From Pseudomonadota bacterium (GTDB lineage Bacteria > Desulfobacterota > JAPLJL01): 40,778 nt of DNA. Positions 1-40,778 of this stretch are shown here, piece after piece (within the stretch, counting starts at the first letter, position 1; each line of letters begins with the position of its first letter). The notes under the pieces are model-generated. The model did no database searches. It worked only from the letters and a program-made list of their open reading frames with translations, and was not told the origin of the DNA. The stretch is taken from contig JAPLJI010000070.1 of NCBI GenBank assembly GCA_026388655.1, positions 1-40,778 on the forward strand, given 5' to 3'. Position numbers and translations under genes: made by a program.

Positions 1-122
1 CCGATCCGGGCCTTCTTGAATTCTTCCCGGGCCATCCGGGCCAGGGCTTCCAGGGCCGGGGGTAGATATCCCGCCGGGATTTCCTCGGTTCCAATCTCCA
101 AGATGAGATCTCTGGTCTTCAT
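1..122 (-). CDS. glyS: Glycyl-tRNA synthetase beta subunit, N-terminal fragment
   Basis: Only the first 40 codons are in the window; the gene continues past the left edge. The reading begins MKTRDLILEIGTEEIPAGY, the hallmark N-terminus of the beta subunit of the heterotetrameric (alpha2beta2) glycyl-tRNA synthetase, which charges tRNA-Gly in the cytoplasm. The beta subunit is needed for tRNA binding. The ATG at 120-122 fits the family start; I see no strong ribosome-binding site. The alpha-subunit gene glyQ usually lies directly upstream of glyS. Here the upstream side (from 123 on) holds a promoter-like sequence and a divergent gene, so glyS seems to start its own transcript. Identification rests on a short but very characteristic stretch. 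Confidence 0.9.
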   Translation of the reverse strand, partial: MKTRDLILEIGTEEIPAGYLPPALEALARMAREEFKKARI

Positions 123-134
123 GGTGGCTAATCA

Positions 135-163
135 AGTATACCGAAGTTATATAAAATTCAAGT
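135..163 (-). promoter_or_regulatory. Candidate sigma70-type promoter of glyS
   Basis: Read on the minus strand there is a -10 box TATACT (135-140, 5 of 6 to consensus) and an ACTTGA/TTGAAT -35-like sequence 15-17 bases upstream. Transcription would start about 10 bases before the glyS ATG. Found by eye only. Confidence 0.35.
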
Positions 164-314
164 CCTCTGGGCTATGCCGGCCAGCCGATATGAATATAAT
201 TCATCTTCTCCTGATAAAAAAGCGAAAATCTCAAATCCCGCATTCCCGCTTGGGCGATAAATCCCATCATTTTCGTCATTACCCCATAGGAGAGAATCCA
301 TTCCTCCCTTCGTC

Positions 315-333
315 ATCCTCGTAAAACGAGGAT
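315..333. repeat. Short perfect hairpin between glyS and the synthetase remnant
   Basis: ATCCTCGT, a 3-base AAA loop, then ACGAGGAT: a perfect 8-bp stem. No T-run follows on either strand, so it does not look like an intrinsic terminator. It resembles half of the GTCATCC-type dispersed repeats seen elsewhere in the window. Confidence 0.4.
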
Positions 334-422
334 CGAGAAAAACGAATATTTTCTTGAGTCAAATTTGAATTTCATTTCCTTCGGTTGTAGATTGTCTCAC
401 TGAAAATATGGAGGGGAATCCG

Positions 423-776
423 ATGCTGGAAAAAATCCGTTTCGCCCTGACCAAGAGCCTCACCATGGCCAATCTCCAGGACCGCCTGGCCGAGATATTC
501 GATCAGAATCTGGAGCTGATCCACCTGGAGGAGCCGCTGAAATACCAAACCTTGAAATTCTGGTCGAGCTCCGCCGAAGCCACCCCGAAGGAACTCGTGG
601 CTTGGTGTAAAGACCAGCTGGCCGCCTACCGGGCTCCCCGGGAGGTCGAGATCATCCCCGCCGCGGACATGCCCTACGGAATGACCCTCAAGGTTCTGAA
701 AAAAGACCTCAAGGCCCGCTACGCGCCGGAATATGAAAAACGCTCGCCCGAGGAGTGGAAGAAGAAAGGAGATTAA
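423..776 (+). pseudogene. Acyl-CoA synthetase (AMP-forming) remnant with internal deletion
   Basis: A 117-residue open frame joins the two ends of an AMP-forming acyl-CoA/fatty-acid ligase. Residues about 1-45 look like the N-terminal start of such ligases (TMANLQDRLAEIF, then LIHLEEPLKYQTL). Residues about 55-105 look like the C-terminal swivel domain (PKELVAWCKDQLAAYRAPREV, then MPYGMTLKVLKKDLKARY), including the region of the A10 motif with its lysine. The central part with the AMP-binding P-loop and adenylate-forming motifs (normally about 400 residues) is missing, so it cannot be an active ligase. The apparent junction is near 553-585. The start at 423 is preferred over the in-frame ATG at 408 because GGAGGGG lies just upstream of it. 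The clean frame and ribosome site leave open a recent deletion, an assembly collapse, or a small retained protein. Confidence 0.6.
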
Positions 777-777
777 A

Positions 778-955
778 GAAATTTCTAATGACGAATTCCC
801 AATCAATGCCCAACTTGAAAATTCCTAATGACCATTTGCAAATTTCAATCAATGACTAATGTTGAATTTCCAAACTCAAGGTTTCCAGGTTAGTCATTGG
901 AAATTTGGTCATTGGGATTTATTTAGACATTAGAAATTAGAAATTCGTCATTTTC
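778..955. repeat. Imperfect long inverted repeat (AATTTCTAATGAC family)
   Basis: AT-rich sequence built from variants of AATTTCTAATGAC and AATCAATG on the left and their reverse complements (GTCATTGGGATTT, ATTAGAAATTCGTCATT) on the right, so the whole stretch can fold into one long imperfect hairpin. A second copy lies at 28868-29062. It sits between two convergent genes, at their 3' ends. No coding potential seen. Confidence 0.65.
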
Positions 956-964
956 TATCCTGAT

Positions 965-1564
965 TTATTCCCAATTCGCGTCGAAAACCACGGTTTTGTT
1001 ATCGTTCTCGACCATTTCCGAAAAATTCGTCCGGCAGTTCTTCCCCCCGGCCAGCTCGATATATTTCTCCAGGAACCCGCAAATGATGAAATAAAAAATC
1101 ATCGCCGCGGAATTGTCGGAGACCTGGGTTAGCTTGAGCTTGGCGTTTCGCCCTTCCAAGGAAACCAGCTCGAAATGGGAATGGGAAAAAAAGGTCTTGG
1201 AGATCAAAGTAAAGGTTTTCACCGCGGAGGGAAGATCCGTATTAGCAGTGGGAAGAACATCCTTATAGGTACCGGTCAAAAGCTGGATCCCCATGACCCG
1301 GCCCCACTCCCGGGCGTTCTTGGGTTTCTTTTCCCCGAAGACCTCGTAGCATGCTCTCAAGCAATGCCAGAAGGTATCCATCGGGTACCAGCCGGAGGGG
1401 AAAACCCTCCCGGAAATAATTTTCTTGTCTTCTTCATTAAGATAACGGTAGAGGCGCTCGTCCTTCGAACCGCGGATAATCTTGACGAAGATCAGGAAAA
1501 TACTCCCCTTAATTTTTATCTCTGACTCTGTCGTTGTCATGGTAATTGCGCCAACAAAGACCAC
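965..1564 (-). CDS. Small protein resembling the TIGR02265/DUF2378 family (paralogue A)
   Basis: A 199-residue soluble protein of unknown function. It aligns along its length with the product at 26037-26609. Both have a LNEEDKKI/LNDEDRKI segment, a WYP motif followed by a helix, a TYKDVL/TYKNFL segment, and a GFLEKYIELAGGK / GFVEGLLELAGGK helix near the C-terminus. Length and layout recall the TIGR02265 (DUF2378) family known from myxobacteria, but this is a weak resemblance judged by eye. The GTG at 1562-1564 has GAGGAAG at a good distance and is preferred; the ATG at 1540 starts in the same place as the paralogue and is an alternative. A conserved two-block element (1655-1742) lies about 90 bases upstream. 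Confidence 0.7.
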   Translation of the reverse strand: MVFVGAITMTTTESEIKIKGSIFLIFVKIIRGSKDERLYRYLNEEDKKIISGRVFPSGWYPMDTFWHCLRACYEVFGEKKPKNAREWGRVMGIQLLTGTYKDVLPTANTDLPSAVKTFTLISKTFFSHSHFELVSLEGRNAKLKLTQVSDNSAAMIFYFIICGFLEKYIELAGGKNCRTNFSEMVENDNKTVVFDANWE

Positions 1565-1654
1565 CTTGCTTCCTCATCTGAATACTACACTTTTACGATT
1601 TTTTCAAATACCAAGCGGCTTTTTCCGGAGCCGGACCGCCGGAGCCGGGTTTTA

Positions 1655-1742
1655 CACAAGTTTTGTGGAAAACCTGTTGAATAGCCTGTGGGTAAAGTTC
1701 TGGGAGCCGCGAAAATACTGGCCGGGAACCAATTTGAACCAA
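1655..1742 (-). promoter_or_regulatory. Conserved two-block upstream element, copy 1 (DnaA-box-like)
   Basis: Read toward the gene at 965-1564, block A (1727-1742) is followed after 34-35 bases by block B (1655-1691). Block A is 15 of 16 identical to 10825-10840. Block B is about 32 of 37 identical, with four one-base gaps, to 10876-10913. The spacers share ATTTTCGC. Block B contains TTTTCCACA (minus strand, 1664-1672), which fits the DnaA-box consensus TTWTNCACA, and TTACCCACA (1687-1695). TTTTACACA at 1650-1658 on the plus strand also fits. The rest of the 1565-1912 gap holds a direct repeat of CCGGAGCCGG (1625-1648) and AT-rich DNA with no gene. Confidence 0.5.
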
Positions 1743-1912
1743 GTTGAGGCATATTTGATAAATTCCATAAAAATCAAAGACTTGACTGCTTTTCATCACA
1801 CCTGAGCCACTTCGTCGTCGAATCCCGGGGCTCAAATATGATTTGGCCCTTTGAATCCGCCTGAAAATCAGGAATAATATTTCCTCTCAAGCCTTTAGCA
1901 TTTGGTGAAAAA

Positions 1913-4900
1913 ATGCCACTGACCAATCACCCGCGCCGAGCCCAGAGGGATGATAATTCCCGGGTGGTGGAACTCGCGCTCCTGCTTTTCCTGATCTTCG
2001 GTGGGATTACCATCGGGCGGAGCCTGCGCCTGACCTTCCTTCTCCAAACAATCGGGATCAAGAGTCTTCCCTACCTCTACGTCCTGAACGCGGTTTTCAC
2101 CGTCGGGGTTTCGCTCGCCTTCGCGGGTGTGGTGGACCGGATCAAGCGGCACCGGGTCCTCTCCTTCACCGCGTTCAGCCTGGGAACGCTCGCGCTCCTG
2201 GGGCGCTTCTCCGTGGGGGGAAATATCTTTCCGATTATTTTCTTCATCGGGATTGAAGTGGCCACGGTCCTCCTCATTACCCAGTTCTGGAACCTGGCCG
2301 CGGCCTTCTTCCCCGTCCGGGAGGCCAAGAAGACCTTTCCCCTCCTGGCCGCGGGAGGTCTCGTCGGGGCGGTCCTGGCCGGCTTCGGCCTGAAACTCGG
2401 GGTGGAAAAGATCCATACCGAAAATGCCCTGTTTCTGCTCGGGGCCATGTGGCTTTGCGCCGGCGGTCTGGCCCTGCGCACCGGTGAGCCCGCCCGGAGG
2501 AGCGAGGAAACGGCCTTCCCTTCCTCCGGCGGCCTCCTGGGCTCGGTTACCCGGCCGCTCCAGGACCTGCGCGAGGGCATTCGCTACACCGCGGGTTCCC
2601 GGTTCGTCCAGTATTTTTTCGTGGCGACGGTTTTTTCCATTTTCATCACCTACCTGATTGAGTATGAATACAACCGGGTGGCGGCCCTCGCTTTTCCCGA
2701 GGCGGACCGGCTGACCGCCTTTTACGGCCTGCTCCAGGGCCTGGCCTATCTTCCCGCCCTGTTGATTAACCTGTTCGCCTTGGGACGGGTGCTCGAATTC
2801 TTCGGTGTCGGCCTGGCCTACCTTTTCTACCCCTTTGGGCTCCTGGGCTTCAGCGGAATCATGGCCACCACCGCCGGATTTTTCGGAACCGTGGCCACCC
2901 GGGTGACCAACGACATTTTCCTCTATACCGTTAACGACGGCGCCGGGAATTTATTCCTCGGCTCGGTTCCCGCGGAGGTGCGCGGCAAGATCCGGTCCCT
3001 CATCCTCGGGGTGGGGCGGCCGGTGGCCCTTGGGCTTTCCGGGCTCTTCCTGATGTTCGGGGTCGCCTATCTTTCCGACCAGCTCCGCCTGGTCGGGATT
3101 TTTCTCCTCACCGGTCTCTGGCTCCTGCTCTCGGCCTTCCCCCTCCGGAGAAACTACCTGACTCTCCTCTCCCAGAACCTGGCCCGGGATGACCAGGAGC
3201 TCAAGCTTCATGCCATCAGGAGCCTGAAAAAAATCAACACCCCCGCCGGCCAGGATTACCTGGTAAATCTCCTGGCCGGCCGCGACCCCCGGGCGTCCCG
3301 CTTCGCCATGGAGCTGGCCCTCTCCACGGGTTCCCCACGCCTCCTCCGCCGCCTGACCGGGTTTTCCGGTTCGGATGACCCCCGGACCCGGGCCGGGGCG
3401 ATCCGGGCCGCGGTCCGCCTCGGCGACCCGGCTTTCCTCCCCGGGCTGAAGGATTTCCTGGGCGATGAAAGCCCCGAGGTCAGGAGGGAAGCCGCCCGGG
3501 CTTATCTGGCTTTCCGGCCCGCGGAAATCGGAGAGGTATGTTCGGATCGTCTGAAAATCGAAAGCGAACCCCGGGTCCGGGCCCTGCTCTGGAAGGGGGT
3601 AATTTCGATTAGTAGGGCGCATTCCCCGAATGCGCCGGGACAGCCCGATTGGGAATCGGGCCCTACACAAGAAAAATCATTTTTCCCATTGATCCCGGAC
3701 GATCTAAAAGAGGAAATCAAGCGGATGATCCGCTCCGACGATGAAGAGGAGAGGCTGACCGCCCTGGATCTCCTGGAATGGATCGGGATCCCCGGGTTCG
3801 AGCAGGAGGTCCTGGATTTCCTGCTCCAGTCCACGAACGTAACCAAGGTTTGCTCGATTTTGCAGAAGGGCGGCCCCGCCCTCGCGCCCCAGGTACTGTC
3901 CTGGTTGGAACTGGGCCTGCCCGAGCGGGTGCAGGGAATTTTCTACCGCTTCCTGGGTGAGCTCGGGGACGAAAAGATTCTCCGGGTCCTCCGGATCTCC
4001 CTCTTCGAAAAATCCGGGGTGTCCCGGCTGGAATTGATTGAAGCCCTGAAGCGCTGGCGGGCCCGGGCGGGGAAAAACCCGCTCTCCCCGGAGGAGATCT
4101 CGACCCTCCTCTCCGATTCGATCCAGAGGCACGACGAGTCCCTCCGGAAGCTTACCTGCTTTGACCGGGGTCTCCCGCCCGACATATCTTTTTCGCTCCG
4201 TTCCTGCTGGTTGACCCAGATCAATCTCGAAGTCGAAACGATCCTGGCCCTGATCGGCCTGCTGATCGAGGAACAGTTGGCCCAGAAAATCAAGCATTCC
4301 CTCTCCGGGGGATCGGAAGCGGAGCGGCAGAGCGCCCTCGAAGCCCTGGAGGAGGTTTTGCCCCATTCCCTCCGGGGCGCGGTCATGCGGATCCTCGACC
4401 CCCGCCCGGATCCTCGAGCCCCGGTTTCCGATCCCGGGGTGGACGGGAAGGCCTGCCGGGAAGAATTGACCACCCTGATCGAAAAGGGCAACCGCTTCGA
4501 GCGGGCCTTCGCTATCCTGGCGGCTCCCTTCTTTCCGGATTCTTTCTCCGGGAAGTGGAAAGATAAAATTCAGGAACTGGCATCCGATCCCGATCCGCGG
4601 GTGCGGGAGGCGGTGGAAATTTTAAATCGCTCCGGAAAAACCATGGAGGAGAAAAAAATGTTGACGGTTTTGGAAAAAGTCATGTTTCTCCAGGGGGTGG
4701 GAATCTTCCAACACCTCGCGATGGAGGACCTCGAATTTCTCGCGGACATCGCCCGGGACGTCCGGGTGAAAAAGGGAGAGATCCTTTTTCATCAAAACGA
4801 CCCCGGGGATTCGCTTTTCCTGATCGTCTCGGGCAGCGTGGCGGTCCTCCGGGAAGAGGAAGGAAAGCAAAAGCAAGTCGCCCTCCTCTCCGAAAGGGAA

Positions 4901-5083
4901 TGCGTGGGCGAGATGGCCATCCTGGCCGCCGAGCCCCGGACCGCCACGGTGGAAACCCGGGAAAATACCGATTTCCTGATCATCCGCGGGGTGGATTTCC
5001 GCGACCTGATCCGGATGAACCCCAGTATCGTTTACCCGATCTTCAGATTGCTGGTGGATCGTTTACGGGTAGCGACAAAATAA
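1913..5083 (+). CDS. MFS/nucleotide-transporter-like membrane protein fused to HEAT repeats and a cNMP-binding domain
   Basis: A 1056-residue protein in three parts. Residues about 20-415 form about 12 hydrophobic helices of the MFS or ATP/ADP-translocase (Npt/Tlc) type. Residues about 425-915 are HEAT-like helical repeats, e.g. PRTRAGAIRAAVRLGDPAF and SPEVRREAARAYLAF. Residues about 923-1050 form a Crp-type cyclic-nucleotide-binding domain: KKGEILFHQNDPGDSLFLI, then CVGEMAILAAEPRTATV. This keeps the Glu and Arg of the phosphate-binding cassette, so cAMP or cGMP binding is plausible. The substrate cannot be told; pathogens' ATP/ADP exchangers lack these extra domains. GGTGA lies 5 bases before the ATG. 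A REPIN-like palindrome at 3612-3666 is translated in frame as part of residues 566-590, in the HEAT region. It stands alone on this strand, with a REP-like hairpin 2 bases after the stop. Confidence 0.85.
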   Translation: MPLTNHPRRAQRDDNSRVVELALLLFLIFGGITIGRSLRLTFLLQTIGIKSLPYLYVLNAVFTVGVSLAFAGVVDRIKRHRVLSFTAFSLGTLALLGRFSVGGNIFPIIFFIGIEVATVLLITQFWNLAAAFFPVREAKKTFPLLAAGGLVGAVLAGFGLKLGVEKIHTENALFLLGAMWLCAGGLALRTGEPARRSEETAFPSSGGLLGSVTRPLQDLREGIRYTAGSRFVQYFFVATVFSIFITYLIEYEYNRVAALAFPEADRLTAFYGLLQGLAYLPALLINLFALGRVLEFFGVGLAYLFYPFGLLGFSGIMATTAGFFGTVATRVTNDIFLYTVNDGAGNLFLGSVPAEVRGKIRSLILGVGRPVALGLSGLFLMFGVAYLSDQLRLVGIFLLTGLWLLLSAFPLRRNYLTLLSQNLARDDQELKLHAIRSLKKINTPAGQDYLVNLLAGRDPRASRFAMELALSTGSPRLLRRLTGFSGSDDPRTRAGAIRAAVRLGDPAFLPGLKDFLGDESPEVRREAARAYLAFRPAEIGEVCSDRLKIESEPRVRALLWKGVISISRAHSPNAPGQPDWESGPTQEKSFFPLIPDDLKEEIKRMIRSDDEEERLTALDLLEWIGIPGFEQEVLDFLLQSTNVTKVCSILQKGGPALAPQVLSWLELGLPERVQGIFYRFLGELGDEKILRVLRISLFEKSGVSRLELIEALKRWRARAGKNPLSPEEISTLLSDSIQRHDESLRKLTCFDRGLPPDISFSLRSCWLTQINLEVETILALIGLLIEEQLAQKIKHSLSGGSEAERQSALEALEEVLPHSLRGAVMRILDPRPDPRAPVSDPGVDGKACREELTTLIEKGNRFERAFAILAAPFFPDSFSGKWKDKIQELASDPDPRVREAVEILNRSGKTMEEKKMLTVLEKVMFLQGVGIFQHLAMEDLEFLADIARDVRVKKGEILFHQNDPGDSLFLIVSGSVAVLREEEGKQKQVALLSERECVGEMAILAAEPRTATVETRENTDFLIIRGVDFRDLIRMNPSIVYPIFRLLVDRLRVATK
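3612..3666. repeat. REPIN-like palindromic element inside the transporter-HEAT gene
   Basis: 55 bp bounded by GTAGGG and CCCTAC. It contains two perfect hairpins: GGCGCATTC-CCC-GAATGCGCC (9-bp stem) and CCCGATT-GGG-AATCGGG (7-bp stem). The three-arm fold with GTAG feet matches the element at 21322-21379. It is read through in frame in the host gene, giving a proline- and serine-rich stretch (SRAHSPNAPGQPDWESGPT) unlike the helical repeats on either side. Confidence 0.75.
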
Positions 5084-5085
5084 TC

Positions 5086-5108
5086 GTAGCCGCAGGCTTC
5101 AGCCTGCG
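5086..5108 (+). repeat. REP-like element (GTAG foot plus hairpin)
   Basis: GTAG followed by CGCAGGCT-TC-AGCCTGCG, a perfect 8-bp hairpin, starting 2 bases after the stop of the gene ending at 5083. A near-identical copy (loop TT) is at 10611-10633. Such elements at 3' ends can protect or end transcripts, but that is not shown here. Confidence 0.7.
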
Positions 5109-5162
5109 AAAATAATGAGCAACGCTTTGAGTATAGGTGATTAATAATATTGCTATTTTTTC

Positions 5163-5184
5163 GTAGTTGCTCGATTTATCGAGC
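5163..5184 (+). repeat. REP-like element, half of the 77-bp GTAG family
   Basis: GTAGTT then GCTCGAT-TT-ATCGAGC, a perfect 7-bp hairpin. It corresponds to one half of the 77-bp doublets at 11986-12062 and 34873-34949, with compensating stem changes (GCTCGAT here, GCCCGAT there). Confidence 0.6.
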
Positions 5185-5250
5185 CTTAATTCCTTTAGCT
5201 GATCTCGCCGAAATGTGATATTATTTTATTTAAATCGGAGGTAACTATTT

Positions 5251-5565
5251 ATGCTGACGGAATATATTGAGGAAGCCTTAAAAAAAGCGCGCTATGAAAT
5301 CATTGAAGATGAAGAACCTTATTATGGAGAGGTAAAGGAACTTAAAGGAGTTTGGGCTACGGGCAATACGCTCGAAAAATGCCGAAATAACCTCAAGGAA
5401 GTTATTGAAGGGTGGATATTGGTTAGTATTAAAAAAGGCCTTCCCATCCCAAAACTCGGGGCAATTAAAATTAAAGAAACCAACGAAGCCGTGGCGTGGA
5501 GCCCCACGGCTGAAAGCCGTGGCACCTCCACAAAGCTTACGGCGGGCGGAACCCGCCGAAGCTAA
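5251..5565 (+). CDS. hicB: HicB-family antitoxin with repeat-derived C-terminal tail
   Basis: Residues 1-78 are a compact HicB antitoxin: EEALKKARYEIIEDEEPYYGE, then GVWATGNTLEKCRNNLKEVIEGW and GLPIPKLGAIKI. The domain neutralises the HicA mRNA interferase encoded next door and usually represses the operon. GGAGG lies 8 bases before the ATG. Related antitoxins of this type end soon after the IPK segment, often overlapping hicA. Here the last 26 or so residues (AWSPTAESRGTSTKL...) are encoded by a palindromic repeat block at 5496-5557 and are likely not ancestral. The stop codon itself lies in a third palindrome. The order is antitoxin first, then toxin. Confidence 0.85.
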   Translation: MLTEYIEEALKKARYEIIEDEEPYYGEVKELKGVWATGNTLEKCRNNLKEVIEGWILVSIKKGLPIPKLGAIKIKETNEAVAWSPTAESRGTSTKLTAGGTRRS

Positions 5566-5624
5566 CCCTCCTTCGCTAACCTGTCCGACATAGCCTTGGC
5601 AAAGTCGGAAGCTACGGAGGGTTA
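5496..5624. repeat. Composite palindromic repeat block across the hicB end and hicB-hicA gap
   Basis: Three hairpins in a row: GTGGAG / CCACGGCT-GAA-AGCCGTGG / CTCCAC (5496-5531, with a GGAG foot); GGCGGG-CGGAA-CCCGCC (5541-5557); and TAACCCTCC paired with GGAGGGTTA (5563-5571 with 5616-5624). The third enclosed part has CTTCGCTAAC and GTCGGAAGC arms. The block pushes hicA 117 bases away from hicB and supplies the hicB stop codon. Confidence 0.7.
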
Positions 5625-5682
5625 CCCACCAAAGAGCATTCATCCACGGGTAAAACCCTTGGCTTTCTGCGTAGGCGGGTAA

Positions 5683-5904
5683 ATGCCCAAAGCCGGTCCC
5701 ATTTCTTACCAGGAATTTGTAAGAAAACTTAAATTATTTAGTTTTAAAGGCCCTTACGCGGGGGGAAAACATCTGTATATGCTCAAAGGTGATTTGCGTC
5801 TAACTATTCCTAATCCTCACCGACAGGAAATCAGCGTTGATCTCCTAACAAGGATTCTCAAGCAAGCCGGGATAAATAAAGAAGAATGGTCCAAAAAGGA
5901 ATAA
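5683..5904 (+). CDS. hicA: HicA-family mRNA interferase toxin
   Basis: 73 residues, normal HicA length, with the dsRBD-like fold signature: ISYQEFVRKLKLFSFKG, then GGKHLYMLK with the expected catalytic histidine (His30), then LTIPNPHRQEISVDLLTRILKQAGI. HicA toxins cleave mRNA on translating ribosomes. Most members have a Gly-Ser-His type motif; here it is Gly-Gly-Lys-His. AGGCGGG precedes the ATG by 5 bases. It pairs with the upstream hicB but is separated from it by inserted repeats. Confidence 0.85.
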   Translation: MPKAGPISYQEFVRKLKLFSFKGPYAGGKHLYMLKGDLRLTIPNPHRQEISVDLLTRILKQAGINKEEWSKKE

Positions 5905-5946
5905 GATGTTTCTTGTACTTCTCCATTCTTACTTTTCACTTTTTAC

Positions 5947-7311
5947 TTACTGCCCCGGCTGGACCAGGGTAAAGAAAGCCACGTTCTTTTTGCCCTTCGC
6001 GTCGGTGATCTTGAGCTTGATCCCGCGGTTGCCGTAGCTGTAGGTGAACTGCGTGAATTGCGCCCCGAACACGTTCACTTCTTCTTCCTCGACCTCGCTC
6101 TCGGCCCCGAGGAGACTCTTCCGGTATTGTTCATCCTGGGCGATCCGGTCACCCAGAAGCTCGCGGTTGGCGGCCGGCAGGCTGGCGGCCATTTCGGAGG
6201 AGACGGCGATCTCGGTCACTTTCTGGTCGGACCCGTAGCTTATTTTCAGGCCCGGATAATCCAGGGTCTGCTTCTTGGTGTTCTGAAAACGGGGATTCCC
6301 CAGGGCTTGGGTGACCTTGGAGAGTTCATCCCCCAGACGGATGCCTTTAACCGAGAAATCAAGACTCGTGAGCTGGAAATGCCGGGTGATGTCATCCTGG
6401 ACCAGGTCGAGAATCCTCCCGGGCACGGGGCGGGCGGCCGGAACCGCGGCGAGCTTGGCCTCCGGGAGCTTGGCCGGCTGGGACCTCACCGGTACCTGCG
6501 CCACGGCCGGAACCCCCAGGTTGATCAAAGCCTCCTTGGCCACCTCCCGGACCACCGACTCGGGATCGGAAAGGAGCACCTGCAGGGGGCCGATGGCCTG
6601 GCGGTCCCCGGTTTGTCCCAGGGATTGGGCCGCGTACATCCGGACGATTTTGTTGGGATCCGCCAGCACCTTGATCAGGTAAGGGGTCGTCTTTCCCGGC
6701 CCGACCAGTTTGGAAAGCTCACCCAGGCATTCCGCGGCCACCGCCCGGACCCGGTATTCCGGGTCCTTCAAGTGTTCGGTCAGTTCGTAAAGGGAATCCG
6801 CGCCCCTGAGGGCCAGGTACGACCGGAGGGCTTCGGTCCGTACATATTGATCGGGATCGGCCAGAAGCGGTTCCATGTCCTGGACCTTGTCCTTGGCGTT
6901 CAAGGCCCGGAGGGAGATGACCGCGAACATCCGCACGGTCTGGTTTTTATCACCCAAGGCCTTGACGACCTGCGGGAGCGCCCGCTGGTCGCCCCGCCGG
7001 CCCAGGGCCTGGATGGCCGTGGCCCGGTTCACCGGGTTGGAACCGTTGGCGAATTCCATCAACCGGGCATAGGCCGTTTCCCCCTCGGTCTCCCCCAGGG
7101 CCGCGATGTATTCAATCGTCTGGTTCTGGGTCTGGAATTCCGCTCCGCCCGGGCCCAGGGGATTGGCTACTCCCTCCACCCCTTCTTTTTCCACTTCGCC
7201 CGCCGGACCTGCCAGGCCCTCCTCTTCTTCTCCGTTGGCGAGAACCGATCCCGCGGAAAAACCCAGTCCGATCAGCATGGCTAAAATCGAGATCTTGAAA
7301 ATGTCTTTCAT
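5947..7311 (-). CDS. Exported HEAT-repeat protein
   Basis: 454 residues. A signal peptide (MKDIFKISILAMLIGLGFSA...VLA, cut near residue 26) is followed by an acidic Gly-rich linker. HEAT/PBS-lyase-like repeats span about 65-275, e.g. NPVNRATAIQALGRRGDQRAL, KDPEYRVRAVAAECLGEL and DPNKIVRMYAAQSLGQTGD. A C-terminal domain (about 315-450) has KGIRLGDELSKVTQALGNP, which recalls small outer-membrane-assembly-type domains of the SmpA/BamE kind, but I cannot confirm this. It probably acts as a scaffold in the periplasm. GAGGCGG lies 3 bases before the ATG. It precedes the solute-binding protein and START-like genes in reverse order on the same strand, with gaps of 100 and 243 bases. Confidence 0.8.
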   Translation of the reverse strand: MKDIFKISILAMLIGLGFSAGSVLANGEEEEGLAGPAGEVEKEGVEGVANPLGPGGAEFQTQNQTIEYIAALGETEGETAYARLMEFANGSNPVNRATAIQALGRRGDQRALPQVVKALGDKNQTVRMFAVISLRALNAKDKVQDMEPLLADPDQYVRTEALRSYLALRGADSLYELTEHLKDPEYRVRAVAAECLGELSKLVGPGKTTPYLIKVLADPNKIVRMYAAQSLGQTGDRQAIGPLQVLLSDPESVVREVAKEALINLGVPAVAQVPVRSQPAKLPEAKLAAVPAARPVPGRILDLVQDDITRHFQLTSLDFSVKGIRLGDELSKVTQALGNPRFQNTKKQTLDYPGLKISYGSDQKVTEIAVSSEMAASLPAANRELLGDRIAQDEQYRKSLLGAESEVEEEEVNVFGAQFTQFTYSYGNRGIKLKITDAKGKKNVAFFTLVQPGQ

Positions 7312-7361
7312 CTGCCGCCTCGCTTATTTCGATTCTAAAAAAATTTTCCCCTCACCCTCCT

Positions 7362-7381
7362 CTCTCCCCGCCCGGGGAGAG
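7362..7381. repeat. CTCTCCCC hairpin (dispersed CCCTCACCC-type repeat)
   Basis: CTCTCCCCG-CC-CGGGGAGAG, a 9-bp stem, preceded by CCCCTCACCC. It lies between the stop of the solute-binding protein gene and the start of the HEAT protein gene. A related hairpin is at 9464-9488. Confidence 0.55.
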
Positions 7382-7411
7382 GGATTTGGCTTAAGAGCCT
7401 CGCTTTGCTTG

Positions 7412-8233
7412 TTAGATCCCGGCTCCGGGAAGAACCTCGATCTTGAAAGCCGGAGCCTGCTGGAAATATTTCTTGAATAACTTCTCGTAGGTTCCATCCA
7501 GCTGCATCTGCATCAGGGCCAGGTTGATCGCGTCCCGCCAGCGGGAATCGTTCTCGCGGACCCCGATCCCGTAGGGCTCGACGGTGAAGGCTGGGCCGGC
7601 TACCTCGAGGTCGGGATTGTCCGCCGCGGCCGCGACGCAGTAGCTCCGGTCGGTGGTCAGGGCGTCCACCATCCCGCGTTGCAGGGCTTTCAATGCCGCC
7701 GGGTATTCGTCGTAAAGCAGGAGCCGGGCCCGCGGCGCGAAGGAGAGGAGTTTCAGCCCGCTGGTCGCCCCCCGGACGGCGGCTACCGTTTTCCCGTCCA
7801 GGTCCTTGACCCCCTTGATCCCGCCTCCCTGGCGGACCAGGAGCGACTGCCCTTCCTGGAAGTAGGTGGTGGAAAAATCGATCTGGGCCTCCCGGGTGAG
7901 GTTGTGGGTCATGCTGGCGATGACCAGGTCCACCTTGCCGGCCAGAAGATCGGGGATCCGGGATTCCGAGGTCACCTTGACGAGTTCAACCGGCACGCCC
8001 AGTTTCTGGCCCAGATACTGGGCGACCTCCACATCGAAGCCCTCGCTCACCCCGGTCTCGTTCAGGTAGCCGAAAGGTTTGAAGTCGAACTTGACCCCGG
8101 CCAGGAGCTTCCCCCGGGCCTTGACCTTATCCAGGGTGCCTTTCGAGAGACCGCCGGCCTTCTGGCAGGAAAACATCGCCACCCCGGTTAAAACCAGGGC
8201 AGAGACCATTACGCGATAAATTTTGGCTCTCAT
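7412..8233 (-). CDS. ABC transporter solute-binding lipoprotein, family 3 (polar amino acid type)
   Basis: 273 residues. The N-terminus MRAKIYRVMVSALVLTGVAMFSC is a lipoprotein-like signal; the lipobox (MFSC) is atypical. The mature part has the family-3 pattern: GKLLAGVKFDFKPFGY, then EGFDVEVAQYLGQKLGVPVELV, LLAGKVDLVIASMTHNLTREA, DLDGKTVAAVRGATSG and YGIGVRENDSRWRDAINLAL. Such proteins bind amino acids or related small ligands in the periplasm. The ATG at 8231-8233 with GGGAGGCGG upstream is chosen over an upstream in-frame start at 8302. No permease or ATPase gene for amino acid import is adjacent, so it is an orphan here. Confidence 0.88.
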   Translation of the reverse strand: MRAKIYRVMVSALVLTGVAMFSCQKAGGLSKGTLDKVKARGKLLAGVKFDFKPFGYLNETGVSEGFDVEVAQYLGQKLGVPVELVKVTSESRIPDLLAGKVDLVIASMTHNLTREAQIDFSTTYFQEGQSLLVRQGGGIKGVKDLDGKTVAAVRGATSGLKLLSFAPRARLLLYDEYPAALKALQRGMVDALTTDRSYCVAAAADNPDLEVAGPAFTVEPYGIGVRENDSRWRDAINLALMQMQLDGTYEKLFKKYFQQAPAFKIEVLPGAGI

Positions 8234-8476
8234 AATTTCCGCCTCCCTTTTTTCAACATTTCTAATTTTGCCTATGATACCCTCAAGTAATTTGGCTGGC
8301 AAGTTGAGCCTCCGATTAATACCCGGCGACCATTAATTTTAATCTACCGGCCAAATTCCTCGATTTCGCTAGAAGAAAAGATCAGGAAAAGAGTGAAAAC
8401 TTTACTTACACAAAAAGTAATAACTCAGGAAGATTTATTCTAAATCATTACCATCAAAATTCTGGTAAATAATCTT

Positions 8477-9250
8477 TTAGTTGGTTTTTGATTTTTTCTC
8501 CCGTGCGGATTTCCCGAGATCCTCGAGCACCTTCGGGATTCCCACCCAGGTGTTGGCCTTGGTCCAGGCCATCTTGGGAACCCAGAAGTTGGGCGAGGTG
8601 ATTTCATGGTAAAAAATCAGGGACTTTCCCCGGTAGGGCTGAACGTTCCACGAGCCGTAGTTGTATTTCAGGTTGGGCTTGATGTCTTTTCCTTTCTCGT
8701 CCTGAAGCAATTTTCTGTCATCCTCAGCCCACCAGACCAGATACTTGTCGGTTTTCCCGTCCCCGTTCATGTCCACCTTCTGGCTGAAGAGCTTGATATA
8801 GGCGTAAACATCCGGGATCACGGGTAGGTGGACCTGCTGGAGGTAAACCTGGTAATCCAGCCCGTTTTCCTTCCCCCGTTCGAAAACATCAGTCCTTTTC
8901 ACCGAGCTGAAATACTTGGGATAATTGGCCAAGTCAATCAGGACCCCGTAGACCACTTCAGGGTCGGCGTCGAGCAAAACCACGGTCTTGGCGAAATTCT
9001 CCTTGTCCCCTCCCCCTTCGCCTTCGACCTTGATCAGGCGGATGACCGGCTCCCCTTTCTCGAACTTCGCCTTCTCCGCCGGAGTAAGATCCTGGAGATC
9101 GGCGGGGGAATAGTTTTTCGTCTTCTCGATCGTGGCGCTCACCGCCTGGTCGATTGAATCCGCCCGCGCGGTCGGGGCCAGGCCGAAGAGAAAAAGAGAT
9201 AATAGAAACATTATTGAGAAGATCGCGAATCCCGCCTGGCATTTTTTCAT
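8477..9250 (-). CDS. Exported START/polyketide-cyclase-like (SRPBCC) protein
   Basis: 257 residues. A signal peptide (MKKCQAGFAIFSIMFLLSLF...ARA, cut near residue 31) is followed by a START-like lipid/hydrophobic-ligand binding domain: VVLLDADPEVVYGVLIDLANYPKYFSSVKRTDVF, then GLDYQVYLQQVHLPV and KSLIFYHEITSP. Members of this fold hold hydrophobic ligands in a deep cavity. The ligand is unknown. The ATG at 9250 has GGAGGAG 4 bases upstream. An MNGDGKTD calcium-loop-like stretch lies mid-domain. The 243-base gap downstream (8234-8476) is AT-rich with nothing I can call. Confidence 0.75.
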   Translation of the reverse strand: MKKCQAGFAIFSIMFLLSLFLFGLAPTARADSIDQAVSATIEKTKNYSPADLQDLTPAEKAKFEKGEPVIRLIKVEGEGGGDKENFAKTVVLLDADPEVVYGVLIDLANYPKYFSSVKRTDVFERGKENGLDYQVYLQQVHLPVIPDVYAYIKLFSQKVDMNGDGKTDKYLVWWAEDDRKLLQDEKGKDIKPNLKYNYGSWNVQPYRGKSLIFYHEITSPNFWVPKMAWTKANTWVGIPKVLEDLGKSAREKKSKTN

Positions 9251-9463
9251 ATTCTCCTCCGTTTCAATCATTGAGTAGGGGAGTCATTCCATTTATCCTG
9301 AGTGATTTATCCCAAGCTCTATCGAGGGAAGTCGAAGGACTGGCTCCCTCTTCGGGCGGCTGCCTTTTCTCCGGATGAAGGTCAACCGGGGGAAAAGATG
9401 ATATTGAAATATCCCGGATTATCGGGGAAAATCCCAATAAACTTAATTATCCCCCTCTCCTCC

Positions 9464-9488
9464 ATCCTCCCCCGCCAGGGGGGAGGAT
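9464..9488. repeat. ATCCTCCCCC hairpin in the divergent gap
   Basis: ATCCTCCCCC-GCCAG-GGGGGAGGAT, a perfect 10-bp stem. The 303-base gap between the divergent genes at 9250 and 9554 otherwise holds a degenerate AAGTCGAAGG repeat near 9330 and AT-rich DNA. This is the family often written CCCCTCTCCTCC...GGGAGG, not a terminator by position. Confidence 0.55.
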
Positions 9489-9553
9489 AAGATAAGGGAG
9501 GAAAAGAACAAATTATTATGTTATCAAAGTAGTCATCCGGAAAGGAGAAACCC

Positions 9554-10555
9554 ATGGCGGAAGAAAACCTTTATGAAGACCTGTCCGCGAAAATAAACAT
9601 CGTCGGGTCGAAATACATCCCCCGGATCTGGCGGATGCTGGTGAACGAGGACGAGGCCCGCCTACTCCTGGCCATGCCCGGGACGGAAGCGGAGCTCGCG
9701 GAAAAGACCGGCCTGCCCCTGGACCGGGTCAGGAAAATGCTCCCGCTCCTTTTCCGGAAAGGGGTGGTCTTCGAGAAGGGCACGGGCCCGGAAACAAAGT
9801 ACCGGCCGCCCCGCCATCCCCTCCAGTTTCACGACGGCACCATCCTCTGGCCCGAGGCGCCCCGGGAGTTCCTGGACCTCTGGCAGAAATACATGGACGA
9901 CGAGTACCCCGAGTTCATCAAGATGATGGACGCGGGCGAGATCCGCCCCTTCATGCGGGTGATCCCGGTCAACCAGGGAATCGAGTCCAAGAACCAGGTT
10001 CTTCCCTACGAGGACGCCCTCCGGATGATCGACCAGGCCGAGCGCCTGGCCGTGACCAAGTGCACCTGCCGCCTGACCGCCCACCGGTGCAAGAAACCGC
10101 TCGAAGCCTGCCTCCAGATCAACCGGGCGGCCGAATATTCCCTCAAGCGGGGAACCGGGAGGGAACTCACCAAGAACCAGGCCCGGGAAATCATCCGGAT
10201 CTCGGAAGAGGCCGGGCTGGTTCACCTCACCGAGAACCGCGGGGGGATCGGACAGGTGATCTGCAACTGCTGCGATGACTGCTGCATGATGCTCGTGCTG
10301 ATGAAGAAGATCGGGGCCAAGTGCACCGCCGCCCCCAGCCGCTACCGGGTCCGGATCGCCGGCGGGGACTGCACCGGCTGCGGGGCCTGCCTGGACCGAT
10401 GCCCGATGAAAATCCTGGCCATCCCTAAAGGCAAGGAGGTGGTCGAGGCGAGCCTGGACAAATGCATCGGCTGCGGTCTCTGCACCACCGTTTGTCCGAC
10501 CAAAGCCCTGGTTTTGGAGGAAATCAGGCCGTCTGATTTTATTCCCGCAGCGTGA
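9554..10555 (+). CDS. Winged-helix-like, cysteine-rich 4Fe-4S ferredoxin-type protein (paralogue 1)
   Basis: 333 residues. Residues about 20-75 resemble a winged helix (MLVNEDEARLLLAMPGTEAEL...VRKMLPLLFRKGVVFEKG). A middle cysteine region has CTCRLTAHRC (170-179), Cys186 and CNCCDDCC (237-244). Two classical 4Fe-4S motifs follow: CTGCGACLDRCP (273-284) and CIGCGLCTTVCP (304-315). It is likely a cytoplasmic electron-transfer or redox-sensing protein of the type found in syntrophic and sulfate-reducing anaerobes. The middle cysteines may bind another metal centre (inference). AAAGGAG precedes the ATG by 6 bases. A paralogue follows at 10996; a REP-like hairpin lies 55 bases after the stop. Confidence 0.85.
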   Translation: MAEENLYEDLSAKINIVGSKYIPRIWRMLVNEDEARLLLAMPGTEAELAEKTGLPLDRVRKMLPLLFRKGVVFEKGTGPETKYRPPRHPLQFHDGTILWPEAPREFLDLWQKYMDDEYPEFIKMMDAGEIRPFMRVIPVNQGIESKNQVLPYEDALRMIDQAERLAVTKCTCRLTAHRCKKPLEACLQINRAAEYSLKRGTGRELTKNQAREIIRISEEAGLVHLTENRGGIGQVICNCCDDCCMMLVLMKKIGAKCTAAPSRYRVRIAGGDCTGCGACLDRCPMKILAIPKGKEVVEASLDKCIGCGLCTTVCPTKALVLEEIRPSDFIPAA

Positions 10556-10610
10556 AAAGACATTGACGATTGTAGATTGACGATTGACGAATGGAAAATC
10601 GAAGCAACCG

Positions 10611-10633
10611 GTAGCCGCAGGCTTTAGCCTGCG
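10611..10633 (+). repeat. REP-like element (GTAG foot plus hairpin)
   Basis: GTAG then CGCAGGCT-TT-AGCCTGCG, an 8-bp hairpin matching the copy at 5086-5108 apart from one loop base. Upstream of it, 10560-10590 is made of degenerate ATTGACGATTG repeats; downstream, 10680-10710 has a short CACTGACAC-type repeat. No gene seen in 10556-10995. Confidence 0.7.
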
Positions 10634-10824
10634 TGATTTTTACTAGTGTTCATTGGTTTTTTAGATTTTCAGATAAAAATACTGACACTGACACCGGCAC
10701 TGACACTGAACGATCAGGTTTTATGGCTCGAATTCAAACATTTTTTCGACGAGGAAAGCCCTGGGGTGCGATTAAATTCATGTAACTTCTTGATTTTCCG
10801 GGAATCTGCTTCATTTGCTTAATT

Positions 10825-10913
10825 TTGGTTCAATTTGGTTTTGACTATGGATTTTCGCTACTTTATGAGTTCTATCAACAAGGTATTCCACAGGATTTCC
10901 ACCAAAATTGTGG
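10825..10913 (+). promoter_or_regulatory. Conserved two-block upstream element, copy 2, with promoter
   Basis: Block A (10825-10840) and block B (10876-10913) repeat the element at 1655-1742 in the same order and spacing relative to the downstream gene. A promoter lies between them: TTGACT (10841-10846), a 17-base spacer, TATGAG (10864-10869). Transcription would start near 10876, so block B with its TTCCACA and TGTGGATTC sites would fall in the untranslated leader of the gene at 10996. Confidence 0.5.
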
Positions 10914-10995
10914 ATTCATACTCTCTTCACCGTAAAACCCGTCGATGTTCGAGGATGAAGGTCGCAAATCACCCCCTTTCAGAAAGGAAAAACCG

Positions 10996-11925
10996 ATGAA
11001 AAAACAATCCCGCTCCCAGCGCAGCCGCCTCCAGGATTTCCGGGAATTCAATCAATGGCTCCGAAAACGCGTCCGGAGCCAGCTCGCCGGGGAAGAATAT
11101 GTCTTCACCCGGGAAGACTTCGGCAAAATCTCCGGCTCGGTAGGTATGACCAACCGTCTGATTTCCCGTTTTGGGGGCAGTCGCTGGTACCAGAAAACCC
11201 TGGAATCCTGGTTTTTCGGCCGGCCCGAGCAGAACCTGGTGCAAACCCGGCTCATCCCCCTGAACGCCCAGGTCAAGGATCGGCCGAGCGCTGTTATGCC
11301 CTACCGGATGATAGATGACGTGATCGAGAAAGCCTCCTTCCGATTGATCATGCACGAGTGCATCTGCCGGAAGGGGACGGGCTGCACCGACTACCCGATT
11401 GACTTCGGCTGTCTCTTCCTGGGCGAGGGGGCCCGCACCCTCCTGAAGGGCGACGTGGGCCGCGGCGCGACGATCGAGGAAGCCAAGGCCCATATCCGCA
11501 AGGCCGGGGAAATGAAACTCGTTCCCCTGGCCGCCTACGTGAAGCTCGAGCAATGGGTCATGGGGATCTCGAAAGAAAATCATTCGCGATTGCTGGAGAT
11601 CTGCCTCTGCTGCCCCTGTTGCTGCCTGGGATTGAGAAACCTGAAACATATCTCCCCGGAAGGCCGCCGCCAGGTTTTCCTTAATATCGGCTTCGTGGCC
11701 AAGGCCTTTCCCACCTGCCAGGGCTGTTTCGAATGTGTCTCCGCCTGCCCGGCCGGGGCGATCAAGACCAAGGGCGACAAGGTCTGGGTCAAGGAGGACG
11801 ACTGCGTGGGCTGCGGCCTCTGCCAGAACGCCTGCCCCCATCAGGCCATCCGGCTGGTCCAGATCAAGCCGGCCCGGGGCGGGATCCTGGATTACTTCGA
11901 CGGGCTGCATTTGGATGTGAGTTGA
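10996..11925 (+). CDS. Cysteine-rich 4Fe-4S ferredoxin-type protein (paralogue 2)
   Basis: 309 residues, same layout as the product at 9554-10555. It has an N-terminal basic region, CICRKGTGC (122-130) with Cys139, a dense CLCCPCCC cluster (203-210), and two 4Fe-4S motifs: CQGCFECVSACP (241-252) and CVGCGLCQNACP (270-281). It lacks a clear winged helix; residues 1-45 are rich in Arg/Lys. Role as for the paralogue: electron transfer or redox sensing, partner unknown. The ATG at 10996 with AAAGGAAA upstream is chosen over an in-frame ATG at 10945. It is preceded by its own promoter and the conserved two-block element, so it is probably not transcribed only with paralogue 1. Confidence 0.85.
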   Translation: MKKQSRSQRSRLQDFREFNQWLRKRVRSQLAGEEYVFTREDFGKISGSVGMTNRLISRFGGSRWYQKTLESWFFGRPEQNLVQTRLIPLNAQVKDRPSAVMPYRMIDDVIEKASFRLIMHECICRKGTGCTDYPIDFGCLFLGEGARTLLKGDVGRGATIEEAKAHIRKAGEMKLVPLAAYVKLEQWVMGISKENHSRLLEICLCCPCCCLGLRNLKHISPEGRRQVFLNIGFVAKAFPTCQGCFECVSACPAGAIKTKGDKVWVKEDDCVGCGLCQNACPHQAIRLVQIKPARGGILDYFDGLHLDVS

Positions 11926-11985
11926 AAACAGGTAGCAGGTAGCAGATGGCAGGTAACCGGAAACCAGTGACAGGTTCCTCTTCCT

Positions 11986-12062
11986 GTAGTTGCCCGATTT
12001 ATCGGGCTTTTTTGAAAACCGCCGATCCCCTCAGCGAAGGGACAAGTGAATCGGCAAACTAC
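11986..12062. repeat. 77-bp REPIN-like doublet, copy 1
   Basis: GTAGTT...AACTAC ends enclose two hairpins: GCCCGAT-TT-ATCGGGC, and GCCGAT paired with ATCGGC around a CCCTCAGCGAAGGGA loop region. The element at 34873-34949 is the same length and nearly its reverse complement. It lies between the Fe-S gene and the symporter promoter. Confidence 0.75.
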
Positions 12063-12117
12063 AAAAAAATATGCTCGCGAAAGACAAAAATTCCCCCCGC
12101 GCATCGGCAAAACCGGC

Positions 12118-12145
12118 TTGACAGGATTAAGGGTTATTGTACTAT
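12118..12145 (+). promoter_or_regulatory. Sigma70-type promoter of the symporter operon
   Basis: TTGACA (12118-12123), 16-base spacer, TACTAT (12140-12145). Transcription would begin about 45 bases before the ATG at 12197. Confidence 0.5.
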
Positions 12146-12196
12146 ACAGGAAACCTTCGGAAATCCGATTTTCAGAAAGGGGAAACCGGTAGAATT

Positions 12197-13864
12197 ATGG
12201 CCGTCATTCATTTAGCCCTAGTTGACTGGCTGATCGTCCTGATTTATTTCGCCTTCATTATCGGGATCGGCCTGTACCTGAAGAAATTCACGGTCACGGG
12301 CGAGGACTTCTTCCTGGCCGGGAGAAGGTCGAGCTCCTGGATGGCCGGCCTGGCCTTCCTCTCCGCCAACCTGGGAGCCCTCGAGATCCTCGGGTGGACC
12401 GGCGGGACGATGAAATACGGGATGTTCGTCTCCCACTTCTACTGGGTCGGGGCCATTCCCGCCATGCTCTTCCTCGGGCTCTACATGATGCCGTTTTATT
12501 ACTCGAGCAAGATCCACTCGGTGCCCGGCTACTTGAAGCTCCGCTTCGACGAGAGGAGCCGCCTGCTCAACGCGGTTTCCTTCGCGGTGATGACCCTCCT
12601 CATGAGCGGGATCAACCTCTACCTGATGGCCCTGGTCCTCCGCACCATCCTCGGCTGGGACTGGCATCTCTCCATGTGGGTCTCCGCCCTCTCCATCGGC
12701 GTCTATATCGCCCTGGGCGGCCTCCTTTCCGCGATTTTCACCGAGATCGTCCAGTTCTTCCTGATCTGGTCCGGCCTCTTCCTGGTGGCCATCCTGGGCA
12801 CGATCGAGATGGGCGGCCTCTCCCAGGTCTTCGCGCAGATTCCCCCGGAGATGGCGCGCCTCTGGGCCACCACCGCCGATCCTTCTCAGAACGCCATGGG
12901 CGTGACCTGGATGGGGATCGTCATCGGCCTGGGGTTTGTTCTTTCCTTCGGTTACTGGACCACGGACTTCCTGGTCGTGCAAAGGGCCTTCTCCTCGAAA
13001 AACCTCCGGGCGGCCCGCCTGGCGCCAATCACCGCTTCTTTCTTCAAGATGGCGCTTCCCTTCATCATCGTGGTCTCCGGCCTGGTCGCCTGGCGCCTCA
13101 CCCAGATGGCGGGTTCCGGCTTCCACCTTCTGCCGCATCCCTCCACCGGCGAGCCCTGGAACGACACCGCCTTCCCCCTCCTGATCGCCCGCTACTACCC
13201 GCCCGGGCTCGTGGGCTTGGGGATCACCGCCCTCCTGGCCGGCTTCATGGCCGGGCAGGCGGGAAACGTCTCGGCCTTCAACACGGTCTGGACCTACGAC
13301 ATCTACCGGGTGGTGATCAAGAAGGACGCCACCGACGAGCACCTGGTCTGGGTCGGCCGGGTCACCACCATCGTCGGCATCATCCTGTCGGTGGTCACGG
13401 CCTACGTGGCGATGCAGTTCAACACCATCATGGATTACATCCAGGCGATCTTCTCCTGGGTCAACGCCCCCCTCTTCGCCACGATGCTCCTCGGGATGTT
13501 CTGGAAGCGCACCACCTCGACCGCCGCCTTTTACGGGCTCCTCGCGGGAATGGGATCCTCGTTTTTAATGTTTATCGGACTTAAGTTTGCTTGGTTTTCC
13601 TCTTACTGGCTGACCTTCTCCCAAAACGCAAGCGACATGAGCAACAATTTATGGCGGGCCTGGTGGGCCTGGCTGATCTGCTTCGGGGTCACGATCCTGA
13701 TCAGTCTGGTGACCAAGCCCAAATCGGATCAGGAGCTCGAAGGGCTGGTCAAGGGCCTGACCCCGAACCCGGACCTGGAAAAGACGCCCCTGCTCAAGCG
13801 TCCCACTTTCTGGGCCGCCGTTTCCCTGGTGTTGGCAATCATCCTTAACATTTATTTCTGGTGA
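12197..13864 (+). CDS. Sodium:solute symporter (SSS family)
   Basis: 555 residues with about 13 hydrophobic segments and the SSS hallmarks: DFFLAGRRSSSWMAGLAFLSANLGALEI in TM1-2, GYLKLRFDERSRLLNAVSF, IALGGLLSAIFTEIVQFFLI, and GYWTTDFLVVQRAFSSKNLRAARLAP. These proteins use the sodium gradient to import sugars, amino acids, carboxylates or similar. The substrate is not evident; the LeuT-fold core is complete. The ATG at 12197 is chosen because it precedes the first helix (LVDWLIVLIYFAFIIGIGLYL); the ribosome site is weak. It is followed after 5 bases by a tiny membrane protein gene, which suggests a two-subunit transporter. Confidence 0.88.
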   Translation: MAVIHLALVDWLIVLIYFAFIIGIGLYLKKFTVTGEDFFLAGRRSSSWMAGLAFLSANLGALEILGWTGGTMKYGMFVSHFYWVGAIPAMLFLGLYMMPFYYSSKIHSVPGYLKLRFDERSRLLNAVSFAVMTLLMSGINLYLMALVLRTILGWDWHLSMWVSALSIGVYIALGGLLSAIFTEIVQFFLIWSGLFLVAILGTIEMGGLSQVFAQIPPEMARLWATTADPSQNAMGVTWMGIVIGLGFVLSFGYWTTDFLVVQRAFSSKNLRAARLAPITASFFKMALPFIIVVSGLVAWRLTQMAGSGFHLLPHPSTGEPWNDTAFPLLIARYYPPGLVGLGITALLAGFMAGQAGNVSAFNTVWTYDIYRVVIKKDATDEHLVWVGRVTTIVGIILSVVTAYVAMQFNTIMDYIQAIFSWVNAPLFATMLLGMFWKRTTSTAAFYGLLAGMGSSFLMFIGLKFAWFSSYWLTFSQNASDMSNNLWRAWWAWLICFGVTILISLVTKPKSDQELEGLVKGLTPNPDLEKTPLLKRPTFWAAVSLVLAIILNIYFW

Positions 13865-13869
13865 AAATC

Positions 13870-14097
13870 ATGGAAGAGAAAAAACAAATGCTTTCGGTCT
13901 GGTCCTGGGTGGGAATCATCCTCTCGGTTTACGGCCTGATCGTCACCGGGGCCGGGGTTTATTACCTCTCGCACCCGGAGACCGTAACCGCCCTCCACCA
14001 GCTGAATCCCAGTCTCTGGTGGGGCGCGATCATAGTCGTGGCCGGGGTGCTTCTTCTCCTGGCCGGCCGCTCCGGCAAATCCGGCGGTTCTGACTGA
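13870..14097 (+). CDS. Small two-helix membrane protein, likely symporter partner
   Basis: 75 residues. Two hydrophobic helices: SVWSWVGIILSVYGLIVTGAGVYY (about 8-31) and WWGAIIVVAGVLLLLAG (about 49-65), then a short basic, Gly/Ser-rich tail. It begins 5 bases after the symporter stop; GGTGA, which includes the symporter stop, serves as ribosome site. A GTG at 13861 is an alternative start overlapping that stop. Several SSS transporters have small membrane companions (for example YjcH beside ActP, YhdT beside PanF); this one is not recognisably a member of those families. Confidence 0.65.
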   Translation: MEEKKQMLSVWSWVGIILSVYGLIVTGAGVYYLSHPETVTALHQLNPSLWWGAIIVVAGVLLLLAGRSGKSGGSD

Positions 14098-14177
14098 CAA
14101 ATCCAGGGTCCCGGATCCCGACCTAAAGGTGCCCTTCGATTGATGACGTCCGTCCGCTTAAAATATTTGAGGCTTAC

Positions 14178-14669
14178 ATGTCAAACAAAAACTTAAACAG
14201 AAAAATAATTGCCAAAAAGGAAAATCCGGGGAAATCCCGTTCGAATTCCTTACCTATCAACAAACTGAAGCGGTATTTCCAAAAAAATAATGAAATTTCC
14301 GCCGCTTATCTCTTCGGCTCGTCAGTTCTTTCCCCTGACTCCGCCCGGGACTTGGATATCGCCATCTTGCTCGGCCAGGGACAATCCGTAAACAATTTAA
14401 TCAAAGTCCAAACCAAGTTCTTGCTGGATTTAAAGAATCTGATTGGGCGCCCGGATACTGATTTAATCATTCTTAACAATGCTCCCTTGCTTCTCCGGCA
14501 TGAGGTGATCAAATCCGGTCAACTGATTTATGAAAAAGACGAAGACGCCCGGATTGACTTTGAAGTGGTATCGGATTTGAAATACTACGATTTCGAGCCG
14601 ACCCGCCGGTCTTTCTCCGAGACCTTAAAATCCGACATTCTCAAAGGCCGCTTCTATGCCGCAGAATAA
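14178..14669 (+). CDS. MntA-like nucleotidyltransferase domain protein
   Basis: 163 residues of the pol-beta/MNT nucleotidyltransferase fold: AYLFGSSVLSPDSARDLDIAIL with Gly47-Ser48 and the metal-binding Asp58-x-Asp60, third acidic residue likely Asp95 (PDTDLIILN), then APLLLRHEVIKSGQLIYEKDEDARIDFE, typical of the MntA antitoxin that adenylylates the HEPN toxin HepT. No HepT-like gene is adjacent. Instead its last 14 bases overlap the RadC-HhH gene. The glycine-rich part of the loop between Gly-Ser and the Asp pair is changed (SVLSPDSAR), but the metal ligands are kept. It is the first gene of the AT-rich cassette; the 80-base gap before it marks a base-composition change. Confidence 0.8.
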   Translation: MSNKNLNRKIIAKKENPGKSRSNSLPINKLKRYFQKNNEISAAYLFGSSVLSPDSARDLDIAILLGQGQSVNNLIKVQTKFLLDLKNLIGRPDTDLIILNNAPLLLRHEVIKSGQLIYEKDEDARIDFEVVSDLKYYDFEPTRRSFSETLKSDILKGRFYAAE

Positions 14670-14970
14670 ACAATCCTGGAAACATCCTGGCGGTAAACTT
14701 CGCGAAATTGGCGCGGATCAGCTTGATAATGCCGAGCTTCTTGCCATCCTTATTAGCTCAGGTATTAAAGGGAAATCCGCGGAAACTATTGCCAATGAAC
14801 TTCTAAAAAAATATGGATCCCTTAAGGGCCTTGCCGATCAGCCCTTTGAGAAGCTTTATCAAATAAAAGGATTGAAGGAAGTAAAGGTCCATCGCATTGC
14901 CGCCGCTTTTGAAATCGCCCGTAGAATTGTCGAGGAGGTCTTGAAAGATTATGAGCCCAGAGAAAAGTAA
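14656..14970 (+). CDS. Stand-alone RadC N-terminal helix-hairpin-helix domain protein
   Basis: 104 residues matching only the N-terminal half of RadC/UPF0758 proteins: KLREIGADQLDNAELLAILI, SSGIKGKSAETIANELLKKYGSLKGL, and a DNA-binding helix-hairpin-helix (IKGLKEVKVHRIAAAFEIARR, 70-90). The C-terminal JAB/MPN metalloprotease-like domain with its HxH...D ligands is absent. The gene ends cleanly 20 bases inside the next gene, so the short form looks settled rather than a fresh truncation. It overlaps the nucleotidyltransferase gene at the 5' end (14 bases) and the restriction enzyme gene at the 3' end (20 bases), implying translational coupling. It may bind branched or damaged DNA as a sensor or adaptor (inference). 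Confidence 0.8.
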   Translation: MPQNKQSWKHPGGKLREIGADQLDNAELLAILISSGIKGKSAETIANELLKKYGSLKGLADQPFEKLYQIKGLKEVKVHRIAAAFEIARRIVEEVLKDYEPREK

Positions 14971-17968
14971 AAGGATTCCTCAGCCTTTTACCAGAGTTCA
15001 ATATAACGAAAACACCTGCACCCAAAAGGTCATCGAATGGATGAAAAAAATCCGCGATGAAAAGGGCTTGGGATTCGGAGATATCGTTTTTGATACCTCC
15101 AGCGACGATGAAAAACGCCCCGATGCCCTGATTTTTCAACGCCCTCAAAGTACAAGCGTTATCTGTATCATTGAATTTAAAAAACCAACCGTCGATTTTT
15201 TGGCCCTAAATGTTCGGGGAAAAACGCAAAGTGAAGCAATTCATAGAGGTTCACCATATTTTGCCATTTCCAATTTCCAAGAACTCGTCTGGTTTGACTC
15301 TAAATCAGGAGAAGAAAAGGATTGGCTATCCATATCTCAGATTGAAGATTTAAATCTTATCGAGGATGTCTTTTATAAAAGCGCTATTCTGCGCGGGCTC
15401 GAACAATTTCTTAATAAACTTTTCGAATATCACACCGGAAAAGCTGCGCTCCCTCGCCGGAACATTGACGAACTTCTTATTTACTACCTTCAGCAAAAGG
15501 TAAAGACCCTTTCCCGTCTTTATACGCCAATTATCAGGGATCAAGTCCATAAAGAAAAATCTTTTGCCAAATCACTTTGGAAATGGATGGAAATTCAAGG
15601 CTGGGAACGTTCAGATGAACCTGAAAAAGATTACGCAAAAGTTGCCCGGCAAGCCGCTTATTTATTAGTCAATAAAATTATCTTCTATGACGCCTTACAA
15701 GCAAAGGTTCCAGAACGCCTCGATAAATTAGAAATTCCCGAGAGCCTCACAAAAGGCGGCAGGCTTCAACATGAACTGCAAGGGTATTTTAATGAAGTCC
15801 TAAAAATTGATTATGAAACAATCTATGGAGATACTGAGTTTATTGATAAAGAGATCGCTTTTCCTGATCATAGGGAAGTTGTTGAAGCCATCAAAGATCT
15901 CATTAATTTCTTAAAACCTTATCGCTTCGAAAAAATCGGGGTTGATATTGTCGGCAGAATTTTCGAACGATTAATCCCGGAAAACGAACGTCATTTACTC
16001 GGGCAGTACTTCACCGATCCGAATATCGTTGACCTTATCTTAAAATATTGCATGCGCCATGAGGATGACAAACTTTTCGACCCCGCCTGCGGTACGGGAA
16101 CATTTTTGGTTCGGGCATATCACCATAAAAAACTGATGAACGACCGTCTAACCCACGAAGCGATTTTAAAAACAGTCTGGGGAAACGATATCGCCAAATT
16201 CCCTCACACACTTACTATGATTAACCTCGCCCTTAACGATTTAAGCGTGGAAAAGAATTATCCCAACATCATGCAGGAAGATTTTTTCAATCTGTTCGCT
16301 CAACATAGTGGATTTGAATTACCTGAAAGCCACCGAAACCGATTGATTAAAACCCTCGGAAGAGAGGAAAAGGAAATTATTTATCCACGTTGGTTTGACT
16401 GTATCGTCGGGAATCCCCCCTACACAAGATCCCACGAGAAGGAATCGGGAGCCTGGGGGAAAAACAAGGATTTGTTAATCAAGCAAGCTCTTAACGATCC
16501 TAACGGACGTAAGCTCGCGGATATTCCCGCCAATGCCGGCATTCACGCCTACTTTTTCGTGCACGGCTTTAAATTTCTTCAAAACGAAGGGCGCTTCGGC
16601 TTTATTGTTTCTAATTCATGGCTCAATGCTGATTACGGCGCCGGACTTCAAGAGTTCTTTCTTAACAACGCTAAAATAATCGCCATCATCGAATCCGCCG
16701 TCGAAAGATGGTTTGCCGACGCGGATATTAACACCTGCATTATCATCCTGGAAAAATGTGCTAATTCAAAAGAGAGGAATGAAAACCTTGTCCGCTTTGT
16801 CCAGCTAAAAAAGACCCTTTCCGTTTTATTTCCAACGCCCGTTGATGATATCCGTGAACATAAAAGGGATCGCAAAGATGAAGTGGAAAGTTTGATCAAT
16901 ACCATCGGTGCTCACAATTCCTTTTATGAAAATAACGATATGCGGATATTCCCCAAGAAGCAGTCAGAACTATGGGCGGAAGGCTATGATCCAAAAGCGG
17001 AAAAATATATAGGATCAAAATGGGAACCATACATCATCGCCCCCCGTATATTTTTTACTATTCTTCAAAAAGCACGTGGGAAAATGATTCCTCTCAGATT
17101 GCTCGGTGAGGTTAACGAGGGGAAAGCCACCGGAGCTAACGAGTATTTTTATCCTAAAAAAGAAATCGCGGAAAAGCGAAAAATCGAGAATCGTTACCTT
17201 CACCCGGGACTGATGAAGGTTAGAGGATTTAATTACTTTCAACTTCAGTCCAAACACATTGATAGGTATTTCTTTTCTACCGGCAAAAGCGATCGGGACA
17301 AATTGCCACCCGGAGCGCTCGGCTATATTGAATACGGTGAACGACAAAAGATTCATAAAGGAAAAACCTTCGCAATTAAAACATTAAAGAACTGGTACCA
17401 GTTAGAGGCAAGAAAACCGGCGGAGCTTCTTATCCCTTGCGGAATGAGAGAGCGATTGTACTGTACTTTAAATTCAGCCAAAGCAATATCTAGCAATAGT
17501 TATACTGAAATACGTTTAAAAAACCCGAAAATACAACATGCGATTTGGTTATTTTTTAACTCTGTCATTGGTTGGCTTTTTTTTGAAATGTATGGGAGAG
17601 GGCTTGGCGGAGGTGGAGGAATGCTAAAAGTCGATCCGACCGATATTCGCAAAATGTTTATTATCTCCCCTGAGCACTTGGATTTTGATTTTTCTAAAGT
17701 TAAGTCTTTACTAGATCGTCCCGTGGGAACGGTTGAAGATGAATGTAAAGCTGAAGATAGGAAATTATTGGACGATTTAATCATGGGAAAAGTATTGAAA
17801 CTTACAAGCGAAGAACAAAATGAAGTCTATTCTGCTGTAATTGATCTCGTAAAAACCCGCCTGACTAAGGCAACCAGCGTCAAAGGCAAAAAAACGATTC
17901 ACGATGGGATTGACACCGCGAAATTAATAGAGGAATTTAAAAATAATGTTACCGAAGACGGAGACTAA
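14951..17968 (+). CDS. Type IIG-like restriction-modification enzyme (PD-(D/E)XK nuclease plus N6-adenine methylase)
   Basis: 1005 residues. The N-terminus carries a PD-(D/E)XK nuclease signature: RPDALIF (Asp58), then ICIIEFKKP (Glu75, Lys77), then a conserved-looking QSEAIHRGSPYFAISN segment. A helical linker leads to an N6-adenine methyltransferase with motif I DPACGTGTF (377-385, SAM binding) and motif IV NPPY (488-491, target-base binding). The C-terminal third (about 690-960) should hold the target-recognition region, with GEVNEGKATGANEYF and GRGLGGGGGMLKVDPTDIR. Length and order fit single-chain type IIG enzymes that both methylate and cut. All key residues are present. GAGGAGG lies 13 bases before the ATG. 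It is the core of the cassette; two more genes follow at 2 and 50 bases. Confidence 0.85.
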   Translation: MSPEKSKRIPQPFTRVQYNENTCTQKVIEWMKKIRDEKGLGFGDIVFDTSSDDEKRPDALIFQRPQSTSVICIIEFKKPTVDFLALNVRGKTQSEAIHRGSPYFAISNFQELVWFDSKSGEEKDWLSISQIEDLNLIEDVFYKSAILRGLEQFLNKLFEYHTGKAALPRRNIDELLIYYLQQKVKTLSRLYTPIIRDQVHKEKSFAKSLWKWMEIQGWERSDEPEKDYAKVARQAAYLLVNKIIFYDALQAKVPERLDKLEIPESLTKGGRLQHELQGYFNEVLKIDYETIYGDTEFIDKEIAFPDHREVVEAIKDLINFLKPYRFEKIGVDIVGRIFERLIPENERHLLGQYFTDPNIVDLILKYCMRHEDDKLFDPACGTGTFLVRAYHHKKLMNDRLTHEAILKTVWGNDIAKFPHTLTMINLALNDLSVEKNYPNIMQEDFFNLFAQHSGFELPESHRNRLIKTLGREEKEIIYPRWFDCIVGNPPYTRSHEKESGAWGKNKDLLIKQALNDPNGRKLADIPANAGIHAYFFVHGFKFLQNEGRFGFIVSNSWLNADYGAGLQEFFLNNAKIIAIIESAVERWFADADINTCIIILEKCANSKERNENLVRFVQLKKTLSVLFPTPVDDIREHKRDRKDEVESLINTIGAHNSFYENNDMRIFPKKQSELWAEGYDPKAEKYIGSKWEPYIIAPRIFFTILQKARGKMIPLRLLGEVNEGKATGANEYFYPKKEIAEKRKIENRYLHPGLMKVRGFNYFQLQSKHIDRYFFSTGKSDRDKLPPGALGYIEYGERQKIHKGKTFAIKTLKNWYQLEARKPAELLIPCGMRERLYCTLNSAKAISSNSYTEIRLKNPKIQHAIWLFFNSVIGWLFFEMYGRGLGGGGGMLKVDPTDIRKMFIISPEHLDFDFSKVKSLLDRPVGTVEDECKAEDRKLLDDLIMGKVLKLTSEEQNEVYSAVIDLVKTRLTKATSVKGKKTIHDGIDTAKLIEEFKNNVTEDGD

Positions 17969-17970
17969 TC

Positions 17971-18354
17971 ATGGCCATGCTGCCGGAAGAATTCTATCGA
18001 TCTAAAATTTTGACCTGCTCTCCCCGAAAATCAGTCGATCTTCCCGGGCCAAGAGATTACAATGAAATTCGCATTGAAAAAAGCCTTTTCGAATGGAGAC
18101 TTTATTATTCTAAAAAAAGATATTTGTGTTGTCCGTCCGAATGGGAAGCCCGCTATCTAAAAGTCTGGCTCGAAGGAGGACTGAATAAAATCGAAATGCC
18201 TTCTAATGAAGAACTTCTTAAAAATATTACTCTCGAACTTGAGAAACTCTCCTTAAGAATATTGAAATTGGCTGATGAAAAACTTGCCGGTTATCGTGAA
18301 CCGATAAAACGCGAAGTCCTCCAAGGCGTATGGCAAGTTGAAGAGTCAAAATAA
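17971..18354 (+). CDS. Small protein of unknown function in the defence cassette
   Basis: 127 residues; not recognised. It starts 2 bases after the restriction enzyme stop with GGAGA 7 bases upstream, so it is surely part of the same transcript. Residues about 40-75 are rich in aromatic and basic residues (EWRLYYSKKRYLCCPSEWEARYLKVW), followed by a leucine-rich helix (LLKNITLELEKLSLRILKLADEKL) that could form a coiled coil. No catalytic motif, signal peptide or membrane segment is seen. It could be a partner or specificity aid of the restriction enzyme, but nothing in the sequence proves this. Confidence 0.7.
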   Translation: MAMLPEEFYRSKILTCSPRKSVDLPGPRDYNEIRIEKSLFEWRLYYSKKRYLCCPSEWEARYLKVWLEGGLNKIEMPSNEELLKNITLELEKLSLRILKLADEKLAGYREPIKREVLQGVWQVEESK

Positions 18355-18404
18355 CCACATAATGATTTAAGAAAATAATTTTTAAGGGACTATCAATAAC
18401 CGTC

Positions 18405-19271
18405 ATGAAAAAACAAGAAAACAAATTATGGAATAAAGCCAGATATTCATTAGAGAAACATTATAAATATATTTGTTCCAACCCAAATTCAAAGAATTCA
18501 AAGTTAAAAGCAGGGTTTATTAACATAGGTATCGGTGGAATCATAGCTGACGTTATCGGTATAAAGGATATTGGAAACCATTTCGAGCCAAAAATAGAGA
18601 TTATTGCCATTGAAGTTAAAGAAAATCTTCCAAATTATCGAGAAAGACATATGGATCAGGTTAGAAGGGCATCTGTTTTCGCCCATAAGGTTTTTCTTGC
18701 TGCCCCAAGAGAATTTAAACCGGAGGAAGTGGAACTTGCTGTTAAGGAAAGAGTGGGATTATTTGAACTTAATCCTGAGAAAAGAAAATTAAAATTAATC
18801 GTCCCCTCTCCCCCTTTTGAGCCATCGGAAAGCAAAATTATTGAATTAATGAGAAGGCTAGATTTTTTTAAATGTACCGTTTGCAACTGTTATTGGAATA
18901 AAAATCTAATAACCATAGATGGTTATAGGTCAACCCATGTATTTTCAAATAATATAAAACCTCTGAGATTCAATAAATTCATTTGCGATAAGTGTTCTTC
19001 TAAATTATTCAAGCTCCATTCTAAGGATTTGAGCAATAAATTCGCTGAGGAATGGAAAGTCAAACGGATAAATAAAAAAACAGAAAAAATCGATTTACGA
19101 ACTAAAAAATTAGCGGAAAAAAAAGATATCAGCAAAATCAACGACAGGTTGTCTAAAGAAGATGAAAAAATAAAAAATATGAGAAGATATTTTAAAGAAT
19201 TATTTAATAAAAGACTTAAATCACTTAACAAACAATTAAACAAAGTCAGGAGAGGTTTAAAATCCATTTAA
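18405..19271 (+). CDS. Putative PD-(D/E)XK nuclease with zinc-knuckle-like region and basic coiled-coil tail
   Basis: 288 residues. Residues 45-100 have a restriction-endonuclease-like core: IADVIGIKDIG (Asp49), then IEIIAIEVKENL (Glu70-x-Lys72), then MDQVRRASVFAHKVFLAAP, the usual third strand and helix. Four cysteines in two pairs, CTVC (157-160) and CDKC (194-197), could bind zinc. The last 80 residues are highly charged, Lys-rich and helical. This suggests a DNA- or RNA-cutting enzyme; the family is not one I can name. It lies 50 bases after the previous gene and is the most AT-rich gene of the window. It closes the cassette; galK begins 30 bases later in DNA of ordinary composition. Confidence 0.65.
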   Translation: MKKQENKLWNKARYSLEKHYKYICSNPNSKNSKLKAGFINIGIGGIIADVIGIKDIGNHFEPKIEIIAIEVKENLPNYRERHMDQVRRASVFAHKVFLAAPREFKPEEVELAVKERVGLFELNPEKRKLKLIVPSPPFEPSESKIIELMRRLDFFKCTVCNCYWNKNLITIDGYRSTHVFSNNIKPLRFNKFICDKCSSKLFKLHSKDLSNKFAEEWKVKRINKKTEKIDLRTKKLAEKKDISKINDRLSKEDEKIKNMRRYFKELFNKRLKSLNKQLNKVRRGLKSI

Positions 19272-19301
19272 TTATTTTGAAAACGCTTGGTTTTACTGTC
19301 T

Positions 19302-20468
19302 ATGGAACCCCGAATCCAAAAACTCCAAGAGGAATTTAAAAAACAATTCGGCTCCGATCAGGATACCCAACTGTTCCAGGCCCCCGGGCGGGTCAACCTG
19401 ATCGGCGAGCATACCGATTACAACGAGGGCTTCGTCCTCCCGGCCGCGATCGACCGGAGTATCCTCGCCCTGGCCCGGCCCCGGAAGGATAAGCAGGTCC
19501 GGATCTATTCCCGGGATTTTCAAAATCTCTTCGAGTTCTCGCTCGATAAAATCAAGCCGGTCAAGGACAGCTGGGGCAACTACCCGATGGGGGTGGCGGA
19601 GATTCTCCAGGGTGAGAAGCTCAAGCTGAAAGGCTTCGAAGCGGTTTCCGAGAGCAATGTCCCGGTGGGGGCGGGGTTAAGTTCCTCCGCCGCGATTGAG
19701 CTCGTGAACGCCTTCATCTTCGCCACCTTTTCCAAGCTGAAGCTCGACCGGGTGAAAATGGCTCTCCTCTGCCAGAAGGCCGAGAACGAGTTTGTCGGGG
19801 TCAAGTGCGGGATCATGGACCAGTTCATCATCGCCCTGGGCGAAAAGGACCGGGCCCTTTTCCTGGACTGCCGCGACCTTTCCTACCGCCTGATCCCGGT
19901 TCAGAGCGAAAAGGTGAAGCTGGTCATCACCAATACCAAGGTCAAGCGGAGCCTCGCGGGCTCGGAATACAACCAGAGGCGGGAGGAGTGCGGCGAGGGG
20001 GTGAATCTCCTCAAAAAGAAGCTGCCGAAAATCAAATCCCTCCGGGATGTCACCCCGGAAGACCTGGCGGAGCACCAGGAACTGCTTCCGGAAACGGTGC
20101 GGAAGCGCTGTTTCCACGTGGTGATGGAAAACGACCGGGTCGTAAAGGCGGTGGAAGCCTTGGAGAAAAACAGCCTGCGGGAATTCGGCCGGTTGATGAT
20201 TGAGTCGCATAACTCGCTCCGGGACCTTTACCAGGTGAGCTGCCCGGAGCTCGACCTCCTGGTGAAAAACGCACTTTCCCTGAAGGGGGTTCTCGGCTCC
20301 CGGATGACCGGGGCGGGCTTCGGGGGCTGCACCGTGAGCCTGGTGGACGAGAAAGCCGTGGACGAGTTCCGGATCAAGTCCAGCCGGGGCTACCAGAAGG
20401 AAACCGGCAAGGTCCCCGAGTTCTACGTCTGCCGGATTTCCGACGGGGTAAGAGAGGTCAAGAGCTGA
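19302..20468 (+). CDS. galK: Galactokinase
   Basis: 388 residues, normal length. GHMP-kinase motifs are complete: APGRVNLIGEHTDYNEGFVLP (27-47, sugar-binding signature), VPVGAGLSSSAAIELV (ATP-binding loop), GVKCGIMDQF with the catalytic Asp, and GSRMTGAGFGGCTVSLV near the C-terminus. It makes galactose-1-phosphate from galactose and ATP, the first committed step of the Leloir pathway. No galT, galE or regulator is adjacent. The ATG at 19302 matches family starts; an upstream in-frame TTG at 19287 is less likely. There is no clear ribosome site, and the start lies only 30 bases after the AT-rich cassette, so its original leader may have been replaced. Confidence 0.93.
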   Translation: MEPRIQKLQEEFKKQFGSDQDTQLFQAPGRVNLIGEHTDYNEGFVLPAAIDRSILALARPRKDKQVRIYSRDFQNLFEFSLDKIKPVKDSWGNYPMGVAEILQGEKLKLKGFEAVSESNVPVGAGLSSSAAIELVNAFIFATFSKLKLDRVKMALLCQKAENEFVGVKCGIMDQFIIALGEKDRALFLDCRDLSYRLIPVQSEKVKLVITNTKVKRSLAGSEYNQRREECGEGVNLLKKKLPKIKSLRDVTPEDLAEHQELLPETVRKRCFHVVMENDRVVKAVEALEKNSLREFGRLMIESHNSLRDLYQVSCPELDLLVKNALSLKGVLGSRMTGAGFGGCTVSLVDEKAVDEFRIKSSRGYQKETGKVPEFYVCRISDGVREVKS

Positions 20469-20469
20469 A

Positions 20470-20492
20470 CAGGTTAGGATTTCCTTAACCTG
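20470..20492. terminator. Hairpin overlapping the convergent stops of galK and the AlkD-like gene
   Basis: CAGGTTA...TAACCTG with further GG/CC pairing inside makes a stem between two convergent stop codons only 5 bases apart; it includes the AlkD-like stop. No long T-run follows, so termination is only a possibility. Confidence 0.35.
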
Positions 20493-21154
20493 GCCTGCAC
20501 CGCCGGGCTTTCGAGCTCGCGGATCGCGTCGGCGGCGATCCAGCGGGCCGCCTTCGAATCGATCCTTTGAATTTCTTTCGCAAGCTTGATCGCCTCCCGG
20601 TTCAGCCTGGGATTTTTCTTTCCGATATTTCTTAAAGCCCAGTTGACCGCTTTTCTCACGAAATTCCGTTCATCCGTGGCCGCCTTTTTCATCAGCGGGA
20701 AAAACCGGATGAAATTCTTATCCGGGGCTTCTTTGTCATGCCAGGCCACGCTGGCGATCATGGCGAAGGCCGCCCGCTTGATGAATTCCTCGTCGCTTTT
20801 CGCCCACTGGTTAATTTTCTTTACCGTGAAGGGAACCCGGTCGAAAAGGTTGGAACATACCTGGTCGCAGACATCCCAGGACTGAAAATCCTTTACCCAC
20901 GCGTCCATCTGCTTTTCGGTGACCTTTTCCGGCTCGTCCACCATTCCCGCGAGGAGCATCGCGTCGGGAACCCCGGTTTTCCAGAGTTTTAAGGCCAGCC
21001 CGTGGTCTTTTCCGATCTCCTTCGCGAGCTTCCGGAGCTCCGGGACGGCCACACCCAGCCGCTTCTCCCCGGTGATTCCAAACCTGGCCAGGCCGGTGAG
21101 CTCCCCCGGCCGGGACTTGGCTTTAAGCTTCCGCAGGGCTTGATCCAGATTCAT
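20474..21154 (-). CDS. AlkD-like DNA alkylation repair protein
   Basis: 226 residues built of HEAT-like helices: GVAVPELRKLAKEIGKDHGLALKLWKTG, DAMLLAGMVDEPEKVTEKQMDAWVKDFQSWDVCDQVCSNLF, KRAAFAMIASVAWHDK, and NFVRKAVNWALRNIGKKN. The sequence WDVCDQ, with an Asp on the concave face, is typical of the AlkD-like family that recognises alkylated bases such as 3-methyladenine in DNA. The family also includes members without proven glycosylase activity. Start ATG at 21154 fits the family. It is convergent with galK; its promoter region holds GTCATTCC-type repeats. Confidence 0.85.
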   Translation of the reverse strand: MNLDQALRKLKAKSRPGELTGLARFGITGEKRLGVAVPELRKLAKEIGKDHGLALKLWKTGVPDAMLLAGMVDEPEKVTEKQMDAWVKDFQSWDVCDQVCSNLFDRVPFTVKKINQWAKSDEEFIKRAAFAMIASVAWHDKEAPDKNFIRFFPLMKKAATDERNFVRKAVNWALRNIGKKNPRLNREAIKLAKEIQRIDSKAARWIAADAIRELESPAVQARLRKS

Positions 21155-21174
21155 GTCACCCTCCCGATTAATGT

Positions 21175-21300
21175 GTCATTCCCGACCTGATCGGGAATCC
21201 AGTTCATTATTATATCGTCATTCCGGACTTGATCCGGAATCCAGAATTAAAATCCTGGATCCCGGCTTTCGCCGGGATGACAAAAAGAAGCGGGGATGAC
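21175..21300. repeat. GTCATTCC-type repeat array
   Basis: Two direct copies of GTCATTCCNGA..TGATC..GGAATCCAG (21175-21202, 21217-21244), each with its own short palindrome, then an inverted copy CTGGATCCC...GGGATGAC (21255-21281) and a fragment GGGGATGAC near 21300. The same family is at 37686-37775 and, more distantly, 30042-30166. The gap 21155-21492 holds nothing else but this, the REPIN at 21322 and the repeat at 21395. Confidence 0.65.
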
Positions 21301-21321
21301 AAAAATAAAACATATCCCCAT

Positions 21322-21379
21322 GTAGGGGCGGCATTCCATTGCCGCCCGAATGAGGGAGCCAGTTGAATGGCTCCCCTAC
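21322..21379. repeat. REPIN-like element with GTAGGGG ends
   Basis: GTAGGGG...CCCCTAC enclose hairpins GGGCGGCA-TTCCAT-TGCCGCCC and GGGAGCCA-GTTGAA-TGGCTCCC. Same plan as the element inside the gene at 3612-3666. Confidence 0.75.
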
Positions 21380-21394
21380 ATAATATCAAGTTTG

Positions 21395-21421
21395 TCGGTT
21401 GCGGTTGCGCGGCTCGTTTCG
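21395..21421. repeat. Dispersed 27-bp repeat, copy 1
   Basis: TCGGTTGCGGTTGC...CTCGTTTCG; 25 of 27 bases match 34763-34789. A shorter relative (CGGTTGCGGTTG) lies near 22715. No function apparent. Confidence 0.5.
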
Positions 21422-21492
21422 GTTGGATTTTACGGTTGCGGTTAAAAAGCCGATTGACGTTGCCCGTTTGACGACACGAGCAGCCCAACCGA

Positions 21493-22683
21493 TCAACGTA
21501 ATCCCTCCTCTGGCCGTCCCTCCTGGATTTCGTGGACGGTGTCGAAGATGGCCTGGATGTTCTCCCTTGGCATGGTGTACTGGATCTCGTGGGTGGTGCC
21601 GAGGATGAACCGCCCCTTCCCGGCCGCGCGGCGGTAATTCTCCCGGATCTCCCGGCGGAGCTCCGCGGGCGGCAGGGACTCCCCCCTTTGCGTATCGATC
21701 CCGGTGACAAAAGCGAAGCGATTCCCGTATTTCTCGAAGGCGGGGGCGAAATCATTGCCGGCCCCCGGCTGGAACGACTGGAGCATGTCGATTCCAAGCT
21801 CCGCGTAATGCTCGAGAAAAGGCGCCTGGAACCCGCAGGAATGCAGGCACGCGAGCGCCCCCGCCTCGTGCGCGGCCTCCACCAGCCTCTTCAAGCCGGG
21901 ATAGGTGAATTCCCTCCACATCTTCATCGAAATGAGCGGCCGGTCGTTCGACCCGTAGTCGTCCTCGATGTAGACGATGTCCGCGCCCGCCTCCACGCTC
22001 TTTTGGGCCACGGTGACATTGAAATCGGTCCACCTCTCGAGAAACCCCTTCATTTCCTCCGGGTGGTCGTAAAGGAAAAGCATGAAGCGCTCCATCCCGA
22101 GCATCGAGGTGGCGGTGAAATCCTGCACCCCCCAGACCTCGGCCGCGATGCTCGCCTCCGGGTGGCGTTTCCGGTATTTCCGGAAAACCCGGTAAAGCCG
22201 GTCATCGCGGATGTCGGGCGGACGGTAATTCCTTAAATCGTTTACATCCTTGATCACCGGCTCGACCGCGTCGGGATAGATTCCCCCGCCCAGGGCGCGG
22301 CCGACCCCGTAAAGATCCTTCACCCGGAGGTGGCCTTCCCGGTAGGAATACCTGGCGTACCGCCAGGGCGTGGCAAAGGAGACCAGCACCATGTCCCCGC
22401 CCAGCGCGAGCCCATATTCGTTGGCCCAGTTGAAGGAGTGAACGTCAAAAAGCAGGGGCAGGAAACGCCAGATCTCCGGGATCTCCTGGTCGCCGGGCCT
22501 TTCAAAGCGGTTCCAGAGGAACCGCGCCAGCCGGGTTACCCCGCGGCTTCTTCCCGGACGGTAGCTGGCCATGAGCCGGCAGCCGGCATGGGCGTTGATC
22601 CAGAAAAAAACCGGGACGCGGTCCACCGGCAGGCCCCTGGCCGCGGCGTGCACCCTTTCCCTGGAGGTCATTCCTTCTAGCAT
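21493..22683 (-). CDS. Uroporphyrinogen-decarboxylase-fold protein (methyltransferase-like), short form
   Basis: 396 residues. It starts MLEGMTSRERVHAAARGLPVDRVPVF, the usual entry of UroD-fold proteins, and ends with GTTHEIQYTMPRENIQAIFDTVHEI. A catalytic-barrel-like IVYIEDDYGSNDRPLIS and a LHSCGFQAPFLEHYAELGIDMLQSFQPG segment carry the His/Cys/Asp residues that bind zinc in the corrinoid-dependent methyltransferase branch (MtaA/CmuA-like). True HemE motifs are not seen, so haem synthesis is unlikely; methyl transfer is the better guess. No corrinoid protein gene is adjacent. ATG 22683 is used; ATG 22671 is equally good. A longer relative is at the right edge. Confidence 0.8.
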   Translation of the reverse strand: MLEGMTSRERVHAAARGLPVDRVPVFFWINAHAGCRLMASYRPGRSRGVTRLARFLWNRFERPGDQEIPEIWRFLPLLFDVHSFNWANEYGLALGGDMVLVSFATPWRYARYSYREGHLRVKDLYGVGRALGGGIYPDAVEPVIKDVNDLRNYRPPDIRDDRLYRVFRKYRKRHPEASIAAEVWGVQDFTATSMLGMERFMLFLYDHPEEMKGFLERWTDFNVTVAQKSVEAGADIVYIEDDYGSNDRPLISMKMWREFTYPGLKRLVEAAHEAGALACLHSCGFQAPFLEHYAELGIDMLQSFQPGAGNDFAPAFEKYGNRFAFVTGIDTQRGESLPPAELRREIRENYRRAAGKGRFILGTTHEIQYTMPRENIQAIFDTVHEIQEGRPEEGLR

Positions 22684-22756
22684 CTCCGATTTATATTAAA
22701 TGGATCAAGTTTGACGGTTGCGGTTGTGAATAAATCCGTGGATCGAACATTTATAT

Positions 22757-22805
22757 GGACTGCATCAGCTTGCTGATGCGTTGCAATAGCAAGCTATTGC
22801 ACTCC
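22757..22805. repeat. REPIN-like element with GGAG/GGAC feet
   Basis: GGAC then TGCATCAGC-TTGC-TGATGC-type hairpin, a short link, then TGCAATAGC-AA-GCTATTGCA and CTCC (GGAG on the other strand). The remaining part of the 22684-22908 gap has a third palindrome, CCTCCGGGCC...GGGCCGGAGG (22875-22904), next to the RND gene stop. Confidence 0.6.
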
Positions 22806-22908
22806 AAAAAAGGATTCCTTTAAAGCTGACGATCACCGCCCCCGGCGGGATTCCGCTACTGCTTACTGCTTACCCTCCGGGCCGTAGGCCCTATGGGCCG
22901 GAGGCTGC

Positions 22909-25812
22909 CTACTGCTTACTGTTTACTTCCCCCTTTACCGGCAGGAATGTCACCACCAGAACGGGAATCAGGGTCAGGATCAGCAGGGTGACGATGACAA
23001 TGGCCAGGCCGTTGACGATCCCGAAGTTCTGCGTCGCCTGGATCTTGGAAAAGGCCAGGCAGAGGAAACCCGCCATTGTAGTCGTATTGGAGGCGATAAT
23101 CCCCCGGCCCACAATTTCGAGGCTCTCAGGCATATTTCCCCCCGTCTTGGTATACCGGTAAATAAGGTGGATGGCCCCGTCGTCCCCGAGGCCGATGATC
23201 AGTCCCCCGGTCAGGACGGTCCCGTAGTCGAGAGGTATCCCGAAGGCCCCCATCACCCCCAGGACCATGAAATCGGCGAGGACGACGGTAATGGCGGTGA
23301 ACAAGCCACTGCGGAAGGACCGCAACCCGATCCAGATCAGGACCAGGACGAAAAACGCCGCCAGGACGGAAGTCCGGGCCTGGCTCTGGAGGAGAAGCCG
23401 GTCGAAGATCTCGTAGAAGCTCGGCATCCCCATCTGCCGGACGAGGATCTCATTCCGGGAAGCGACCGCCGTATCCGGGATCCGGAGGCCTTCCAGCTTC
23501 GGGCTGAAGAAAGAGGGATAGCGGCCGAAGAGCTCCCCCAGAACCCCCCGGGCGCGCTTTTCGAAATGCTCGCCCAGTCCCGCGGGCAGCGCCGGGCCGA
23601 CAGCCCGGAAGGCGTTCTCGGTCTCGAGCTTCCGGATTTCCCCGGCCAGAAAGGATGCCAGGTCGCGGGCGGCGGTCTCCCCTTCCCCGGACGGGAGTCC
23701 GGCCAGGAGCGGGAGGAGCCGGGCGGCCAGGTTCTCCGGCCAGGATCGCGCTTCCAGATCCTCCGCGAGGATTCCCCGGATGCTCGCGCTGAGCTCGTCT
23801 TTCAACCGGGGATCGGCGAGAAAGAGGTCGGTTTCGATAAAATTCCGGGATTCCGAAACCACCCGGTCGATCTCCCCGGGTGGAATAACCAGGCGGGGCA
23901 TCCGGTCCAGCGCGGCCGCGAGCGCGGGTATGAGTTCCGGGCCGATTTTGTAATTGGAGTAATAGGCGGCCAAGCCGGCGATTTCCTCCGCCGCCCCGGC
24001 GATCTGAACCTTCCGGAGTTCTTTCCCCGCCTCCGGGAAAATCTTGGCCCGGTCCAGCGTGACCAGCTGAGGCCCGGCGTGGTCCGCAATCAGGCGGTCC
24101 ACATCCAGGGCGGCTTTCTCCAGCTCGGTGGAATCCTCCTTGCGGGTATAAGCGGAAATGATGCTGTTCTGATGCTTGGGGGTGACCAGGTTCTTGAGCA
24201 GGGGGTCGCCCTCGATCAGGAGCCAGAGGGAGGCCACCTTTTCCCGGCTGTCGGGGATGGAATAGGAGCCGTTGAAAACATAATTTTCCTCGGCGATCAG
24301 GGAAGCGATGGAGGTATAGCCCGAGAACCCGGCGAGGGAATGGTGCCGGTTCTCCATCTCGATCATGGCCCGGAGCACGGCCGGCTCGTTGAGGTCACCC
24401 TCGAAGTAAAGGGTCTGGGGATAGGAGCCGCCGAAATGCTCCCGGAGGATGCGGGAGGCCTCGCGGGGCTGGCTTTTCTCCGGGAGCATCTCGAGGATGT
24501 TGCTCGAGGTCCTGATCTTGGACATCCCGAAAACGGCCAGGATCATAATCAGGACAAAGATGCCGACCAGGGTCAGCCGGTGGCGGAGGGCCAGTTCCCC
24601 CAGGCGGCGGGCCCCGAGGCCGAGGAGGTCGGGGTGCGCGTCCGGCAGGTGCGGCCGGGAGATCTTTTCGGGCTTTAAATAAGTAAGAATCGCGGGCAGG
24701 AGGGTGAGGGAGAGGACCAGGGAAAGGGCGAGGCCGATCGCGATCTCGAAGCCGAACCACTTGAGGACGGCGATCTTGGTCAGGGCGAAGGTGGCCAGGC
24801 CGGCGATGGTGGTCAGGGAGGAAACGGTGATCGGCAGGCCCAGGTCGAAGGCCGGGGGCTCCCCCGGCGGCGTGCCCGCGAACCGGTTCAGGACATGGAC
24901 TGCGTATTCCGATCCCATCGCGAACATCAGGACGATCACCGCCGGGGTCATCACGTTGAACGGCCAGCCGCAGATCACCATGATCCCCGAGATCCAGATC
25001 GAGACGATCACCACGATCAGGACCGGGAGGAACACGCCCCAGAAGGTGCGGAAGCTGAGGAACAGCACCAGGAGAATCATCAGGATGGCGAAGGGGGCCA
25101 CCAGGGTCAGGTCCTGGTTCATGAACTGGTTGATGTAAACCGTGTAGACGGGATCCCCGCCGAGATAAATCTTCCGGGTATCCCCTTCCCGCTCCAGGAT
25201 GTTCTTGATCTTTTCCGCCACCACCACCTCGTCGGCCTCGTCCATGATGTTGACCAGGATGGCGGCCAGGCGCCCGTCGTCGGAGACCAGGGAGCCGGCG
25301 TAGAGCTCATGGTCCAGGACATACTGGCGGAACCGGGCCAGAGATTCGGGGGTGGTTCCCGCCCGTTCGCCCAGGCGGGTGACCTCCAGGGTATCCCCCT
25401 CCTTCCGAAAATCCAGGACGTTGGAGAGGCTTAAAACGCTGAAAACCCCCTCGACTCCCTCCAGGGTCTCGGTGACCTTCCTGATCCGGTCCAGGGACTC
25501 GGGGGTGAAAACGTCGCCCAGGTCGAGAACTACCAGGGCCACACCGGAGGCGGAAAAGAGGGTGTTGACCTTTTTATAAAGGATGGTGACCGGGTCATTT
25601 TCCGGGAGCCAGGTGTCATAATCGTTGTTGACCTGGAGGCGCGCCGAGATCAACCCGAAGATCACGGTCAGGACCAACACCGAAATGATGGTTAATAACC
25701 GGCGGCGGCGGAAGAAATACTGGGCGCGGTGCCAGCGGGAATCACCCGGGGTTTTTTCGTGATTCGGCTCAGTCACTTTGGAAATCTCCTCGGTCTGGTC
25801 CCCGGACTTCAC
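22909..25812 (-). CDS. RND/MMPL superfamily exporter
   Basis: 967 residues with the two-fold RND layout: a cytosolic Lys/Glu-rich start, TM1 (LLTIISVLVLTVIFGLISA), a first periplasmic domain, TM2-6 including FAMGSEYAVHVLNRF, a long second periplasmic domain (about residues 410-800), then TM8-12 including GLGDDGAIHLIYRYTKTGG. The acidic pairs in these two helices match the proton-relay sites of COG1033-type exporters of lipids and hopanoid-like molecules. Only GTG at 25812 gives a full N-terminus. It has a promoter directly upstream but no ribosome site, which suggests a leader of about 16 bases. No membrane-fusion or outer-membrane partner is adjacent. Confidence 0.85.
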   Translation of the reverse strand: MKSGDQTEEISKVTEPNHEKTPGDSRWHRAQYFFRRRRLLTIISVLVLTVIFGLISARLQVNNDYDTWLPENDPVTILYKKVNTLFSASGVALVVLDLGDVFTPESLDRIRKVTETLEGVEGVFSVLSLSNVLDFRKEGDTLEVTRLGERAGTTPESLARFRQYVLDHELYAGSLVSDDGRLAAILVNIMDEADEVVVAEKIKNILEREGDTRKIYLGGDPVYTVYINQFMNQDLTLVAPFAILMILLVLFLSFRTFWGVFLPVLIVVIVSIWISGIMVICGWPFNVMTPAVIVLMFAMGSEYAVHVLNRFAGTPPGEPPAFDLGLPITVSSLTTIAGLATFALTKIAVLKWFGFEIAIGLALSLVLSLTLLPAILTYLKPEKISRPHLPDAHPDLLGLGARRLGELALRHRLTLVGIFVLIMILAVFGMSKIRTSSNILEMLPEKSQPREASRILREHFGGSYPQTLYFEGDLNEPAVLRAMIEMENRHHSLAGFSGYTSIASLIAEENYVFNGSYSIPDSREKVASLWLLIEGDPLLKNLVTPKHQNSIISAYTRKEDSTELEKAALDVDRLIADHAGPQLVTLDRAKIFPEAGKELRKVQIAGAAEEIAGLAAYYSNYKIGPELIPALAAALDRMPRLVIPPGEIDRVVSESRNFIETDLFLADPRLKDELSASIRGILAEDLEARSWPENLAARLLPLLAGLPSGEGETAARDLASFLAGEIRKLETENAFRAVGPALPAGLGEHFEKRARGVLGELFGRYPSFFSPKLEGLRIPDTAVASRNEILVRQMGMPSFYEIFDRLLLQSQARTSVLAAFFVLVLIWIGLRSFRSGLFTAITVVLADFMVLGVMGAFGIPLDYGTVLTGGLIIGLGDDGAIHLIYRYTKTGGNMPESLEIVGRGIIASNTTTMAGFLCLAFSKIQATQNFGIVNGLAIVIVTLLILTLIPVLVVTFLPVKGEVNSKQ

Positions 25813-25834
25813 CCGGGAAAACGTTTGCAGGCCT

Positions 25835-25864
25835 ATTATAAGAAATCCCCGCGGAAATAATCAA
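25835..25864 (-). promoter_or_regulatory. Promoter of the RND exporter gene
   Basis: On the minus strand: TTGATT (25859-25864), 18-base spacer, perfect TATAAT (25835-25840). The start codon GTG (25812) follows 22 bases after the -10 box. Confidence 0.55.
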
Positions 25865-25938
25865 ACCTGGTCCGCATTTTTAGTGGCCGGCGAAATCGGA
25901 TAGAATTGACCAGCGAATATTCCTGGGAGACCGGAGAG

Positions 25939-25964
25939 TTAGTGAAAAATCCGATTTTCACTAA
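25939..25964. promoter_or_regulatory. Perfect palindrome upstream of paralogue B
   Basis: TTAGTGAAAA, a 6-base centre, TTTTCACTAA: a 10-bp perfect inverted repeat in the gap between divergent genes, 75 bases before the ATG at 26037. It could be an operator or, read on the minus strand with its trailing Ts, a weak terminator. Confidence 0.4.
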
Positions 25965-26036
25965 AAAGACCCCCGGGAAAAACAGTTGCAAAATTCCTTT
26001 AAGGGGCGTAATAAATAACTAAGGAGTTGAGAAATT

Positions 26037-26609
26037 ATGCCGATTTTCAACAAGATGAAGGGCAGCCTGATGCTCGGATACGTGAAATTTTTCAAATCTC
26101 TGAAAAATGAAAAGCTCAACGCCTATCTGAACGACGAGGATCGAAAGATCCTCCAGGAGAGGCTCCTGCAATCCTCCTGGTATCCGGGGGAAACCGCCCG
26201 TCACGTGATCAAGGCCCTGTTCGAAGTCGCCGCCCAGGGCAACCCCGAATCATCCCGGCAGTGGGGCAAGTTTTCCGCCCTGGAGATCGTCCCCACCACC
26301 TACAAGAACTTCCTCAAACCAGGTGACCCCTTTGAAAGCTTGAAAAGTTTTCGCCGGATCTTTCTGACCTTCTTGGACATGGATGGTCTGAAAGTGGCGG
26401 AGGAAAAACCGGGTCTGGGCAAGCTTTACATCCTCGATCCGGGGGATGATCCGATTATCGTGCCCTTCGTCTACATGATGGCCGGATTTGTCGAGGGCCT
26501 GCTCGAACTGGCGGGGGGCAAGGAAATCAATTGCGCGATCAAACGGGAAGCCTATGAAGGGAAAAACGCGTACCTCTGCCAGGTAACTTACGAAGCCAAG
26601 GGAAAATAG
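26037..26609 (+). CDS. Small protein resembling the TIGR02265/DUF2378 family (paralogue B)
   Basis: 190 residues, the paralogue of the product at 965-1564. Shared features: KSLKNEKLNAYLNDEDRKI, SSWYPGETARHVIKALFEVA, WGKFSALEIVPTTYKNFLKPGD and GFVEGLLELAGGKEI. It has a better-kept N-terminus than paralogue A and no signal peptide. AAGGAG precedes the ATG by 11 bases. The function is unknown; the TIGR02265 resemblance is by eye only. It is followed at 77 bases by the carboxylesterase gene. Confidence 0.7.
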   Translation: MPIFNKMKGSLMLGYVKFFKSLKNEKLNAYLNDEDRKILQERLLQSSWYPGETARHVIKALFEVAAQGNPESSRQWGKFSALEIVPTTYKNFLKPGDPFESLKSFRRIFLTFLDMDGLKVAEEKPGLGKLYILDPGDDPIIVPFVYMMAGFVEGLLELAGGKEINCAIKREAYEGKNAYLCQVTYEAKGK

Positions 26610-26686
26610 GTAGTAGAGAGCAAAGAGTTAAAAGCCAAAAGAAGAAAACCGCAAACCGAAAAAAACAAACCCATAAGGAGTCGGAC

Positions 26687-28336
26687 ATGAGCTTTCGATT
26701 CATAACCCGCTTTTCCCTATTAATCGCTTTCGGTTTCATCGCCGCTTGCGCGGCCGGGCCGGAGCGGGCCGCCCTCGGCCAGGGGGAAGGATATAACTGT
26801 GAAACCCCCGTAAACACCGCCGCCGGCCAGGTCAGGGGTTCGATTGATAAGGAAGGAAATACCTGCCTCTGGAAAGGCATCCCCTACGCCGCCCCCCCGG
26901 TCGGCGATCTGCGCTGGAAGGCCCCGGCGCCGGCCCCGCCCTGGAACGGGGTGCGCGACGCCACCCGCTGGGGAAACGCCTGCGCCCAACTCAGCATGTA
27001 TAAATTCGCCAACCATGTCCCGGCGCCCTACTCGGAGGATTGCCTGAACCTGAATGTCTGGCGCCCGAAAAATCCGGGGAGCTTCCCGGTGATGGTCTTT
27101 ATCCACGGCGGCGGCTTCGTCCTCGGGGCGGCGGCCACCCCCATGTATTTCGGCGACCGCCTGGCCGCCAACGGCAACGTGATCGTGGTCAGCATCAACT
27201 ACCGCCTGGACGCCTTCGGTTTCCTTGCCCTCGAGGAGCTGGCCTGGGAGGACCCGAGCCGAAGCACCGGAAATTACGGGATCCTGGACCAGATCGCGGC
27301 CCTGAAATGGGTGAGGGAAAACATCGCCAATTTCGGAGGTGACCCGAAAAATGTCACCATCTTCGGGCAGTCGGCCGGGGGATTCAGCGTCTGTACCCTC
27401 CTGGCCGCCTCCCCGGCCAGGGGTCTTTTCCAGCGCGCGATCATCGAGAGCGGCGGGTGCGAAATCGCCTGGCCCCTGGAAAAAGGTTTTGAGACAGGAA
27501 GGTGGGCGGCCCGGGAACTCGGCTGCCCGGCCGGCGATCTCTCCTGCCTGCGGAAGAAAAGCACCCGGGAGATCCTGAAAAAGCTCGGGCTCTCCTTCAT
27601 CGAGTCCATGCAGGGGAAGGGCCTGCGCTTCATGATCCACCAGGACAATTACCTTCTTTCCGGGACCGCCCTTTCTTCCATCCAATCCGGCAACTTTAAC
27701 AATGTCCCCCTGATGCTCGGAAGCACGCGCGACGAATTCCAGGCCTGGGCTCTGCTCGGGGGAAAGGTGGTGAAAACCCCCGAATCCTACGCCGCCAAGG
27801 TGCGCCAGGTCTACGGGCCGGACGCCGAGACTATTCTCAAGCTTTATCCGGCGGAAAATTACGCGAATCCCGGGCTCGCCTATGCCGATATCCTTTCGGA
27901 CCGGTCCATCAGCTGCCCGATCTTCAACACCGCCCGGGTGGTGGCCCCGCATCAAAAAGCCGTTTATTTATATCGTTTCGATTATGACGAGACACGTTTT
28001 AACCGGGCGGTGGGCGCCATGCATGGGGCCGAGCTTCCCTTTGTTTTCCAGAGTTTTGACCGCTGGCCGATGCGCTTCCTCTTCAGCGCCGACGACCGGG
28101 CCAAGGCTATGTACCTTTCCCGGATTGTCCAGAATTACTGGGCCAAATTCGCCCGGACCGGCGATCCCAATCCTGAAGGCCAGGTCACCTGGCCCCCGTT
28201 CACGCTCGATCATCCCGAAACCATCGTTTTCGATCAGAAGATCAACTGGGCGGGGGCGGATAACCGGGAGAAATGCGCCTTCTGGTCGGAATTCAACAAA
28301 ACCCATCCGCCCATCTTCGCCCCGGGGCAGATTTAA
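26687..28336 (+). CDS. Type-B carboxylesterase, lipoprotein
   Basis: 549 residues. The signal MSFRFITRFSLLIAFGFIAAC has a good lipobox with Cys21, so the enzyme is likely anchored to a membrane and faces outward. The alpha/beta-hydrolase of the cholinesterase/PnbA type is complete: GIPYAAPPVGDLRW, SEDCLNLNVW, PVMVFIHGGGFVLG (oxyanion hole), GQSAGG with nucleophile Ser229, acid Glu350 in STRDEFQAW, and His446 in GAMHGAELPF. It hydrolyses esters; the natural substrate is unknown. AAGGAG lies 7 bases before the ATG. The ferritin-like gene follows 20 bases after the stop, suggesting one transcript. Confidence 0.9.
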   Translation: MSFRFITRFSLLIAFGFIAACAAGPERAALGQGEGYNCETPVNTAAGQVRGSIDKEGNTCLWKGIPYAAPPVGDLRWKAPAPAPPWNGVRDATRWGNACAQLSMYKFANHVPAPYSEDCLNLNVWRPKNPGSFPVMVFIHGGGFVLGAAATPMYFGDRLAANGNVIVVSINYRLDAFGFLALEELAWEDPSRSTGNYGILDQIAALKWVRENIANFGGDPKNVTIFGQSAGGFSVCTLLAASPARGLFQRAIIESGGCEIAWPLEKGFETGRWAARELGCPAGDLSCLRKKSTREILKKLGLSFIESMQGKGLRFMIHQDNYLLSGTALSSIQSGNFNNVPLMLGSTRDEFQAWALLGGKVVKTPESYAAKVRQVYGPDAETILKLYPAENYANPGLAYADILSDRSISCPIFNTARVVAPHQKAVYLYRFDYDETRFNRAVGAMHGAELPFVFQSFDRWPMRFLFSADDRAKAMYLSRIVQNYWAKFARTGDPNPEGQVTWPPFTLDHPETIVFDQKINWAGADNREKCAFWSEFNKTHPPIFAPGQI

Positions 28337-28356
28337 ATCAGAAAGAGAAACACACC

Positions 28357-28839
28357 ATGGAAAATATTGCCAAGACGATTTCTTATGGCGATATCCAGGT
28401 GCTGGAAAAATGCCAAAAACTGGAAGAAGTCGCGGCGGAGATGTATCACTTTCTGGCCCAATCCCATAAATTCGATCCCGGTATTTGCGCCCTCTGGGAA
28501 AAAACCGCCGGTGAGGAGGAAAACCACGCCAGCCAATTCTCGATGGCTATCCGGATGAAAAAAGGACTGTCCGTGGAAATCAAGGCGGAAAAAATGAAGG
28601 TGGAAGAAACCCTGAAAATAGCCGAATCAATACTGGAAGGGATGAAAAAAAATCCCCCCCGGATCCGGAAAGCACTCGAGGACGTGATTATGCTCGAGGA
28701 GATTTTTTCCGAGTTCCACCTGGCTAATACCATGCATTTCCCGGACGAATCGCATAAAAAGCTTTTTCAGGCCATGATGTCCGCGGATAAGGATCACGTG
28801 GGATCCCTAAAGAAGGCCCTCCTAAATCTACGGGTATAG
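28357..28839 (+). CDS. Rubrerythrin/ferritin-like diiron protein
   Basis: 160 residues, all helical, with ferritin-like metal-binding pairs: LEEVAAEMYHF (Glu...ExxH-like), AGEEENHASQF (ExxNH), EEIFSEFHLANTMHF, and DKDHVGSLKKAL. This matches the four-helix diiron fold of rubrerythrin-type proteins that reduce peroxide or handle iron, but the rubredoxin tail is missing. The ATG at 28357 is 20 bases after the carboxylesterase stop; the ribosome site is weak. A protective role against oxygen would suit an anaerobe (inference). Confidence 0.75.
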   Translation: MENIAKTISYGDIQVLEKCQKLEEVAAEMYHFLAQSHKFDPGICALWEKTAGEEENHASQFSMAIRMKKGLSVEIKAEKMKVEETLKIAESILEGMKKNPPRIRKALEDVIMLEEIFSEFHLANTMHFPDESHKKLFQAMMSADKDHVGSLKKALLNLRV

Positions 28840-28867
28840 TCGGGCCGAGAAGCTCAAATCCTTTTGA

Positions 28868-29062
28868 AATTTCTAATTTCTAATGACGAATTTCTAATCA
28901 ATGACTAATCAAAATGTCTAATTTCTAATTGACCTAATACCTAATCAATGTCTAATTCGAAAATGCCCAATGTCTAATTTCTGATTTTTCTATTGGGCAT
29001 TGGGATTTAATTAGAAATTAGAAATTAGAAATTAGAAATTAGTCATTAGTCGTCAGTCATTG
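28868..29062. repeat. Imperfect long inverted repeat (AATTTCTAATGAC family), copy 2
   Basis: Left arm made of AATTTCTAATGAC and TAATCAATG variants, right arm of their complements, ending in four near-tandem TTAGAAATTAG units and GTCATTAGTC. Homologous to 778-955. It lies between convergent gene ends (28839 and 29070) and fills the gap. Confidence 0.65.
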
Positions 29063-29069
29063 GTCATTT

Positions 29070-29849
29070 CTATAAAGTTATGATCTGCCCATCGACCCCT
29101 TCCAGGCTGGGGTGATGACCTTCCCGCGTTCCCTCGGGGGTAATCCGGTGCGCGAAGGAAACTGAAGACTTCCGGAATTTCCCGGGCTTCTTGCCCTTCA
29201 TCCTTTCCTGCCAGCACCTCACCTCTTCCACCACCTCGTCCGGATGGTCCGCCACCGTGAAGATGCAAAGGTCCGAGGGAGCGATGTTGTGGTAGCCGCG
29301 CAGCACCACCTTGTCCATCCACATGACCAGCCCCTTCCAGAATTTGCTCCCGTAGAGAATGATCGGGAAGGGATCGATCTTTTGCGTCTGGATCAGGGTC
29401 ATGGACTCGAAAAACTCGTCCAGGGTGCCGAAGCCCCCGGGGAAGCAGACAAAGGCGACCGCGTATTTGACGAACATCATCTTGCGGCAGAAAAAATAAT
29501 GAAAAGACATGGAGACATTCTGGTAAGGATTGGCTTTCTGCTCCTTGGGCAGGGCGATGTTCAGGCCGACGGACCTGCCTTTCACCGCGTAGGCCCCCCG
29601 GTTGGCCGCCTCCATGATTCCGGGACCTCCCCCGGTGATCACGGCAAAACCCTCCTGGGCGAGCTTTTTCCCCACCTCCTGGGCGTCCCGGTACATCGGG
29701 TCCCGGCGGCCGGTCCGGGCCGATCCGAAAATCGAAACCCCCGGGCCCAGGCCCGAGAGCAGGGAAAAACCGTCCACGAGTTCCGACAGGATTCGAAATA
29801 CCCGCCAGGTTTCCTCCGCCGCGTATTCCGGGGTTTTTCCGCTCGCCAT
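29070..29849 (-). CDS. LOG-family (TIGR00730) nucleotide phosphoribohydrolase-like protein
   Basis: 259 residues with the Rossmann-fold LOG signatures: GPGVSIFGSARTG, FAVITGGGPGIMEAANRGAY, and FVCFPGGFGTLDEFFESMTLIQTQK (the PGGxGTxxE motif). The family was long annotated as lysine decarboxylase but the studied members cleave cytokinin- or nucleoside-5'-monophosphates to ribose phosphate and base. ATG 29849 with GGGGGG upstream is chosen over an in-frame start at 29900. The C-terminal 50 residues are basic and less conserved. Confidence 0.88.
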   Translation of the reverse strand: MASGKTPEYAAEETWRVFRILSELVDGFSLLSGLGPGVSIFGSARTGRRDPMYRDAQEVGKKLAQEGFAVITGGGPGIMEAANRGAYAVKGRSVGLNIALPKEQKANPYQNVSMSFHYFFCRKMMFVKYAVAFVCFPGGFGTLDEFFESMTLIQTQKIDPFPIILYGSKFWKGLVMWMDKVVLRGYHNIAPSDLCIFTVADHPDEVVEEVRCWQERMKGKKPGKFRKSSVSFAHRITPEGTREGHHPSLEGVDGQIITL

Positions 29850-29947
29850 AAATCCCCCCCTTCCTTCAGCAATAACCAAGCACCAAATCCCAATAACCAA
29901 ACTTAAGAAAAAACTTGAATGATACCGTTGGAAAAAATATTGAATGT

Positions 29948-30043
29948 CATCCTGAGTCCTTCGCTCTTTGCCATCCTAGATCCTTTGCTCTTTGCCATCC
30001 TAGATCCTTTGCTCTTTGTCATCCTAGATCCTTTGCTCTTTGT
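29948..30043. repeat. Four tandem copies of a 24-bp unit
   Basis: Units start at 29948, 29972, 29996 and 30020, each CATCCT..(A/G)..TCCTT..GCTCTTTG; a fifth partial copy merges into the repeat at 30042. The units are nearly identical with no spacers. The period is a multiple of three, so an open frame runs through, encoding CHPRSFAL repeats, but I do not regard it as a gene. Confidence 0.85.
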
Positions 30044-30166
30044 CATCCTGAACGAAGTGAAGGATCTCGAAGGGCTCAGGATACACTTCGCGAAGGATCT
30101 GGTTTTTCTATTTTCTCAGTTGAAAGAGAGATTCTTCACCCCGCCTTGGGCGGAGTTCAGAATGAC
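30042..30166. repeat. MITE-like inverted repeat (GTCATCCTGAAC type)
   Basis: GTCATCCTGAAC (30042-30053) pairs with GTTCAGAATGAC (30155-30166), 11 of 12 bases. Next, AGGATCT faces AGATTCT. Internal short repeats include GAAGTGAAGGATCTCG. The gap 29850-30257 otherwise holds the tandem units and TTGGTGATTGG-type low-complexity repeats. Confidence 0.6.
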
Positions 30167-30257
30167 AAAGTGTTTTATTACATTGGAACTTAGTTGTTGA
30201 GGTTTGGTCATTGCGATTTGATTGGTGATTGGTGCTTGGTTATTGGTAATTGCTTTT

Positions 30258-31415
30258 CTATGATTCCTGCGAGGTGAGGAGCTTCATCAGCTTGGGAGCG
30301 ACGAAAAGGCGGTCCCGTTTTTTGCCCGTGGTTTCCCTCAGGATCCCGATCTCGACCAGCCTCTGGACCCCCTTCTTGACCGAGTTGAAAGGAAGGTTCC
30401 ACTTGCGGGAGAGACCGGCGACCGAAATCACCGGGTTGAAAAAGACCTCCTCGATCAGGCGCTGGGCCGCCCCGGGGATTTTCTTGGTCCGGCCCAGGCC
30501 GGTTTGATATTCGGCGTGCAGCAAGATGATCTTGCGGGCGTCGGCCAGCGCCGCCCGGGCCTGGTGGGCCACCCCGCGGAGGAAAAACTCGAGCCACCCC
30601 GGCCAAGCGCCTTTCTGGCTCACCCCCAGGAGTTTCTGGTAATAATCATCTTTGAACTTGTCGAAGAACTCCGAGAGATAGAGGATCGGCTGTCCCAGGA
30701 GGCCCTTTTCCCGGAGGAAAAAGGTGACCAGCAGTCTCCCGATCCGGCCGTTGCCGTCGGTAAAGGGATGAACCACCTCGAACTGGTAATGGACCAGGGC
30801 GCACTGGATTAAAAGCGGCTCCACCGGCTTGGATTTGAGATACTGGTCCAGCGCGTCCAGCACCGGTTTGAGCTCCTCCACCGGGGGGGGGACAAAGGTG
30901 GCTTCGTAGAGCGACCGCCCCGGGGGGCCGATCCAGTTCTGCCGGCGCCGGACCTCTCCCGGCAGGTCATCCTCCCCCTTGAGCCCTTTAAAAAGTATTC
31001 CGTGGATCTCGCAGAGCAACGGGATGGAAAGCGGCAATTCCTTCAACCGCTCCAGGCCATAGTCGATGGCCCGCACATAGTTCTGAACCTCCTGGACATC
31101 GGAACGCGTGGATTCCTCCGCCCCTGAGGCCTCAAAGAAAAACAGATCGCTGAGGGAGGCCTGCGTCCCCTCGATCCGCGAGCTGGAGACCGCCTCCCGG
31201 CGGACGTAGGGTGAAATCAGGATATTGGGGTTGGGGAGCAGACTCCCCGCCCCGGAAAGTTCGCCCAGCGCCCGCTCCGCCTCGGAAATAAGTTGGACAA
31301 CGGCGCCATCATATTCTATCGGGGGAGGCAGGGTATTGGGGACATACGCCCAGTATCCCTGCCGGGTCTGGATAGTTTTGCCGGAAGGCGAATTGTTAAA
31401 ATCCTGGGGATTCAT
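30258..31415 (-). CDS. Fic-family AMP-transferase, class II
   Basis: 385 residues. The Fic core motif is perfect: HPFTDGNGRIGR (216-227) with catalytic His216. The inhibitory helix motif (S/T)xxxE(G/N) is present upstream as Ser78-Ser-Arg-Ile-Glu82-Gly83, so self-inhibition by the class II mode is expected. A flap, a helical linker and a C-terminal winged helix (SVAGLSRKWNLPFNSVKKGVQRLVEIGIL) complete the usual large Fic-DOC layout. It transfers AMP from ATP to a protein target, unknown here. No antitoxin-like gene is adjacent, as expected for this class. ATG 31415 has only a weak ribosome site. Confidence 0.9.
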   Translation of the reverse strand: MNPQDFNNSPSGKTIQTRQGYWAYVPNTLPPPIEYDGAVVQLISEAERALGELSGAGSLLPNPNILISPYVRREAVSSSRIEGTQASLSDLFFFEASGAEESTRSDVQEVQNYVRAIDYGLERLKELPLSIPLLCEIHGILFKGLKGEDDLPGEVRRRQNWIGPPGRSLYEATFVPPPVEELKPVLDALDQYLKSKPVEPLLIQCALVHYQFEVVHPFTDGNGRIGRLLVTFFLREKGLLGQPILYLSEFFDKFKDDYYQKLLGVSQKGAWPGWLEFFLRGVAHQARAALADARKIILLHAEYQTGLGRTKKIPGAAQRLIEEVFFNPVISVAGLSRKWNLPFNSVKKGVQRLVEIGILRETTGKKRDRLFVAPKLMKLLTSQES

Positions 31416-31557
31416 ATAAATCAGTCTGAAGTCTTAAGTTCAAAGTTCAAAGTTCAGAGTTCAAGGTTAAGAGATTTAGAAGCTATGTAATTGGAATTTT
31501 CCGTATTCAAACTTTTAACCGTGAACCGTGAACCTAATAACTGTATTAATAATATAA

Positions 31558-31596
31558 GGAAGCGTCCTTATTTCTACATCCTTCAATAAGGATTCC
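31558..31596. repeat. Imperfect hairpin upstream of fic
   Basis: GGAA..GTCCTTATT pairs with AATAAGGAT-TCC, with an overlapping alternative pair TTCAATA/TATTGAA (31582-31609). The two structures exclude each other. The gap 31416-31639 also has low-complexity GTTCAAAGTTCAAA repeats (31440-31475). Confidence 0.4.
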
Positions 31597-31639
31597 CCCT
31601 ATTGAATGATTATATCATATCCTGAAATAACGGGAAGGG

Positions 31640-31960
31640 TCAAAAATTATAACTAAGGAGGTCAAGTCTTGGGCTGAAAGCCCGACCTTTATCTTTAAAA
31701 TCAGCGGGGTTATCCAACAATCCAACCCGGGCCGGCGGCAGCGAAGCCGAGGACCGGGCTTCGCCCCAGATATAAAAATACCCGATGACCACTGCCACCC
31801 CGACGGCGACTCCCCCGCTCCCGATGATGATATATCCGGAAGGCGAAGTAACCGAGAAACTCCAAGACGCCTGCGCCGGGGTGGGAGCTAAAGCGATTCC
31901 CAGGGCCAAAACGATTCCGGCTAGAAAAACCCAGGATCTTTTCAGAAGTGATTTTTTCAT
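31640..31960 (-). CDS. Small exported membrane-anchored protein of unknown function
   Basis: 106 residues. A signal peptide (MKKSLLKRSWVFLAGIVLALGIALAPTPAQA, cut near residue 31) is followed by a short mature segment WSFSVTSPSGYI, one glycine-valine-rich membrane helix (IGSGGVAVGVAVVIGYFYIW), and an inside tail with a Pro/Ala-rich stretch. No family recognised. ATG 31960 is favoured over 31966 because GAGG is 9 bases upstream rather than 3. It stands alone between fic (same strand) and the mutarotase-like gene (opposite strand). Confidence 0.6.
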   Translation of the reverse strand: MKKSLLKRSWVFLAGIVLALGIALAPTPAQASWSFSVTSPSGYIIIGSGGVAVGVAVVIGYFYIWGEARSSASLPPARVGLLDNPADFKDKGRAFSPRLDLLSYNF

Positions 31961-32166
31961 TGGCATCTGCCTCTTTTCGAAAAGACTTCCGTGGATACTG
32001 AAATCATCTTAGCGAATTTCATGAAAAAAGCGAAGACGTTCCAGAGTTCAGAATTGATGACTTATAGTTCAAACATATTTCAGAATTTTTCCTTTTACGT
32101 TTTACGTCTCACACCTAACGATCAAAATCCTTTAAAATTCCCCCCGTTGGGGTTATCCTGATCAAT

Positions 32167-33435
32167 ATGAAAGTCGGGAGGAGAAAGGGCGAATGCCTGC
32201 TCGCGGGGAAAACCGTCGCGGGGATACCGGCCCTGATCCTGGAAAACGACTACATTTTTCTCACGCTCATCCCCGAGGCCGGGGGCAAGATCCAGGAATT
32301 GATCTTCAAACCCACCGGGAACGATTTCGCCTGGCACAGCCCCGTCACCCCGCTGCGAATACCGGAATACGGCTCGGAATTCGCCCCCTACGACTCCGGC
32401 GGGTTCGATGAAATGCTTCCCACGGTGGGCGAGTGCGACTGGCGGGGCGCCCGCCTGCCCGATCACGGCGAGGCCTGGCAGCTTCCCGCCCGCGTGACGG
32501 AGGAGGTTTCCGAACCGGAACGGGTCGGGGTCAAAACCGAATGGATCCTGAAAGCCTCTCCTTTTCTCATGGAACGCACGATCAGTTTGAGCGGGGGTGA
32601 ATCCCGGGTCCGATTCGACTACCGGATCAAAAACCAGGGCCACAAACCCTGGGAGTTCATCTGGGCCCTGCACGCGAGCGTCGCCCCGGGGGGAAAGGTC
32701 CGGAAAGGCACCCGGCTCTTCCTGCCCCGCGCCACCCGCCTGAATGTCTGGTGGTCGAAAGACGAGCGCCTGGGCCGCCAGGGCAACTGGCTGAACTGGC
32801 CGAAGGAACTGGACAAGCGGGAGAAAAAGGTCGACCTCAGCACCCTGGAAGGGGAAGCTGGTTTCGCGGAGAAACTCTTTACCGAGGAATTGAAGGAAGG
32901 CTGGGTGGCCGCCCTCGAACCTGAAACCCGCGAGGCGATCGGCTTCAGCTTTTCCCCGGAGGAACTGCCCTACGCCGGGATCTGGCTGAACCAGGGGGGC
33001 TGGCGCGGTTACTGCCAATTGGGCCTGGAGGCCACCAGCACGATGGGGGACAACCTGGAACAAGCGGTAAAAAAATATCAGAAGAGATACGCCCGGCTCA
33101 ACCCGGGGCAGTCGGCCTCCTTCGGTCTCTGGGTCAGCCTGGGCCAGGGGATGGACAGCATCGGCTCGATCACCCCGGCCGGCACCTTTATCGAACCGGG
33201 CCTGAAGCTCAGGGCCGGTTACATCAAGGGCGCCCTGGTGGCGCCTTTCCGGGGAACCCTGGAAATCATCGAGCAATCCCAGCCCGACGACATCCTGTTC
33301 CGCGAGTTTTTGATCCCCTATAAAAAATGCGAGATTTCGCTCCTGGGGAGCACCCGGAAAAATTATGAGATAATATTGAAGCATTGGCAGGGGGATCTGG
33401 TTGACTCCATCAGCCTCAAGCAAGCTCAAAGGTGA
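32167..33435 (+). CDS. Galactose-mutarotase-fold protein (aldose 1-epimerase-like)
   Basis: 422 residues. The N-terminal half has the mutarotase-like pattern: LENDYIFLTLIPEAGGKIQEL, NDFAWHSP and GGFDEMLPTVGECDW. The middle has SGGESRVRFDYRIKNQGHKPWEFIWALHASVAPGG with His in the usual place, and the third part GGWRGYCQLGLEATSTMGDNL with a conserved Glu. Such proteins interconvert sugar anomers or bind sugars; the active-site His/Glu look present but the substrate is not evident. galK is 12 kb away and not linked by any operon. The ATG lies 2 bases after ATCAAT; the ribosome site is weak. Confidence 0.75.
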   Translation: MKVGRRKGECLLAGKTVAGIPALILENDYIFLTLIPEAGGKIQELIFKPTGNDFAWHSPVTPLRIPEYGSEFAPYDSGGFDEMLPTVGECDWRGARLPDHGEAWQLPARVTEEVSEPERVGVKTEWILKASPFLMERTISLSGGESRVRFDYRIKNQGHKPWEFIWALHASVAPGGKVRKGTRLFLPRATRLNVWWSKDERLGRQGNWLNWPKELDKREKKVDLSTLEGEAGFAEKLFTEELKEGWVAALEPETREAIGFSFSPEELPYAGIWLNQGGWRGYCQLGLEATSTMGDNLEQAVKKYQKRYARLNPGQSASFGLWVSLGQGMDSIGSITPAGTFIEPGLKLRAGYIKGALVAPFRGTLEIIEQSQPDDILFREFLIPYKKCEISLLGSTRKNYEIILKHWQGDLVDSISLKQAQR

Positions 33436-33625
33436 AAGGTCCAAGTTCAAAGCTCAAATGACAAATAAAACCCCAAGCTCAAATGCCTTAAACTTTGAAC
33501 TTAAAAATTTAACATTTATTTGGCATTTGAATTTTGGCATTTGGATTTTACTTAAGCGGCGGTCGGCGGTCTGCCGTCGGTCTCCGACCCGTAAGGGTCT
33601 ACGACCCGGAGGGCGGTCGTTAAGA
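33436..33625. repeat. Low-complexity GTTCAAAGCTCAAATG inverted repeat and CTTAAG palindrome
   Basis: AAGTTCAAAGCTCAAATGACA faces TGGCATTTGAATTTTGGCATTTGG. After it, CTTAAGCGGC...GTCGTTAAG (33549-33624) encloses GACCC-GTAAG-GGTC palindromes. The whole gap is repeat; no gene. Confidence 0.5.
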
Positions 33626-33638
33626 TGAACCCTGAACC

Positions 33639-34742
33639 TTGAACCAAATAACCTCTAATCAGATTTCCCCGCGCCTCCGCCTGGTTTTCTTCATCGGGAT
33701 CGGCGTGGCCCTCCTGTTGACGGTCTATTACCTCCGCACCGTCCTGGGCCCGTTCTTTCTCGCCCTGGTGATCGCCTATGTCCTCGACCCCGTGGTGACC
33801 AAGATGGAGGCCAGGCGCGTTCCCAGGTCTCTGGCCACCCTGCTCATCCTGCTCCCCTTCCTGGCCCTTGTCGCCCTGGCTCTCTGGTTTCTCATCCCTT
33901 TCCTCTTCCGTGAAATCGCCGGCCTCATCCAGAACTTTCCCAACTACGTGGAAAGCGTCCGGCGCCTCGTCATCTCCTGGACCCATCTCGAGGCCGATAC
34001 CAGCGCTCAGGAGCTCCTCCAGACCGGGATGAATTACCTCCGGGAGAAAATGCAGATCGACACCACCCGGGTGGTCCAGCCCCTGTCGGGGCTCCTGCTC
34101 GGGCTTCTTTCCAACACCGTCGCCCTCATCACCTGGGCCTTCGGCCTTTTCATCGTTCCGGTTTTCTCCTATTACCTCCTCCAGGATATGGACCGGATCA
34201 AGACCCAGGCGGTTTCCTACTTCCCCCCCGATTACCGAAAGAGCTGGGTGGAATTCCTCGGCGAGATCGATACGGTCCTCTCCGGTTTCATCCGGGGACA
34301 GCTCACGGTCTGCACGATCCTGGCCGGGCTCTACAGCCTGGGGCTCTTTTTAATCGGGATCGACTACGGCATCCTCGCGGGGATTTTCACCGGTTACGCC
34401 TTCGTCGTCCCCTACGTGGGGACGATCGCGGGGGCGCTCCTCTCCCTGATTCTTTCGGTCGCCACCTTCGGGGTGGACTACCATCTCGCCCTCGTGGCGG
34501 GTTGGATCGCCCTAGTCCAGCTAGTGGAAAGCTACTACCTTACCCCCAAAATCGTGGGAGGCAAGGTCGGGCTGGGGGTGATCGAGGTTATCCTGGCCAT
34601 CCTGGTCGCGGGCAAGATCTTCGGATTCCTGGGGGTGATTATCGCCGTGCCCCTGGCGGCCTCCTTCAAGGTGATCCTGAAGAAACTGCTCGACTCCTAT
34701 CAAAATTCCCGCCTGTTCCGCACCGCATCAACAACAAAATAA
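33639..34742 (+). CDS. AI-2E family membrane transporter (PerM/YdiK type)
   Basis: 367 residues with about 8 hydrophobic segments in the AI-2E/UPF0118 order: TVLGPFFLALVIAYVLDPVV near the start, a long soluble loop (IAGLIQNFPNYVESVRRLV...), then FIVPVFSYYLLQDMDRIK, SGFIRGQLTVCTILAGLYS, GIFTGYAFVVPYVGTIAGA and GKIFGFLGVIIAVPLAASFKVI. Members have been linked to autoinducer-2 export or sodium/proton exchange; the role here is open. The N-terminus is uncertain: the first codon that fits is TTG at 33639, inside a repeat (AACCTTGAACC), without a ribosome site. A neighbouring-repeat insertion may have replaced the original start. Confidence 0.88.
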   Translation: MNQITSNQISPRLRLVFFIGIGVALLLTVYYLRTVLGPFFLALVIAYVLDPVVTKMEARRVPRSLATLLILLPFLALVALALWFLIPFLFREIAGLIQNFPNYVESVRRLVISWTHLEADTSAQELLQTGMNYLREKMQIDTTRVVQPLSGLLLGLLSNTVALITWAFGLFIVPVFSYYLLQDMDRIKTQAVSYFPPDYRKSWVEFLGEIDTVLSGFIRGQLTVCTILAGLYSLGLFLIGIDYGILAGIFTGYAFVVPYVGTIAGALLSLILSVATFGVDYHLALVAGWIALVQLVESYYLTPKIVGGKVGLGVIEVILAILVAGKIFGFLGVIIAVPLAASFKVILKKLLDSYQNSRLFRTASTTK

Positions 34743-34762
34743 TCCAAAGTTTTTATCGTCTT

Positions 34763-34789
34763 TCGGTTGGGGTTGCGCTGCTCGTTTCG
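34763..34789. repeat. Dispersed 27-bp repeat, copy 2
   Basis: Matches 21395-21421 at 25 of 27 bases. Both lie just before a GTAG-type element or behind one. The rest of the gap 34743-35122 holds the 77-bp REPIN copy and GAGCGAAGTCGAAGGGC-type repeat; no gene. Confidence 0.5.
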
Positions 34790-34872
34790 TCATTCGGGTT
34801 GAGTCTTCCGGTTCTTAAACCCGAAAAATGCGATTGAATCCGTTCCCCCGTCATTCGCGAGCGGATTTTCTT

Positions 34873-34949
34873 GTAGTCTGCCGATTCACTTGTCCCTTCG
34901 CTGAGGGGATCGGCGTATTTCGAAAGCGCCCGATAAATCGGGCAACTAC
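34873..34949. repeat. 77-bp REPIN-like doublet, copy 2
   Basis: GTAGTC...AACTAC, two hairpins as in 11986-12062, in the reverse orientation; only a few bases differ, mostly in the link between the hairpins. Confidence 0.75.
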
Positions 34950-35122
34950 AAAATATTCGAAAACACCAATTGCATTTTTAGGGTTCCAAACCGATTAACG
35001 TAAACCTAAACCAGCCGCTTGTCCTGAGCGAAGTCGAAGGGCGCAACCGTCAGACGTTTAACGAGTTTCATTTTTCGGGTTTCGAGTTTGGCGCTTTGCT
35101 CTTTGCCCTTCGCGCTCTGCGC

Positions 35123-36826
35123 TCAGGACAGCGGGACTTTTTCGAGGCTTTTTATCCCCATTCGGATCGGCACGATGAAGGCCACCACGTTTAAAACCGC
35201 CGCCCCGACGAAAAAGACCGAGAGCCCGATCCAATCCCCGGCGGTGATGGGAATGCCCCGGAAGTAGGACATGAAGTAGACGTAAACCGGCCGGGCCTCG
35301 AGCGCCACCACCACCCCGATGAAAGTCATCGAGATGAGCATGTATACCACCCCGCCGTACCCGGCGGCGATCTTGGCCGGGTTTTCGATATCAAACCGGG
35401 GATAGGCGGCGCCGACCCCGATGGCCAGGCCGACAATTCCGAAGGTCATGAAGAACATCGTGATCGCGGAGAGGTAATTCATGAAGCGGGAGACCTGGAG
35501 CAGATGGTTGGAGAAAATGATGAGAATCTCCGAAAGGATGAGGAGCGGGAAGATCATCACCCCGAACTTGGCCCAGATCACCTGCCGGGCGGAGAGAGGC
35601 GAGGAACGGATGATCCAGAAGGCCCTCCCTTCCATGCTCACCATCGGGAAAACGAAGCGCGCGGAGAGGGCCGCCAGGACAAACCCGGCCAGGGCCAGGT
35701 TCAAAAACGAGATCAGGTTCTGGACATAAAAGGTCGGCATTCCCGCCCGGGCCAGGGGAATGGCCTTGAAGTTGTAAAGGTAGACCGTGACCAGGGCGGC
35801 CAGGAGAAAAAGCTGGGACCACTGGGTGGTATCCCGGAAAAAAAACTTGACCTCCTTGGCGAAGATCGCCCGGGTGGGGGGCGAGAAGGGCAAAGTCAGC
35901 AGGGAGAGCACGTAATCCAGGGGGGTCCGCCGGAAATAACCCGAGCGCTTGGCCTCCTGCGAGCGGGAGAAACCCCGCCGGTACATCCCCTGATGCAGCC
36001 ACTCGGCCAGGACCACGAAGGCCAGGCTGGTGGACACCAAAAGGGCCAGGGACAGGAAACCGTTCCCGCCCGGCCAGCCGTTCAGGGCGGGCAGGATCGC
36101 GTTGGTAGCCCATATGTAAGGGTGATAACTCGCCGCCGGGATTTTCATGGCGGCGAAGTAACTGAGCGCGTTCTGGAAGGCGTCCGGGTCCACCAGACGC
36201 TCGGGGCGGAGCAGGCGGAACATCAGGTAGACGGCGATGAAAATCAGGAGGGCCAGGAAGAGCAGGATCTCCCGGGTGCGCCGGGCCGGAAAGAGGTTGA
36301 CCAGGAGCAGCGTCACCGACGCCCCGATCGTGCCTGGGATCAAAAGGAAAAAAGCGAGAACCAGGGGAAACCAGAGGTAATAAAAAAGCGGGGAGGCGTG
36401 CACCACCCCGTAGGCCAGGAAAATCGGGAGCCCGAAAAAAATCACCATCCAGGAGGATTCCAGGAGCGATTCGGTGAAGCGGGCGAAGAACAGGGCCGAG
36501 GGGTCGGCCGGGACCTGATTCAGAAGATCAAGCTCATCGGCCAGATAATAAGTCGAAAGCGCGGTGATGATGTTCGAAATGATCAGGATGCCGAAAAACA
36601 CCAGGAAGATCATGGAAAGGAGCTTGGCGGCCAGGAGGGGGCCGATGACCTCGATTCCCTGGAAGTAGCGGAGCACCTTGACGAAGGCGTAAAAAGTGAA
36701 GCCCCAGACCGAAATCCCCAGAAGCCCGAGGGCGGCGGTGCGGAGTCGGGCCCCCGGCTCGAGCCGCCGGGTCCGGTTCCGGAAGGAATAATAGGCGGGC
36801 TTAAGCAGGAGTGGATACTGCCGCAT
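35123..36826 (-). CDS. ABC exporter permease subunit
   Basis: 567 residues with about 12 hydrophobic helices in two halves. N-terminal half: GLLGISVWGFTFYAFVKVL, LSMIFLVFFGILIISNIITALSTYYLADELDLLNQVP. Second half: AIFAKEVKFFFRDTTQWSQLF, FVFPMVSMEGRAFWIIRSSPLSARQVIWAKF, YGGVVYMLISMTFIGVVV. This is the COG-type 'ABC exporter' permease fold, without a nucleotide-binding domain. It overlaps the ATPase gene by 26 bases (the ATPase ends inside its start), so translation is coupled. The cargo is unknown. Confidence 0.8.
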   Translation of the reverse strand: MRQYPLLLKPAYYSFRNRTRRLEPGARLRTAALGLLGISVWGFTFYAFVKVLRYFQGIEVIGPLLAAKLLSMIFLVFFGILIISNIITALSTYYLADELDLLNQVPADPSALFFARFTESLLESSWMVIFFGLPIFLAYGVVHASPLFYYLWFPLVLAFFLLIPGTIGASVTLLLVNLFPARRTREILLFLALLIFIAVYLMFRLLRPERLVDPDAFQNALSYFAAMKIPAASYHPYIWATNAILPALNGWPGGNGFLSLALLVSTSLAFVVLAEWLHQGMYRRGFSRSQEAKRSGYFRRTPLDYVLSLLTLPFSPPTRAIFAKEVKFFFRDTTQWSQLFLLAALVTVYLYNFKAIPLARAGMPTFYVQNLISFLNLALAGFVLAALSARFVFPMVSMEGRAFWIIRSSPLSARQVIWAKFGVMIFPLLILSEILIIFSNHLLQVSRFMNYLSAITMFFMTFGIVGLAIGVGAAYPRFDIENPAKIAAGYGGVVYMLISMTFIGVVVALEARPVYVYFMSYFRGIPITAGDWIGLSVFFVGAAVLNVVAFIVPIRMGIKSLEKVPLS

Positions 36827-37568
36827 CGAGCTTCTCCGGCTCTTTGAGGGGAGCCGTCAGCTTCAGGAAGACCTCTTCCAGTTTCTCGTCGCCCGAACCG
36901 ACCCTTTTCTTCAATTCGTCGGAGGTCCCGACCGCGATCAGGGAGCCAAGGTGAATGATCCCGATCCGGTCGGAGATTTCCTCCGCCACGCTCAGGGTAT
37001 GGGTGGAGAGCAGGATAGCGCAGCCCTTCCGGCGGTATTCCTGGAAGATATCCTTGACCAGGCGGGTGGCCCGCGGGTCGAGGCCGACAAAAGGCTCGTC
37101 GATCACGATGGCCTTGGGCTCGTGGAGGAGGGCCGAGACCATCACCAGCTTTTGTTTCATCCCGTGGGAGTAGCTTTCGATGAGTTCATCCCTCCAGTCG
37201 GAGAGGTCAAAGACCTCCAGGAGCCGGTCCATCTCCATCTTGGCTTTCCGGTCTTCCAGGTTCCAGATCTGGGCGATGAACCGGAGGAACTCCTCCCCGG
37301 TCAGCTTCTGGTAGAGAAAGGGACGGTCGGGGATGAAACCGATGATCTGGCGGGCGGCCACCGGCTCCTTCAGGACATCGTATCCGAAGACCCGGGCGGT
37401 GCCCCGGGTGGGCCGGATCAGGCCGCCGATGATCCGAAGCGTGGTGGTCTTGCCCGCCCCGTTGGGCCCGAGGAAGCCGAAGATCTCCCCGGCCTGGACG
37501 GAAAGGTTCAGATCCTTGACGGCGGCGAGCTTGAAATATTGCTTGGTCAGGTTAACGGTTTCGATCAT
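36801..37568 (-). CDS. ABC exporter ATP-binding subunit
   Basis: 255 residues. Walker A GPNGAGKTT (38-46), the Q-loop in IGFIPDRPFLY, an unusual signature SYSHGMKQK, Walker B AIVIDEP, D-loop GLDPRA and switch His in LLSTHTLSVAEEI. The type is the Ccm/drug-exporter-like ATPase with a short C-terminal tail of about 30 residues. ATG 37568 fits the family start (MIETVNLTKQYF); an upstream GTG at 37628 is less likely. It powers the membrane partner at 35123-36826. No clear promoter or ribosome site seen. Confidence 0.93.
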   Translation of the reverse strand: MIETVNLTKQYFKLAAVKDLNLSVQAGEIFGFLGPNGAGKTTTLRIIGGLIRPTRGTARVFGYDVLKEPVAARQIIGFIPDRPFLYQKLTGEEFLRFIAQIWNLEDRKAKMEMDRLLEVFDLSDWRDELIESYSHGMKQKLVMVSALLHEPKAIVIDEPFVGLDPRATRLVKDIFQEYRRKGCAILLSTHTLSVAEEISDRIGIIHLGSLIAVGTSDELKKRVGSGDEKLEEVFLKLTAPLKEPEKLDAAVSTPA

Positions 37569-37685
37569 CGTAGATATTTTAGGGGCCGGGCCACCCTCTT
37601 TCAATGACCAACGTAGGTCAAGCACCAATTACCAAATCCCAATAACCAAACCATATTAGGCGTCCTCAATAATTACGCATTTGTC

Positions 37686-37775
37686 GTCATTCTCGCGGAA
37701 GCGGGAATCCAGGCGAAAAAATAACTGGATTCCGCATCAAGCATGTCCTCGACCTGATCGGGGATGCGGAATGAC
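37686..37775. repeat. GTCATTC-type MITE-like inverted repeat
   Basis: GTCATTCTCGC...GGGAATCCAG on the left, CTGGATTCCGC...GCGGAATGAC on the right, about 90 bp. Same family as 21175-21300. Beyond it, 37787-37892 is a second palindrome set built of CCCCCTCC, GACCCTCCCGG and CATCCCCC/GGGGGATG. The gap 37569-37963 has no gene. Confidence 0.65.
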
Positions 37776-37910
37776 AGAATTGAAAATCCCCCCCTCCGGG
37801 TCCGCTTCCAGCCCGTAGGGGGATGGCTTACAGGCCGGAGGGTAGACCCTCCCGGTCGGAGACTCCATCCCCCTTTTTACAAAGGGGGAGCGCAGACTTT
37901 CTCTTTTTTA

Positions 37911-37956
37911 AATTTATGAATCATAAATTGACATTGAAAACAGATCCCTCCAAAAT
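37911..37956 (+). promoter_or_regulatory. gpsA promoter with overlapping palindromic operator
   Basis: A perfect 19-base palindrome, AATTTATGA-A-TCATAAATT (37911-37929), overlaps the -35 box TTGACA (37928-37933). A 17-base spacer leads to CAAAAT (37951-37956). Transcription would start near the ATG (37964), and no ribosome site is visible, which suggests a leaderless or very short-leader message. The palindrome is a good candidate for a repressor site. Confidence 0.5.
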
Positions 37957-37963
37957 CTAAACC

Positions 37964-38998
37964 ATGCAGGAAAAGGTTGCCATCATCGGCGCCGGGGCCT
38001 GGGGAACAGCGCTCGCCAAGGTTCTCGTCGAAAAGGGTGAGAAGGTTTCCCTCTGGGTTTTCGAGCCGGGCCTCGCAGAAAGGATCACGAGTCGGCATGA
38101 AAACGATCTTTATCTCCCCGGTCTCAAGCTGCCGAAAAAGATCCAAGCCACCCCGGATATCGCCGAGGCGGTCTCCGGGGCCGGATACCTGGTCTTCGTG
38201 GTCCCCTCCCGCTTTCTTCGTAAAGTGGTCAAAACGGCCTCCGAGAAGATCAAGGGCGAGGTGATCGCGATCAGCTGCACCAAGGGGCTCGAGGAAAGAA
38301 AACTTTCCTTCCCCACGGAGATCCTGCGCCAGTCCTTCCGGGCCCGGGGAATCCCGGCCCCGGTCGTGGTTCTCTCCGGCCCCAGCTTCGCCCGGGAGGT
38401 GGCCCAGGGTGTCCCCACCGCCGTGGTTTCGGCGTCCAGTGATCGGGAGGCGGCCGAACAGGTGCAGAAACTATTTTCCAATCCCCTCTTCCGGGTTTAC
38501 ACCAACCCCGACCCGCTCGGGGTGGAGATCTCCGGGGTCCTGAAAAACGTGGTGGCCATCGCGGTGGGAATTTCCGATGGGCTCGACCTCGGCCTGAACA
38601 CCCGGGCGGCCCTGATCACCCGCGGGCTCGCCGAGATGACCCGGCTCGGGGTCAAGCTCGGGGCCAATCCCCTGACCTTTTCCGGGCTTTCCGGGATGGG
38701 GGACCTGGTTTTAACCTGCACCGGGGACTTGAGCCGCAACCGCCAGGTCGGCCTGGCCCTGGCCCAGGGTAAAAAACTTGACGAGATCCTCGCGGGCATG
38801 AAGGCCGTGGCCGAAGGGGTGAGCACGGTCAAGGCGGTCCGAAAGCTCGCCCACAAGATCGGGGTGGAAATGCCGATCGTGGAACAGGTTTTCGCGGTCC
38901 TCTATAAAAACAAGGAACCCATCCAGGCGGCCAGCGACCTGATGGCCCGCAGGTTGAAATACGAGCACGAATCCATCGGCCGGGGCTGGCCGGAATGA
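37964..38998 (+). CDS. gpsA: NAD(P)-dependent glycerol-3-phosphate dehydrogenase
   Basis: 344 residues, full length. N-terminal dinucleotide-binding motif VAIIGAGAWGTALA (5-18). Substrate region: ISCTKGLEERKL, VVLSGPSFAREVAQGVPTAVV, GVEISGVLKNVVAIAVGISDGLDLGLNTRAALITRGLAEM with the catalytic Lys, and LSGMGDLVLTCTGDLSRNRQVGLALAQG. It reduces dihydroxyacetone phosphate to sn-glycerol-3-phosphate for phospholipid synthesis. The final GWPE is a usual ending. It stands alone; plsY, often a neighbour, is not near. Confidence 0.95.
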   Translation: MQEKVAIIGAGAWGTALAKVLVEKGEKVSLWVFEPGLAERITSRHENDLYLPGLKLPKKIQATPDIAEAVSGAGYLVFVVPSRFLRKVVKTASEKIKGEVIAISCTKGLEERKLSFPTEILRQSFRARGIPAPVVVLSGPSFAREVAQGVPTAVVSASSDREAAEQVQKLFSNPLFRVYTNPDPLGVEISGVLKNVVAIAVGISDGLDLGLNTRAALITRGLAEMTRLGVKLGANPLTFSGLSGMGDLVLTCTGDLSRNRQVGLALAQGKKLDEILAGMKAVAEGVSTVKAVRKLAHKIGVEMPIVEQVFAVLYKNKEPIQAASDLMARRLKYEHESIGRGWPE

Positions 38999-39016
38999 AC
39001 AAAGAAAAAAGAGAAC

Positions 39017-39427
39017 GGTGGTTAGGTGGCTGGGTTGTTTGGTGGCTAGATCGTTAGGAAAAAACGAGCCGCCTGCCCGCCTTGCCCGAGGCTCGGCCAG
39101 GGAGGCGATCGCTCGGGTCGGCCAGGGCGCAACCTAAAATCGATTTACGAAAATTCTGTTTGCCTTAATCTCCCGTATCCAAATTCAAATTAATCGTCAT
39201 CGCGATCGTCGCCAGTTTTATCCTTTTCAGCTCCGCGCTTTTTCTCAAGTCGTACCTGTCGGTACCGGATGACTGGATTCAATTTATTTTCGTCTGCTTC
39301 ATTCTTTCTTTCTTTAATTTTCCGCGGTCGGCGGCTTGTCCCGAGTCACTGCGAGGGGTCAGTGGTCTGTTTTTTCCCTGGCTGTTTGGTTTTCTAGACA
39401 ATCTAACCACCTAGCCACCCAACCACC
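39017..39427. repeat. Long-range inverted repeat between convergent genes
   Basis: Left arm 39017-39057 (GGTGGTTAGGTGGCTGGG...) and right arm 39381-39427 (...CTAGCCACCCAACCACC) are reverse complements with several mismatches. They enclose about 320 bp of AT-rich DNA with another palindrome-rich patch (39066-39137, GCCTGCCC, GGCCAGGG). No open frame of note. The arms lie next to the ends of gpsA and the UroD-like gene. Confidence 0.55.
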
Positions 39428-39443
39428 TTCTTTTTCTAAACTT

Positions 39444-40778
39444 CTAGCGGTATTTTCCGTTCTTCTTGGTGTACTCGATCATGGCCCGGAGATTCTCGGG
39501 CTTGGCCTCGTCCAGCGCCGTGCCGGTGGCCATGATGAAGCCCCCGCCCTTCCCCGCCTTCTCGATCAGGTGCTGGCAGTATTCCTCCACCTTCCGGGGC
39601 TCGGCCGAGATCATGAGCGAGGACGGGATATTCCCGATCAGGCAGATCCGGTCGCCAATAACTTCCTTGGCCTTGACCATGTCGGTCTGGTCGAAGAACC
39701 AGGCGGTCTTCCCCGCGGGCAGTTCGGCGAGGTACTTGAGCCGCAGGTTATAGCTGCCCTCTGCGAAGGGCATGGGCACGCACCCCTCCTCGATCAGGCC
39801 GAGGATGACCTTTTTCAGGGTGGGCCAGTAAAACTTCTGGAACTGGGCGTCGGACATGAAGCTGTCCGCCCCCTTGTGCAGCGGTATGGTGACCAGGGGG
39901 TTGCCGGTGGAGGTGGCGTCCTTTACGCCCCACCTGATCATGATCGGGACCAGCCTTTCCACTGCCTGCAGGATTTTCTCCGGCCGCCGGTACATGTCCA
40001 TCATGATCGCGTGGGTGCCCCGCAGGGTGTCGCCGAGGACGTCGAAGGGAGCCCCCGACATTCCTCCCGCCCCGCTCACGTAGCCCCGGCTCTTGACTTC
40101 TTGCTCAAATTTTAAAATCTCTATCAGCCAGGCGAGGGCCTCCTTCCCCGCGACCATCAAAGTCTCGAGGGTCTCCTGGACCTCCGGCCTCCCGAAGTAG
40201 ATCAGGTTCTGGGCCAGGCTGGTGATCCCAATGATCTCGGAAAAGGGCCGGAGCTTCTGGAAACCGGCGAATCCCCCGATGATCCGGGGCAGATATGTGC
40301 GCAGAAAGAAATCCGAGGGGTCATTGATGAGGTCATCGTATTCCTCGGCCTTCATGTACTCCCCCTCCACGCACTGGTAGGGGGCCCGCTCGGAAACACC
40401 CTGCCCGGGCCAGCGGTACATCTTGTATTGAATGATATCGAGAAGCTTGCCGGAGATGGCCAGGAAGGGGCCCGCGTAGGCGTCCGGCTGGTATTCATAA
40501 ACGTATTTCTTCCAGGCCTCCATCGCCTTCCCGTAATCGTACATCGCGTCTTTGTAAGTTATCCCGGCGAGGTGCGCGGGCAGGAAGGTCAGCAAGGGGT
40601 AAACCGGGATCCGGTCCGGTTTTTTCTTGAGCTGGATCGCGTCTTTCAGCCGGTTAACTCTCGCCTGGTAGGCCGCCTGGGCTTCCGGGCTCTCGAAATT
40701 GACGTTTTTCGGGTTGAGCCAGGTTTGGAAGCGGGTCTCCAGTCTTTCCTCCGCCGTCATCTTTTGCCACTGTTTCTG
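39444..40778 (-). CDS. Uroporphyrinogen-decarboxylase-fold protein (methyltransferase-like), long form, 5' end off window
   Basis: At least 438 residues. Start region: MTAEERLETRFQTWLNP, then VNRLKDAIQLKKKPDRIPVYPLLTFLPAHLAGI. Core: GTHAIMMDMYRRPEKILQAVERL, TIPLHKGADSFMSDAQFQKFYWPTLKKVI, PMPFAEGSYNLRLKYLAELPAG, and DICLIGNIPSSLM-like end. It belongs to the larger UroD branch frequent in sulfate reducers and syntrophs, where methyl or demethylation roles are suspected. The ATG at 40760 is in frame, but six more codons (QKQWQK) run to the window edge without a stop. Relatives begin with a similar QWQ(K/E)MT segment, so the true start is probably just outside. Confidence 0.82.
   Translation of the reverse strand, partial: QKQWQKMTAEERLETRFQTWLNPKNVNFESPEAQAAYQARVNRLKDAIQLKKKPDRIPVYPLLTFLPAHLAGITYKDAMYDYGKAMEAWKKYVYEYQPDAYAGPFLAISGKLLDIIQYKMYRWPGQGVSERAPYQCVEGEYMKAEEYDDLINDPSDFFLRTYLPRIIGGFAGFQKLRPFSEIIGITSLAQNLIYFGRPEVQETLETLMVAGKEALAWLIEILKFEQEVKSRGYVSGAGGMSGAPFDVLGDTLRGTHAIMMDMYRRPEKILQAVERLVPIMIRWGVKDATSTGNPLVTIPLHKGADSFMSDAQFQKFYWPTLKKVILGLIEEGCVPMPFAEGSYNLRLKYLAELPAGKTAWFFDQTDMVKAKEVIGDRICLIGNIPSSLMISAEPRKVEEYCQHLIEKAGKGGGFIMATGTALDEAKPENLRAMIEYTKKNGKYR

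Follow-up and report, generated by a model that had tools for sequence, protein, structure and literature searches.

The window analysed here is a stretch of 40,778 nucleotides (contig JAPLJI010000070.1, assembly GCA_026388655.1) from a bacterium assigned by GTDB to the Desulfobacterota, and it contains a gene for a composite protein through whose reading frame runs a palindromic doublet of the REPIN type. Throughout, the genome of the window (G000) is compared with those of two sister species of the same genus (G001 and G002). The features on which the account turns are the following:

1913-5083, + strand: the host gene, an open reading frame of 1056 aa with a transporter-like N-terminus, HEAT repeats and a C-terminal cyclic-nucleotide-binding domain.
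3612-3666, + strand: a GTAG-REP head-to-head doublet (REPIN-like), 55 bp, in frame, with residues 567-585 reading SRAHSPNAPGQPDWESGPT.
3612-3636, + strand: half 1 of the doublet, GTAG with a 9-bp stem and a CCC loop, GTAGGGCGCATTCCCCGAATGCGCC; it matches GTAGGG-N5-TCCCCGA-N5-CC with zero mismatches.
3637-3642, no strand: the 6-bp spacer GGGACA; spacers of 6-7 bp are also found in other head-to-head doublets of the CCC-loop subfamily described below.
3643-3666, - strand: half 2, GTAG with an 8-bp stem and a CCC loop, GTAGGGCCCGATTCCCAATCGGGC; it is like the dispersed G002 copies GTAGGGCCCGTTTCCCAAACGGGCC and GTAGGGCCCGGTTCCCAACCGGGCC.
21322-21379, + strand: an intergenic REPIN of another GTAG subfamily, with GTAGGGG, 8-bp stems and TT-type loops (TTCNNN), scoring 68 bits with the covariance model R1.

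The in-gene doublet reads GTAGGGCGCATTC CCC GAATGCGCC GGGACA GCCCGATT GGG AATCGGGC CCTAC, bounded by GTAGGG and CCCTAC, and its layout of 25+6+24 bp, with the REPs inverted and GTAG on the outside, is the arrangement typical of REPINs. GTAG directly abuts the 9-bp stem in half 1, and a single base lies between GTAG and the 8-bp stem in half 2. Folded as single-stranded DNA the element gives a 9-bp and an 8-bp hairpin, each with a 3-nt loop (z = -3.9 and -4.4 for the two strands). It is wholly contained in the + strand frame 1913-5083, contributes no stop and encodes S567-T585 (about 19 aa), the frame in use being one that avoids the TAG of GTAG. No adjacent hairpin doublet of such size appeared in 200 synonymous-codon and 300 codon-order shuffles of the host gene; this, together with the genome-wide recurrence of the hairpin type, makes the doublet more than a product of chance. 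The first-pass annotation had described a 55-bp in-frame doublet with GTAGGG/CCCTAC ends, a description confirmed by sequence, fold, reading frame and shuffles alike.

The host protein has Pfam matches to HEAT_2 (464-532), HEAT (508-530) and cNMP_binding (950-1034); its transporter-like N-terminus is without a Pfam match, and that assignment is based on its hydrophobic sequence. The orthologous frames are open, with pS well above pN across residues 424-1056 in the three-species comparison, and there is coding signal on both flanks of the element. The gene also has two perfect hairpins without GTAG tags, at 3075-3096 and 4767-4791 of the window (stems of 8 and 9 bp).

In five distant homologues, at 23-26% identity, some 24 of the residues present here (~566-592) are missing; this size is approximate (72 nt against the 55 bp of the element), since HEAT repeats can be aligned only loosely at such a distance. 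AlphaFold2 was used to model residues 424-914 from all three species; the model, suited to local use only (mean pLDDT 66.8, pTM 0.47), gives pLDDT values of 83-92 for most of the preceding HEAT helices, below 50 for residues 567-592 (144-169 of the fragment) and about 80 for the helix that follows. From the absence of the segment in distant homologues and this pLDDT pattern, the doublet-encoded peptide is, in the model, an added low-confidence loop joining predicted HEAT helices. This supports the earlier proposal of a REPIN-like element that is translated in frame and adds a stretch to the HEAT region. Its placement 'inside' a HEAT domain holds in part: helical repeats flank the segment in the model, but the Pfam HEAT match reaches no further than residue 532.

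Orthologues at a useful distance are two in number, both from the same genus, and a contig scan returned the same two species. They lie in the metagenome-assembled records JAPLJL010000398.1 (Lake Pavin sediment) and JAQTNV010000018.1 ('Sandtown_A'). In each of them the same DNA occupies the equivalent position in frame, with flanking indels in multiples of three. Hence residues ~566-590, which the first-pass annotation proposed to look for elsewhere, are absent from the five distant homologues but present in both same-genus orthologues; the case that it held would speak against it, namely the same segment encoded by unrelated DNA, was not found among them. G001 and G002 are the closest pair (90.6% DNA identity, against 88.6% and 88.4%, respectively, to the gene of the window). 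The GTAGGG/CCCTAC ends are kept in the window genome and G001, and one stem pair is broken in G001. In G002 both heads are gone through three changes relative to G001, all of them synonymous (GGT>GGC, AGG>CGG, CCT>CCG), although three out of three is statistically not strong. Given that the ends are shared by the window genome and G001 while G001 and G002 are the closest relatives, the simplest reading is that the ends are ancestral and that G002 lost them; with the element present in all three, it most likely predates the split of the three species, as judged from their sequences. The first hairpin loop of G002 is GGG in place of CCC, so that its three nucleotides are exactly inverted, which suggests hairpin-mediated mutation; most of the peptide is kept in that species. 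With a Stenotrophomonas RAYT, altering GTAG leaves cleavage much weaker or absent, and both binding and cleavage suffer when the loop is reverse-complemented (PMC8266576); by analogy, one would expect the copy in G002 to be inert. Neither an exact empty site nor a target duplication for the in-gene copy was found among the two same-genus orthologues, both of which have the insert.

In pN the segment does not differ from the preceding flank (0.09 for both); the peptide is therefore under no special conservation, but it is not free to change either. Only one of the 34 stem sites varies among the three species; moved to other positions along the gene, the same mask covers 5.2 varying sites on average, and 4% of these placements are equally conserved. 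The window genome and G001 differ at none of 14 synonymous sites in the segment, against ~0.26 changes per site elsewhere. These figures bear on the possibility that the hairpins have a role at the DNA or mRNA level, by slowing ribosomes between helices, stabilising or processing the message, or binding nucleoid proteins, such that stems and peptide are both under selection. The conservation effect is, however, marginal (about 1 in 25) and was one of several looks; both heads and one loop are altered in G002, and G001 has its broken stem pair; furthermore, templated repair can keep palindromes matched without any selection. Accordingly, we regard a function of the hairpins as unlikely, and the stem conservation as a hint, and no more, of nucleic-acid constraint or templated repair. 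The fuller form of this idea, in which a translated doublet has been kept across the genus under dual selection, for the peptide loop and for a structured nucleic acid acting in mRNA or DNA, would be somewhat less likely again.

A second alternative is that the in-gene copy belongs to the same REP subfamily as 21322-21379 and was moved by the same RAYT. The two share their layout (two hairpins with GTAG outside) and the GTAGGG/CCCTAC ends, and in this respect the first-pass annotation was right to ascribe a common plan to them. The covariance model R1, for which nine 21322-type doublets in both orientations were taken and the in-gene copy was left out, has stems that covary (99% of cells paired and 63 cells doubly changed, with no shuffle as high). 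Among 150 candidates scored per genome, R1 matches ~62 places in the window genome and similar numbers in both sisters, partial copies counted, and the in-gene copy is absent from these matches. In an unfiltered scan of the window it scores 17 bits, against 68 bits for 21322-21379. The characters that mark the 21322 subfamily, i.e. GTAGGGG, 8-bp stems and a TTNNN-type loop, are not those of the in-gene element, which has CCC loops and, in half 1, a 9-bp stem.

Hairpins with CCC loops and 8-9-bp stems were first noticed in a sister-genome locus (L133). The motif GTAGGG-N5-TCCCCGA-N5-CC has 27 exact matches in the three genomes (5 in the window genome, 6 in G001 and 16 in G002, including the in-gene copies of the first two); the search placed no constraint on N5, yet Watson-Crick pairing holds at 129 of these 135 stem positions, with 11 different N5 stems. 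The pattern of the subfamily is GTAGGG-N5-T[CT]-CCC-[GA]A-N5-CC; a larger set of 54 copies, comprising hand-filtered hits with at most two mismatches, is indicative only. Half 2 resembles the G002 sequence GTAGGGCCCGNTTCCCAANCGGGCC, a common variant of the subfamily, and CCC-loop head-to-head doublets of 56-57 bp occur at G002:C16:1117-1172, G002:C39:13640-13696 and G001:C10:1417-1473. As half 1 is an exact member, half 2 a variant, similar doublets occur elsewhere and the R1 score is low, the in-gene element can be assigned, on its stems and loops, to a separate and dispersed CCC-loop GTAG subfamily. The exact fit of that subfamily leaves membership in the 21322 group very improbable. The dispersal of the CCC-loop copies points to mobility; to this extent the suggestion that the family is or was mobile stands, though no exact empty site for this copy was found in the sister species.

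That the segment is an old native linker whose DNA merely resembles two GTAG-ended hairpins has in its favour that neither exact stem reappears as a REP at other places in the three genomes (outside the three orthologues, that of half 1 is absent and that of half 2 appears solely in short palindromes that have no CCC loop), but is scarcely credible against 0 of 500 shuffles with an adjacent doublet, GTAG heads at both ends, the zero-mismatch and common-variant matches of the two halves to a dispersed subfamily, and the absence of the segment from five distant homologues.

The window genome has seven PF01797 matches in addition to a RAYT gene on contig C164. R1-type REPs directly flank a RAYT of G002 (C13:20905-21369) whose score exceeds the NCBIfam cut-off for REP-associated tyrosine transposases, and REPs of that type also follow a RAYT 3' remnant at a G001 contig edge. 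A candidate mover for the 21322 type is at hand in these, which is the other point that could be urged for a shared mover. The RAYT with matching GTAG-type REPs that the first-pass annotation suggested seeking is hence present in G002 for that subfamily, but no RAYT flanked by CCC-loop REPs was found in the three genomes, which are fragmented MAGs. Other RAYTs adjoin other REP types: GTAGTG in G001 (C147), GTAGTTGCC in the window genome (C148) and GTAGGCGCAACC-TTTA in G002 (C10). Three REPINs stand in tandem in 67-bp steps beside the C13 RAYT of G002 (L070 2918-3106), whence doublets also spread as tandem arrays. Separately, a REP type GTAGCCGCAGGC-TTYA-GCCTGCG lies at 5086-5108 of the window, beginning 2 bp past the stop codon of the host gene, and again at 10611-10633; REPs like it adjoin a RAYT gene in G002 (L137) and lie near one in the window genome (L005).

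Another palindrome occurs twice, in frame, in the C164 RAYT gene itself (18250-18894; L125, L163): one copy, TGTAGGGGCGACGCATGCGTCGCCCCTACA, follows the HUH motif, and a second, partial one is located close to the 3' end. Most of 30 homologues fetched across the phylum (among them L164-L192) have, in the same loop of the protein, GTAGGGG-type palindromes with other stems, read in either of two frames (VGA.. or CRG..). We do not count in-frame REP palindromes in RAYT genes as a novelty, as they have been described for TnpAREP subclass 2.4 (Quentin et al., 2018; PMC6006769).

We consider it very probable that the in-gene doublet is an old insertion of a non-autonomous CCC-loop GTAG REP doublet, which entered in frame, was tolerated as a loop and has been inherited as coding sequence. 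The doublet would have entered the host gene before the three sampled species diverged, probably through a RAYT (Y1 HUH) transposase acting on single-stranded DNA, with the GTAG ends as the presumptive exact junctions. Its landing site would be the connection of two HEAT helices, in the frame that avoids the TAG of GTAG, and it may have been tolerated because it lengthened only a flexible loop. Since then it would have been inherited as ordinary coding sequence, its added peptide probably close to neutral, with the signals for mobility decaying in G002.

Several other REP matches of the window genome fall within open frames in which coding signal both precedes and follows them; they comprise at least one more full doublet and REP remnants. 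A canonical 50-bp doublet is in frame in a 630-aa lipoprotein-like ORF (C119:4698-4747; L085); the G002 orthologue (L162) lacks it, the stretch being variable there, and it is a younger example of the same phenomenon. In-frame half REPs occur in a repeat protein (C148:9659-9715; PEGA-like, by eye) and in a linker before an FGE-sulfatase-like domain (C191:48293-48340; by eye); both lie in linkers of repeat-rich protein families, and for neither could a clean insert-free orthologue be aligned. The first-pass view that REPs rarely settle in open frames without breaking them is not borne out as worded, given these cases and the catalogue of such REPs in many species (PMC3733652). Two further kinds of dispersed repeat were seen. 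GTAGGG..CTACCCTCCGGCCTGTAAGCC.. occurs in various forms from 37815 of the window onwards and at G000:C7:5117, C17:3305, C46:5086, C100:52749 and C101:10292. REPINs with a longer sequence resembling TTTATCCTGAGC..GAAGGA in one hairpin loop (G000:C84:18956, C83:5978, C21:8806, C147:1664) look as though a further repeat had been inserted there; one exact form of the loop-held repeat, a pattern too strict, gave 0 matches in the loci searched.

Intragenic in-frame REPs are already documented, and there is no new kind of system here. Di Nocera et al. (2013; PMC3733652) described 24 REP families, together with GTAG-tagged REPs, head-to-head heterodimers and REP dimers in ORFs that encode 20-30 aa, and proposed loops or linkers as the reason for which intragenic REPs are tolerated. 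The present element shares with these REPs a short perfect hairpin with GTAG at its foot, dimers whose GTAG tags face outwards, heterodimeric stems, stem subfamilies with compensatory changes and location inside ORFs; it differs in its host, an uncultured genus, and in that the insertion is traced through three species. With the REPINs of Bertels and Rainey (2011; PMC3116915) it has in common two inverted REPs as the unit, dispersed copies and RAYT genes in the genome; it differs in that no RAYT matching its subfamily was found in the three fragmented genomes and that its copy number is modest (exact matches: 5 in the window genome, 16 in G002). As in TnpAREP subclass 2.4 (PMC6006769), in-frame REP palindromes are tolerated in a peripheral loop; here, however, the host gene is unrelated to transposases, and the subclass 2.4-like C164 gene holds a different palindrome. 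The Rickettsia palindromic elements (cited in PMC3733652), described before the REP dimers in ORFs of 2013, are likewise palindromic repeats in frame in protein genes that add a short peptide; RPE-4 and RPE-6 are CGTC-tagged (PMC3733652), and the in-gene element is GTAG-tagged.

While the phenomenon itself is thus known from other bacteria, the merit of the finding is its three-species history. Several GTAG subfamilies coexist in one genus, and they need separating before a RAYT is assigned to any of them. The host gene offers a dated case of mobile palindromic DNA becoming protein sequence, in which the fate of an intragenic REP can be compared between species.

Follow-up and report, generated by a model that had tools for sequence, protein, structure and literature searches.

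The window (the whole 40,778-nucleotide stretch of DNA that was analysed) contains five ORFs packed on the plus strand between a symporter gene and galK. They encode an MntA-type nucleotidyltransferase (NT, 14178..14669), a stand-alone RadC-N-like protein with an HhH domain (14656..14970), a type IIG restriction-modification enzyme (14951..17968), a protein of 127 residues (17971..18354) and a protein of 288 residues (18405..19271). The NT and HhH genes overlap by 14 bases and the HhH and IIG genes by 20 bases, with 2 bases separating the IIG gene from the 127-aa ORF and 50 bases separating the latter from the 288-aa ORF. The G+C content of the cassette is 0.35-0.47, compared with 0.57-0.60 for its flanks. 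The ORF positions, tight packing and AT-richness thus agree with the original prediction, and family searches bear out its assignment of the first three genes to an MntA-like NT, the HhH half of RadC and a type IIG enzyme.

The cassette was compared by blastn with two genomes from the same genus (G049, locus L031, and G011, locus L032). In both, homology stops at 14079 and picks up at 19302, which is the ATG start of galK. Both genomes share the flanks and lack the cassette; therefore, the 5.2-kb cassette is a clean insertion, and we delimit a horizontally acquired island at 14080..19301 (no strand assigned), lying between a 78-aa ORF on the symporter side and galK. The same gap is filled by approximately 400 bp of repeat-rich DNA in G049 and by an unrelated MNT-HepT pair in G011 (L032:8478-9123), the latter showing that the site repeatedly takes defence-type inserts.

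The HhH protein is 104 residues long and matches Pfam UPF0758_N (PF20582) above the gathering score, at 5.5e-18. It is homologous to the N-terminal HhH domain of RadC (UPF0758) and covers only the first ~90 of the 212 positions of the RadC model (score 73, cut-off 180). Unlike RadC, it lacks the JAB/MPN domain and carries the signature W-x-H-P-G-G-K in place of the RPREKL region. Moreover, proteins with this signature form a clade apart from RadC (98/91), although support values in so short an alignment are of limited weight. An AF2 model of the protein (pLDDT 90.7) adopts an HhH fold, the closest folds being the HhH domains of DisA, XPF, Hef, ERCC1, LigA and UvrC, with a moderate best Z of 7.5. 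These domains bind DNA structures. In the HhH hairpin of the window copy, the second glycine is not conserved. A Pfam scan of the protein returned no HTH family, and none of the PADLOC models matches it. Among relatives the median dN/dS of the HhH gene is 0.08, and the gene is therefore under strong purifying selection.

The type IIG enzyme combines a predicted N-terminal PD-(D/E)XK nuclease (PD...ExK at 57-77; D58, E75, K77), a helical linker, an N6-adenine methyltransferase (DPACG at 377-381, NPPY at 488-491) and a variable target-recognition region at about 730-930. D58, E75, K77 and NPPY are identical in 39/39 IIG sequences, and DPACG is likewise invariant in the 39. The methylase matches Pfam N6_Mtase/Eco57I and the whole enzyme the PADLOC model REase_MTase_IIG (3.5e-51), whilst a structural model of a relative's enzyme retrieved CamA, M.BseCI, BpuSI and DrdV. 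Judged from its motifs and from this model, nuclease, methylase and target recognition reside in one polypeptide, as in type IIG enzymes of the Eco57I/BpuSI/DrdV/MmeI kind. The enzyme differs from these in its nearly constant linkage to an HhH gene upstream and in having an extra C-terminal domain, which is sometimes a separate gene. The 127-aa protein had been presented as an independent unknown and has no family match of its own in Pfam, PADLOC or NCBIfam. However, its sequence corresponds by homology to the last ~130 residues of IIG proteins in which this part is fused; it is a detached domain of the enzyme, so an independent function was rejected. This domain, which we modelled inside a relative's full enzyme, is fused in most relatives and separate in the window and in 8 other loci, and the tree of IIG enzymes requires about 7 changes between the fused and split states. 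At six loci (L037, L073, L074, L085, L095, L096) the IIG frame is interrupted mid-gene, either by a frameshift or through an assembly error, and both parts of the frame persist.

Whether neighbours are conserved together elsewhere was the test set beforehand for the cassette. Within the phylum, a search with the IIG enzyme retrieved five full-length relatives from other families (48-56% identity). An HhH gene lies upstream in all four that have upstream sequence, adjacent in three and, in L024, set apart by a small RelBE-like pair, and the C-terminal domain is fused in 4/5 and a separate gene in L025. In G151, where the contig begins inside the IIG enzyme, the HhH gene and the start of the enzyme were found at the end of another contig. 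We then scanned GTDB species with an IIG alignment blind to HhH, yielding 66 subfamily members from about 20 phyla, archaea included; those sampled form one clade with 100% SH-aLRT support. Three of these loci are cut before any upstream gene. An intact HhH gene stands upstream of the IIG gene in 60 of the remaining 63, truncated HhH remnants are found in two (L045 and L084), and the single locus without any HhH has a 5′-truncated IIG enzyme. Since the IIG frame remains open beside both remnants, the HhH gene may be dispensable. None of 10 more distant IIG relatives (26-31% identity) has an HhH gene.

With start codons set by the longest ORF, the HhH and IIG genes overlap in 46 of the 60 loci, lie within 5 bases of each other in 6 and have small genes between them in 8. 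In all eight of the latter (L040, L048, L049, L068, L085, L094, L096, L103) the HhH gene is intact, and the intervening genes are mostly toxin-antitoxin-like (RelBE-, HicAB- or BrnT-like) and in one case DUF3800-like. Moreover, HhH and IIG distances are correlated (rho = 0.60, against 0.31 for the best of 1000 permutations), which shows the two genes to be co-inherited. By comparison, the NT gene and the 288-aa gene are found in 0/66 related IIG loci. The neighbourhood test therefore upholds the HhH-IIG pair, which 60 or more genomes from many phyla share, and not the cassette as a whole: the core unit is the HhH protein, the type IIG enzyme and the 127-aa domain, not a five-gene system. The archaeal partners at L079, L080 and L090 retain RPREKL, the usual start of RadC-N, where the others have W-HPGGK, and may represent a separate recruitment.

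An HhH alignment was also searched against 395 phylum genomes, where the stand-alone family, with E below 1e-28 and a length of about 100 aa in most members, separates from full-length RadC. Every intact W-HPGGK gene found in these genomes precedes a restriction-type gene. The partners include a different IIG family of 1350 aa (IIG-B; L125, L126), a type I HsdR-S-M set (L128) and a fusion of a methylase with a probable nuclease, the latter recognised from motifs read by eye (L129-L131). At a contig end, an HhH gene precedes the start of an apparent third IIG family (L127), which motifs read by eye link to an HhH-IIG pair on a viral contig (L134). That contig is the one viral find; phage and plasmid records returned no HhH at the limits used. 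In the tree, the HhH of the type I partner nests with that of an IIG-B partner (100/92, dS 0.78); both come from one bacterial family, and the sharing appears to be a fairly recent swap. Judging by gene order and phylogeny, the HhH protein behaves as an exchangeable accessory of unrelated restriction systems, encoded before the nuclease-bearing gene. Two tandem arrangements were also seen. At L163:6766-7404 a double HhH within a single protein precedes an REase-like gene, called a nuclease by eye, that is convergent with an HTH-methylase, and this partner is probably a two-gene type II system. At L167:1679-2239 the HhH is duplicated in tandem within one protein, beside a methylase-nuclease fusion.

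We interpret the unit as a two-partner type IIG system in which the exchangeable HhH protein is most likely a DNA-binding component that works in the restriction step, a reading to which we give a probability of about 0.5. The HhH protein, encoded first and usually in an overlapping frame, would be the partner of the bifunctional IIG enzyme. It would bind DNA, possibly branched or gapped, and act as a subunit or cofactor that associates with the enzyme and loads or gates the nuclease on incoming DNA. We infer that it serves restriction because its partners share only cutting and a methylase, and because it precedes the nuclease-bearing gene each time. Recognition, methylation and cutting are commonly taken to be all that a restriction system requires. 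That a small protein of DNA-binding type stays with one IIG clade almost without fail, in archaea and about 20 phyla, and has also moved to at least three further architectures suggests that these enzymes have a need in common that is still unsolved, be it loading, licensing or self-protection. The linkage likewise hints at what the little-understood N-terminal domain of RadC may do. More tentatively, and with somewhat less than even odds, the W-HPGGK protein could be a general, exchangeable DNA-sensing subunit, recruited by several IIG families, type I systems, methylase-nuclease fusions and probably a two-gene type II system to license or target the nuclease; it would then constitute an undescribed regulatory layer.

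We found no earlier description of an HhH-IIG partnership in PADLOC models or open-licence papers, nor, in the open-licence literature, of any association between RadC (UPF0758) and type IIG or other restriction-modification systems, although one may exist elsewhere, for instance in REBASE notes. The original view that these genes do not make up a recognised type of defence is in keeping with this. The methylase domain of the IIG enzyme also gives weak matches to the N6A methylases of MADS, BREX (PglX) and DISARM. However, MAD2 scores 70.4 bits against a cut-off of 720, and none of the other genes of these systems is present in the cassette.

The data do not decide between the HhH protein as cofactor, as controller and as a means of self-protection. 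As a controller of expression or activity it would be made first and would delay or limit the nuclease during methylation of the new host's DNA, with a position like that of the C (controller) proteins of type II systems. The position fits, as in every partner type a small gene lies directly upstream of, and often overlaps, the nuclease-bearing gene, and the exchange of partners suits a generic regulator. However, C proteins are of the HTH_XRE type, whereas the protein here is an HhH protein and also accompanies a type I system. HhH domains are not helix-turn-helices and seldom read DNA sequence, which argues against a controller. Nor are there clear operator repeats: inverted repeats with arms of at least 6 occur upstream of the HhH gene in 24/59 loci, a slight excess over the ~16 expected from shuffles. 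We regard a controller as unlikely, if the strongest of the alternatives to a restriction cofactor.

A role after cleavage, or on self damage, is less probable still. Here the HhH protein would act at host sites, recognising breaks, gaps or junctions there and protecting the chromosome or helping to repair it. Its RadC-N ancestry, its resemblance to structure-binding HhH domains (DisA, XPF/ERCC1, Hef) and the fact that all its partners are DNA-cutting enzymes are compatible with such a role. However, a repair enzyme is absent beside the HhH gene, and doubt has been cast on a repair function of RadC itself (Attaiech 2008, as cited in PMC11981726).

Under the original prediction, the HhH protein and the NT might both gate or back up the restriction enzyme, resulting in an abortive or two-stage defence. 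Of this, the link of the HhH gene to the IIG gene stands, and the NT falls outside the conserved unit. The NT matches Pfam Polbeta/MntA (4.7e-18) and NCBIfam MntA (68.7 bits, cut-off 60), with the catalytic GS..DxD motif present as GSS...DLD. It thus resembles the MntA of MntA-HepT (type VII) toxin-antitoxin systems; however, the cassette has no HepT (HEPN) toxin, the next gene being HhH, and the four HepT-like genes of the genome are all on other contigs. As a HepT-like gene comes next in 14/19 NT relatives in the phylum, the window NT looks like an antitoxin without its toxin, or else acts on a HepT encoded elsewhere. The missing HepT also leaves an abortive or two-stage mechanism unsupported.

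The 288-aa protein had been called a zinc-knuckle, PD-(D/E)XK-like nuclease. By eye, its sequence shows IIADV...IEIIAIEVK as a possible PD-(D/E)XK core and, as a zinc knuckle, CxxC...CxxC, and the protein is possibly nuclease-like. However, it has no family match in Pfam, PADLOC or NCBIfam, its matches in the PDB are noise, and searches of 297 phylum genomes and of plasmids, phages and viral contigs turned up no relative (the class search amounted to 3 genomes). Together with the NT it is a local addition, a neighbour in one inserted island.

That the five genes together make up a single defence system, in which the NT and the zinc protein serve as gate or backup effector, is accordingly very improbable. 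Such a system would suit the tight packing on one strand within a single island, and NT-type genes do lie just upstream of HhH at L125:35-1231 (MNT-HEPN) and L126:2285-3179 (DUF2204-like), too few cases to call a link. However, the NT and 288-aa genes are missing from all the related loci, on which ground the five-gene system was rejected; many kinds of toxin-antitoxin genes flank or split these units, and the NT is without its HepT partner. A chance pile-up in a defence island, whilst suiting the NT and 288-aa genes, is excluded for the HhH, IIG and 127-aa components by the conservation counts, and as an account of the cassette it has next to no likelihood. A further NT-type gene lies just upstream of HhH at L132:4345-4973. 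Lastly, ahead of the island, the window encodes two adjoining ferredoxin-type (4Fe-4S) proteins of ~330 aa and similar layout, at 9554-10552 and 10945-11922.
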